DNA of 46,353 nucleotides from Candidatus Gastranaerophilales bacterium (GTDB lineage Bacteria > Cyanobacteriota > Vampirovibrionia > Gastranaerophilales > Gastranaerophilaceae), in contig CALUPP010000023.1 of the NCBI GenBank assembly GCA_944322685.1, forward strand, positions 1-46,353, read 5' to 3'. Made by a program: the position numbers and the translations under genes. Position 1 is the first letter of the stretch; each line of letters starts with the position of its first letter. Below the pieces are notes generated by a model. The model saw only the letters and a list, made by a program, of their open reading frames with translations. It was not told the origin of the DNA and did not search any database. Positions 1 to 46,353 of this stretch are shown one piece after another.

Positions 1-25
1 CATACAAAAGAAAGGAAAATAAAAA

Positions 26-1369
26 ATGACATTTAATCCCTTACAAGAAAAAGGAATACCCGTCGAAAAACAGCTGAGAAGCTGGCATGATATTGTAAAA
101 AAGCCTTTTAATAAAAATGAAGTCGACTGTTACAGCAGAACACGCCAAATTCTGATGAACGGTATTGAAATCGAAGCCTGGAACTTCAAACATGCCTTCG
201 CACGCATGTGCCCGGACGCAGAAGCCGTAAAAAAGGTTGCAGAAACCAGAAAAATTGAAGATCAGCACCAAACAACAATAAACTGGCTCGCACCTAGCGA
301 TCAATCAGTGCTGGAAACGACTCTTGGCTATGAACAGGTCGCAGTTGACCTAACAGCCTGGCTTGCGCAGAACGAACCGGACGATTATGTAAAAGAAACG
401 TTTGATTTCGGGCTTTTAGAGGACTTTGACCACCTTTATAGGTACAGCCAGTGGTACCACATGATAGAAGGCGCAAACCCCGACGACATTCTCCAGGCCC
501 AAACCGACGTAATTCTCGGCCGCCCGACCCAAAATCACCACAACGACAACAAAATCCGCCTAAGAAAGCATATTGACAAAAATACAGCCTCACCTCAGAC
601 AAAAGTAAACATTTTGACCCTGGTTTCCGCAGAACAACAAACTCACAACTACTACGCAGAACACGGATTTTTCTACGGAAACGGAACCCTCAGAATGACC
701 TACGCGGAAATCAAAGACGTCGAAGAAGAACACGTTACAATGTACGAATCTCTCCTGGACCCGACCGAAAGCTGGTACGAAAAACTGCTTCTGCACGAAT
801 TTACCGAAGTCTGTAACTATTACAACTGTATGAAAGATGAAAAAGACGAAAATCTGAAAAAAATCTGGGAAGAATTCATGCTCCACGAAGTCGAACACCT
901 CAAAATCGCAGCAGATTTATTCAAAAAGTATGAAAAACGCGACCCTGAAGAAGTTATCGGCACAAAAGCCGTAGAACCCTGCCACTTTGAAAGCCAGAAA
1001 GAATACGTAACCGGAATTCTCCAAACACAAATCGATAAAAGGCTCGGCGTTGCAATGGATTATGCAGCAATCGACGAATTGCCCAAAAACTGGCCGAGTT
1101 ACGAAGTTCAACGAACATCAGGCGAAGACGGAGCCCCGACAGAAACCACAATCCGCCTCATCGGGCTCACTGACGGCCGGGATTTGGTTCTTGCCGATGA
1201 ATCTCTGAAAAAAGATGAAATTGACCTGCTGACAAGGGGACTTCAGGCTATTGCACAGGCTCCGGATACCGTAACACCGGATGAACTTGAAGAAATGATT
1301 GAAAATTCCGAAGAAGAAGACAAAAAACCGCTTAAAGACGAAATTACAAAACCAAACAAAAGAAAATAA
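26..1369 (+). CDS. Ferritin-like diiron-domain protein, function unknown
   Basis: A 447-residue soluble protein rich in Glu, His and Asp with no signal peptide or membrane segment. The metal-ligand pattern typical of ferritin/rubrerythrin four-helix bundles is visible: EEEH at 233-236, HE at 257-258 and HEVEH at 287-291. An earlier helical stretch (about residues 70-200) has further E/H/D pairs and could be a second, diverged bundle. The last 60 residues are acidic and then lysine-rich, probably a disordered tail. An AAAGGA ribosome site precedes the ATG. A diiron oxidase or peroxide-scavenging role is plausible in an anaerobe but is inference; the exact family was not recognised. Confidence 0.7.
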   Translation: MTFNPLQEKGIPVEKQLRSWHDIVKKPFNKNEVDCYSRTRQILMNGIEIEAWNFKHAFARMCPDAEAVKKVAETRKIEDQHQTTINWLAPSDQSVLETTLGYEQVAVDLTAWLAQNEPDDYVKETFDFGLLEDFDHLYRYSQWYHMIEGANPDDILQAQTDVILGRPTQNHHNDNKIRLRKHIDKNTASPQTKVNILTLVSAEQQTHNYYAEHGFFYGNGTLRMTYAEIKDVEEEHVTMYESLLDPTESWYEKLLLHEFTEVCNYYNCMKDEKDENLKKIWEEFMLHEVEHLKIAADLFKKYEKRDPEEVIGTKAVEPCHFESQKEYVTGILQTQIDKRLGVAMDYAAIDELPKNWPSYEVQRTSGEDGAPTETTIRLIGLTDGRDLVLADESLKKDEIDLLTRGLQAIAQAPDTVTPDELEEMIENSEEEDKKPLKDEITKPNKRK

Positions 1370-1380
1370 CCAAAAAATCC

Positions 1381-1409
1381 GGCCCTTTCTTAATAAGAGA
1401 GGGCCTTTT
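1381..1409 (+). terminator. Intrinsic terminator of the ferritin-like gene
   Basis: A 10-bp stem (1381-1390 with 1396-1405, one G-T pair) closes a 5-base loop and is followed by TTTT. It lies 11 bases after the stop codon. Confidence 0.8.
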
Positions 1410-1500
1410 GGTATAATTTTTGAGAAATCAGAACAAAATTGCAGAAAAAGCCCCATTTTACATTTATTTACATTTCTATATGCAAAATTGCCCCAAAAAC

Positions 1501-1528
1501 TTGCACAGAAATATTTTTGTCCTAAAAT
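1501..1528 (+). promoter_or_regulatory. Sigma-70-type promoter for rpmI-rplT
   Basis: TTGCAC (1501-1506), a 16-base spacer and TAAAAT (1523-1528). This would start transcription about 70 bases before rpmI. That leaves a leader of about 70 nt where L20-type autoregulation could act, but no leader motif was recognised. infC, which usually precedes rpmI, is not in the window. Confidence 0.55.
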
Positions 1529-1605
1529 CGTAATTGCACAGGCAGTCTGTGGACGGCATGTCATAGCTGCTTTAATATATTCAAACTAAAAAAGGAGAAT
1601 AAACT

Positions 1606-1815
1606 ATGCCAAAAATGAAAACCCACCGCGCAGCAGCAAAACGCTACAAAGTTACTGCAAGCGGCAAAATCCTCAGACGTTCCGCAGGTACAAAACACTT
1701 GCTTCAACACAAATCCGTAAGCAGAAAAAGAAGATTGTCAGGAATGACCGAAGTTTCTGCAACAAATCTGGATTTGATTTCCAAGGAATTGCCTTACAAG
1801 AAGTATTCAAGATAG
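1606..1815 (+). CDS. rpmI: 50S ribosomal protein L35
   Basis: A 69-residue basic protein with the L35 signature: an N-terminal MPKMKTHRAAAKR and a later KHLLQHKS segment. It is a structural protein of the large ribosomal subunit and is full length for the family. The ATG at 1606 has a clear AAAGGAG ribosome site eight bases upstream. It sits 15 bases before rplT, the near-universal rpmI-rplT pair. infC is not directly upstream; a separate promoter and the terminator of an unrelated gene precede it. Confidence 0.97.
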   Translation: MPKMKTHRAAAKRYKVTASGKILRRSAGTKHLLQHKSVSRKRRLSGMTEVSATNLDLISKELPYKKYSR

Positions 1816-1830
1816 GAAAGAGGTTGAAAA

Positions 1831-2187
1831 ATGAGAGTAAAACGCGGTAACGTACTTAGAAAAAGACATAAAAAAATCTTAAAATTAGCTAAAGGCTTCA
1901 TCGGAGCCAGAAGCAGAATCTTCAAAGTTGCTAACACGGCAGTTATGAAGAAACTTAAATATCAGTACAGAGACAGACGCAATTTGAAAAGAAATATGCG
2001 CAGACTCTGGATTGTCAGAATCAATGCGGCAGTTAGAGCCCACGGCTTGAGCTATTCAAAATTCATGAACGCATTGAAAAAATCTGAAATCACTGTAAAC
2101 AGAAAAATGCTCGCAGAAATGGCCGTTAACGAACCTGAGGCATTCTCTGTAATCGTTGAAACAGCAAAATCGAAAATTTCTGCATAA
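1831..2187 (+). CDS. rplT: 50S ribosomal protein L20
   Basis: A 118-residue, strongly basic protein beginning [15 protein letters not shown], with the L20 motifs GFIGARSR and [21 protein letters not shown]. It binds 23S rRNA early in large-subunit assembly and in several bacteria represses its own operon. Length is normal. It is co-transcribed with rpmI (15-base gap, AGGTTG ribosome site) and followed by a strong terminator. Confidence 0.97.
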
Positions 2188-2204
2188 TAAATAAACAAAC
2201 CAAA

Positions 2205-2233
2205 AGCCCTCCACGAAAACGGAGGGCTTTTTC
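2205..2233 (+). terminator. Intrinsic terminator of rpmI-rplT
   Basis: An 8-bp perfect stem (AGCCCTCC at 2205-2212 with GGAGGGCT at 2221-2228) with an 8-base loop and a T-rich tail. Confidence 0.9.
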
Positions 2234-2244
2234 CATGCAAAATC

Positions 2245-2273
2245 TTCCCCAAAAAGAACTTTTAGGCTATCAT
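2245..2273 (+). promoter_or_regulatory. Candidate promoter of birA giving a near-leaderless mRNA
   Basis: TTCCCC (2245-2250), a 17-base spacer and TATCAT (2268-2273). The ATG chosen for birA begins seven bases after the -10 box, and no ribosome binding site precedes it. If the promoter is real, the transcript would begin at or next to the start codon. Confidence 0.4.
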
Positions 2274-2279
2274 TCCAAT

Positions 2280-2996
2280 ATGAAAATCATAAAATTCAAA
2301 ACCCTGCCCTCAACCAACAAATGGGCGCTTGAGAATATAAATAACCTTGAAGATAAAACAATAATCATCGCCGAAACCCAAACATCTGGCCATGGCAGGT
2401 TTCAAAGAACGTGGGAATCGGCAAATCCCGAAAATCTTTACCTGACATTCGTCCTAAAACCCGAAAAAACGGACAATATTGCCAATTTAACCCAGTATTT
2501 GAGCCTGACCCTTGCAAAAATATTGAAAAACGACTATAAAATCGATGCAGCAATAAAATGGCCCAACGACGTCCGCATAAACAAAGCAAAAATCGCAGGA
2601 ATCCTTTGTGAATCAACAATAAAAAAGGGCAAAACCGCTCTCGCGCTTGGAATCGGCGTTAATCTCAACATGACAGAAGCAGAACTGGCAAAAATCAGCC
2701 AAAAAGCCTGCTCTCTGAATCTCTTAACCGGCAAAAATATCGATAAAACGGAATTTACCCGCAAACTTTGCGACGAATTTTTTAAAAACTATGACGAATT
2801 TCTAAAAAACGGCTTCCCATCAATAAAAACCGCCTACGAAAAACAGGCGGAATTCTTAAATAAAACAATTCTGCTCTCAAACGGCTCCGAAAAAGAAGAA
2901 GTTAACGCCCTGATGCTCACAGAACGCGGAACTTTGATTATTTCGGATAAAAACGGCGAAAAAAAAGAAATTTTGAGCGGAGATATTGAATTATGA
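2280..2996 (+). CDS. birA: Biotin--[acetyl-CoA-carboxylase] ligase
   Basis: A 238-residue biotin protein ligase, which makes biotinyl-AMP and transfers biotin to the carboxyl carrier protein of acetyl-CoA carboxylase. The catalytic core is clear: the biotin loop as SGHGRFQRTW (the GRGR-type motif, here GHGRF), then KWPNDV and KIAGIL, then a short C-terminal SH3-like domain. There is no N-terminal helix-turn-helix, so it is the monofunctional type rather than the repressor BirA. The frame is open from 2235, but the family N-terminus (a short strand before LPSTNKWA) fits ATG 2280. It overlaps tadA by four bases (ATGA). Confidence 0.9.
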   Translation: MKIIKFKTLPSTNKWALENINNLEDKTIIIAETQTSGHGRFQRTWESANPENLYLTFVLKPEKTDNIANLTQYLSLTLAKILKNDYKIDAAIKWPNDVRINKAKIAGILCESTIKKGKTALALGIGVNLNMTEAELAKISQKACSLNLLTGKNIDKTEFTRKLCDEFFKNYDEFLKNGFPSIKTAYEKQAEFLNKTILLSNGSEKEEVNALMLTERGTLIISDKNGEKKEILSGDIEL

Positions 2997-3421
2997 CAGA
3001 ATTTATGCAAAAAGCCCTGAATATCGCAAAAACCTCGGGCAAAGACCTGCCAATCGGCGCAATAATCGTCAAAAACGGCGAAATAATCGCCTCCGCCTGC
3101 AACGAACAGGAAAAACGAAACGATATCACCGCCCACGCCGAGATTTTAGCAATCAGAGAAGCCGAAAAAAAACTCCAAAACTGGCGCCTCAACGGCTGCA
3201 CAATGTACGTAACCCTTGAGCCCTGTCCGATGTGCGCCTGGGCGATTTTGCGCTCAAGAATCGACAATCTCGTTTTTGGCGCTTATGACACGGTTTACGG
3301 CGCGTTTTCAACCCTGCCCGAACTCATAAAAATGTCAAATTCGACCTTAAAAATCAAAGGCGGTATAATGGAATCGGAATGCAGGCAAATTTTAGAAGAT
3401 TATTTTAAGGAATTGCGATGA
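2993..3421 (+). CDS. tadA: tRNA-specific adenosine deaminase
   Basis: A 142-residue cytidine/deoxycytidylate deaminase-fold enzyme. The zinc and catalytic signature is HAE, with the catalytic Glu, followed by EPCPMCAWA, which supplies two Cys ligands. The order HAE...PCPMC with a short C-terminal helix is that of TadA, which converts A34 of tRNA-Arg to inosine. It overlaps both birA upstream and the DUF2400 gene downstream by four bases, so the three genes form a translationally coupled operon. A guanine deaminase relative is possible but the motif spacing favours TadA. Confidence 0.88.
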   Translation: MTEFMQKALNIAKTSGKDLPIGAIIVKNGEIIASACNEQEKRNDITAHAEILAIREAEKKLQNWRLNGCTMYVTLEPCPMCAWAILRSRIDNLVFGAYDTVYGAFSTLPELIKMSNSTLKIKGGIMESECRQILEDYFKELR

Positions 3422-4173
3422 AAAATACAAAATTATACATGGATGAGCTGGTTGAAAAGTACGAAACACCGGCTTTTATCCCCGATGACCCGATTCAATT
3501 CCCGCACAGATTTGAAAAGAAAAAAGATATTGAAATTGCGGGCTTTCTCGCATCAATTTTTGCCTATGGAAAACGCGAAGTCTTCATAAAAAAGCTGAAT
3601 ACCCTCTTTGAAAAAATGGAAAACCAGCCATACAAATTCGTAACCTCATTTTCAGCAGAAAACCCCATACTGAACGACTTTGACTACCGTTTTTCGGTCG
3701 GAATCGACCTTGTGCAAATCATTTTGGCCCTAAAAGACCTCTACAACTCCGGCGCAACCCTTGAAGACGTATTTGCGCATGGCTACAAAGCCGCAGGAAC
3801 CGCAAAAGGCGCATTGCAGTCGGCAGTTGACTATTTTTATGCAAAACAAACGCTCAATGTAACAAAAGGCTTCTTTCACCTGCTCCCTAACCCGGCAAAA
3901 AACAGCGCCTGCAAGCGTTTGAACATGTTATTAAGATGGTTTGTCAGAGAAGGCTGCGTGGATTTAGGAATCTGGAAATTTATCGACAAATCAGAAATTT
4001 TGATTCCGCTCGATGTCCACGTCGCGAAAGTTTCAAGAAATCTGGGCATTTTAACAAGAAAACAGAACGATTTTGCATCAGTTCTTGAACTTATGGAATC
4101 TTTAAAAGAATTTGACCCAAAAGACCCCGTAAAATACGACTTTGCAATGTTCGGATACGGCGTAAATAACTAA
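3418..4173 (+). CDS. TIGR02757/DUF2400 family protein
   Basis: A 251-residue soluble protein recognised as the TIGR02757 (DUF2400) family by its N-terminal YMDELVEKYETPAFIPDDP, the early HRF segment and the conserved middle FLASIFAYGKRE. Length is normal. The fold resembles HhH DNA glycosylases and the C-terminal segment contains LDVHVAKVSRNLGILTRK, but no catalytic function is established for the family. Its start overlaps the tadA stop (ATGA). The C-terminus FAMFGYGVNN is the usual end. Confidence 0.82.
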   Translation: MKNTKLYMDELVEKYETPAFIPDDPIQFPHRFEKKKDIEIAGFLASIFAYGKREVFIKKLNTLFEKMENQPYKFVTSFSAENPILNDFDYRFSVGIDLVQIILALKDLYNSGATLEDVFAHGYKAAGTAKGALQSAVDYFYAKQTLNVTKGFFHLLPNPAKNSACKRLNMLLRWFVREGCVDLGIWKFIDKSEILIPLDVHVAKVSRNLGILTRKQNDFASVLELMESLKEFDPKDPVKYDFAMFGYGVNN

Positions 4174-4195
4174 ATTTCCCTAATACGCGCCCATT

Positions 4196-4345
4196 GTTGT
4201 CAGGCGGAGCCTGACCTGCTCCTTAATTTCCACGCGCCCGGCGAAAGAGGCCGTGGATTCGCCATAATTATTCTCCCTTGCCCATTGCGGGAGATGGCCG
4301 TGATGAGGGGTAAAATCCGGAGCCAAGCAAAGGACTTTTTTTGAA
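4196..4345. repeat. Cluster of GC-rich hairpins in a non-coding gap
   Basis: In the 295-base gap between the DUF2400 gene and dgt, three inverted repeats occur in tandem: GTCAGGC/GCCTGAC (4199-4205 and 4209-4215, three-base loop), TCCACG/CGTGGA (4229-4234 and 4252-4257) and CTCCC/GGGAG (4273-4277 and 4289-4293). None is followed by a clear T-tract. Composition is more GC-rich than the flanks. It resembles a dispersed palindromic repeat remnant; no coding is supported. Confidence 0.4.
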
Positions 4346-4453
4346 TAGTGACGTCGCAATTAAAGCCGCTTCGCTATTTCCGCCCTGATTTCTTGAAATT
4401 TTTGCAAAAAATCCCGCCCCACCCCCAAAAACACTACCAAAATATTTTTTTAA

Positions 4454-4462
4454 TGCTAAAAT
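4454..4462 (+). promoter_or_regulatory. Extended -10 promoter element of dgt
   Basis: TGC-TAAAAT, an extended -10 box (TGN-TAnnnT). No good -35 lies at the expected distance. The dgt ATG begins at 4469, seven bases after the box, and there is no ribosome site, which again suggests a near-leaderless message. Confidence 0.4.
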
Positions 4463-4468
4463 CATCTT

Positions 4469-5542
4469 ATGACAACAGAAATGCCGAACATAAGAGAATT
4501 CCACGAAGAACGCGAAATCACCCTGCTCAGCCCATACGCCGCAAAAAGCCGGTTTTCAAAGGGTAGAAAAAGAGCAGAAGAACCGTGTCCTATCCGTACG
4601 GAATTTCAGCGTGATAAAGACAGAATAATTCACTCAAAAGCGTTCAGGCGCCTAAAACACAAAACACAAGTCTTCTTTTCTCCCACAAACGACCATTACA
4701 GAACAAGAATGACCCACACACTTGAGGTTTCACAGATTGCAAGAACAATAACAAGAGCCCTGAACCTCAATGAAGACCTCGCAGAAGCCATTGCGCTCGG
4801 CCACGACCTCGGTCACACCCCATTCGGGCACAGCGGCGAAGATGTGCTCAATGAAATAATGTTCGGGGGCTTCCGCCACGCAGAACACAGCGTCAGAGTG
4901 GTTACATTGATAGAAGATTTGAACCTGACGCAAGAAACCATCGACGGAATCCTCAATCACTCGGGTTCTTTGAAAAAAGAAAGCAAAGCTTTCACCCTTG
5001 AGGGCAAAATCGTAAAACTTTCGGACAAAATCGCTTACATAAACCACGATATCGACGACGCAATGCGAGCAGGCATTATAAAAGAAGAAGACCTCCCACA
5101 AGATTGCATAAAATACTTTTCGCTCGACAGAAGCGAACGTATAACAAAAATGGTCGCGGATATCGTCCAAAACAGCTACGGAAAAGACAAAATCACAATG
5201 TCGGAAGAAACTTTCTTCTACATAAACAAGCTCAGAACCTGGATGTTCAAAAACGTTTACACAAATTCGCTCGCAAAAAAGGAAGAAGGCAAGGTAAAAG
5301 GCATAATCAAAGGACTTTTTGACCATTATGAGGAACTTTTGAGAAAAACCTACCCCAACCAAAACGAAGAAGAAATCCGCCGCACCGTCTGCGACTACAT
5401 TGCAGGCATGACAGACCGATATGCGGTGCAAAAATACAAGGAAATCTTCATCCCGCAATCTTTGCAAGACGTCAGCAACGACAATTTCCTTTTCACGCTT
5501 GCAAAAATCAACAATCTCAGTGTACAATTGAGCGTCTTATAA
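4469..5542 (+). CDS. dgt: dGTPase-like triphosphohydrolase
   Basis: A 357-residue HD-domain enzyme of the deoxyguanosinetriphosphate triphosphohydrolase-like group, which splits dNTPs into deoxynucleosides and triphosphate. Visible motifs are the N-terminal FQRDKDRIIHSKAFRRLKHKTQVF, then HTLEV (first metal His), ALGHDLGHTPFGH (the HD pair plus the following His) and a late Asp in KLSDKIAYINHDIDD. Length matches the shorter type-2 subfamily rather than E. coli Dgt (about 500 residues). A near-leaderless start is discussed under its promoter. metX follows after 15 bases. Confidence 0.88.
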   Translation: MTTEMPNIREFHEEREITLLSPYAAKSRFSKGRKRAEEPCPIRTEFQRDKDRIIHSKAFRRLKHKTQVFFSPTNDHYRTRMTHTLEVSQIARTITRALNLNEDLAEAIALGHDLGHTPFGHSGEDVLNEIMFGGFRHAEHSVRVVTLIEDLNLTQETIDGILNHSGSLKKESKAFTLEGKIVKLSDKIAYINHDIDDAMRAGIIKEEDLPQDCIKYFSLDRSERITKMVADIVQNSYGKDKITMSEETFFYINKLRTWMFKNVYTNSLAKKEEGKVKGIIKGLFDHYEELLRKTYPNQNEEEIRRTVCDYIAGMTDRYAVQKYKEIFIPQSLQDVSNDNFLFTLAKINNLSVQLSVL

Positions 5543-5557
5543 AATCAGGAGTTTTAA

Positions 5558-6679
5558 ATGGGCTCGGTCGGAATAGTTGAAACCCGAAATTTCCATATAG
5601 ATGAAAAAATCAAACTCGAATCGGGAATTGAATTCGGCCCGATTGATGTTGCTTACGAAACTTACGGAAAACTCAACGAAAATAAAGACAACGCAATCCT
5701 GCTGCTCCACGCCCTCACAGGCGACGCCCATGCAGCAGGGAAACACGGCGAAAACGACAAAAAACGCGGCTGGTGGGATGATATGGTCGGCCCGTACAAG
5801 GCTTTTGACACAAACAAATACTTTGTAATCGCCTCAAACATGCTGGGCGGCTGCTCGGGCACAACCGGCCCCTGTTCAATAAATCCAGAGACAGGGAATC
5901 CTTACGGATTGGACTTTCCGGTCATAACAATCGAAGATACGGTCAAAGTCCAAAGAAAACTGGTCGATTCTTTCGGAATAAAAAAATTAATCGTCGCAGG
6001 CGGCTCAATGGGAGGAATGCAAGCGCTCGAATGGGCAACCTCCCAGACTGACCTCGTGGAATCAACAATAATAATTGCCTCAACATCCCGCCTGACCGCA
6101 CAAGGCATAGCGTTCAACGCCGTAGGCCGAAACGCAATCCTCTCCGACCCGAATTTTAACAACGGAAACTATTACGGAAGCGAAAAACAGCCCGAAAAAG
6201 GTCTTTCAATCGCAAGAATGGTCGGACACATAACCTATCTTTGCGAAGAAGCGATGCACAGCAAATTCGGACGCCGTTTTCAGGACAAAGATACCCCGAA
6301 TTTCGACTTCAACATCGATTTTCAGGTCGAAAGCTACCTTGAACACCAGGGCAGAACCTTTGTTGACCGGTTTGACGCAAACAGCTACCTGTATATCACA
6401 AAAGCAGTGGATTATTTCGACTTAGCGAAAAAATACGGCTCGCTTGAGGCCGCATTTAAGAACACAAATTCAAAATTTCTCATAATGTCGTTCACTTCTG
6501 ACTGGCTTTTCCCGACTTCACAGTCAAAAGAAATCGTAAAAGCCCTGATAAAAGCCGGAAAAGACGTTTCTTTCTGCGAAATCGAATCGCCCTGCGGCCA
6601 TGACGCATTTCTTCTGGAATTTGAAACCCAGACAAAAATAGTAAAAAGCTTTCTCTCAAAAGGAGAAAAAAATGGATAA
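5558..6679 (+). CDS. metX: Homoserine O-acyltransferase (MetX family)
   Basis: A 373-residue alpha/beta hydrolase. It activates the homoserine hydroxyl for methionine synthesis. Evidence is [14 protein letters not shown] near the N-terminus, the nucleophile elbow [13 protein letters not shown], the catalytic Asp in FTSDWLFP and the catalytic His in CGHDAFLLE. Whether the acyl donor is acetyl- or succinyl-CoA cannot be judged safely from these motifs. It sits 15 bases after dgt, with an AGGAG ribosome site, and overlaps metW by eight bases. hom and thrC lie about 28 kb away in the same window. Confidence 0.92.
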
Positions 6680-7295
6680 AAAACACGAAAAATCAACAGG
6701 CTTGCACCTCAATTACGAAATAATCACGAAAATCATCGAAGAAAACTCAAAAATCCTCGACCTTGGCTGCGGTGACGGCACACTTTTGAAAATGCTCATC
6801 GAAAGAAAAAATTGCACCGGCTCAGGCATAGAAATCGACCAGAAAAACGCGATTTCTGCGATAGAAAAAGGTCTTTCCATAATTCAGGGCGACATTGACG
6901 AGGGTCTGCAAGACTTTTCTGACAACGAATACGATTACATAATCCTTAACCAAACGCTCCAATCAACAGAAAAGCCCGATTACGTAATCGAAGAAATGCT
7001 CAGGGCCGGCAAAAAAGCTGTCGTCAGTTTTCCGAATTTTGCCTACTGGAAAGTCAGATTTTACCTGTTTTTTAAAGGAAAAATGCCAAAATCCGATCTT
7101 TTGCCGTTCGAATGGTACAACACGCCCAACATCCACCTTTTGACAATAAAAGATTTCTTCGAATTTTGCAAAAAACGTAACATAAAAATCCTAAAAGAAG
7201 TCTACCTGAACAACTCCCAAATAATCAGCAATTTCAGAACAAAATGGCACAAAAACCTCTTTGCACAGGAAGCTATTTTTGTAATTTCACAATAA
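6672..7295 (+). CDS. metW: Methionine biosynthesis protein MetW
   Basis: A 207-residue class I SAM-dependent methyltransferase-like protein. The SAM-binding glycine loop is [12 protein letters not shown], followed by GIEID and the family pattern [11 protein letters not shown] and [16 protein letters not shown]. MetW is encoded next to metX in many bacteria and has been linked to MetX activity; its own substrate is not settled. The eight-base overlap with metX indicates coupling, with a GGAGAAAAA ribosome site inside the metX end. Full length. Confidence 0.9.
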
Positions 7296-7329
7296 ATTGT
7301 AAAAATCTACTTAAAATTACCGATTTTTC

Positions 7330-7359
7330 TTGACAAAATACGCTAAAAAACGATATATT
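7330..7359 (+). promoter_or_regulatory. Strong sigma-70-type promoter for the TpsB-like gene
   Basis: TTGACA (7330-7335), an 18-base spacer and TATATT (7354-7359). It lies 28 bases before the ATG, in the 92-base gap after metW. Confidence 0.65.
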
Positions 7360-7387
7360 TTTATATAAAGTACAGCGGAACTAAAAA

Positions 7388-9550
7388 ATGAAAAAGATTT
7401 GTTTACTTATTACTGCTGCAATCTTGAGCACGGGCATAGCTTCAGCAGATACGATGGATATTATGGCTCCGGCCGGCAGCCCGTTAATGCAAACTATCCA
7501 AAACAACACTCTGGATAGAAAACTTCCCGATGAGCTAAAAAAACAAAAAGCAAAAGAGGAAAATCTTGAAAAACTCAAAAAAGAAACCCTCAAAGAGCTT
7601 ACCGGCGAAAATATCCAAATAGACGAATCAAAAAAACAAATCCCCGAAAATATAAAAACAAAAAAAACCCGGGCTGAAAGACGCGCAGAAAAAAAAGCTG
7701 AAAAAGCAAGAATAAAAGCGGAAGAAAAACAGAAAAAAAAAGACCTTAAACTGCAAAAACAAAAGCAAAAAGCAGAAAAAAAGGCGCTAAAAGAACAAAA
7801 AAAAGAAATTAAGAAGTTAAAAAAAACAAATCCTGAACTTGCAGCAAAAATGGAAAAAGAACTTTCCCATTACAAAGATGAAAAACCATTGGTGCTGGTT
7901 AAATACCAAAACGAAAACAATGAAGAAGCAAAATCAGGAAAAATCCTCGATAAAGAACTAAAAGACGGAAAATTTAACCTCAAAGCCAACAAAGATACAA
8001 AATCCGACGAAATCCAAATTTTTATCAAACAAGTCGAATTTTCTCCCTCGGAAATTTTCACGGAAGATGAACTTCAGGAAATGGCGAGGCCTCTTATAAA
8101 TGAAAATGTCACAATGACCGACATTAAAAACCTCGTCGACAAAATAAACCGCTCTTATATCATCAATGACTACGTAACATCGCGCGCATACCTTCCCGAA
8201 CAGAAAATACAGGACGGAAAATTAGTAATAAACCTTTTTGAGGGCAGAGTCGGAGAGGTTCTGATAAAAGGCAACACCTGGACAAGAAAATCTTACATAA
8301 CAAAACGCCTCGGTCTTCAGGAGGGCGAACTTTTCAGGCTCCGCGTGCTTGAAAACAGCCTCATAAAGTTCAATAATGACCACTACAACTACACAAAAAA
8401 CCCGTTTTCAATAAAAGCAAGACTCGCTCCGGGCAAAGAACAGGGAACGACAGATATTCTCGTCGACACGAACGATCCTCTGCCGTTTAAAATTACCGGC
8501 GTGTTTGACAACGCAGGCAGAGACACAATCGGTCTTTTAAGAGGCGGCGTAATGCTTTCCACAGAAAGCTTAACCGGAAATCGCGACAGATTGTCACTCG
8601 GCAGCTATTTCGGCAAAGGAACCCAGATTTATTTCGGCGATTACAACATCCCGATTAACAAATACGGCACCAGAGCGGGCGTTTCCGTGTCATACAACCA
8701 CATTGACGTAATCAGAGGGCCGTACAGAGATTTTGACATCTCCGGAAACGCAATGGTATACACGGGCTACATTTCACACCCTATTATCAACAGACCTGAT
8801 TTAACATTTACATCATATACAGCCGGAAATTTCAAAACAACAAACACATATTTTTCAGATGTGCCGATTTATCGCTCAAAAACCGCATCAGGAACCCAGG
8901 GTTTTACCTTAAGAAAGGACACAAAACGCGGTATTTGGTACACAGGCCACTACGCATCGGTGGGCTATATGGATACAATCCCCGCACATGATATTTTCTG
9001 GAAATATAACGGAAACCTGACCAGATTGCACGATTTTGGCCACGGAATCATCGGTCAATTCAGAGCAGCAGTCCAAGTTTCGCCAAATAAAGAGCTTCCT
9101 TGGATTGAACAGTTCCAAATCGGCGGTATTTCTAGCGTCAGAGGCTATTCAGAAGGTCTTTTAATCGGCCGAAGCGGCTATTTTCTCAGCGCAGAATTGA
9201 TTACACCGATTCCACTGCTCCCTAAAAAGGTCGGCACCGAAAAATTGGGCTTTGTAAACCTGCGCGATATAATCAAACTCGCTCTGTTCTTTGATCAGGG
9301 CTGTGTTTTCCCCTATAAAGGCGTAGGCGGCGGCCATGGCGACAGCTCAGATGTTTTAATGAGCATCGGCCCCGGTTTAAGAATCCGTTTGAGCGACTAT
9401 CTCAGCGCACGAGTTTATTGGGGCTTTAGCATGATTCAAAACCGCTACGAAGACAAACAGCCCACAGGCAGATTCCACTTTGAGCTCACATCTTCGCCTG
9501 ATTTGGATAAACTGCTAAAAGCAAGAAAACCAAAATCAGAAAAGCTGTAA
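7388..9550 (+). CDS. POTRA/beta-barrel outer-membrane transporter (ShlB/FhaC-like)
   Basis: A 720-residue exported protein. Residues 1-20 form a signal peptide ending SADT. Residues 45-160 are an extreme Lys/Glu/Ala-rich stretch, likely a long charged helix. About 205-290 is a POTRA_2-like domain (FIKQVEFSPSEIFTEDEL, then SRAYLPEQKIQDGKLVINLFEGRVGEV). The rest is an outer-membrane barrel with the Omp85/TpsB motif GGISSVRGY at 578-586. This is the architecture of two-partner-secretion transporters that move large adhesins or haemolysins out of the cell. No TpsA substrate is adjacent; the gene stands alone with its own promoter and a hairpin after it. The charged linker is unusual for the family. 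A lipid or BamA-like role is a less likely alternative. Confidence 0.85.
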   Translation: MKKICLLITAAILSTGIASADTMDIMAPAGSPLMQTIQNNTLDRKLPDELKKQKAKEENLEKLKKETLKELTGENIQIDESKKQIPENIKTKKTRAERRAEKKAEKARIKAEEKQKKKDLKLQKQKQKAEKKALKEQKKEIKKLKKTNPELAAKMEKELSHYKDEKPLVLVKYQNENNEEAKSGKILDKELKDGKFNLKANKDTKSDEIQIFIKQVEFSPSEIFTEDELQEMARPLINENVTMTDIKNLVDKINRSYIINDYVTSRAYLPEQKIQDGKLVINLFEGRVGEVLIKGNTWTRKSYITKRLGLQEGELFRLRVLENSLIKFNNDHYNYTKNPFSIKARLAPGKEQGTTDILVDTNDPLPFKITGVFDNAGRDTIGLLRGGVMLSTESLTGNRDRLSLGSYFGKGTQIYFGDYNIPINKYGTRAGVSVSYNHIDVIRGPYRDFDISGNAMVYTGYISHPIINRPDLTFTSYTAGNFKTTNTYFSDVPIYRSKTASGTQGFTLRKDTKRGIWYTGHYASVGYMDTIPAHDIFWKYNGNLTRLHDFGHGIIGQFRAAVQVSPNKELPWIEQFQIGGISSVRGYSEGLLIGRSGYFLSAELITPIPLLPKKVGTEKLGFVNLRDIIKLALFFDQGCVFPYKGVGGGHGDSSDVLMSIGPGLRIRLSDYLSARVYWGFSMIQNRYEDKQPTGRFHFELTSSPDLDKLLKARKPKSEKL

Positions 9551-9660
9551 AAAAATCGCTATTTTCCAATAATTGCCACAAAATAACGGCTTGCTTAAAG
9601 TAACGAATGGATTTGTATGCAATTTTCATACGGATAGGCGGAAATATTCCATAAAACACA

Positions 9661-9697
9661 AATATTGGGTATTAAAAGTTTTTTAATACCCAATATT
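9661..9697. terminator. Perfect 17-bp inverted repeat, bidirectional terminator
   Basis: AATATTGGGTATTAAAA (9661-9677) pairs perfectly with 9681-9697 across a three-base loop. It lies between convergent genes (the TpsB-like gene and the hydrogenase operon), so it probably stops transcription from both sides. There is no long T-tract outside the stem, but the AT-rich stem base supplies U runs in either direction. Confidence 0.6.
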
Positions 9698-9757
9698 GAA
9701 TAAAATCTTAAAAACGCTGCTAATATTAGCCAATTTTAAACCAAAACAAGCGATTTT

Positions 9758-11230
9758 CTACGATTTTGAGGCTTCTTTTTCCAAATCATTTATATTTTCG
9801 CTTGCATCAGCGTATTCTTTGACTTTTTTGGTCGTAATTTTCTTGCTGTTCAAGCAGGCCGCACCGCCAACGCATCCGCCGGGGCACGCCATGACTTCAA
9901 CGAGATTTCCTAACGGGCAGGCGCCTTTTTTGGCCCACTGCTTCATCTCTCTGACCGATTTTGTGTTCAAACCGTCAACGCAAGTCGGGAAAATTTCAGT
10001 GAAATCTTTGCTTGCCACCTTAACAGACTCGGCAACTCCGCCTGTAACAGCGAAATTTCGGCCTTCTTTTGATGCTTTGGCTTCAAATTCATAATCTTCA
10101 AGCTCCGCAAGCTGAATTCCGAACGCAACAAAAAGCGCACCCATTTCTTCAAAGTTGAGAACATAATCTGTGTACTCATCTTTTTGCGCCTCTTTGCGTT
10201 TTGCCACGCACGGCCCGACAAAAACGGTTACGCAATCGGGATCTTGCTCTTTTGCGAGTTTCGCCGTGTAGTGCATCGGTGTTCTTGTTTCTGAACGGAA
10301 CGGTTTGAGCTCGGGAACATGCTTTTCAACCAGCTCATTGTAAGCAGCACAGCAAGATGTCGTCATAAACTCATCTCCGCGCTCCATTCTTTCTTTAAAG
10401 TCCTCTGCTTCCGTTCTGGCCGTGATATCAGCGCCTTCTGCGACCTCCATCACCTTGTCAAAGCCGACTTTTATCAATCCTTGCGCAATTTTGTTGATTG
10501 AAACCGGCAGCTGACCCACAACAGCAGGCGCAACCATCGCAACTACCTTTTTATTTGAGCGCATTACTTTGAGAATATCAAAAACCTGACTTTTCTCCTG
10601 AACGGCCGCAAACGGACAAGCCGCCTCGCACGCACCGCAGCTTATACATTTTTCAAAATCGATTTCAGCATGTCCTGCTTCGTTTTTGGTGATTGCACCG
10701 ACCGGACAAGCGTCTTCGCAGGGCACTTTCAGCTTGACAATTGCGCTGTACGGGCAAACCTGTATGCACATTCCGCAGTTTTTGCATTTATCACCGTCAA
10801 TAACCGATTTTCCGTTCTGCACAGAAATTGCACCGAACTTACAAACCTGTGTACAAGGCCTTGCAACGCATCCCTGGCACAAATCCGTAACATAAACACG
10901 GCTCGGAACGCAGCCCTTGCAGGCAGTTTCCACAACGGTCAGAATATCTTCGTCCGGTTTTTGTCTTTCGGCAGCTTTTTGCGCATATTCAGACAACATC
11001 GTGATTTCGTCATCATTTTCAACGCTGTGCCCGAGTCCGGCGATAGCTCTTTGGCGCAAAATCGCTCTTTCCTTGTGAATACAGCATCTAAACGGAACTT
11101 CCGCATTTTTCGGACGCATTTCAAAAGGAATTTTGTCCACTGCTTTGTCTAAATCATTTTTTAGGTAGGCCTTTATTAACCTGACCAATACTTCTCTTTT
11201 AAGGTGTGTTGTATTGCTTTGGTTATCCAT
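9758..11230 (-). CDS. [FeFe] hydrogenase, catalytic type (group B-like)
   Basis: A 490-residue iron-only hydrogenase interconverting protons and H2 with ferredoxin-level electrons. Four-Cys cluster motifs run C104-C130, C149-C159, C171-C175 and C195-C205, giving several 4Fe-4S clusters. The H-cluster motifs are TSCCAAY (291-297), VGPCVAKRKE (L2, Cys341) and ACPGGC (L3, Cys449 and Cys453). All four cubane-ligating cysteines and the adjacent proton-relay Cys of TSCC are present. The motif variants (AAY instead of PxW, GPC instead of MPC) fit group B rather than group A enzymes. It overlaps the upstream 2Fe-2S gene by eight bases. Maturases HydE/F/G are not in the window. Confidence 0.9.
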   Translation of the reverse strand: MDNQSNTTHLKREVLVRLIKAYLKNDLDKAVDKIPFEMRPKNAEVPFRCCIHKERAILRQRAIAGLGHSVENDDEITMLSEYAQKAAERQKPDEDILTVVETACKGCVPSRVYVTDLCQGCVARPCTQVCKFGAISVQNGKSVIDGDKCKNCGMCIQVCPYSAIVKLKVPCEDACPVGAITKNEAGHAEIDFEKCISCGACEAACPFAAVQEKSQVFDILKVMRSNKKVVAMVAPAVVGQLPVSINKIAQGLIKVGFDKVMEVAEGADITARTEAEDFKERMERGDEFMTTSCCAAYNELVEKHVPELKPFRSETRTPMHYTAKLAKEQDPDCVTVFVGPCVAKRKEAQKDEYTDYVLNFEEMGALFVAFGIQLAELEDYEFEAKASKEGRNFAVTGGVAESVKVASKDFTEIFPTCVDGLNTKSVREMKQWAKKGACPLGNLVEVMACPGGCVGGAACLNSKKITTKKVKEYADASENINDLEKEASKS

Positions 11231-11477
11231 TGATTTTACTTTCTATTGCTTTCAATACTTTCTCAACTGTTGCTTCAGAAATGATTTCACCGTCAATTTT
11301 AACAAACGGAGCTTTCATATATGTCGTATCATTGCATAAATCAAGGCAAGTAGCCGCCTTAACGTCCACTCTGCTTTTGAACTGAGGGGGGAGCGAAGAC
11401 TCCAAATCCTGCAATTTTGATGCACCCATTACAAAGCAGGTTGTTCCCAGACATATTTCTACGCTAATCTTTTCCAT
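11223..11477 (-). CDS. NuoE/HydC-like thioredoxin-fold [2Fe-2S] protein
   Basis: An 84-residue small ferredoxin of the thioredoxin fold. It has the four-Cys pattern C9-x4-C14 and C44-x3-C48, the 2Fe-2S signature of the 24-kDa NADH dehydrogenase subunit and of HydC. It lacks the N-terminal helical part of NuoE. It probably passes electrons to or from the adjacent hydrogenase, whose start it overlaps by eight bases. A GGAGG ribosome site stands four bases before the ATG. An 82-base gap separates it from the phosphatase gene upstream. Confidence 0.85.
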   Translation of the reverse strand: MEKISVEICLGTTCFVMGASKLQDLESSLPPQFKSRVDVKAATCLDLCNDTTYMKAPFVKIDGEIISEATVEKVLKAIESKING

Positions 11478-11559
11478 TAATCCTCCATTCGAGTTTTTGA
11501 CTGTTTTTTGCCGAAAACGTTATTTTTCAACATATCCCGGCAGGTGAAAGCACGCTGAA

Positions 11560-12735
11560 CTAAATAAATTGCAGGTGCACTTTCTTAATATAACGCTCTG
11601 AAAGAATTTTTTCCAGTTGTTTTACAACATTTTTACGAATCGCAAGCTCAACCGGCAAATCAGGGTCATAATGCGCCTGATTTAACTTGGTTCCGACCAT
11701 AAAATCAATACAATCGGAATCCAAAAACATATTTACAAGCTTTCCGGCTGCGTCATCGGGCATATTTTTGCAGTCATCGTTCAAATATTCAACCGCTTTT
11801 GTGAGGGTCAAAATGCCCTCCGTAACCAAATCAACGCCCTCCATTTTTGAGCAGGCAGGCAAATTTCCGCCCGAAAAACGTTCGGTTTCTACCGTTCTTC
11901 CGAGCTCACGTGCAAGAAGATTCGCCGTTGTACCGCCAGAAATCGCTTTCTTCCCGTCAAAATCATCAAAAATCTTTGCATATTCCGCATCCCGCTCCGA
12001 ATAATACGGCGGGCCCGTGAAAAGCAGCATTTTTCTCGGCTTTCTGAAATACAAAACAGCGCAGGAAATATCGTCCTTTGCCGTATGCCCGGGTTCTTTG
12101 ATTTCAGCCGCACGCACGACATTATGCGCAAGATGCCGGCTTGAAATCGTCTTGTCTTTTTCAATTTCATGCAAAACAAACTCAATAAGCCCCTCTCGCC
12201 GCCAGCCGAGCTTATATTCCGGCGACCCCATCCCGGCCTGCGTTACACCGTCCGAACAAAACAACAGCCTGTCCTCCGGTTCGAGCTTTATTTTGTACAA
12301 ATGCATGTGCCTGTTTGTAAATTTCTTTGAAGTGATGACTTTTGCTTCATGTTCGACAATTTTCCCGCCGCGAATGTGCAGAAAATCAGGATTTCCCTCC
12401 TCAACAATCTTCACTTCGCCGTTATCATTGCAATCAACAACCGAAAACGTCGCATAGCTGATTTTTCGCACCTGACAAACAGGCAATGAGTTCATAATAA
12501 CCTCGGTCGCTTTCATAATATCACGCCCTTCGGCAATAAACTTTGTAATCATCGTCGCGGTCATATTCGCAAGAATATTCGCCTTAATCCCGCTCCCGAG
12601 CCCGTCAGAAAGCACGGCAATAACACGCCCCTCCGCAGGATAGCGTTTTGACATAAAGCAGTCGCCGAAAGTATTTTGACCGTTCTTTTTTTCCTGAAAA
12701 CAGTCAACATCTATGAAAAACTGTTCTTCCGTCAA
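11560..12735 (-). CDS. SpoIIE-type PP2C protein phosphatase of the hydrogenase locus
   Basis: A 391-residue protein. Residues 1-230 form a SpoIIE/PP2C-like Ser/Thr phosphatase domain with metal-binding acidic motifs: FGDCF, SDGLGSG (early), FCSDGVTQ (middle) and KDDISCAVL (about 225). The remaining 155 residues form a separate C-terminal domain with GGTTANLLARELGR and VDLVTEGILTLTKAVEYL, not recognised as a known fold. The start is a TTG overlapping the sensory hydrogenase stop (TTGA), so translation is tightly coupled. In HydDB terms, sensory [FeFe] hydrogenases linked to such phosphatases form group C3. The likely role is to convert an H2 or redox signal into dephosphorylation of an unknown target. 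Confidence 0.85.
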   Translation of the reverse strand: MTEEQFFIDVDCFQEKKNGQNTFGDCFMSKRYPAEGRVIAVLSDGLGSGIKANILANMTATMITKFIAEGRDIMKATEVIMNSLPVCQVRKISYATFSVVDCNDNGEVKIVEEGNPDFLHIRGGKIVEHEAKVITSKKFTNRHMHLYKIKLEPEDRLLFCSDGVTQAGMGSPEYKLGWRREGLIEFVLHEIEKDKTISSRHLAHNVVRAAEIKEPGHTAKDDISCAVLYFRKPRKMLLFTGPPYYSERDAEYAKIFDDFDGKKAISGGTTANLLARELGRTVETERFSGGNLPACSKMEGVDLVTEGILTLTKAVEYLNDDCKNMPDDAAGKLVNMFLDSDCIDFMVGTKLNQAHYDPDLPVELAIRKNVVKQLEKILSERYIKKVHLQFI

Positions 12736-14450
12736 TCCTTATTCTCCGTATTTTCTTCGTAACCCTCTGCAATCTGACTCAAAAGCAGCTCCGTATCAAC
12801 CATGTGCTCGCCCAGAAGACAAGCAATGTTCTGAACGGTAGCTATATTCTTCTCGATTACCTCATGAGCCTTTTTCGCAATCTGATCGCGCTTCATTTCG
12901 GTTTTGGTAACATCAGTTATTACCGCTCCGACGATTTTATTGCGCTCAATCTCAAAGACGGTAATATCATACAGGTTGTTCCCGACAGAATAACGCTCTT
13001 TGTGGATATCCTGCCCTGATGAAAGCACCCGCCTGAAAAAGTCGCCAAACGGAATTATCCGCTCAAGCGCCCCGCCGGCAAGCCCCTCGGGACGGCTGTT
13101 GAAAATCTCAACAAGATCGGGCGCAAACATCTTAACAAATGCCTCATTTGCCTCAATAATGTTCAAATTTGCATCCGCCATAACAATCGCCGACGGCATA
13201 CATCTCAGCATTGCGCTTGCCTTTCTGATTGCGAGCTTTCTCATGTATGAAGTACACATCGAAGGCTCCGCATCCCCGTCCAGAAGCGCTTCCGCAAGCT
13301 GTCTGCAAGTATCATACCCGCATCCGCCGCAATTCAGCTCATCTTCGGGCGCATGTTTGCCGATGGAGGCCATTGCTTCAAAAATTTCCTCCGCAGTATG
13401 GGGCTTTTTCTCAACCGGATCTTTCGGATAAACTTTTTCCACAACAACAGCCGGCTCTGACGGAATTTGAGGCCTAAATTTAATATTCCGCATGATGTCA
13501 GACATAGTCAGCACACCCGGCTTTTCCAAAACCTTACAAGGCCCGTTAGCGCAGCCGCCATCGCAGGCCAATGCTTCGATAAATATCGTTCTGTCGACTT
13601 TTTCCGTATCCAAATTCTGCAAAGATTCACGAAAAGCCGCAATTCCGCTCACGCTTACCAGCTGGATATCCTTTGCCGTGCCGGAAAGGCGCAAAGTCTT
13701 GTTCATACCGCCTTCTATCGGATAATATGCCCCCTCATAAGCATCATAAGGCACAAATCGCGGTTTTTTCTCGGGCTCAACCTCATTAGGGTCAATTCCC
13801 TCCGCCTCAAACCACTGCATAAGCTCAATAAACGTCAAGGAAACATCAATCAGCTCCGGGTTGTGGTCAGATTCGTTCTTTTTCGCAATACAAGGGCCGA
13901 TAAAAATAACACCGATATTCTCACCGAGCTCTTTTTTCAATAGTTTTGCATGAGTAAGCGCCGGAGAAGCAATCGGTGTGATATATTTTGCAAATTTCGG
14001 CATATGAATCCGCACAAAATCTACAATCGCAGGACATGCGCTCGAAATGTGAATCTGTTTTTCGCGTTTTGAGAGAATTTTCGTTACCTCAATAGAAACC
14101 TCCTGCGCACCCAGCGCGGTTTCAGAAACACCGGCAAATCCCAGCTTTTTGAGCGCAGTAATGAACTTTTCCTCGGGAATGTCAAAAAATCCCGCCCAGC
14201 TCGGAGCAATCGACACGTAAACCTCTTTTTTTGCCGTCAAAACCGCCCGTGCTTTGTTCAAATCTTCTCTCACGCGCTTCGCATGCGCAGGACAAATCGT
14301 AACACAATGCCCGCAGGCAACGCATTTTTCAGGAATTACCGAAGCATGCCCGTTTTCTATGCGAATTGCCTTGACTGAGCATTGCCTGACGCACTTATAA
14401 CAATCCACACACTCATTTTGGAGCGTGTAAACAGGATACAGATTATTCAT
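12732..14450 (-). CDS. Sensory [FeFe] hydrogenase with PAS domain (HydS-like)
   Basis: A 572-residue protein. An N-terminal two-cluster ferredoxin has Cys 14, 17, 20, 24 and 43, 46, 49, 53. The H-cluster domain follows: L1 is SSACPAIV (136-143), L2 is GPCIAKKNE (Cys187) and L3 is ALACDGGC (Cys296, Cys300). In L1 the proton-relay Cys of TSCC is Ala, typical of sensory group C rather than fast catalytic enzymes. A third 4Fe-4S motif, CGGCGYDTC (374-382) plus Cys399, and a PAS domain (about 412-525) complete it. There is no kinase or cyclase domain; output probably runs through the overlapping phosphatase gene. It likely senses H2 or redox state in the cytoplasm. Confidence 0.88.
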   Translation of the reverse strand: MNNLYPVYTLQNECVDCYKCVRQCSVKAIRIENGHASVIPEKCVACGHCVTICPAHAKRVREDLNKARAVLTAKKEVYVSIAPSWAGFFDIPEEKFITALKKLGFAGVSETALGAQEVSIEVTKILSKREKQIHISSACPAIVDFVRIHMPKFAKYITPIASPALTHAKLLKKELGENIGVIFIGPCIAKKNESDHNPELIDVSLTFIELMQWFEAEGIDPNEVEPEKKPRFVPYDAYEGAYYPIEGGMNKTLRLSGTAKDIQLVSVSGIAAFRESLQNLDTEKVDRTIFIEALACDGGCANGPCKVLEKPGVLTMSDIMRNIKFRPQIPSEPAVVVEKVYPKDPVEKKPHTAEEIFEAMASIGKHAPEDELNCGGCGYDTCRQLAEALLDGDAEPSMCTSYMRKLAIRKASAMLRCMPSAIVMADANLNIIEANEAFVKMFAPDLVEIFNSRPEGLAGGALERIIPFGDFFRRVLSSGQDIHKERYSVGNNLYDITVFEIERNKIVGAVITDVTKTEMKRDQIAKKAHEVIEKNIATVQNIACLLGEHMVDTELLLSQIAEGYEENTENKD

Positions 14451-14508
14451 AATTTACCTTTTTTGCTTTATCGTTATATTCCGACCGCCGGCAAATGCCG
14501 CAAACAGC

Positions 14509-14766
14509 CTATTTGTTAACCAACAACAACTTTTTCAGCGCATTTTCAAGATTTATGTGGCTTGCGTTTGAAATGCATTCGCCGTTAATGATTACATTCG
14601 GCCCGCTTGCACATTTATTTTCACAACGGCTGCCAATAACCTCAACTTTTGCTTCAAGATTATTTTCTTTTATAAAATTTTCGATAAAATCAAGATTAGA
14701 CGCATTTCCGCGAGCAAAACAAGAGCTGCCCATGCATACTTTAATGGTGATTTGTTCTTCAGACAT
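14509..14766 (-). CDS. Second NuoE/HydC-like [2Fe-2S] protein, first gene of the hydrogenase operon
   Basis: An 85-residue thioredoxin-fold ferredoxin with C11-x4-C16 and C48-x3-C52, paralogous to the 84-residue protein lower in the operon. The frame is open to 14799, but ATG 14766 is preferred: an AAAGGG ribosome site lies seven bases upstream, and the predicted transcription start (about 14798) would exclude the earlier ATG. It stands 58 bases before the sensory hydrogenase and may supply electrons to it. Confidence 0.82.
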   Translation of the reverse strand: MSEEQITIKVCMGSSCFARGNASNLDFIENFIKENNLEAKVEVIGSRCENKCASGPNVIINGECISNASHINLENALKKLLLVNK

Positions 14767-14804
14767 GTTGTACCCTTTCATACATATATTAGAAAACATT
14801 AATG

Positions 14805-14834
14805 ATTATATCATTTATTAGAGCACAATGTCAT
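14805..14834 (-). promoter_or_regulatory. Promoter of the hydrogenase operon
   Basis: On the minus strand, ATGACA (14834-14829), an 18-base spacer and a perfect TATAAT (14810-14805). The start site would give a leader of about 30 bases before the first 2Fe-2S gene. No other strong promoter was seen inside the operon, although the 82-base gap before 11477 could hold one. Confidence 0.65.
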
Positions 14835-15006
14835 TCTTTTTTTCAAATTATTTGAAATTATTATTTCTTAATAAATTGTTACATTGGATTTTTATACACT
14901 ATTTATATATTGAGTATATACTCCTTATATAACATTTATATAAAATTGCAAAAATTTTGAATTTTTCTTAATTTTCAATAAAAAGGGTCAGGCAATTATT
15001 TAAAAT

Positions 15007-15015
15007 TGATATACT
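15007..15015 (+). promoter_or_regulatory. Extended -10 element for a possible small RNA
   Basis: TGA-TATACT forms an extended -10 box (TG at 15007-15008, TATACT 15010-15015). No -35 consensus was found. It faces the isolated plus-strand terminator at 15118-15142. Confidence 0.35.
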
Positions 15016-15021
15016 TTATAT

Positions 15022-15142
15022 AAACATAAGAGATAAATAAAATCAAGGCAAAACAAAAAGACTAATAGTTAATAATCTTGAAAGATTAATATAAATGGAA
15101 CGGGAAAAAGGTATTTTGAGGCTTTAAAAGCCTCTTTTTTTT
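15022..15142 (+). ncRNA. Candidate small non-coding RNA
   Basis: A gene-free interval of about 120 bases bounded by an extended -10 box and a strong plus-strand terminator. Inside is a perfect 7-bp hairpin (TAATCTT 15073-15079 with AAGATTA 15082-15088), then a single-stranded purine-rich stretch (about 15097-15111). No reading frame with a ribosome site is present. Both flanking genes lie on the minus strand, so the plus-strand terminator needs a transcript of its own. No known RNA family was recognised. Confidence 0.4.
15118..15142 (+). terminator. Intrinsic terminator with no protein gene upstream
   Basis: A palindromic stem (GAGGCTTT at 15118-15125, AAAGCCTC at 15127-15134) followed by eight T. 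It is oriented only for plus-strand transcription. Confidence 0.85.
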
Positions 15143-15206
15143 GCACAAAATTCATATAACCCACGGCCGCCCAAAAAATCACCCCGCCCAGCACAAATTC
15201 ACAGGA

Positions 15207-15938
15207 CTAAGCTTTAAATTTAACATCCTTTTTTATCAAAAGGCTGAAAGGGTCATTTTCTTGCTGCGCTAGTTCTGTTTTTACCGGCTCAGCGGGTGCG
15301 GAAGCTTTTACTTCGTCTTTTTTATCGGCTTTTTCTGGTTTTTGCTGCGGTTGTTCAGCACCGAGTTTTTTTGCAGCCTGCTTTTTCTCGCGTTTTTCAA
15401 GCTGCTCTTTAAATATACCGGCCATCGGTGTCGACAGGAACGGAACAATTACACGTTTTGCGATAACCTGCGTTACAAGAAGCACCGCCATAACCTTGAA
15501 ACCGGCTTTTGCCCATTTTTTGTTGGCTTCCATACCTTTTATTACCTGGTCTTCCTGATAATTAAGGCCGGCAGCCTGCATACGCTGGTGAAGATTTTTT
15601 GCTGCGTCTTTGCTGAACAGTTTTTTGCCAAACCAATTGTCAAAAAGCTTTGATGAATAGTTGTTAATCAAAGAACCGAGTGCAAACTGAATAACAACGT
15701 TCAGAATACCGTTTGAAAGGTCAATTCCGGCAACGAATTTTCTTTTTTCTTCAGGAATCTTTTTGTTATTCAAACTTTGAGTTACATAATAGTAGCAGTT
15801 TACAGCATCTTTTGTTGTTGTCGAAATCAACGCCAATTTTGCCGCAATATCCGTCGGATTGTCCGGAATAATCTTTCTCATTGTGTTTGAATTGAGAACA
15901 TTGTTGTAAAAATTTCTCATATTTATTACAGGAGCCAT
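15207..15938 (-). CDS. Unrecognised membrane-associated protein
   Basis: A 243-residue protein with no recognised family. Two hydrophobic stretches are visible: about 70-95 (GILNVVIQFALGSLI) and about 145-175 (FKVMAVLLVTQVIAKRVIVPFL), each long enough to cross the membrane. The last 60 residues are Lys/Ala/Pro/Gln-rich and probably disordered. No signal peptide was seen. The ATG overlaps the stop codon of the upstream gene by one base (TAATG), so the two proteins are made together and may act as a complex. Probably lineage-specific. Confidence 0.75.
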   Translation of the reverse strand: MAPVINMRNFYNNVLNSNTMRKIIPDNPTDIAAKLALISTTTKDAVNCYYYVTQSLNNKKIPEEKRKFVAGIDLSNGILNVVIQFALGSLINNYSSKLFDNWFGKKLFSKDAAKNLHQRMQAAGLNYQEDQVIKGMEANKKWAKAGFKVMAVLLVTQVIAKRVIVPFLSTPMAGIFKEQLEKREKKQAAKKLGAEQPQQKPEKADKKDEVKASAPAEPVKTELAQQENDPFSLLIKKDVKFKA

Positions 15939-17383
15939 TATTCAGCCTCCTTTCCTGACATTTCGGCAGCTTTTTCGGCTTCGGCCTTTTTCTGCACGCT
16001 GGCTTTCTTTGCCTCAGTCAACTCAGGGAAAAATCTTTCCATAATCCTTGGATAAGACCAGTTCAAAATACCGCAGGTAAACGGCAGAATCAAAAGCCCG
16101 ACAATAATACCGGATTTTTTCTTGTAATCCGAAAGAATCTGTTCGGCGCGATTAATTCTTACCTTGAGCCATTTTTTTATTTTTACGCTCTGTAAAACTT
16201 CTTTTCTGTTAGAGCCGTGATATCTTACGCGCTCAATACTTCCTGCTCTTTCCATTTTTTCAATAGCAGAATTCAAAACTTCGGCTTTTGCACGTTTTTC
16301 AGCCATTTGAGCAGCTTTTTCCGTTTCCTCAAGCCCATCAGCCTTAGCAAGCGCAACAACTTCCTGCTCAATAGCAGCCATTTCCTGCTGCATTGTTTTT
16401 ATTGTATCTGCAAATATTTTTTTCTTAGCATTGTTTATTGCTTCGGTTTTATTTTTAACTTCCGGATTGTCATATATTTCTTTGCTCTTTTCTTCTGCAA
16501 GTGCAAGCATTTTGTCAAGCCTTGATGAGGTTTCAACCTTGATATTTGTTTCCATTTCAAGCTGTTTGAGCACTTTTTCTTCGGCAATTTCCTCAGCGCG
16601 GCGCTCAATATCTTCGGTGAGCTTTTTAACGTCGATACGCTTGGATTTTATGATGCTTTTGCCCTTTTTCTTGAATGAATCAAGGTCTTTCATCTCGCCG
16701 AGTTCAGCATCTGTTACTTTATAATCTTTTTTAATAAGCTCTCTGAACGCAGAAACCCTTGCATCCTGGAATTCTTTAGGCTTAATCAAGTCAGCCACCG
16801 GAATTTCTGTATTCGCCATCTCTTTTCTGTACCGATTCAGCTCGGAATAGAACGCCTCATCTTGATAATGTTGAAGTCTTTGTTTGAAAAATGCCCTTTT
16901 GGACATAAATTCTTTACCGTTCAACGCTGCCTGGGCCTTTTCATGTTTATATTCAGCATTAATGAGTTTTCTGAGCGCAGATTCTTTCGGTTTTGCCCTC
17001 AAATCCATACGATCAGTGCCCAAATAAGTAGCATGCCTGTCCAGCATATCGTTATATTTGCTCATAACAAGCAGCTGAACCCCGAGGTTAATCACTGCCG
17101 AAATAGGCTGACGCCAAGCGGTATAAGCTTTTGTTTTGTTATCTTCATGTGAAAGCGGGTTATATCTGATAAAAATCGGCGCAACTGCGGAAGTACCTAT
17201 CGCCGTAACAACGTTGTTTAAGTTTTCACCGTTGTTTGTACCCAAATACTGTAAACCTTTTTGGATTCCCTTGCTGTGTTCATACATATCTTGGCCGAGT
17301 TTTCTCAACGCAACCCAGTTGCCGAAATTCGGACGGGCACTCCGCCTCAAACTCACACTATTTAAATCATTTCGCACTTCCAT
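15938..17383 (-). CDS. Unrecognised coiled-coil membrane protein
   Basis: A 481-residue protein of no recognised family. The N-terminus carries the short segment RPNFGNWVALRKLG, an 'FG' motif seen in other proteins of this window. A weakly hydrophobic stretch lies at about 85-115 (ISAVINLGVQLLVMSKY). Residues 130-400 are long, charged, Lys/Glu/Ala-rich helices likely to form coiled coil. A hydrophobic segment at about 425-450 (GIIVGLLILPFTCGIL) could be a membrane anchor, followed by a short Lys/Ala/Glu tail. It is translationally coupled to the 243-residue gene downstream and divergent from ftsZ. A structural or envelope role is possible but not shown. Confidence 0.75.
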   Translation of the reverse strand: MEVRNDLNSVSLRRSARPNFGNWVALRKLGQDMYEHSKGIQKGLQYLGTNNGENLNNVVTAIGTSAVAPIFIRYNPLSHEDNKTKAYTAWRQPISAVINLGVQLLVMSKYNDMLDRHATYLGTDRMDLRAKPKESALRKLINAEYKHEKAQAALNGKEFMSKRAFFKQRLQHYQDEAFYSELNRYRKEMANTEIPVADLIKPKEFQDARVSAFRELIKKDYKVTDAELGEMKDLDSFKKKGKSIIKSKRIDVKKLTEDIERRAEEIAEEKVLKQLEMETNIKVETSSRLDKMLALAEEKSKEIYDNPEVKNKTEAINNAKKKIFADTIKTMQQEMAAIEQEVVALAKADGLEETEKAAQMAEKRAKAEVLNSAIEKMERAGSIERVRYHGSNRKEVLQSVKIKKWLKVRINRAEQILSDYKKKSGIIVGLLILPFTCGILNWSYPRIMERFFPELTEAKKASVQKKAEAEKAAEMSGKEAE

Positions 17384-17456
17384 AATTTTGCCTTTTTAGA
17401 CCTACATATTAAACAACAATCAAACAAAATAAAAATTGCGCCTTTTTTTACTTAAC

Positions 17457-17539
17457 TTAACAATTGTTAACAAATTCCATTTAGATTGCAGTTTAAAAAT
17501 GTTATCCCTAAATCATACCTAAATTTACATGCCGCATGT
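17457..17539. promoter_or_regulatory. Two palindromes between ftsZ and the divergent operon
   Basis: TTAACAATTGTTAA (17457-17470) is a perfect 14-base palindrome. ACATGCCGCATGT (17527-17539) is a 13-base palindrome around one base. Both lie in the 326-base gap between the divergent 481-residue gene and the chosen ftsZ start, so either could be an operator. The rest of the gap is very AT-rich and has no convincing promoter pair. Confidence 0.3.
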
Positions 17540-17709
17540 TATTACAAAAATAATAAAATCACAAAATAAAAAAATAAATATTAAAATAAATAAACATTTC
17601 CTCAAAATTTCTTTACTACTGGATTTGTTTTAAATAGTATTGTAAAGTAGATTGTATATAAATTACGATTAAATTGATACAACAGTTAACAGATAAAAGA
17701 GGTTCAAAC

Positions 17710-18900
17710 GTGGACAATATCGGACCAGATATCTTCGGAAGAAGAGAAGAAAAAAAAGAAGAATTTGAAATTCCTGCAATGTCTAATGCAGCTGACATAA
17801 AAGTTATCGGCGTAGGCGGCGGCGGCGGAAATGCCGTAAACAGAATGATAAAAGCCGGCCTCGGAGGCGTAAACTTCTGGGCAATGAACACAGACAATCA
17901 GGTGCTTGAAATGTCTGCTGCTGATAACAAAATCAGACTCGGCGGAAAATTAACAAACGGCCTCGGCGCAGGCGGAGACCCCTCAGTAGGCGAAAAAGCA
18001 GCTGAAGAAACCCGTGATCAGATTGTACAAGCGCTTGACGGGGCAGATATGGTGTTCGTTACGGCCGGAATGGGCGGCGGAACCGGTACGGGGGCTGCTC
18101 CTGTTGTTGCTAAAATCGCAAAAGAACTCGGCGCGCTCACTATCGGCGTTGTAACCAAGCCTTTCAGCTTTGAGGGCAAAAGAAGAATGAATCAGGCAAT
18201 GCAGGGACTTGAAAAACTGAAAGAAACTGTTGATGCACTGATTGTTATCCCGAATGACAAACTTCTTGAGGTTGTTGAAAGAAGAACAACAATGAAAGAA
18301 GCATTTCAGGTCGTAGATGAAGTGCTTTTGAGAGGTGTTCAGGGCATTTCTGACATAATTACGGTTCCCGGACTTATCAACGTTGACTTTGCGGATGTAA
18401 AAGCAGTAATGCAGTCCAGCGGCTCGGCTTTGATGGGCATCGGACGCGGAACAGGCGAAGGCAGAGCGATGGAAGCCGCAAAACTGGCTATAAATTCACC
18501 GCTTCTTGAAACATCAATAAACGGCGCATCCGGTATTATTATGAACGTTACAGGCGGCTCCGATATGACCTTGCACGAAGTAACAGAAGCTGCTCAGGTT
18601 ATCCACGACGCTGTTGCAGAAGACGCAATTGTTACATTCGGCTCGGTTATTGATGACAGAATCCAGGGAGAAATCCAAATTACGGTTATTGCTACGGGCT
18701 TTGAAATGAAAAATACTGACGTTTTTGCGAAAGAACAACCCAAAGCGCTCAGTGCTGCGGACTTTTTCTCAAATTCATTCAACAGCGCAGCAGCACAATC
18801 CCAGACTTCCCAGCCGAAACCGGCAATCGCGCCTGCACAAAAGGCACCAGCACAGGATTTGATGAGCATCATTGATATCCCGCCGTTTCTTCAAAAATAA
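17710..18900 (+). CDS. ftsZ: Cell division protein FtsZ
   Basis: A 396-residue tubulin-like GTPase that polymerises into the division ring. Signatures are [20 protein letters not shown], the tubulin loop [22 protein letters not shown] and a C-terminal linker rich in Ala/Gln/Pro ending IDIPPFLQK, the peptide that binds FtsA/SepF-type partners. The start is GTG 17710: AAAGAGG stands eight bases before it, whereas the in-frame TTG at 17674 has no ribosome site. ftsA and ftsQ are not adjacent; the gene is monocistronic with its own terminator. Confidence 0.97.
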
Positions 18901-18919
18901 CAATAAATAAAATAAACAA

Positions 18920-18953
18920 AAAGAGCCTCGTGATAAAAACGGGCTCTTTTTTT
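18920..18953 (+). terminator. Intrinsic terminator of ftsZ
   Basis: An 8-bp stem (AAAGAGCC at 18920-18927 with GGCTCTTT at 18942-18949), a 14-base loop and seven T. Confidence 0.88.
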
Positions 18954-19042
18954 ACGTAAAAAATAAATTGGTTAGCGATTGTTTATGAAATTTGTTAAGC
19001 AAGCTCCCAAAATCCGTTGACAAGCCTCTGTGCTTGTAGTTT

Positions 19043-19050
19043 GATATAAT
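19043..19050 (+). promoter_or_regulatory. Extended -10 promoter of rpsL-rpsG with a long leader
   Basis: The overlapping TGA-TATAAT is a near-ideal extended -10; a TTGACA at 19017-19022 is too far away (22-base spacing) to be a normal partner. The predicted leader of about 115 bases holds a hairpin (ATGGCG 19104-19109 with CGCCGT 19116-19121, one G-T pair), a possible site for ribosomal-protein feedback. Confidence 0.5.
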
Positions 19051-19170
19051 TGTATCTTTGCGCAGATTACGGATTTGTGCTGAAAACCTGATTTGCGTAC
19101 GATATGGCGATAGAGCGCCGTTGCAAACTCTAAACCGGATAATAAATAAAAATTTACATAAGGAGAATCT

Positions 19171-19548
19171 ATGCCAACAATTGCACAATTGGTTAGAAAA
19201 GAACGTAAAAAACTTGAAGATAAAACAAAATCACCGGCTCTGACAAACTGCCCTCAAAGACGCGGCGTTTGCACAAGAGTTTATACTACTACACCTAAAA
19301 AACCGAACTCAGCATTGAGAAAAGTCGCTCGTGTAAGACTGACAAACGGTTTTGAAGTTACATCCTACATCCCCGGCATCGGCCACAACCTCCAGGAGCA
19401 CAGCGTTGTTCTCATCAGAGGCGGCAGGGTCAAAGATCTCCCGGGCGTAAGATATCACATCATCAGAGGCACCCTCGACACAGCAGGCGTCGCAAACAGA
19501 GAACAATCCCGTTCTAAATACGGCGCTAAAAAAGCTAAAAAGAAATAA
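19171..19548 (+). CDS. rpsL: 30S ribosomal protein S12
   Basis: A 125-residue protein of the decoding centre. Family motifs are [44 protein letters not shown] and [14 protein letters not shown]. Lys at the PKKPNS position and the second conserved Lys/Arg region are wild type for streptomycin sensitivity. A strong AAGGAG ribosome site precedes the ATG. rpsG follows after 37 bases. Confidence 0.98.
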
Positions 19549-19585
19549 AACAGATAAAGTAGTATAAATCAAAAGGAAAATAACA

Positions 19586-20056
19586 ATGTCAAGAAGAAAT
19601 AAACCGCCGAAAAGAATACCGGCACCAGATGCAGTATACAACAGCGTTGATATTGCAAAATTTATTAACAGATTGATGAGACGCGGTAAAAAATCTATCG
19701 CAGAAAAGATTTTCTATTCAACAATGGAAAATATTAAAGAAAAAACTAAAGAAGATCCGACAGAAGTATTTAAAAAAGCGTTGACCAACGTAACTCCTCT
19801 GCTTGAAGTTAAAGCAAGAAGAATCGGCGGCTCAACATACCAGGTTCCTGTTGAAGTAAAACCGGACAGAGGTATGGGGTTGGGTTCTATCTGGATGATT
19901 GACGCGGCTAAGAAAAGACACGGCAAATCCATGATAGACAAACTCACCGCAGAAATCCTTGATGCTTCAAACGGAAACGGTGCAGCTTGCAAAAAACGCG
20001 AAGACACTCACAAAATGGCTGAAGCAAACAAAGCTTTTGCACATTACAGATACTAA
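19586..20056 (+). CDS. rpsG: 30S ribosomal protein S7
   Basis: A 156-residue basic protein that nucleates the head of the small subunit. It begins MSRRNKPPKR and contains KFINRLMRRGKKSIAEKI, RRIGGSTYQVPVEV and the C-terminal HKMAEANKAFAHYRY. Full length, with an AAAGGAAAA ribosome site. It is followed by a terminator, so the usual downstream fusA and tuf are not co-transcribed here. Confidence 0.98.
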   Translation: MSRRNKPPKRIPAPDAVYNSVDIAKFINRLMRRGKKSIAEKIFYSTMENIKEKTKEDPTEVFKKALTNVTPLLEVKARRIGGSTYQVPVEVKPDRGMGLGSIWMIDAAKKRHGKSMIDKLTAEILDASNGNGAACKKREDTHKMAEANKAFAHYRY

Positions 20057-20074
20057 TTCAGTAAAACAATACAT

Positions 20075-20108
20075 AAAAAGCGGATTCTTAAGAGATTCCG
20101 CTTTTTTA
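20075..20108 (+). terminator. Intrinsic terminator of rpsL-rpsG
   Basis: AAAAGCGGA (20076-20084) pairs with TCCGCTTTT (20097-20105), with further pairing in the loop region and a T-tract. It ends the str-type operon directly after rpsG. Confidence 0.88.
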
Positions 20109-20173
20109 TTATAAATATTTATTAATTTTGCGCAATAAAACGAATGCCTAGCCTGCCCAACAAATACGGGGAA

Positions 20174-20200
20174 ATAAAAAAACCGGACATAACCGGTTTT
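20174..20200 (-). terminator. Intrinsic terminator of the small FG-motif gene
   Basis: On the minus strand AAAACCGG (20200-20193) pairs with CCGGTTTT (20186-20179), followed by further T. It starts three bases after the stop codon of the 65-residue gene, which supports that gene being expressed. Confidence 0.85.
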
Positions 20201-20202
20201 CC

Positions 20203-20400
20203 TTATTTGAGCATGCCTTTAAGATTTTTTATTGCATTCCCAACAAATTTTATTGATTTATTCAGATACAGAGTTGGTTTTGTAATTGAATGGTCTTCCA
20301 TCGGTCTTAGCCCGTACAAAACTTTTACGGGTTTTTTAGAAGATTTTCCCGTTCTAGATAAAATATTGCTTGCACCGAATGAAATTTTAGATGTTTGCAT
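20203..20400 (-). CDS. Small basic protein with N-terminal SFGAS motif
   Basis: A 65-residue basic protein of unknown function (MQTSKISFGAS at the N-terminus, Lys-rich throughout, C-terminal FVGNAIKNLKGMLK). It is supported as a real gene by a GAAAGGAA ribosome site eight bases before the ATG and by its own terminator directly after the stop. The short 'SFGAS' start resembles N-termini recalled from many gut Melainabacteria proteins. No signal peptide or membrane segment. The surrounding 20109-20202 and 20401-20546 hold no other gene. Confidence 0.7.
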   Translation of the reverse strand: MQTSKISFGASNILSRTGKSSKKPVKVLYGLRPMEDHSITKPTLYLNKSIKFVGNAIKNLKGMLK

Positions 20401-20546
20401 ATTCTTTTCCTTTCTTCCGTTGTTTCGTGCTTTTATTAAAACACATAAAAATACAAATTGCCTTTTTTAAAACAATATTTACAAAAATTAGCAAATATAC
20501 ATGCTAAACTACATTAAAAGAGCTCATAATATTGCAGGAAAAAGAA

Positions 20547-23429
20547 ATGACGGAGAAAAAAACATTAGTACTCATAGACGGACACGCGCTGGCATTCAGA
20601 AGCTACTTTGCGCTTGAACGCACTGGGATGAAAACAACCGACAAACAGCCGACTTGGGCTGTTTTTGGCTTTTTTAAAGCAATATTTGACCTTTTGAAAA
20701 ATAAAAACCTCAAACTCGACGCAATCGGCGTTGCATTTGACGTAAGCCACCAAACTTTCCGCGTTGAAAAATACGAACAATACAAAGCAAACCGCGAAGC
20801 AATGCCCGATATGATGAAAAGCCAAATGGAGCTGATTTTTGAGGGCCTGCGTGCGTTCAACATCCCTATTTATACAAAAGAGGGCTTCGAGGCTGACGAC
20901 GTAATCGGCACAATCGCCACAAAAGCCTGCGAATTGGGGCATAATACGACAATTTTGACCGGCGATCAGGACGCTTTTCAACTTATTCAAAAAAATAACT
21001 GCATAACCGTCCTTATCCCGTCAAAAGGCGAACTCGTCTGCTACGATTGGGAAAGAGTTCATGACAAACTGGGGGTTTATCCCGATCAAATAATCGATTA
21101 TAAAGCTCTGCGCGGCGATACATCGGACAATATACCCGGAATCCGGGGCATAGGCGAAAAAACAGCAGCAAAACTGCTGACTGACTGGGGCACATTGGAG
21201 AATATTTACGCAAATATTGATAAAATCGAGGGGAAATCACTAAAAACAAAACTCCAAGAGGGCGAAGAAATCGCAAAATTGAGCCAGTTTCTCGCAACAA
21301 TAAAACTCGACGTAGATGTTGATTTTGACTTTGAAAAAACGAACCTGGTAATGCCAGATGTCGAAAAAGTAGCCCAATTTTTCCAAAAACTCCAGCTTTA
21401 CAGCTTTTTGAAAAATATAGGCGACGTGCTTAAACCTTTCGGGCACAACGGAGAGCTTCCGGCAGAAATAAGCGAGAAAAAAGCCGTCGTACTTTCTCCT
21501 GACGAAGAACCGGCGCAAAAACAGCTCGGGTTTTCGTTTTTGATGCCCCAACAAACCGCAGAAAAAGAACCTGCGCTCAAAAACAACGTCAAAATTGTTA
21601 AAACCATCGAAGAATTGGAGGTTCTCGCCAAAGCAATCAGCAGCAAAACGCTCCTGGCAATGGAAGCGGAGCCCACATCACAAGAAGATTTCGACGCAAC
21701 AATAACCGGCATTGCAATAGCCTACAATGACAGCATAAACGCCGATGGAAACCAAATTATTGCGGATAAAAATCCAAAACCGACGCAAAGTTTCTACATT
21801 CCGCTCGACCACGACGGCGAAACACTACCTGAAAAAGAGGTTTTGCAGCTATTAAAACCAATTTTTGAAAATGAAAATATCTCAAAAACAATTTTTGACA
21901 TAAAAAATGAAATAAACCTGCTGAAAAAATACGATATAAAGCTGAAAGGCCCGCTTTTTGACACGATGCTGGCAAGCTACGTTAATGATCCGTCAAGAAA
22001 ACATGACCTGAAATCACAGGCTTTGCAAAACCTTGAAATTGTGATAAAAGAATGGACGGATGTGGTCGGAAAAGCAAAATCCAAGGTTCTTTTTAACACA
22101 ATCTCAACGGATACGGCCGCAAAATACGCCTGCAACAACGTTTTTGCGAATCTTGAGCTGACAAAGTTCTGGGCCGAAAAATTGAAACCGGAAGACAAAA
22201 AACTTCTGGAAAACGTCGAAATCCCAACCGCAATCGTTCTTGCGAACATGGAATTTAACGGAGTTTCGCTTGATGTCCAATATCTTGAAGATTTATCCGA
22301 CGAACTCAACGGAAAACTTGAAAAAATCGAAGCAAGAATCTACGCACTCGCCGGCGAAACATTCAACGTAAACTCGCCAAGGCAGGTCGGCTACATTCTT
22401 TTTGAAAAATTGGGCATAAAACCCCGCGGCAAAAAAAGAGGCGCGCAAAACTACTCAACGGATGCTAAAGTTTTGAACGAATTGGCAATGGATTACAGCA
22501 TCGCGGAATATCTCCTTGAACAACGCCAATGCTCAAAGCTAAAAACCACTTATGTCGACGCCTTGCCTTTCATGCTGTCAAAATCGGACGGAAAAATACA
22601 CACCCACTACAACCAAACAACAACAGTAACGGGCCGGCTCTCCTCATCAAACCCGAATTTGCAAAATATCCCGATAAAAACCGAATTGGGCAACAGAATT
22701 CGCAAAGCATTCATCCCGACCGACCGGGAAAATCAAATTCTGCTCTCGGCCGACTACTCGCAGATAGAATTAAGGCTTCTTGCGCATGTTTCCGAGGACA
22801 AAACGCTCGTAGAAGCTTTTAACAACAACATTGACGTCCATGCGCAAACAGCATCAAAAATATTTGACGTTCCGGTCGAAAAAGTCACAAAATCAATGAG
22901 AAGCAAGGCAAAAGCCGTAAATTTCGGCATAGTTTACGGCCAGACTCGCTACGGACTAGCCGCAGCAATCAACATAACACCGCAGGAAGCTCAGGTTTTC
23001 ATTGACAAATATTTTGCACACTTTCCCGGTGTCCACAGATACATGGAAAAAGCCGTCGAAGATGCCTACAAAAACGGATATGCGCAAACAATGTACGGCC
23101 GAAAACGCTATCTGCTAGATGAGTTGATGAGCTCAAATCATCAAATAAAAGAATTTGCCCAAAGAGCGGCAATTAACAGCCCGCTTCAAGGCGCGGCAGC
23201 AGATATCATAAAAATGGCGATGATCGACCTTTACAAAAAGCTTGTAAACGGAAATTTCCGCTCTAAAATGATTATGCAGGTTCATGACGAACTGATTCTT
23301 GAGGTTTACAAAGACGAACTGGAAGAAATAAAAAAACTCGTCGTCGAAGCAATGGAACTCGGCCAGCCGTTCAAAGTTCCGCTGCTCGTTGATGTTGAAA
23401 TCGGTGAAAACTGGATGGACGGAGAATAA
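20547..23429 (+). CDS. polA: DNA polymerase I
   Basis: A 960-residue repair polymerase. Domains: 5'-3' exonuclease (1-290, with LVLIDGHALAFRSYFAL and FEADDVIGTIA), a 3'-5' exonuclease-like domain (about 350-545) and the polymerase. Polymerase motifs are intact: A, SADYSQIELRLLAH; B, RSKAKAVNFGIVYGQTRYGLA; C, QVHDELILEV. The proofreading domain is altered: motif I reads ME373AE375, motif II NE455 instead of an Asp, motif III Y527-x3-N531 instead of Asp. Proofreading may be weak or lost. ATG 20547 follows an AGGAA ribosome site; an upstream TTG in frame is less likely. A small exported-protein gene starts two bases after the stop. Confidence 0.95.
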   Translation: MTEKKTLVLIDGHALAFRSYFALERTGMKTTDKQPTWAVFGFFKAIFDLLKNKNLKLDAIGVAFDVSHQTFRVEKYEQYKANREAMPDMMKSQMELIFEGLRAFNIPIYTKEGFEADDVIGTIATKACELGHNTTILTGDQDAFQLIQKNNCITVLIPSKGELVCYDWERVHDKLGVYPDQIIDYKALRGDTSDNIPGIRGIGEKTAAKLLTDWGTLENIYANIDKIEGKSLKTKLQEGEEIAKLSQFLATIKLDVDVDFDFEKTNLVMPDVEKVAQFFQKLQLYSFLKNIGDVLKPFGHNGELPAEISEKKAVVLSPDEEPAQKQLGFSFLMPQQTAEKEPALKNNVKIVKTIEELEVLAKAISSKTLLAMEAEPTSQEDFDATITGIAIAYNDSINADGNQIIADKNPKPTQSFYIPLDHDGETLPEKEVLQLLKPIFENENISKTIFDIKNEINLLKKYDIKLKGPLFDTMLASYVNDPSRKHDLKSQALQNLEIVIKEWTDVVGKAKSKVLFNTISTDTAAKYACNNVFANLELTKFWAEKLKPEDKKLLENVEIPTAIVLANMEFNGVSLDVQYLEDLSDELNGKLEKIEARIYALAGETFNVNSPRQVGYILFEKLGIKPRGKKRGAQNYSTDAKVLNELAMDYSIAEYLLEQRQCSKLKTTYVDALPFMLSKSDGKIHTHYNQTTTVTGRLSSSNPNLQNIPIKTELGNRIRKAFIPTDRENQILLSADYSQIELRLLAHVSEDKTLVEAFNNNIDVHAQTASKIFDVPVEKVTKSMRSKAKAVNFGIVYGQTRYGLAAAINITPQEAQVFIDKYFAHFPGVHRYMEKAVEDAYKNGYAQTMYGRKRYLLDELMSSNHQIKEFAQRAAINSPLQGAAADIIKMAMIDLYKKLVNGNFRSKMIMQVHDELILEVYKDELEEIKKLVVEAMELGQPFKVPLLVDVEIGENWMDGE

Positions 23430-23431
23430 AA

Positions 23432-23830
23432 ATGAAAAAAATCTGCTTATTTTTAACATTTCTAATGATTGTTTCGGCTCAATCCGCAAAATGCGCCCAA
23501 ACCTCAACCGCCCAACCACAGACCTACGCATCTTATCAAAGCTGCCTGAGGCAATATCAGCTCCCGTTTGAAAAACTCTATTATCTGGCGCTCAGCGCAG
23601 TCAACTCAAACAAGTTTGAAATCCTTGAAATGCAGTCAAGAAGCGGCTATATCCTTTTTGAATACAACAACAAAGAATTTCTGCTCAGCATCATGAAAAA
23701 AGACAACAAAACCTCTTTCATAAAACTGACTCCGGCCGATAACGACTATTATTTTTCATCATCTATCCCGCAGCGGATATTTTCAACAATTGATATGACA
23801 ATCGGACTTCCGGTTCAAGAAATAAAGTAG
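23432..23830 (+). CDS. Small exported protein of unknown function
   Basis: A 132-residue protein with a clear signal peptide (about 1-22, MKKICLFLTFLMIVSAQSAKCA). The mature part of about 110 residues has two short segments typical of an alpha/beta fold (FEKLYYLALSAVNSNKFEILEMQSR, then GYILFEYNNKEFLLSIMKK) and a hydrophilic end. No family recognised. Its ATG lies two bases after the polA stop, so it is probably translated with polA although the functions look unrelated. Confidence 0.78.
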   Translation: MKKICLFLTFLMIVSAQSAKCAQTSTAQPQTYASYQSCLRQYQLPFEKLYYLALSAVNSNKFEILEMQSRSGYILFEYNNKEFLLSIMKKDNKTSFIKLTPADNDYYFSSSIPQRIFSTIDMTIGLPVQEIK

Positions 23831-23863
23831 AAAAAGCCGATTTGAACCGCAAAAAGCCAAAAA

Positions 23864-24640
23864 TCACAACAATTTTCCCAAATTTTCCTCCAATGAAGCC
23901 AATACCTCTAAAACTTCATCATTTCCGCAGCTAAAAAGACGGAAAAAATCCTCCTCAAAATTTTGCGGAAGCTTTTTACACAATTTCTTGGCATAAAAAA
24001 CAAGCCTCTTTTCGCCCGGATGATAAACCCTGTTCAGCGCAAATAACGAATCAAAATAACTCGCTAAAAATGCGGTTATTCTGTGGTTTACGCTGATAAA
24101 ATCACCGCGTTTTAATGCGTTTTTAATCTGAGCATAAAAAGAGGAATATTTTTTCTTTCTTAACAGAACAAAATTCTTCTTTATTATATTTTTTGCAAGC
24201 TCATCGGGATATTCCGCGGTAATTTTCCGCTGCAATCCCTCAAACCAGCCGTCTTTGTCATATAGGATTTTTGAAGACGCAACATTATGCAAAAGTGCGG
24301 TTGTATAACCGACCCAGGCGTTTTTTTCATCATAAATGCTCTTAACAATGCCCTCAATCCACTCGGGACTTCGATACATTATATCCAGACCCTTTTGTGA
24401 ATCAGAAATTACCATCTCATCGCCCGTTTCCCAATATCGGTTGTCCAATTCAGGGTTTTGGGCATATTTTTGCGCAATACAAGCCCTCACCTCAACCGGA
24501 ATCTCCTTTTCCGTATAAATATATACATCAAAATCCGAATCTTCATCAAAAGTGCCCGCAGTCGTCGAGCCCGAAAGCGCAATCGCCCTTACTGACGAAA
24601 TTTGAGAAAATTCGTAAACAATCTTTTCAAAATCTGGCAT
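23864..24640 (-). CDS. DUF4037/nucleotidyltransferase-domain protein
   Basis: A 258-residue soluble protein. The N-terminal nucleotidyltransferase signature is present: LSGSTTAGTFDEDSDFDVYIY (GS at 23-24, then D-F-D) at residues 22-42. The remainder is mostly helical and resembles the DUF4037 region (IKNALKRGDFISVNHRITAFLASYFDSLFALNRVYHPGEKRL). It probably transfers a nucleotide to a protein or small molecule, but the substrate is unknown. Its gene converges with the polA-linked gene and diverges from the exported pair at 24704. Confidence 0.8.
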   Translation of the reverse strand: MPDFEKIVYEFSQISSVRAIALSGSTTAGTFDEDSDFDVYIYTEKEIPVEVRACIAQKYAQNPELDNRYWETGDEMVISDSQKGLDIMYRSPEWIEGIVKSIYDEKNAWVGYTTALLHNVASSKILYDKDGWFEGLQRKITAEYPDELAKNIIKKNFVLLRKKKYSSFYAQIKNALKRGDFISVNHRITAFLASYFDSLFALNRVYHPGEKRLVFYAKKLCKKLPQNFEEDFFRLFSCGNDEVLEVLASLEENLGKLL

Positions 24641-24654
24641 TTTTCACCTCTAAA

Positions 24655-24684
24655 TTACAAGAAAAACTTTTTGTATGCTATAAG
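24655..24684 (+). promoter_or_regulatory. Promoter of the tandem exported-protein operon
   Basis: TTACAA (24655-24660), an 18-base spacer and TATAAG (24679-24684) preceded by TGC, so an extended -10. It lies 19 bases before the ATG, with AAGGA as the ribosome site. Confidence 0.6.
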
Positions 24685-24703
24685 TTTATTATAAGGATAA
24701 TTT

Positions 24704-25555
24704 ATGAAAAAGTTTATCGTCTTAATAATTATATTTATGATTAACAGCAGCGCTTTTTGCGCGGAAATAGGGCTTGAGGGCGTAGAAAAAAACAAAATAA
24801 AAATGACCCCCAAAGTTACCCATGACGAAAAGAATCTTCTGCTGGACAAAGATAAAGCAATGAAAGATCTTGTCGCACAGCAGCAAAAAAAAGACCTTGA
24901 AGATATCGAAAGCCTCTGGAACGCAACAGTCGAAAACAACAATATAATCAAATTCGCAATGAGAAAACTCTCCGCTCCGCCCGAGCAGCAAAGATTTCAT
25001 TCCTCGCTCATGGCAAAGTCCGTTTCGGCGCTTATCAGCGGAGCATCGCTGATTCCGGCGTTCTTTGGCTCAAATTATATGGTTCAATCGGCTTCCTACG
25101 CAACGGGCCGGCTCGCAAACAGCTATCTGAACAACAAAAACAACCCCCAGGAAACCCCGCTGACCGATACGGAATTGATTGAACTGGCCGGAATGATTGA
25201 ATCGCTCCAAGATACGATAATAAATTCCTACTACAACTACAAAGCCGTGCTCGTTCAAATCAAAGAAACGCGCCAGCAGCTCGTTTTGTACAACAAAAAC
25301 TACTCAGAAGCCCTGAAAACAGAAGATGATATGGAAATCGTCATCTCATCATCAATGTACGACGACCTTTTGTACGAAGAATATAAACTAATCCAGCAGG
25401 CAAAGAAATATCAGATGGATTTGCAAAGACTTGCGGGCAAAAAAACGGTAGAAAACCTGAATTTGTACCAGTATGCGTTTAAAGATGAACTTTTTAAACC
25501 ACAAACCGCCCCAAATCAACCTAAAAAAGCAGAATCACAAGGAGAGAAAAAATGA
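24704..25555 (+). CDS. Exported helical protein, TolC-like (first of a pair)
   Basis: A 283-residue protein with a signal peptide (about 1-19, ending FCA). The mature protein is mainly alpha-helical. It contains LEDIESLWNATVENNNIIKFAMRKLS, a short Gly/Ala-rich hydrophobic stretch (SALISGASLIPAFFG) and a long helical hairpin (TELIELAGMIESLQDTI; then YDDLLYEEYKLIQQAKKYQMDLQRLAG) like one half of an outer-membrane efflux protein. It shares this order with the next gene, so the two are paralogues. A four-base overlap (ATGA) couples them. A role in an envelope or export structure is inference. Confidence 0.75.
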   Translation: MKKFIVLIIIFMINSSAFCAEIGLEGVEKNKIKMTPKVTHDEKNLLLDKDKAMKDLVAQQQKKDLEDIESLWNATVENNNIIKFAMRKLSAPPEQQRFHSSLMAKSVSALISGASLIPAFFGSNYMVQSASYATGRLANSYLNNKNNPQETPLTDTELIELAGMIESLQDTIINSYYNYKAVLVQIKETRQQLVLYNKNYSEALKTEDDMEIVISSSMYDDLLYEEYKLIQQAKKYQMDLQRLAGKKTVENLNLYQYAFKDELFKPQTAPNQPKKAESQGEKK

Positions 25556-26445
25556 AAAAACTCCTTAGCATCGCAATTTTGATATCAATCCTCGCCCCGG
25601 CAGCCTCAGCAATAACAGTGGAAGAAATTACAGCCCCAAAACCGCCCGCAGCAAGGCTGGGCACGGGTCATACGCCAGAAAAAGCCTTTAAAATAACAGA
25701 AAGCACCAAAAAAAAAGAGATAAAAACAAAAGACGCAAACTACAAATCCGGCACGGAATCAGCAGCCGGCGATTTGACTTATGCGGATTTGAGCCTGAAA
25801 AAAATAGCAAAAGAGGTCGCAGATGACGCAGAACTCGACTCAGGAAACACTGTAAATGACATAAGACTACTCTGGATTGGCGCAGCGCAGCACAGTGAAA
25901 CCGTAAAATTCATAATTTACAAACTTTCCAACCCTGACGAGGACAAACCTGACCAAAGCATCGTTAAAAAAATAATAAAACCACTTGCAACAGCCGGAAG
26001 CCTCGCAGGAATAGGCATGGGAAACCCGGTTGCCGCAATCGGCGCACTTATGGGCAGCTCGGTGCTCGGAAATTTTTCAACAACAGACAAAGATCTAAAC
26101 TACCGCTTCACCAAGGTTAATGACGCGGATATGATTGTTTTGATAAGAAAAATCGAAGAACTGCAAAGAAAAATCTGCAACTACTACTTCGACTACATGG
26201 CTGCACGCGGAGCGCTTCAAAAAACCGATGAAATGGTGCTCAAACGCCAAAAACAGTTCAACAATATATCCGAATACGGCACGCGTGAACAAATTTTGCT
26301 CGCAGACGCCTATTACAGAGCCGCTTTGCAAACACAAAATACAGCAAAATCCGAATTTTTATCAAAACGCGCAGCCCTTGAGCAAACAGTCGGAATGGAT
26401 ACAATGGCGGAATTTGAAGAAATACTCACAAAACGAGGCGAATAG
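25552..26445 (+). CDS. Exported helical protein, TolC-like (second of a pair)
   Basis: A 297-residue paralogue of the preceding gene. Signal peptide about 1-20 (MKKLLSIAILISILAPAASA). A Lys/Thr-rich linker follows, then VNDIRLLWIGAAQHSETVKFIIYKLS, a Gly/Ala-rich hydrophobic stretch at about 145-170 (LAGIGMGNPVAAIGALMG) and a helical hairpin ending ADAYYRAALQTQNTAKSEFLSKR and ALEQTVG. The last helix closely follows the pattern of outer-membrane efflux (TolC) repeats. Only one hairpin is present, against two repeats in TolC. It overlaps the upstream gene by four bases. Confidence 0.75.
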   Translation: MKKLLSIAILISILAPAASAITVEEITAPKPPAARLGTGHTPEKAFKITESTKKKEIKTKDANYKSGTESAAGDLTYADLSLKKIAKEVADDAELDSGNTVNDIRLLWIGAAQHSETVKFIIYKLSNPDEDKPDQSIVKKIIKPLATAGSLAGIGMGNPVAAIGALMGSSVLGNFSTTDKDLNYRFTKVNDADMIVLIRKIEELQRKICNYYFDYMAARGALQKTDEMVLKRQKQFNNISEYGTREQILLADAYYRAALQTQNTAKSEFLSKRAALEQTVGMDTMAEFEEILTKRGE

Positions 26446-26570
26446 CCGTTTGATAAAATTATTTTTCCGCCGAACCCCAAACAACGCCCCAAAATGCTTA
26501 ACATAAGCAGGCTTTAAGCATATAAAACTTTTAGCAAGCTTTTTAACGAACATTTTCGACAAAAATCCAA

Positions 26571-28028
26571 CTACATCTGCCTAATTTTCCAAAAATCAGG
26601 ATGAAGCATCGCCAAAAACGGCACCAGCTCAAGCCTTCCAATCATCATATTGAATATACATATAATTTTTGAAAGCGGATGCAAAATATCAAAATTTCCC
26701 ATCGGCCCAATCGGCCCAAACCCCGGGCCTACGTTGCCCAAGGTCGTAATGCTGCCCGTAACGCCGATTAGCGTGTTTTTTTCAATTATTGCAATCAAAA
26801 ACGCCGAAACCGCAAAAATTACATAATAAAAAACAATAAAAGCCATCATCTGCGCCCCGACCTCGGGAGCAACGATTGTTTTGTTCAATTTTATGGGAAA
26901 AACGCCAGACGGATGAAGAATTCTGGCGATTTCACGCCTCAAATACTTAATCATAAACGCAACCCTGACAACCTTTAAACCGCCCGCAGCCGAGCCAGCG
27001 CAGCCGCCCACAAACATCAGCACAAATAACAGCAATTTTGCATCCAGAGTCCATTTTGCATAGTCAATAGAAGCAAAACCCGCAGTCTCTATTACGCTTA
27101 TAACCTGAAAAAACGCATCAGTAAAAGCCATAAACGGCGCATAAGCATTATGAACATAAAGAACAAATGCAATCAACACAGTAAAAATGAGAATTATCGC
27201 GCAATAGAGCTTGAACTCATCGTTTTTCCAAAATAAAAGCGGCTTTTTCTGCACAATCGCACTGTACATCAATGAAAAGTTCGTCCCTGAAAAAAACATA
27301 AATACAGCAACAATCCAAATAACGGCAGTTGAATGATACCCCATAATGCTCGCCGCATTAGGTGAAAAACCGCCGCCCGCAATCGATGAAAATGAGTTGC
27401 AAAAAGCGTCAAACAAAGGCATGCCTGCAATTTTTAAGCAAATAACTTCCAAAACGGTTAAAATTATGTACAATCCCCACAACGCAGCCGCAGTATGACG
27501 GATTCTGGGGGTAATTTTGTCCTCATCAGGCCCCGGAGCCTCCGCAAAAAACATCTGCCGCCCCGCAACCGCAAACTGCGGCAAAACTGCGATAAATAGG
27601 ACGATAATTCCCATACCGCCCAGCCATTGACTCATTGAGCGCCAGAAAAATATAGCCTGCGGATAGTCATATCTCGTGAAAATGGTTGCGCCCGTAGTCG
27701 TAATCCCTGATACTGCTTCAAAAAGCCCGTTTAAAGCCGAAAATCCGTAAAAATAATACGGAATCGCCGCAATCACGGCAAACAAACACCACGAACAAAC
27801 AACAACGAAAAGCGCTTCGGTCTTTTTTATGTCATTTAAGCTTTCAAAAGTTGATGTTTTTTTTCTGAAAAACAAACTCAAAACAACAGAAACCGCCGAA
27901 GCCGCCACAAACGGCGTTATTGAATGATAATCTTTATAAAAAACAGCAACAAGCGCAGGCGCAAGAATAACAAGCGCAATGCACCTTAAAATCAACCCTA
28001 TCGCATTAAAAACATAAGTTAATCTCAT
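26571..28028 (-). CDS. trkH: Potassium uptake protein, TrkH family
   Basis: A 485-residue integral membrane protein with about ten membrane segments. The four selectivity-filter loops are visible: SGITTTGATI, SSIAGGGFS, VIETAGFAS and TTLGNVGPGFGP. It forms the K+ pore and works with the cytoplasmic TrkA made from the overlapping upstream gene (four-base overlap). The end of the protein (MMIGRLELVPFLAMLHPDFW) is the usual TrkH terminus. Confidence 0.95.
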   Translation of the reverse strand: MRLTYVFNAIGLILRCIALVILAPALVAVFYKDYHSITPFVAASAVSVVLSLFFRKKTSTFESLNDIKKTEALFVVVCSWCLFAVIAAIPYYFYGFSALNGLFEAVSGITTTGATIFTRYDYPQAIFFWRSMSQWLGGMGIIVLFIAVLPQFAVAGRQMFFAEAPGPDEDKITPRIRHTAAALWGLYIILTVLEVICLKIAGMPLFDAFCNSFSSIAGGGFSPNAASIMGYHSTAVIWIVAVFMFFSGTNFSLMYSAIVQKKPLLFWKNDEFKLYCAIILIFTVLIAFVLYVHNAYAPFMAFTDAFFQVISVIETAGFASIDYAKWTLDAKLLLFVLMFVGGCAGSAAGGLKVVRVAFMIKYLRREIARILHPSGVFPIKLNKTIVAPEVGAQMMAFIVFYYVIFAVSAFLIAIIEKNTLIGVTGSITTLGNVGPGFGPIGPMGNFDILHPLSKIICIFNMMIGRLELVPFLAMLHPDFWKIRQM

Positions 28029-29356
28029 GATTTTCTAAAAAATTCCTTAATTTTCGGACAATCTTCCTCACTAGTAAACACCATCAGCAAATCACAAGGC
28101 TGCACAACCGTTGTACCTTTCGGAATAATAACCTGCATGCCCCTTTGAATGATTGCAATAATCGCTTTTGCCGGAATATTCAAATCCATAATGCGTTTTG
28201 CCTCAAAATCAGGCGAAATACTTGTTTCAATAATTCTGCCCTGACCCTGTTCAACAGTAGCAAGAATTGCCACATCCGTTTCAATCAAATCGTTCTTAAT
28301 TTCTGTAATTGACGCCTCTTTTGGCGACAAAGCCACGTCAATCCCGACTTTTTCAAACAAAGCGATATTTGCCGACTTAGAAACCCTTGTTATAACCCTT
28401 TTTGCGCCCAGCTGCTTTGCCAAAAGCGAACAAAGAAGGTTTTTTTCGTCATTATTCGTCACGCTGATGACAACATCGGACAATGCAATGTCCTCAGACT
28501 CCAAAAGCTCAAGATTTGTGCCGTCACCATACAAAACGAGCGTTGATTTCAACTCCTCGGTCAAATCCTCGCATCTTTTGTAATCACGTTCAATGATTTT
28601 TGTTTTTATGCCGACTTTTTCAAGATTCTGTGCAAGCATAAGCCCGACATTTCCGCCGCCGATGATTGCCGCAGTTTTTACTTTTAAATTATCTTCAAAA
28701 ATCATGTTCGCAAGAATGTCCAGCGAAGTCGATGACCCCATAAAAATAACCTTGTCGTTCAATTCAAACGCGGTTTCGCCGTCCGGGATAAACAATTTAT
28801 AATTTCTAGTGATTCCGACGACCAAAGTATCCTCGGGAAATCTGCAATCCCTGAGTTTTTTGCCCAAAAGCTCGGAATTTTCTTTTATCCGGTACTCAAG
28901 AAGCCTTGCTTTGCCCTGTGCAAAATTTTCAACGTCAACAGCCTCAGGAACCGTAATAATCCTAAAAATTTCCTGCGTAAGAAGCTCCTCGGGCCATATT
29001 ATGAAATCAATCATCTCATATTTTGTGTTTTTAAGCAGCTTCATCGACTCAATGTACTCGGGAGTGCTAACAAAACATACGGTTTTTGCGCAGCTCAGCC
29101 TGCTCACGGTGAGGCATGCAACAATATTCGCCTCATCAAACTGCGTACAAGCAATAAAAATATCCGCATCTTCAATATTTGCCGCTTTCAGCGTATTGAT
29201 ATTCGACCCGTTCCCCTCAATATAGCTGATATCCAGCTTGCTCAATGCAGCAGTTTTATTTTCTTCCTTATCTATAATAGTAATATCATGATCTTCAAAA
29301 AACTCTGTCGCAATTAGGTATCCGATTTCGCTTGCACCGAAAACAACGATTTTCAT
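28025..29356 (-). CDS. trkA: Trk system potassium uptake protein TrkA
   Basis: A 443-residue cytoplasmic regulator with two RCK_N/RCK_C units. The first Rossmann motif is VVFGASEIGYLIA at the N-terminus; the second is AAIIGGGNVGLMLAQNLE at about 222. Each is followed by an RCK_C domain (for example VVGITRNYKLFIPDG and AIIAIIQRGMQVIIPKGTTV). NAD(H) or ATP binding gates the TrkH pore. Divergent from yidC across a gap of about 190 bases. Confidence 0.95.
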   Translation of the reverse strand: MKIVVFGASEIGYLIATEFFEDHDITIIDKEENKTAALSKLDISYIEGNGSNINTLKAANIEDADIFIACTQFDEANIVACLTVSRLSCAKTVCFVSTPEYIESMKLLKNTKYEMIDFIIWPEELLTQEIFRIITVPEAVDVENFAQGKARLLEYRIKENSELLGKKLRDCRFPEDTLVVGITRNYKLFIPDGETAFELNDKVIFMGSSTSLDILANMIFEDNLKVKTAAIIGGGNVGLMLAQNLEKVGIKTKIIERDYKRCEDLTEELKSTLVLYGDGTNLELLESEDIALSDVVISVTNNDEKNLLCSLLAKQLGAKRVITRVSKSANIALFEKVGIDVALSPKEASITEIKNDLIETDVAILATVEQGQGRIIETSISPDFEAKRIMDLNIPAKAIIAIIQRGMQVIIPKGTTVVQPCDLLMVFTSEEDCPKIKEFFRKS

Positions 29357-29549
29357 AAACTATATTCCTTAACTACGTTTAGAATTATGTAGATATTAAG
29401 CCAAATAGAACAAATTTACAACCATACCCGCTCCCATCAGCCAAAACAGGGAAGATTTGCCTTGCCGGGGTAATTGTGGCATGCTCGTCATGTTTGTTTT
29501 ACAATGTAAAACTATAAAGCAATACAAAAAACGACTTGAGGAGAACAAG

Positions 29550-30671
29550 GTGGACTTAACAGTACTGACAATAGACTTTTTAAAGTTTTTAAGCAATATA
29601 TTCGGCAGCTACGGAATGGGAATAATCGCCCTAACCGTGATTATAAGGCTTGCCCTCTGGCCGACAAGCGTATCGCAGCAACGTTCAATGAAAACTATGC
29701 AGCTTTTGCAGCCAAAAATGAAAGCAATCCAAGACCGCTACAAAAATGACCCGCAAACAGCCCAAAGAAAGCTCATGGAGTTCTACAAAGAGCACAATTT
29801 TAACCCCATGGCCGGCTGCTTGCCGATGCTCATTCAGCTTCCGATTTTTATCCTTTTGTATTCTTCATTGATGAGCCCGCAGTTCATTTCTCTGGCCGGA
29901 CAGTCAAATTTTCTTTTTATAGACAGGCTCGATGCAACATTAAAGGGCAATGCCGGCGTTTCTAACGACGGAAAATTCTCCGCATCTGAAAACGACAAAT
30001 TTTCTGTCGGCAAAAAGATAAAATTCTACGCAGGAAACGAAGAACTCGGCGATATCAAACTTAAAAAGAACAACGTTGAAATTCTCGGAAAAATCACCCC
30101 CGGAGAGCCCGTTGATATGAAAATCAGCAGGGACAACCTCAACGGCGACTACTCACAACTCAAAAAAATAACCGAAATCAAAGCTACCGTAACGGATAAC
30201 AACACAAGAGAAGTCGAAGATATCACATTCAAATCCGACGGCGACCTGCTCGTTGCCCAAGTGCCGACAATTGCGGCAAAAACGTCTTTCCATTATGACG
30301 TATTCGGACTTATCGTTCTTTTTGGAATAACAATGTTCCTCTCGCAAAAAATCATGATGGCATCAAACAAAGCCCCCATGGATCCTCAGCAGGAAGCAAT
30401 GCAAAAAACAATGGGAACAATGATGCCGGTCATGTTAACGGCAACATTTTTGTTCTTCCCGATTCCTGCGGGCGTTTTGCTTTATCTTATCTCCAGCAAC
30501 GTCGTTATGGTCGGCCAAACAATAATAATCAACAAACAGCTTGAAAAAGAAGATGGAATAAAAAAAGCTGCAAAATCCGCCACCGTCAACAACGCTGAAC
30601 TGGCAAAATCAAAACCGGTAAAAGCAAAAGAAGTTAAAAATATTGAAAAAGAGGAAATTTCCGAAGATTAA
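29550..30671 (+). CDS. yidC: Membrane protein insertase YidC/Oxa1/Alb3, cyanobacterial type
   Basis: A 373-residue insertase. The conserved core is TM2 (SYGMGIIALTVIIRLALWP), the cytoplasmic C1 hairpin, TM3 (GCLPMLIQLPIFILLYSSL), TM4 (FGLIVLFGITMFLSQ) and the final pair (MMPVMLTATFLFFPIPAGVLLYLI). Between TM3 and TM4 lies an extra domain of about 130 residues (roughly 120-260), rich in beta-like segments and facing the outside of the inner membrane. The large periplasmic P1 domain of E. coli YidC is absent. The same insert position is recalled from cyanobacterial YidC. GTG 29550 with a GAGGAG site is preferred over the open frame from 29457. Confidence 0.92.
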   Translation: MDLTVLTIDFLKFLSNIFGSYGMGIIALTVIIRLALWPTSVSQQRSMKTMQLLQPKMKAIQDRYKNDPQTAQRKLMEFYKEHNFNPMAGCLPMLIQLPIFILLYSSLMSPQFISLAGQSNFLFIDRLDATLKGNAGVSNDGKFSASENDKFSVGKKIKFYAGNEELGDIKLKKNNVEILGKITPGEPVDMKISRDNLNGDYSQLKKITEIKATVTDNNTREVEDITFKSDGDLLVAQVPTIAAKTSFHYDVFGLIVLFGITMFLSQKIMMASNKAPMDPQQEAMQKTMGTMMPVMLTATFLFFPIPAGVLLYLISSNVVMVGQTIIINKQLEKEDGIKKAAKSATVNNAELAKSKPVKAKEVKNIEKEEISED

Positions 30672-30721
30672 ACCTATGCAGGTCAAGTACCGACCAACAA
30701 ACTCGACAAAGGAATCAAAAA

Positions 30722-31294
30722 ATGAACGAAAAAGCTAAAAATGCTCTGCAATCGCTCATAGATGGCAATAAAAATTTTGTAAACGGAATCACAACCACAA
30801 AAAACCGCACGGTTGAAACACTAAAATCATTGCAAAACGGCCAATCACCGGCTGCGTGCGTGCTGACTTGTTCAGATTCAAGAGTTGTTCCTGAAATTAT
30901 CTTTGATAAAGGAATCGGTGACCTGTTTGTCGTACGCGGTGCAGGTGCTGTCATCGGACCGAACATACTTGAATCAGTCGAATATGCCGTCGCAAAATTA
31001 AAAGTTCCGCTCGTAATAGTAATGAGCCATGACGACTGCGGGGTCATGAAAGCCGCAAAAAACACCTATCCGGCCGAACCGGAAAAATTCGGACTGCTTA
31101 TAAAATCGGTTTACGAAATAATTGACCACGAAACCGAATGCTACAACGAATTAGCCCGAGATTACACGCTCGTCAAAAAAAGAAAACTGTTAAAACGCTC
31201 GGAAATTTTACGAAAAGCTTACGCAGCGGGCGAGTTGGAAATAATCAGAGCATATTTCAAATTTGATACGGGCGAAGTTGTATTTTTGGATTAA
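30722..31294 (+). CDS. Beta-class carbonic anhydrase
   Basis: A 190-residue soluble enzyme for CO2/bicarbonate interconversion. Zinc ligands and active-site motifs: LTCSDSRVVPE (Cys, with the Asp-Arg pair) and SHDDCGVMKA (His and Cys). VVRGAGAV and the VEYAVAKLKVPL segment also match the family. Length is normal for beta-CA. It lies 50 bases after yidC with its own ribosome site region and is followed by a terminator. Confidence 0.93.
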   Translation: MNEKAKNALQSLIDGNKNFVNGITTTKNRTVETLKSLQNGQSPAACVLTCSDSRVVPEIIFDKGIGDLFVVRGAGAVIGPNILESVEYAVAKLKVPLVIVMSHDDCGVMKAAKNTYPAEPEKFGLLIKSVYEIIDHETECYNELARDYTLVKKRKLLKRSEILRKAYAAGELEIIRAYFKFDTGEVVFLD

Positions 31295-31340
31295 TTTAAT
31301 TTTTCATTTTCCTGAAAAATACAAAAATTTATAAAAATTT

Positions 31341-31368
31341 AAAGGTTCTGTAAATTCAGAACCTTTTT
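31341..31368 (+). terminator. Intrinsic terminator of the carbonic anhydrase gene
   Basis: A perfect 10-bp stem (AAAGGTTCTG at 31341-31350 with 31357-31366) with a six-base loop and a T-tract. Confidence 0.9.
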
Positions 31369-31603
31369 AATTAATCAAATCTTTAAACCCAATCTCCACA
31401 AGGCTTGCAGCCCCAAAATCTTTTTTGTTTTTTTCAAAAACTTTTGATGTTCTGCTGAAAAATTCAGCTTTTAAACTTTTCTTTCCTAATCTTTTTCTTA
31501 AAATCTCCCAGGTTTAACTCCTCATGACATTTCGAATTATCCCCAATTCCTTTGTCAAATCAGCAAACCTTACGCCATCACTCCTTTCATTGGTTCGTTT
31601 TAA
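31367..31603 (-). pseudogene. Decayed reading frame with an internal stop
   Basis: In the 435-base gap between the carbonic anhydrase and panE-like genes, one minus-strand frame is open over 79 codons except for a single TAA at 31514-31516. The first part reads like protein (DGVRFADLTKELGIIRNVM) and the second (KAEFFSRTSKVFEKNKKDFG) too. There is no start codon after the stop and no ribosome site that would rescue it. The family was not recognised. It could also be chance; AT-rich spacer seldom gives such a sequence but the frame is short. The rest of the gap (31604-31729) shows no feature. Confidence 0.3.
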
Positions 31604-31729
31604 CTATCATAACGTTGTAAATTTTTTGGTACAAGAAAATCGTTAAAAAAGATATGTAAAATAAGATTTACAATTGACCATGCCCGTTCTGCCAAAAGAA
31701 CCTCAATAGAGTTTACATTCTTAATTAAG

Positions 31730-32650
31730 TTATATTAAAGCGGATTTTTCATCAAGAGCGCTGATAATTTCGAATGCAATTTTGTTATATGGAGTCGGAA
31801 TTTTAAAAATTTCCCCCAGTTCAATCACTTTTCCCGCAAAAATCTCGACCTCGGTTTTACGCGCCGCTTCTACATCTTGGAGCATTGACGATTTTGTTTC
31901 CGGCAGCATCGAATTTATAATTTCAACCGCCTCGTCCAGCATTTTTTCAGAATTTTTTACGCCGGCAGCTTTTGCAATTTTTTGCGCTTCTTTCATGAAA
32001 TTTTTTGCAAGATTCATGGCTTTTTCCGAATTTTGAAAAAGCTTATAAGCCCCGCCAAGTATTGCCGAGGCCTGATTTGTCCCGACATTGACGAGAAATT
32101 TTTTCCACATCGAATATTCCATGTCCTCAGGAATCGAATAATCAATTTTCGCCCTCTCAAACAACTTTTTCACCGCCAAAACTTTTTGTGAATATTCAAA
32201 ATTTTCTTTTTCGCCGAAAACAATTTCCCCAACCCCGTCAAACACAATTTCAGAACCCTTTCTTGTGCTCGTGTGCCCGACAAAATACGAAAATAAAAGC
32301 TTGTTCCAGCCATAAATCGAAGCAATGTATTCTTCACTGGAAATTCCGTTCAATAACGAAAGAATTATCGTATTTTCACCCGCAAAATTTTTTATAGAAG
32401 CAGCCGCATCCGCCAATCCGCTGTTTTTTACGGCAATAATAATCAAATCCGCCTCAAAACCTTTTTCTTCGGGCAAAATATAATCAAATTCGCAAATTTT
32501 TCCGTTGAATTTTATCGGATTTTTTTTGTAACGTTCAATCCTTTTTTCATCAGCAAGAATTTTAAGATTTGTGCAGCCCTTTAATTTCTCCGCATAAATA
32601 GTTCCGATTGCGCCCAGACCGCAGATTATGACATTTTTTATTTCTCGCAT
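31730..32650 (-). CDS. panE: 2-dehydropantoate 2-reductase-like protein
   Basis: A 306-residue NADPH-dependent reductase of the ketopantoate reductase family. The N-terminal nucleotide loop is ICGLGAIGTIYAEKL. The substrate-side motifs are MWKKFLVNVGTNQASAI (catalytic Lys region) and EVEIFAGKVIELG (the conserved Glu). It would make pantoate for coenzyme A, but this family also contains other 2-keto-acid reductases, and no panB or panC is nearby. Divergent from dnaB. Confidence 0.85.
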   Translation of the reverse strand: MREIKNVIICGLGAIGTIYAEKLKGCTNLKILADEKRIERYKKNPIKFNGKICEFDYILPEEKGFEADLIIIAVKNSGLADAAASIKNFAGENTIILSLLNGISSEEYIASIYGWNKLLFSYFVGHTSTRKGSEIVFDGVGEIVFGEKENFEYSQKVLAVKKLFERAKIDYSIPEDMEYSMWKKFLVNVGTNQASAILGGAYKLFQNSEKAMNLAKNFMKEAQKIAKAAGVKNSEKMLDEAVEIINSMLPETKSSMLQDVEAARKTEVEIFAGKVIELGEIFKIPTPYNKIAFEIISALDEKSALI

Positions 32651-32754
32651 TTTTCTCCCCTTTTGTAAAATTATAACGCATAAAATTTAATGCATGGTTT
32701 TTTTGAAAAAATTTTAGAATATAATCATGTTAAAAAAGCAAGGAAGGCAAAAAG

Positions 32755-34119
32755 TTGGCAAACAGTTTGGTTAAAAATACGGACGGAAAACTCCAAAAGC
32801 TCCCGCCGCAAAATATTGATGCGGAAGAAGCAATTTTGGGCGCAATTTTGACAAATCCCGTCTGCCTCAACAAAGTCGTAGACCTGATAAAACCGGAAAG
32901 CTTTTATAAACCCGCAAACAAATTTGTTTACGAAGCGATTCTTCATCTTTTTTCAAAAAACCAGGCAATCGACATTGTAACCGTATCAGAACGCCTCAGC
33001 GAAACCGACAAACTCGAAAAAGTAGGCGGACGCGCATACATAAACGACCTTGCATTGAACGTAATCACAACGGCAAACGTTGAATATTACGCAAAAATTG
33101 TTCAGGAAAAAGCCATAAAAAGAGAGCTCATAAACGCGGGCTCCGAGATTGTTGAAATGGCCTATGACAACAATTCCATGGAAAAAACTCTCGATACCGC
33201 GGAAAAACTGATTTTTAACATTTCTCAGCAAAAAACAACAACGGACATGGTTGCGGTTCGGGATTTGGTACTGACAAGCTACGAACAAATCGAATACCGC
33301 TACAATCACCGCGATGAACTCATCGGCGTGCCTACTGATTTTTATGATTTGGATATGATGACCTCAGGTCTGCAAAAATCCGACCTGATAATCCTTGCAG
33401 CGCGCCCGTCAATGGGGAAAACCGCCCTTGCGCTCAATATTGCGCAAAATGTTGCAATTAAAGCAAAAAAAGCCGTTGCGATTTTCTCGCTTGAAATGCC
33501 CAAAGAACAGCTCGTGACCCGTATGCTCTGTTCCGTCGCCGAAGTCGACACACAACGCCTAAAAACGGGCATGATGCAGGCAAAAGACTGGGAAAAGCTT
33601 ACCACAACGATGAACATCTTCGCAGATGCCCCGATTTATATCGATGATAACGCAGGCGCAACGGTTATGGACATCCGCGCAAAATGCCGCCGCCTTGCAA
33701 TGGAAGAAAAAGAAATCGGGCTCGTTGTAATCGATTATTTGCAGCTGATGGAGGGCTCCGGCAGTTCCGATGACCGAAATCAGCAGGTTTCTGCAATTTC
33801 AAGGGGTCTGAAAGCGCTCGCAAGAGAACTTGGCGTGCCAGTAATCGCACTTTCGCAGCTTTCCCGCGCCGTAGAATCAAGACAGGATAAAAAACCCATG
33901 CTCTCTGACCTCAGAGAATCCGGCGCAATCGAACAGGACGCAGATATCGTAATGTTTATCTACCGCGACGAATATTACAACAAAGAAGACTCAGAAAACA
34001 AAGGAAAAGCCGAACTTATCATCGCAAAACACAGAAACGGCCCCGTCGGCTCCGTAGAACTCCTTTTCCAGGCAAATATCACAAAATTCAAAAACATAAC
34101 AAAAACAAATGTGTTCTAA
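32755..34119 (+). CDS. dnaB: Replicative DNA helicase DnaB
   Basis: A 454-residue hexameric helicase that unwinds DNA at the fork. N-terminal DnaB domain about 15-115 (PPQNIDAEEAILGAIL), then a RecA-like motor with Walker A ARPSMGKTALA (about 218), Walker B VVIDYLQLM, ALSQLSRAVESR and the arginine-finger region HRNGPVG. No intein. The start is TTG 32755 with AGGAAGG ten bases upstream; a nearby ATG at 32727 is out of frame. TATAAT (32720-32725) is the likely -10 but has no good -35. Confidence 0.96.
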   Translation: MANSLVKNTDGKLQKLPPQNIDAEEAILGAILTNPVCLNKVVDLIKPESFYKPANKFVYEAILHLFSKNQAIDIVTVSERLSETDKLEKVGGRAYINDLALNVITTANVEYYAKIVQEKAIKRELINAGSEIVEMAYDNNSMEKTLDTAEKLIFNISQQKTTTDMVAVRDLVLTSYEQIEYRYNHRDELIGVPTDFYDLDMMTSGLQKSDLIILAARPSMGKTALALNIAQNVAIKAKKAVAIFSLEMPKEQLVTRMLCSVAEVDTQRLKTGMMQAKDWEKLTTTMNIFADAPIYIDDNAGATVMDIRAKCRRLAMEEKEIGLVVIDYLQLMEGSGSSDDRNQQVSAISRGLKALARELGVPVIALSQLSRAVESRQDKKPMLSDLRESGAIEQDADIVMFIYRDEYYNKEDSENKGKAELIIAKHRNGPVGSVELLFQANITKFKNITKTNVF

Positions 34120-34269
34120 GCATTTTTGGCACGCTAATCTTGCTCAGAAAAATGCAAAATAACGTATTTCAAAAATTTAGCCTCTTAAAAATATAAATAA
34201 AAAGCAAAACAGCTTTTTATCGTTTCAATTTTATGCTTTAATAAATTAATAAAAACAAAAGAGGATAAA

Positions 34270-35541
34270 ATGAGCAAAATTAATGTTGGTTTAATCGGCT
34301 TAGGAACAGTCGGCGGCGGGGTTTTGAAAGTTTTAAAAGACAATCCCGATATTTGCATAAAAAAAATCGCAGTACGCGACATAAACAAAAAAAGGGATAT
34401 CGACGGGCTTGATACGTCGATTTTAACGAACGACCCGTTCAGCATTGTCCAAGACAGCGACATTGATGTCGTAGTCGAGGTCATGGGCGGCGTAAATCCG
34501 GCCCTTGATTTGCTAGAATCAGCCGTCAGAAACGGAAAGCACGTTGTAACGGCAAACAAAGAGCTCCTCGCAAAACATGGCGAAGAACTTTTTAAACTTG
34601 CGAACGAAAAAAACGTCGTAATCCTCTATGAAGCGGCTATTGCGGGCGGAATTCCAATCATAATGCCGATAAAAACCACACTTGCCGGCAACAAAATCAA
34701 AAAAATCGCCGCAATCCTAAACGGAACAACAAACTACATCCTCACAAAAATGGAAGAATCTGATGTTTCTTACGAAGAAGTCCTAAAAGAAGCCCAACAG
34801 CTCGGATACGCCGAAGCTGACCCCACAGGCGACGTTGAGGGCTTTGATTCCGCATACAAAATCACAACATTGGCCACAATTGCACTCAATCAGCGTGTCG
34901 ATATAAACAAGGTTTATCGCGAAGGCATAACAAAAATCAGCGCGGACGACATGAAATTTGCACAAGAACTCGGCTACAAAATTAAGCTCATTGCCCTAGC
35001 CGAAGTCAACGAAAACAACGAAACAGACGTCCGCGTACATCCGATGCTCGTTCCGGAAACAAACATTCTGTCCACAATCCATGATGTAACCAATGCCGTG
35101 CTTGTTGAGGGGTTCCCCGTCGGAAAAGTCGTATTCGCAGGCCCCGGCGCGGGTGAAATGCCCACTGCAAGCTCCGTAGTCGGCGATATTCTCGCGATTC
35201 AACAAAATATTTCAGCTCCGGAGCCGCTTCCGATGATGCGCTGCCACCACAAAGTCAACGCAAACCAGCTCAACATCGCTGATACGACCAATAAATACTA
35301 CATTTCACTAACCGCAGTCAACAGCCCGGGCGTAATCGGCACAATCGGCGAAATTTGCGGAAAACACAAAATAAACCTCTCAAGCGTCCTCCAAAAAGGC
35401 GCAAACAGCCGCGAAAACACGGCAAAAATCGTGATTATCACAGAATCAAGCAAAGAATCTAACATCCAAAACGCATTTAGCGAATTAAATGGCAACGCAA
35501 ACATCGTAAAAGTTAATAATTTGATAAGAGTAATGGAATAA
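34270..35541 (+). CDS. hom: Homoserine dehydrogenase
   Basis: A 423-residue enzyme reducing aspartate semialdehyde to homoserine with NAD(P)H. N-terminal nucleotide loop GLIGLGTVGGGVL, then VTANKELLAKHG (catalytic Lys), ILNGTTNYIL and the substrate segment GYAEADPTGDVEGFDSAYK. The C-terminal ACT domain (about 345-423, SLTAVNSPGVIGTIGEICGK) suggests feedback control by threonine. AGAGGA ribosome site. thrC follows after nine bases, so the two form a threonine operon. Confidence 0.95.
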   Translation: MSKINVGLIGLGTVGGGVLKVLKDNPDICIKKIAVRDINKKRDIDGLDTSILTNDPFSIVQDSDIDVVVEVMGGVNPALDLLESAVRNGKHVVTANKELLAKHGEELFKLANEKNVVILYEAAIAGGIPIIMPIKTTLAGNKIKKIAAILNGTTNYILTKMEESDVSYEEVLKEAQQLGYAEADPTGDVEGFDSAYKITTLATIALNQRVDINKVYREGITKISADDMKFAQELGYKIKLIALAEVNENNETDVRVHPMLVPETNILSTIHDVTNAVLVEGFPVGKVVFAGPGAGEMPTASSVVGDILAIQQNISAPEPLPMMRCHHKVNANQLNIADTTNKYYISLTAVNSPGVIGTIGEICGKHKINLSSVLQKGANSRENTAKIVIITESSKESNIQNAFSELNGNANIVKVNNLIRVME

Positions 35542-35550
35542 GGGAAAAAA

Positions 35551-36618
35551 ATGGAAAAAAATCACTATCAAGGCCTAATTAACAAGTACAGACAATACCT
35601 GCCGGTTTCTGACACAACAGAAATCGTAACTTTGAACGAGGGAAATACGCCCCTGATTAAAGCGGACAATCTTGCTAAAAAAATCGGCATTGACGGTGAA
35701 TTATACATAAAATTTGAGGGCGCAAACCCCACAGGGAGCTTCAAAGACCGCGGAATGACCATGGCGGTAACAAAAGCTAAAGAATCGGGCTCAAAAGCCA
35801 TCATTTGTGCCTCAACAGGCAACACAAGCGCCGCAGCGGCAGCCTACGGGGCAAAAGCCGGCCTAAAAACCTACGTGCTCATCCCGGACGGCTACATCGC
35901 ACTCGGAAAACTCTCTCAAGCTATGATGTACGGCGCTCAAATCATCGCAATTAAAGGAAACTTCGATGAAGCGCTCGAAAGAGTAATCGAAATCTCCGAA
36001 AAATACCCCATAACGCTCGTAAACTCGGTAAATCCATACAGAATTGAGGGTCAAAAAACAGGCGCGTTCGAAATCTGCGAAGCACTGGGCGATGCACCCG
36101 ATTATCACTTCATTCCCGTGGGCAATGCGGGCAATATTACGGCATATTTCAAGGGCTATGAAGAATTTTTGGCGCTAGGAAAAACCACTCACCTGCCCAA
36201 AATGATGGGCTTTGAAGCTGAAGGCGCAGCTGCAATAGTTAAAGGCGAAAGAATCATGAAACCCGAAACAATCGCCACCGCAATCAGAATCGGCAACCCC
36301 GCAAGCTGGAAACAAGCTGAAAACGCACGTGACAAGTCAGGCGGAATCATAAACTACGTTTCTGACCCGGAAATTATTGAAGCCTACAAAATGCTCGCCT
36401 CCTGCGAGGGTATTCTTGCCGAACCGGCAAGCGCAGCATCGGTCGCAGGCGTAATAAAAGCTAAAAAAATGGGATTGGTCGAAAACGGCAAAAAAATCGT
36501 CTGCATTTTAACCGGAAACGGCCTGAAAGACCCGGATTCCGCCATAAAATACTCCGGCTGCGAAGTCAAAAAGACCTCATCTGAGCTTTCGGATATTTTG
36601 AAAGTCATGGATTTTTAA
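35551..36618 (+). CDS. thrC: Threonine synthase
   Basis: A 355-residue PLP enzyme converting O-phosphohomoserine to threonine. The PLP lysine is in [11 protein letters not shown], the phosphate-binding loop in [13 protein letters not shown], and later motifs include [15 protein letters not shown] and ACILTGNG-type end ([14 protein letters not shown]). Length (355) marks the short bacterial class, without the N-terminal extension. It sits nine bases after hom. Homoserine kinase (thrB), needed between the two, is not in the window. Confidence 0.95.
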
Positions 36619-36819
36619 AAAACATAAAATTTGTTTATAATTGAACGAAACCTCTCTGCAAAAAACAGGCGGAACAGTATTTTTTGCGAATAAAACCCGC
36701 ATTTTTTCAACAGAAACGTAAAATTCACGTTAAAATCAGAAAAAACACCATTTTTTCGAAAAATTAAACGGACTTTTAGGCTTATTTGGCTATTTTCGCA
36801 AATTCACGCCTCAAAACGG

Positions 36820-37467
36820 CTATTTTTTTATTAAATCTTTGTAATTTTCCTTTGCATAAGCATAAAGGTCATTCAAAGCCGTTTCCACGCGTTTTCTGTA
36901 AACTTCTGTTTCTTCTTTTGACAAATCATTTGGCACATAAATCGGCTCACCATACACAGCAATGATTTTCGGCCCCAAAAACGGGAAATTGAACTCATCC
37001 CAAGTGTTAAAACGCAGCAAAAACGGTGACGGAGAATACCACGTCATCGGAACAATCGGCACCTGCGAAATTTTTGCAATATTGATGATTCCATCTTTAA
37101 CAACGCCCTTTGGCCCGCGCGGCCCGTCGATTGTAATAGCCGCACTTTCACCCTGCTCAAGTTTTTCAAGCAATTCAAGAGTTGCGCCCGTTCCCCCGCG
37201 GTGCGTAGAGCCTCTTACGGTCTTGATTCCCATATATTCGGTCGCAGCAGCAATAATATCACCGTCATTTGAGCGGCTAATCATAACATTCAGATTTCCC
37301 CGGTCCTCATTTGCATAAAGCATGCACTGATGAGCGTGCCACAATGCGAATATCACCGGTTTTTCCTTTGGGTAATTTATGTTTTTAACATTATAAAAAA
37401 AGCTTTCAAACTTGTAGAAATGCTTGGTTAAAAACGACAAAACCGCTACATAGTGTCTTTTATCCAT
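36820..37467 (-). CDS. DUF374/LPLAT-type acyltransferase
   Basis: A 215-residue protein of the DUF374/lysophospholipid-acyltransferase-like family. Motifs: IFALWHAHQCML (HxxxxD-type position), STHRGGTGATLELLEKLEQGE, IDGPRGPKGVVKDG and IVPMTWYSPSPF. It may acylate a lipid or lipid A precursor at the inner membrane; the substrate is unknown. Two close ATGs exist (37476 and 37467). A TATACT box at 37485-37480 would place the start site near 37473, so 37467 is preferred, again nearly leaderless. The gap 36619-36819 before it is AT-rich and empty. Confidence 0.82.
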   Translation of the reverse strand: MDKRHYVAVLSFLTKHFYKFESFFYNVKNINYPKEKPVIFALWHAHQCMLYANEDRGNLNVMISRSNDGDIIAAATEYMGIKTVRGSTHRGGTGATLELLEKLEQGESAAITIDGPRGPKGVVKDGIINIAKISQVPIVPMTWYSPSPFLLRFNTWDEFNFPFLGPKIIAVYGEPIYVPNDLSKEETEVYRKRVETALNDLYAYAKENYKDLIKK

Positions 37468-37545
37468 TTTAAACATACAAGTATATTATCACAAACCCGC
37501 AGAACTACAAAATTTAATATATGTTTATAAAACCGCGCGAAACAC

Positions 37546-37574
37546 TTGATAATAAAATATGTTTCACATAAAAT
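37546..37574 (+). promoter_or_regulatory. Promoter of rplS
   Basis: TTGATA (37546-37551), a 17-base spacer and TAAAAT (37569-37574). The leader to rplS is about 30-35 bases. Confidence 0.65.
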
Positions 37575-37613
37575 CAAAACATATCGACTAAAATATGAAA
37601 AGGAATAAGAAAA

Positions 37614-37967
37614 ATGAACCCGATAGTAAAAGATTTGGAAAAACAATATCTTGATAAAGAGCTTCCTGAGCTCAACCCCGGCGATACTGTTAAAGTTTTC
37701 GTAAGAATCGTCGAAGGCAACAAAGAAAGAACTCAGGCCTTTGAAGGTATTATCATCAAAAAACGCGGAAGCGGCGTCGGCAAGACAATTACTGTTAGAA
37801 AAACATTCCAGGGCGTTGGCGTAGAAAGAGTTTTCCCTGTTTACTCACCCCGTATCGAAAAAATCAACGTATTAAGACGCGGTGATGTAAGAAGAGCTAA
37901 ACTCTACTACCTCAGAGAGCTCTCCGGTAAAGCTACACGTATCAAAGAAAAAATCGAAAAAAGATAA
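37614..37967 (+). CDS. rplS: 50S ribosomal protein L19
   Basis: A 117-residue protein at the interface of the ribosomal subunits. Family motifs: [43 protein letters not shown] and the C-terminal [26 protein letters not shown]. Full length, with an AAAGGAAT ribosome site. Followed by a strong terminator, so it is monocistronic; trmD and rimM, its common partners, are not adjacent. Confidence 0.97.
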
Positions 37968-38005
37968 AAATCTGCGGAATCTCCGAGATATTAAAATTTA
38001 TAAAC

Positions 38006-38032
38006 AAAAAGCGGCGAATTTGCCGCTTTTTT
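38006..38032 (+). terminator. Intrinsic terminator of rplS
   Basis: AAAAAGCGGC (38006-38015) pairs with GCCGC (38022-38026) plus the T-tract, across a six-base loop. It is followed by GC-rich inverted repeats (for example AGCCGG 38138-38143 with CCGGCT 38150-38155) before rbgA. Confidence 0.88.
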
Positions 38033-38189
38033 GTTAGAATGAAGTATAATTTCGACAAAATGCCTGACCGGCTCCGCAAAAATTCCCCGGGGCGGGCACT
38101 AGGATGAAAAAACAACAAAATATTACAATTCCTGGTCAGCCGGAAAACTCCGGCTAAGCCGATAAATTACCACAAACAAAGGAGCCTCA

Positions 38190-39035
38190 ATGTCCCACAT
38201 CCACTGGTACCCCGGCCACATAGCAAAGGCCGAAAAACAGCTAAAAGAACTGATAAACCTCGTTGATGTAGTGATTGAGGTGCTGGATGCGAGGCTTCCT
38301 GAAAGCTCAGGATATCCGAACATCGAAAAACTCCTCGGCCAAAAACCACGGCTAATTGTGTTGAATAAATCCGACCTCGCGGATGAAAACAAGCTCAAAT
38401 ACTGGAAAAAAGAACTCGAAAAAAAATGCGGATTCCCGGTTGTGTCGACTTGTGCCGCAAAAAATAACGATTTGGCGCCAATTGTGAACAAAGTCATTGA
38501 ATTGAGCAAGCCAAGAATCGACAAACTCGTAGAAAAAGGGCTTTTGCCGCGTCCATCCAGGGTCGTAGTCGTAGGAATGCCCAATGTCGGAAAATCGAGC
38601 ATTATTAATAAATTAACAAAAAAATCAAAAACAAAAACCGGCGCAAAAGCCGGTGTAACCCGCCAGCAGCAGTGGGTCAGGGTGCATCCTAAAATTGACC
38701 TCTTAGACACGCCCGGAATCATTCCTCTAAAACAAGAAGACCAGAAAAAAGCCCAAAAACTCGCAATGGTTAACTCCGTAAGCGAAAATGCGTACGAAAA
38801 TGAGTCAGTTGCGACGGCACTTCTTGAATTGCTTGCCGAAAAATACCCGCAAAACGCAAGAAACTACTACAATCTCGAAGAAAACGAAGAAATAACCCTT
38901 GAAAAGATTGCAATAAAAAGAAATTGGCTCACATCCGGCGCAAAACCCGACATCACACGCTGCGCTGTCATGGTTCTTACGGATTTTCGCGACGGAAGAA
39001 TCGGCAAATTCACGCTGGATGACGAAAATGATTGA
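38190..39035 (+). CDS. rbgA: Ribosome biogenesis GTPase YlqF/RbgA
   Basis: A 281-residue circularly permuted GTPase that helps late assembly of the 50S subunit. The permuted order is visible: G4 LNKSD (about 58), then G1 GMPNVGKSS (about 129), then G3 DTPG. The N-terminal HWYPGHIAKAEKQLKE and the C-terminal GKFTLDD tail fit RbgA. An AAAGGAG ribosome site precedes the ATG. The C-terminus overlaps rnhB. Confidence 0.93.
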   Translation: MSHIHWYPGHIAKAEKQLKELINLVDVVIEVLDARLPESSGYPNIEKLLGQKPRLIVLNKSDLADENKLKYWKKELEKKCGFPVVSTCAAKNNDLAPIVNKVIELSKPRIDKLVEKGLLPRPSRVVVVGMPNVGKSSIINKLTKKSKTKTGAKAGVTRQQQWVRVHPKIDLLDTPGIIPLKQEDQKKAQKLAMVNSVSENAYENESVATALLELLAEKYPQNARNYYNLEENEEITLEKIAIKRNWLTSGAKPDITRCAVMVLTDFRDGRIGKFTLDDEND

Positions 39036-39681
39036 AGAACTCATAAATTTTGATAAAAAACACAAGTCCGGCTTTGATTTTGTCATAGGAACCGATGAAG
39101 CAGGCCGGGGCCCCGGAGCAGGGCCGGTTTTTGCCGCAGCCGTCGTTTTTACAAATTTCGATGATGAACTTATTGAAAAACTTTCACAACTGAACGATTC
39201 AAAAAAACTTACCGAAAAAAAACGCGAATTTCTCTACGAAATCATCATCGAAAACGCAATTTATTCAATAAAACAGGCAAGCGTAGAAGAAATCGACAAA
39301 AAAAACATCCTGAACGCCTCGCTTGACACGATGAAATCCGCAGTTTGCGAGGTTTTGCAAAAATTAAAAACAGATAATGCAAAAATTCTCGTAGACGGCA
39401 ACAAAAAAATCAGAAACTTCGACGCCCCGATGGAAACAGTGATAAAAGGCGACGCAAAATCCGCCTCAATCGCCGCAGCAAGCATCCTCGCAAAAGTTTC
39501 GCGCGACCGTTTCATGCTTGAGCTGGACAAACAATTTCCCCAATACCGCTGGGCAAAAAACAAAGGCTACCTGAGCGCGGAACACATCGCAGCCATAAAA
39601 ACGCACGGCCCGACCGTCTGGCACAGAAAAAAATTCCTCAGAAACATCCTCGCAGAAGAAAAACAGCTTTCCTTGCTATAA
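39019..39681 (+). CDS. rnhB: Ribonuclease HII
   Basis: A 220-residue RNase H-fold enzyme removing ribonucleotides and RNA primers from DNA. The catalytic DEAGRGPGAGP motif is near residue 25, with further acidic residues in ILVDGNKKI and the SIAAASILAKVSRDR segment. It overlaps the rbgA end by 17 bases in another frame. ATG 39019 and 39028 are both possible starts. dprA, on the opposite strand, ends 34 bases later; a typical rnhB-dprA neighbourhood but convergent here. Confidence 0.93.
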   Translation: MTKMIEELINFDKKHKSGFDFVIGTDEAGRGPGAGPVFAAAVVFTNFDDELIEKLSQLNDSKKLTEKKREFLYEIIIENAIYSIKQASVEEIDKKNILNASLDTMKSAVCEVLQKLKTDNAKILVDGNKKIRNFDAPMETVIKGDAKSASIAAASILAKVSRDRFMLELDKQFPQYRWAKNKGYLSAEHIAAIKTHGPTVWHRKKFLRNILAEEKQLSLL

Positions 39682-39715
39682 TCGTCCTCAAGAGTCTAAA
39701 AAATCCACTATAAAA

Positions 39716-40825
39716 TCACAAAACCGTGTATTTTCCGCCGTTTGTCTGCCGGATTTTGTTTTCCAGCTCCAGCGTCGTCAAAATAACCATCAAATCCGCC
39801 ATTTCAATCCCCAAAGAAGCCTCAAGCGCGTCTGCTGAGCTGTCTTCAATGGAAATTGCAGAAAAAACAGCCGCCTCCTGCTCGCTCATGCCGGAAGTAT
39901 CCACAGCCGAAGCGGATTTGGGGGCAATTTTTACATCAATTTTCCAATCCAGCGCATCAAGTATGTCTTTTGCCTCGGTAACGAGCGTCGCTCCGTTTTT
40001 CAACAGCTTGTAAACGCCGGCAGTGTTGGGGTTAGATACCAAACCCGGCAAACACATCAGCTCTCTGTTTTGCTCAAGGCACAAATTCGCCGTAATGAGC
40101 GCCCCGCTCTTTAAAGCAGCCTCCGCAACGAGGGTTCCCTTGCTCAAACCGCTGACAATCCTGTTTCTCATGGGAAAACGCCAGGGCAAAGGTTCTTCCG
40201 TCGGCCAAAATTCACTGATAACCACGCCCGCATGTTCTTCAATTTCCTTAAATAAAGCCGCATTAGCCTTAGGATAAACAAAATCAAACCCGCTTCCAAT
40301 AACAGCAATGGTCGAAAGCCCGTTTTCAATCGCACTTTTATGCGCACAGGTATCAATTCCCGCCGCAAGCCCTGAAACAATGCAAACATCCGTACCCGCG
40401 AACTCCGAAATTATCTTAGAAAGGGTATTTTTCGCACCCTCGCTTGCTCTCCGTGAGCCAACAACTGCCAGTGTCCGTTCGAGATTGCAGCGGGAAAAAT
40501 CACCCTTGTAAAAAAGCGTCATCGGCGGGTTGTGAATCTCTTTTAACAGTGCCGGATAACTTTCGTCGTCGAAATTTATGTATTTTATACCTCGATTTTT
40601 GATAAATTCCAAACATTCTTCCGGATTAACACCTGCTCGCGCTCGCAAAAAAACGTCCATCTGCTTTTTGGTTATATCTTCAATGCGATAAAGGTTGTCA
40701 GGCCCGGCGCACCAAGCGGATTTTATACATCCGAAATGTTCGTAGACTTTTCTTATAAACGAAGCCCCGATTTCTTCTATGGAAGCAAATGCAAGCCAAT
40801 ATGCGTCTTTGTTAATCTTTTCCAT
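39716..40825 (-). CDS. dprA: DNA-processing protein DprA/Smf
   Basis: A 369-residue protein that loads RecA onto incoming single-stranded DNA in natural transformation. The Rossmann core is clear: NPPMTLFYKGD, AVVGSRRASEGA, IVSGLAAGIDTCAH, AVIGSGFDFVYPKAN and FPMRNRIVSGLS. A C-terminal winged-helix-like segment (about 310-369) is present. The start ATG (40825) overlaps the stop of the upstream glycosyltransferase by one base; a TTG at 40828 in frame is less likely. Other competence genes are not in the window. Confidence 0.93.
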   Translation of the reverse strand: MEKINKDAYWLAFASIEEIGASFIRKVYEHFGCIKSAWCAGPDNLYRIEDITKKQMDVFLRARAGVNPEECLEFIKNRGIKYINFDDESYPALLKEIHNPPMTLFYKGDFSRCNLERTLAVVGSRRASEGAKNTLSKIISEFAGTDVCIVSGLAAGIDTCAHKSAIENGLSTIAVIGSGFDFVYPKANAALFKEIEEHAGVVISEFWPTEEPLPWRFPMRNRIVSGLSKGTLVAEAALKSGALITANLCLEQNRELMCLPGLVSNPNTAGVYKLLKNGATLVTEAKDILDALDWKIDVKIAPKSASAVDTSGMSEQEAAVFSAISIEDSSADALEASLGIEMADLMVILTTLELENKIRQTNGGKYTVL

Positions 40826-42390
40826 CAAATATCTCTGAATGTGTTAATATCAATAACCTTGTTCACTTCCTGGGGAAGAAAATACTCGCAGCTGTTCCAC
40901 AAAACCGTGTCCATCGGGACCTCCGACAGGTTTTGAACTATCAGCCGGTTGCAATATCCCTTGACCATGTTGGTCGAGCCGTCCAGTTTAAGGTTAAAAT
41001 ACCCGCAGGATTGGCAGATTTTTATCCTAAAACCATGTTCGTTCAATTTGTCCGAAATATCTTTGATTGCATCGACCATCCTAATATGCGTATCCGATGA
41101 ATATTTCTTTTTTTTGAACCTGAAAACAGCTTTCACCAGCCCGCTTTCAGAAATCAAGTCCAATTTACACGGCAAATCGTTCTGGCCGTCCGTAACAGCG
41201 ATATCAACCGTCATCATTTCATAAGATTCGTCACTCGCCGGTTTTTTGCAGAACAAGTTAACAATCGCGCCAATAACAGGGATATGTGCAAAGATTTTTA
41301 TCAAAGAAACAAAAGGATATAACAAAAGGTAAGGAATTTGTGTTTTTTTTATGTGCGCAGTGAAAAGCGAAGCAAAAAACGACGCCGCCAGCAAAACACC
41401 AAAAGCAAACACAACATTGTAATCAAAGAAAAAGTAATAATTGTAAGTAAAAATCAAAATACTTACGTAAATCAATAGCAGCATCCAGAAATTCGGAGCA
41501 AGAATATTCAAAATAAACTCCGCAAACCGCCAATTTGACTTATACAAAAGCCCGAGACAATGCCAGCACATGCTCAACTTGAAAGAAACCGACGGTTTTC
41601 TGCTTTTGTAGTTGTCGATATTGGTAAAAGTCCTTACTGTGGGCATATATTTAGGGATAAAGTTGTTTCTGACCAGCAGCGTCGTATATTTCAACTCGCT
41701 GTTGAGGTCTTTGAAATCAACACATTTGATTTTTTCAAGAACTTCCTGCTTAATAATGAAGCAATCCGAATCAACAATCGTCGCCAGCCCCATAAGCGTG
41801 CGTCCGAGGTTGAAAACCCGGTTCGTGTATTCATTGTAAACCGCTTTTATGCAGTTATACGTTTTTTTCGTCTTCATAATGTAATCAGTAGAGCCGACAA
41901 TAATCTGTTCGGTCTGCAAACCCGCATTTATGTTGGCCAAAAAGTTTTCGTCAACATATCTGTCCGCATTCAAAAACGCAAAAGCATGAACATTCTGAAA
42001 AGTGAGCAGCCTTTCCAAAAGCCACGAAACAGCCTCATCTTTTCCGACCGGCGCAGCGTCGCCAACGCGCCAGATTTTTGCTCCGCCGACAAATTCCAGG
42101 ATATTTGAAGAATTATCAGTGCAATTATCTAAAATTATGTGGGTCTGGTAGTTTTCGCGGGGATAATTTTGCTTATTCAACGATTCCAAAAGCGAAACCA
42201 CGGTTGATTCATTGTTTCTTGCATAAATAATCAGCACAATGTTATGGAGCCTGGAGTTTTTGCGGTATTTTTGCGCAGTGAGGAATTTTCTGAGCTTAGT
42301 GCCCGCAAAAACGCACGCCGCATAATACAAAATAAACGCCGCAACGTAAATAAAAAGCAGAATTAACGTATTTATTAACAAGTCTACCAT
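40825..42390 (-). CDS. Membrane glycosyltransferase family 2 with unusual C-terminal domain
   Basis: A 521-residue protein. An N-terminal membrane helix (about 5-28), a GT-A catalytic domain (about 48-290, with DNCTDNS and the metal-site-like LNADRYVD) and two to three further helices (about 295-395). The QxxRW motif of processive GT2 enzymes was not found. The cytoplasmic C-terminal region (about 400-521) has four cysteines at 459, 462, 480 and 501 (CQSCGYF, GYC, NSC), which could bind metal. Substrate unknown; an envelope polysaccharide or lipid-linked sugar is likely. A GAGAGG site precedes the ATG; dprA is coupled to its stop. Confidence 0.8.
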   Translation of the reverse strand: MVDLLINTLILLFIYVAAFILYYAACVFAGTKLRKFLTAQKYRKNSRLHNIVLIIYARNNESTVVSLLESLNKQNYPRENYQTHIILDNCTDNSSNILEFVGGAKIWRVGDAAPVGKDEAVSWLLERLLTFQNVHAFAFLNADRYVDENFLANINAGLQTEQIIVGSTDYIMKTKKTYNCIKAVYNEYTNRVFNLGRTLMGLATIVDSDCFIIKQEVLEKIKCVDFKDLNSELKYTTLLVRNNFIPKYMPTVRTFTNIDNYKSRKPSVSFKLSMCWHCLGLLYKSNWRFAEFILNILAPNFWMLLLIYVSILIFTYNYYFFFDYNVVFAFGVLLAASFFASLFTAHIKKTQIPYLLLYPFVSLIKIFAHIPVIGAIVNLFCKKPASDESYEMMTVDIAVTDGQNDLPCKLDLISESGLVKAVFRFKKKKYSSDTHIRMVDAIKDISDKLNEHGFRIKICQSCGYFNLKLDGSTNMVKGYCNRLIVQNLSEVPMDTVLWNSCEYFLPQEVNKVIDINTFRDI

Positions 42391-42674
42391 TTCTTACCTC
42401 TCGTCTTTACATATTTTAAAAAAAACATAAAAAAAAAGCCATACCCGTCTACTCCGTTTGAATTAGACGAAATAATGTGAAATTCTATTCAAGGGTGCGG
42501 ATTTTGCATTAAAAGGCAGGACATTTGCGCTCATTGCAGTTTTTTCACGCTTAATAACCGGCGGAAATTGCAATAAATATTGAAAAATGTGTTCAAAAAT
42601 AATTACTTAAAAATTATTTAAGCTTTTTGGCTCTACAACACACCAATATCCAGATTTTCCCCTCCGGACAGAAA

Positions 42675-42973
42675 AACATTGCCACCCACAAGAAAAAGCC
42701 GGGGATTTCCTTTGGAGTGACTATGGAGGAGCCGGCTTTTTTCGTTCTTTTTTACATTTATTGCCCTTCCGGCGGGGGAATCGGAACGGAAAAGGAAATT
42801 TCCGGCCGGAGCAACCACCAAAACCGCCAAACCTGAATAACATTGCCATCCACAAGAAAAAGCCGGGGATTTTCTTTGCAGTGACTATGGAGGAACCGGA
42901 TTTTTTCGTTTTTTCTTGCATTCTTTGCCCCCTCCGGCGGGGGAATCGGAACGGAAAAGGAAATCCCCGGCTG
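42675..42973. repeat. Tandem pair of long palindromic elements, period about 164 bases
   Basis: Two imperfect copies of an element start at 42675 and 42839. Each begins with AACATTGCCA and contains a left arm (42697-42714; 42861-42877) that is the reverse complement of a right arm (42791-42807; 42956-42972). The arms (core AGCCGGGGATTT...) flank about 80 bases holding a shared segment, GTGACTATGGAGGA, and a CCGGCGGGGGAATCGGAACG segment. Differences between copies tend to keep pairing by G-T wobble. The apparent minus-strand reading frame across it encodes a repeating proline/arginine-rich peptide and is not supported as a gene. The rest of the gap (42391-42626 and 42974-43078) holds no gene. 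Confidence 0.7.
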
Positions 42974-43078
42974 ACCCATTCATCAAACCTTAACATTCGT
43001 TACAAAAAATCGATTTTCAGGCAACTTTTCCCGCCCAATCGTTTTAAAATAAAAAAGTGAAGATACGGAAGTAAAAAA

Positions 43079-44098
43079 TTGATTTCTTTAAAGGTCAATC
43101 CATATAACAACCACATAGCATTTGCCCAAACCGCACAAAACACGGCGCCAGTTGCTGCATCATCGGTTTCTAAAGACGAAAATATCCGCATACAGGCTGA
43201 TGAGGCAATGAAATCGGGCTATTTTGACAGAGCAATAAAACTCTATAAACAAGCGCTGGAAATAAACCCCGAAAACACCGACGCAAACCTGAATCTTGCA
43301 AAAACCTACAAACTTAACTCGGATTTTAAAAATGCAATCCCGTATTTTGAAAAAGCCTGCGCCCAAATGCCGGATGATTTGGAAATAATGACGCTTTTAG
43401 GCGAATGTTACAAGCACAACGGCGAATACTCAAAGGCCGAAACGCAATTTAAATTGGTTTTGAACCGGGAACCTAACTACGACTACGCAAAAAGGAACCT
43501 GCTGGATACCGAAAATTTAAAACTCGCCTGCATTGACCCGCAAAAAGCCTATAACGAGCGGCAAAAAAAGGCAAACGAAAACCTAAGAACGGCGATTTCG
43601 CTTGCAACCGGCTTTTTGCCGAAAAATGTAGTAAACAAAGTCCAGGATGTGACAGTAACGTTCGATAAAACGGCCCAAATGGGCGGCCGCTCGAACATTG
43701 CGCAATACGAACACGCAAAAAGAAAGATTTCCATCCAGGATGAATACACCTACGCCGATCCAATACTTTCAGCAGCCTATACCGTGCATGAATTTATCCA
43801 TGCGGCGGACAATGACCCTTATACATCAATAAGAGAAGAACAAGACGCATACAGAATACAGGCAAAATTCTGGGATAAAAACGCAAAAAACGTCCGCGAC
43901 CCTGAAATGGACTATGTTGTGGAGCTTTATCGCGATTCTGCGGAGGCGCTGGACAAAAGAGTCGCCGAAATTTACCTGCTGCGCGACCCCGGAATCCCCG
44001 CAACGTCGTACAATCACCCGCCGGGCACGAAAAATGCCGCAGCATCAGGCCTGACAAACTCCGGAACAACACTTAAAGCTTACGATATCATCGTATAA
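43079..44098 (+). CDS. TPR-repeat protein with HEXXH metallopeptidase-like motif
   Basis: A 339-residue protein. N-terminal MISLKVNPYNNHIAFAQ is a short 'F' motif start, with no signal peptide. Three TPR units follow at about 34-67, 68-101 and 102-135 (GYFDRAIKLYKQALEINPEN and repeats). The C-terminal half (about 180-300) carries HEFIH (237-241) in VHEFIHAADND, then EEQDAYRIQAKFW (253-265), which could supply a third zinc ligand (Glu253 or 254). This order is that of zinc metallopeptidases, but the family was not recognised and activity is inferred. The start is TTG 43079; no in-frame ATG or GTG lies closer. GGAAG is the weak ribosome site. Confidence 0.78.
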   Translation: MISLKVNPYNNHIAFAQTAQNTAPVAASSVSKDENIRIQADEAMKSGYFDRAIKLYKQALEINPENTDANLNLAKTYKLNSDFKNAIPYFEKACAQMPDDLEIMTLLGECYKHNGEYSKAETQFKLVLNREPNYDYAKRNLLDTENLKLACIDPQKAYNERQKKANENLRTAISLATGFLPKNVVNKVQDVTVTFDKTAQMGGRSNIAQYEHAKRKISIQDEYTYADPILSAAYTVHEFIHAADNDPYTSIREEQDAYRIQAKFWDKNAKNVRDPEMDYVVELYRDSAEALDKRVAEIYLLRDPGIPATSYNHPPGTKNAAASGLTNSGTTLKAYDIIV

Positions 44099-44281
44099 TT
44101 AAAAAAGCTTTAACTTCTCGCCCTGAACCCATTTCAAGGGTCAACAAACAATAAAAATAGCTTCAATTTGCACAAAATTTAAAATTGCAGCCGCCACAGT
44201 GCTTGGGCGCTCATTTGTTAAACAAAATTTCAACAATATTGACTATATTTCGGCAAAACCCGGTGAAAACAGACAAATCCC

Positions 44282-45400
44282 TTAAAAAAGGCCTTTCTTT
44301 TTCTTCTTTTTCTTGTCGTCGAGGTCGCGTTTTGCGTTGTCAATCGACAATTTTGCCAGCGGAAGCCCCTTTGAGCGATCGTAAAAGACAAGCCAGTGTT
44401 TTCTTTTCACATTGTCAACAGCAAAAGAAATTCTACCGCTGACACGGTCGCCCGGCTTGATTTTTGAGAACATAAGCGTTGTATCGCCAAAAACCGAGGG
44501 ATAATAAGATGTGTTCATGTCATTTATAAGCGCAATATCAAGCCCGGTGAAATATTTTTCCGTAAGATTGGTGATAACGAGCGAAATCGTAATCGTGTTG
44601 AGCTCGCCGAACGGATCTTTCTCAAAACCGACGTTCGTAATCTTAACATTGAGCCCTTCATATTGAATTTCTTCCTGTTTGAGCGCTTCTTTTGAAAAAA
44701 CAGGCAAAGCAACCGGGGTGGTGATTTTTACCCTGATTTCATCGCCCGGAGAAATCAAAACATCCTTACCTTTACGATACAAAGCCATTCCGAGCCCCAC
44801 AGCCCCGCCCAGAGCCGCTCCGCCGGCAACAGTATAGCCCTGGCTGGCCACAGCAGCGGGGAGCCCGAACATATTCAGCGCCAAAAGCCCGCCCACAAGC
44901 CCGCCGGCAGCCGTGTAGCCCGTTCCGATTGCGACATTTCTGGCTGTTGCGGCAACGGGGTTCATTTTTGTGCTCATTTCGCCTTTTATGGGGATTTCCC
45001 GGCCGTCAGGCGTAATCAAATAGTCAAAACTGACCTCAATCCACCCGTCGCGCCCGAGCCTTTTGCTGTCGCTGATTTCTCTGACACAGCCGTGCGCAAT
45101 CGTGCCCGTCGGGAGAATTACGCCCTTTTCGCCCTCGACTTCAGAGGAAATTTCCGCAAAAAACTCGTCGCCTTCTTCAGTAAAACCGGAGCTCAAGACC
45201 TGTGAAACCGTCATTTTAATAACATCACGGCTTTTCAGCTCATCAATCTCGCCGGTGAACATTTTTTCATCTTTCAGCTTGCGAGAATCAGTCACCTCTG
45301 CATGCCCGTGCAGCGGTTCTTCACAAAAAGCGGGCATCGACGCAAAAATATGCGTAAAAACGAACGCAGCCAATATAAAAGATGATAACAGCTTCTTCAT
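44282..45400 (-). CDS. Exported protein with VirB10/TrbI-like and Ig-like regions
   Basis: A 372-residue protein. Signal peptide about 1-26 (ending AFC). Residues about 50-150 resemble the TrbI/VirB10 core (VILPTGTIAHGCVREI, then GWIEVSFDYLITPDGREIPIKGEM). A Gly/Ala-rich hydrophobic part follows (about 160-215), like the membrane hairpin of that family. The end (about 245-355) is an Ig-like domain (ITNVGFEKDPFGELNTITISLVITNL) of the DUF4352 kind. The C-terminal tail is Lys-rich. No type IV secretion genes are adjacent, so a non-conjugative envelope role is likely. Confidence 0.65.
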   Translation of the reverse strand: MKKLLSSFILAAFVFTHIFASMPAFCEEPLHGHAEVTDSRKLKDEKMFTGEIDELKSRDVIKMTVSQVLSSGFTEEGDEFFAEISSEVEGEKGVILPTGTIAHGCVREISDSKRLGRDGWIEVSFDYLITPDGREIPIKGEMSTKMNPVAATARNVAIGTGYTAAGGLVGGLLALNMFGLPAAVASQGYTVAGGAALGGAVGLGMALYRKGKDVLISPGDEIRVKITTPVALPVFSKEALKQEEIQYEGLNVKITNVGFEKDPFGELNTITISLVITNLTEKYFTGLDIALINDMNTSYYPSVFGDTTLMFSKIKPGDRVSGRISFAVDNVKRKHWLVFYDRSKGLPLAKLSIDNAKRDLDDKKKKKKKGLF

Positions 45401-45616
45401 ACCAAAATTTTACACCATAATGCATGAAAAATCACATTTGTAACAAACAACCCGCCTCCAAATCTCGCGAAAAACCCGCCAAAACAGAACATTAGCGGCA
45501 ATATTTCCGCAAACAAATCGTACATTTTTGATATTTGCGCAATTTTTGCTTGAAAAATAGCAATTTTTTTTGCCTGCCTGTTTTTATAATAATATAAGTA
45601 AGGAAAAAGGTTAGAA

Positions 45617-46353
45617 ATGGACTATTTTTCGTCAAACAGCCTGATAGCACAAATGAATCACCCGCAATACGCGGCAAATAATGCTGCACAGCCCGCACAA
45701 ACAGCAGCGATTGCAGCAAATCAAACAAATCCGTCACAAAATACCGACGAATTTGTCCCCTCGAGCGCTAAAAAGGACAAAAAAGAAGCAACAACCGCCC
45801 AGAAAACAGGAATCGCAGCGGGTGTCCTCATCGGATTGACCGCAATCGGCCTGATTGCGCGGGGCAAACTGAAAACAGTCACAAAACTCGCGGAAAATAT
45901 CGAATTCAAACCGGCAAAATCAATGGAAGAAGCCGTAGAATTTGCAAAAAACCACTTAAAAATCAAAAAATTCGACACTGCCGGCGATTTGGAAATCGCA
46001 AACTGGGTCAACGAAGCGCTCGTCCGTATTAACAACAAATATAAAGGCCGAGCCTACATCCCCGACGAAGTTGCTGTTTTACCAAAAGAAGCCGCACGCG
46101 AAAATACTATCGCCGGCATGCTCAACCAAAAAAGAGGCTTTAAACTCTACTCAACGCTCTTTGTGAACACCGAAAGAGTCAACGGCTCTCAAAAAGCAAT
46201 CGAACGAATGCTCAGCAAGGAAAAAGGCTTCAATTATCAATACGATCCGGCAACAAATACCCAAACAATGAGAAGCCTGCCGTTTTTCAGCGTCGAAAAG
46301 AGCGAATATATCTTGAAACTCGCACAAGATTTCAAGAAAAACAAAATGAACAA
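45617..46353 (+). CDS. Unrecognised membrane-anchored protein, 3' end outside the window
   Basis: An open frame starts at ATG 45617 (AGGAAAAAGG ribosome site) and runs to the window end without a stop (245 codons plus two bases). A low-complexity Gln/Ala/Asn N-terminus (about 14-50) is followed by a hydrophobic helix (about 65-85, GIAAGVLIGLTAIGLIA) and then a soluble, mixed domain. TATAAT at 45585-45590 is the probable -10. The architecture (polar linker, one membrane helix, Lys-rich domain) recalls the unrecognised proteins at 15207-17383. The gap 45401-45616 holds no other gene. Confidence 0.7.
   Translation, partial: MDYFSSNSLIAQMNHPQYAANNAAQPAQTAAIAANQTNPSQNTDEFVPSSAKKDKKEATTAQKTGIAAGVLIGLTAIGLIARGKLKTVTKLAENIEFKPAKSMEEAVEFAKNHLKIKKFDTAGDLEIANWVNEALVRINNKYKGRAYIPDEVAVLPKEAARENTIAGMLNQKRGFKLYSTLFVNTERVNGSQKAIERMLSKEKGFNYQYDPATNTQTMRSLPFFSVEKSEYILKLAQDFKKNKMN

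What the first reader, a model, noticed from the sequence alone, without database searches (positions are those of the whole stretch)
43079..44098. Fusion of TPR repeats to a HEXXH motif
The order TPR x3 then VHEFIHAADND and a downstream EEQDAY segment suggests a cytoplasmic or surface metallopeptidase with a built-in substrate-binding arm. No known peptidase family was recognised, and there is no signal peptide.
Basis: partly seen in the sequence, partly recalled or inferred. Interest (0 to 1): 0.5.

Follow-up and report, generated by a model that had tools for sequence, protein, structure and literature searches.

The report
TPR-fused zincin-like enzyme, unlisted family
A non-photosynthetic relative of cyanobacteria carries a protein that joins peptide-binding repeats to what looks like a metal-dependent, probably protein-cutting domain of a family not named in the libraries checked; it is real and conserved, but its activity is unproven.

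Summary
ORF 43079-44098 (+) encodes 339 residues from a TTG start: three TPRs, then HEFIH (237-241), then EEQDAY (253-258), with no visible signal peptide. The C-terminal domain has no convincing match in Pfam, NCBIfam, PHROGs, PADLOC or PDB sequences. Detected relatives are confined to the non-photosynthetic cyanobacterial class (Gastranaerophilales and neighbours). HExxH, D244, D246, S250, E253, E254, Y258 and a distal His313 are invariant in 50 aligned homologues. AlphaFold gives a confident domain (pLDDT 93). Its fold matches are weak, but nearly all the best are HExxH zincins (selecase group, M1, M35, M34). The single best aligned chain is an alpha-ketoglutarate-dependent HExxH oxygenase with a zincin-like fold. 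I read it as a TPR-guided, probably cytoplasmic, gluzincin-like peptidase of an unlisted family (0.6). Zinc binding, peptidase activity and convergence of the third ligand are not shown. New details: a compact TPR-less paralogue in the same genome; a conserved C-terminal peptide (Y-D-x-I-A/V-COOH type) on a disordered tail; and an N-terminal F-x-G/A-like peptide that also occurs on unrelated proteins.

The parts
43079..44098 (+). Whole ORF, 339 aa, TTG start, stop included
   Evidence: TTG picked as start in 56 of 80 members by my rule; weak GGAAG 7 nt upstream
43079..43168 (+). Residues 1-30: disordered N-terminal tail; in most homologues it carries an F-x-G/A-like peptide
   Evidence: pLDDT under 50 for 1-26; a loose motif in 68 of 80 members, not in the window copy
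43169..43477 (+). Residues 31-133: three TPRs
   Evidence: Pfam, model helices
43478..43639 (+). Residues 134-187: linking helices; D135 and R139 invariant in 50
43640..43759 (+). Residues 188-227: strands of the C-domain, with invariant N206-I-A-Q209 (putative edge strand)
43787..43801 (+). H237-E-F-I-H241, putative metal-binding and catalytic motif
   Evidence: invariant H, E, H in alignment A3; one exception outside it, L055
43808..43816 (+). D244-N-D246, invariant Asp pair after the motif
   Evidence: also kept in 7 of 7 compact relatives
43835..43852 (+). E253-E-Q-D-A-Y258; E253 or E254 is the candidate third metal ligand
   Evidence: start of helix 251-268; both Glu kept in compact relatives
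44006..44017 (+). S310-Y-N-H313, distal conserved Ser and His
   Evidence: S310 and H313 invariant in A3; beta-bridge residues in both models
44069..44095 (+). Residues 331-339: conserved C-terminal peptide TLKAYDIIV on a disordered tail
   Evidence: 63 of 80 match my end pattern; Y335 86%, I338 88%

Best explanation
A probably cytoplasmic, TPR-guided metallopeptidase of an unlisted zincin family found only in non-photosynthetic cyanobacteria. The three TPRs form a groove that captures a client or partner. The C-terminal domain holds a metal ion, most likely zinc, through His237, His241 and one of Glu253/Glu254 (gluzincin-like, with a short 12-13-residue spacer), with Glu238 as general base. 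The strand N206-I-A-Q209 would bind substrate as the edge strand, and the invariant His313 would cap the metal or stabilise the transition state. The conserved C-terminal peptide may control access to the site or recruit a partner. Shown: the gene, domain order, conservation, a confident model with weak zincin-like fold matches. Inferred: metal, ligands, hydrolysis, TPR role, location, role of the tails.
For: TPRs. HExxH, D, D, S, EE, Y and distal His invariant in 50 aligned homologues and the core in 29 of 29 long members from a search not baited with the motif. Confident models, pLDDT 87.3 whole and 93.1 for the C-domain. Foldseek's first five PDB hits are minigluzincins (E 0.048-0.15, probability 0.80-0.97). 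48 of the 50 best VIA-align rows are, by title, HExxH metallopeptidases, though many rows repeat a few proteins. E253/E254 open the helix that directly follows the HExxH helix. A compact paralogue keeps the same residues.
Against: No fold hit reaches E 0.001; all but one VIA Z is under 8, which the tool warns may mean only a common arrangement; the one above 8 is an oxygenase domain, not a peptidase. Unrelated helical proteins appear in Foldseek from E 1.1 on. The third ligand was not measured. The TPR groove has few invariant residues, only A52 in all 50. L055 has a broken motif spacing. There is no activity or metal data.
Confidence: 0.6

Rival explanations
1. Not a peptidase: the zincin-like fold holds iron through HExxH plus a further residue and uses alpha-ketoglutarate to oxidise a peptide or protein delivered by the TPRs, like the alphaKG-HExxH enzymes of RiPP pathways.
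For: Best VIA-align row is the ChlB HExxH domain, Z 8.2, 143 residues, 4.7 A. Such enzymes were first annotated as metallopeptidases and have a fold reminiscent of zincins (PMC12636437, passages).
Against: No TIGR04267 match among 50 members scanned; none in the own genome; hhalign with one TIGR04267 member gives probability 0.3% and does not align the motifs (a single-sequence profile, so a weak test). No RiPP-type genes recognised by eye in the window. Profiles could miss a distant branch.
Confidence: 0.15
2. A TPR adaptor whose metal site is structural or whose catalysis is lost: it scaffolds partners rather than cutting them.
For: No activity data; patchy distribution, 31 of 99 near relatives; one homologue with a broken motif spacing (L055).
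Against: Glu238, both His, both Glu, Y258, S310 and H313 are invariant in 50 members, and the core is kept in the compact paralogues; a purely structural site would not need Glu238.
Confidence: 0.15
3. A secreted or injected effector that cuts proteins of another organism, with the disordered tails as export signals.
For: Both tails are disordered and carry conserved short peptides; some fold matches are toxin peptidases.
Against: No signal peptide by eye; no secretion genes beside it recognised by eye; the lone TPR-less paralogue and the wide keeping of one copy in some genera fit housekeeping as well. The toxin fold matches are shared by all zincins.
Confidence: 0.05

Closest known systems
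Minigluzincins: selecase, abylysin, jannalysin (with Wss1/SPRTN grouped there by PMC4559962, abstract start in listing)
   Same: Foldseek's first PDB hits; selecase Z 7.5 over 75 residues at 2.5 A; small HExxH domain
   Different: E only 0.048 at best; no sequence match; they are stand-alone domains of about 105 residues in the entries listed, ours has TPRs in front and extra helices and a distal His behind
BepA (M48 peptidase with TPRs)
   Same: HExxH peptidase with TPRs that direct it to substrates; zinc held by two His, a Glu and a plug His (PMC7950410, passages), compare the invariant distal His313
   Different: BepA has the peptidase first and TPRs after; its Glu201 lies 61 residues after His140, ours 12-13 after His241; no M48 profile match here; the HPx4R plug pattern is not met; BepA is periplasmic
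alphaKG-HExxH oxygenases (ChlB HExxH domain, TIGR04267)
   Same: Best VIA-align row, Z 8.2; HExxH in a zincin-like fold
   Different: No profile match; not in a recognised RiPP cluster; C-domain motif HExxHxxDxD...EEQDAY was not found in the one member compared
DUF6782, Tox-MPTase2, M56, M91, SprT-like (Pfam)
   Same: Weak matches around HExxH: SprT-like in 3 of 23 TPR-type members, best E 0.03; the others in 1 of 7 compact relatives each, E 0.0076-0.25
   Different: All weak and scattered; the window domain itself gives no Pfam match; DUF6782 over cut-off in 0 of 98 phylum genomes

Membership tests
TPR proteins | tandem 34-residue helix-turn-helix repeats over the Pfam cut-off | tested here: met
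Gluzincins, clan MA(E) | HExxH on a helix | tested here: met
   sequence; helix 228-244
Gluzincins, clan MA(E) | Glu as third ligand on a following helix, beside the two His | tested here: inconclusive
   E253/E254 invariant and at the start of the next helix; distances not measured
Gluzincins, clan MA(E) | zincin fold | tested here: inconclusive
   weak but consistent matches
Gluzincins, clan MA(E) | bound zinc and peptide hydrolysis | not testable with these tools
   needs purified protein
Minigluzincins (selecase group) | shared fold and sequence profile | tested here: inconclusive
   fold E 0.048-0.45; no PDB sequence match
M48 / BepA | match to the M48 profile PF01435 | tested here: not met
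   not among Pfam matches of the window protein up to E 1, best 25 of 26 shown, nor of 23 C-domains up to E 5
M48 / BepA | active-site plug HPx4R after HExxH (PMC7950410, passage) | tested here: not met
   H313-P314 is present but residue 319 is Asn, and the Pro is absent in several homologues
alphaKG-HExxH oxygenases (TIGR04267) | match to TIGR04267 | tested here: not met
   not among the 23 models matched by 50 members up to E 5; own genome 0
alphaKG-HExxH oxygenases (TIGR04267) | RiPP precursor and partner enzymes next door | tested here: inconclusive
   none recognised by eye in the window ORFs; neighbours not scanned systematically
DUF6782 (PF20573) | match over the Pfam cut-off | tested here: not met
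   window domain none; compact relative 11 bits against a cut-off of 27

The most novel reading that the evidence does not exclude
The short N-terminal F-x-G/A peptide shared by most members of this family, by gene neighbours in relatives and by other unrelated Gastranaerophilales proteins is a lineage-specific address or pro-peptide, and this TPR-zincin reads or trims it: a self-contained sorting and processing system of the non-photosynthetic cyanobacteria.
Probability: 0.05. Interest if true: 0.75.

Novelty: new variant of a known kind. Interest (0 to 1): 0.38.

Why it matters
If the domain is a peptidase, it adds an unlisted family with TPRs in front of a small HExxH domain and a very short His-to-Glu spacer, in a bacterial class with little functional annotation. 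If it oxidises peptides instead, it would extend the recent finding that HExxH in a zincin-like fold need not mean protease. Either result would improve automatic annotation, which at present recognises only the TPRs.

Tried and rejected
Family scans of the C-domain gave nothing usable. Pfam: window domain none, 13 scattered families over 23 members. NCBIfam: 23 families over 50 members, at most 5 members sharing one, none a peptidase of this kind. PADLOC: none. PHROGs: window domain only E 0.056 and 0.16; the own compact paralogue E 0.0099 to phrog_87 'metallo-protease'. Compact relatives also hit DUF2999 once at E 0.0011, judged chance. A profile search of PDB sequences gave only Orf20 at E 0.3, judged chance. 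Fold search with the whole protein was filled by TPR proteins, so the C-domain was predicted alone. Phage or mobile origin: 27 pattern matches in viral contigs, none a relative. The viral structure library gave IrrE-, SprT- and other weak matches, none at E 0.001. Operon reading: in the window the genes on either side are on the other strand. Among the 80 records in which recognised the gene, a prolyl-tRNA synthetase (named by eye) lies upstream on the same strand in 29. Two uncharacterised large proteins lie downstream on the same strand in 28 and 21, and a third faces it in 30. Several records are too short to show neighbours. Examples of the three gave no Pfam match over cut-off. Papers: none holds both Gastranaerophilales and metallopeptidase. 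Searches (10 of 83 listed; 8 of 200 listed) showed no title on this protein. MEROPS was not available.

Rows left out before a count: alignment A1 took 22 of the 28 long relatives plus the window (near-duplicates dropped). A3 and A4 took 50 of 51 representatives chosen below 80% identity; L091, with a long odd N-terminus, was dropped. L055 failed the pattern and is in neither.

Full report
What is there. The window is one contig of a 1.9 Mb genome. Its relatives in the named collection are mostly titled Candidatus Gastranaerophilales. ORF 43079-44098 (+) runs from a TTG to a stop, 339 aa. The TTG is credible: my start-picking rule gave TTG in 56, ATG in 14 and GTG in 10 of 80 members, window included, and most reading frames then begin M-[IL]-[ST]. 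A weak GGAAG lies 7 nt upstream in the window.

Domains. TPRs are over the Pfam cut-off. AlphaFold on 50 aligned homologues gives pLDDT 87.3 and pTM 0.82: TPR helix pairs from 32 to 130, linking helices to 187, three strands, the HExxH helix 228-244, helix 251-268 with E253/E254 near its start, and two further helices. Residues 1-26 and 319-339 are below pLDDT 50. The C-domain alone gives pLDDT 93.1, pTM 0.88 and the same secondary structure.

Conservation. In alignment A3 (50 members, 29-63% identity to the window protein) the invariant positions from 188 on are T198 G203 N206 I207 A208 Q209 I217 Y234 H237 E238 H241 D244 D246 S250 E253 E254 Q255 D256 A257 Y258 W265 D274 E276 D278 L283 Y284 L291 V295 Y299 D303 S310 H313. 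That set came from a scan baited with parts of the motif. The fairer check is the whole-genome search with the window's C-domain: all 35 loci examined passed a loose filter, and 29 of 29 members over 300 aa, window included, carry the full pattern. The one failure among 80 named loci is L055, HELGIH.

Two forms. A compact form (232-262 aa frames) without TPRs carries HExxHAKDxD..[ST]S..EE in 7 of 7. It is homologous to the C-domain (hhalign 98.7%). The window's own genome has one, 257 aa, on contig 77 (L184 13317-14090, minus). In 386 genomes drawn from the phylum, 64 have a match. Of these, 34 are at E 7.8e-59 or better in frames of 329-382 aa, the TPR type by length; the rest match weakly in frames of 212-364 aa. 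All 64 are the own genome or of the same family, order or class. In 99 near relatives 31 match. In the 84,980-species collection 224 stretches matched the bait patterns and 90 were confirmed. The 80 kept carry Gastranaerophilales, Melainabacteria, Cyanobacteria, Adamsella, Avigastranaerophilus or unassigned-bacterium titles, except one titled Clostridia (L060). No viral contig gave a relative.

What it resembles. By sequence, nothing convincing. By fold, Foldseek against PDB ranks selecase, abylysin and jannalysin first (E 0.048-0.15, probability 0.80-0.97). Lethal factor follows from E 0.26, and BepA, IRAP and ArdC at 1.1-1.4, mixed with unrelated helical proteins from E 1.1 on; none reaches E 0.001. 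VIA-align 2 gives the ChlB alphaKG-HExxH domain Z 8.2 (143 residues, 4.7 A), selecase 7.5 (75 residues, 2.5 A), then M1, M35, Wss1 and lethal factor entries at 6.0-6.9. By their titles, 48 of the 50 rows are HExxH metallopeptidases, though they repeat about a dozen proteins; the other two are 8s5f (ChlB) and 22ob (SjiH), whose nature I did not establish. Each match is weak, but they agree on one fold class.

Mechanism. In the model the HExxH helix ends at 244 and the next helix begins at 251. If the two pack as an antiparallel hairpin, residue 254 faces 241 and residue 258 faces 237, so E254 (or E253) and Y258 would lie beside the two histidines. This is inference; no distances were measured. 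It is the gluzincin arrangement with a short loop. S310 and H313 are invariant and form single-residue beta-bridges in both models, so this loop could cap the metal as His246 does in BepA (PMC7950410, passages) or stabilise the transition state. I favour a TPR-guided gluzincin-like peptidase (0.6). The main rival is an alphaKG-HExxH-type oxygenase, because such enzymes were first annotated as peptidases and share a zincin-like fold (PMC12636437, passages; PMC13060819, passages). Profile results speak against it but could miss a distant branch.

Tails. The last residues are conserved although the tail is disordered: Y335 86% and I338 88% in A3, against a mean of 43% for residues 319-330. By my end pattern 63 of 80 match. 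Of the 17 that do not, eight end in DTIA, DAIA or NAIA and differ at one variable position, and nine (L115, L116, L118-L124) have other ends. A recognition or self-inhibition peptide is the natural reading; it is untested. The N-terminal tail carries a loose F-x-G/A-like peptide in 68 of 80 members, not in the window copy. A strict [SNPHQT]F[KR][GA] at positions 4-34 occurs in 11 of 483 other predicted proteins from 29% of the own genome (window included), against 2.2 expected from protein bodies. Eight hits fall in positions 10-29, Poisson P 1.3e-4, but the pattern was chosen after looking and the gene calls are rough. A looser pattern on 621 predicted neighbours of the homologues showed no clear N-terminal peak.

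Verdict. A real, conserved, unlisted TPR-zincin: a new variant of a known kind rather than a new kind of system, with its chemistry open.

Noticed in passing
window 42671-42974: Two tandem copies (140 nt, spacing 164) of an intergenic repeat with inverted arms (42861-42882 / 42951-42972) upstream of the gene; a 141-base probe gave 39 matches in the own genome, many in tandem pairs or more. Looks like a dispersed palindromic (REP/MITE-like) element.
   Followed up: partly
L155 6315, L155 7968, L161 111, L170, L176 12034, L186 8890, L193 1954 (own genome); L094 8061 and L085 6591 (neighbours in relatives): Unrelated proteins begin with a short polar tail ending in S/N/P-F-K/R/G/E-G/A (such as PNFKGA, MSFKGV, PNFRGY, QNFGAK); 11 of 483 against 2.2 expected for a strict pattern chosen after looking. 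Five such own-genome proteins and relatives gave no Pfam match over cut-off.
   Followed up: partly
L184 13317-14090 (-): Compact TPR-less paralogue of the C-domain in the same genome, next to two genes that read by eye as DNA-binding regulators.
   Followed up: partly
L055, about 5401-6700 (+): Homologue with one extra residue inside the motif (HELGIH); real variant or assembly error unknown.
   Followed up: partly
window 9758-14450 (-): Three adjacent ORFs that read by eye like [FeFe]-hydrogenase-type iron-sulfur proteins with a phosphatase-like partner (translations; not scanned).
   Followed up: no
window 15207-17383 (-) and 45617-46351 (+): Large proteins without a Pfam match in the two scanned (15938-17383 and 45617-46351); the first begins with a PNFG peptide, the second runs off the contig.
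   Followed up: no
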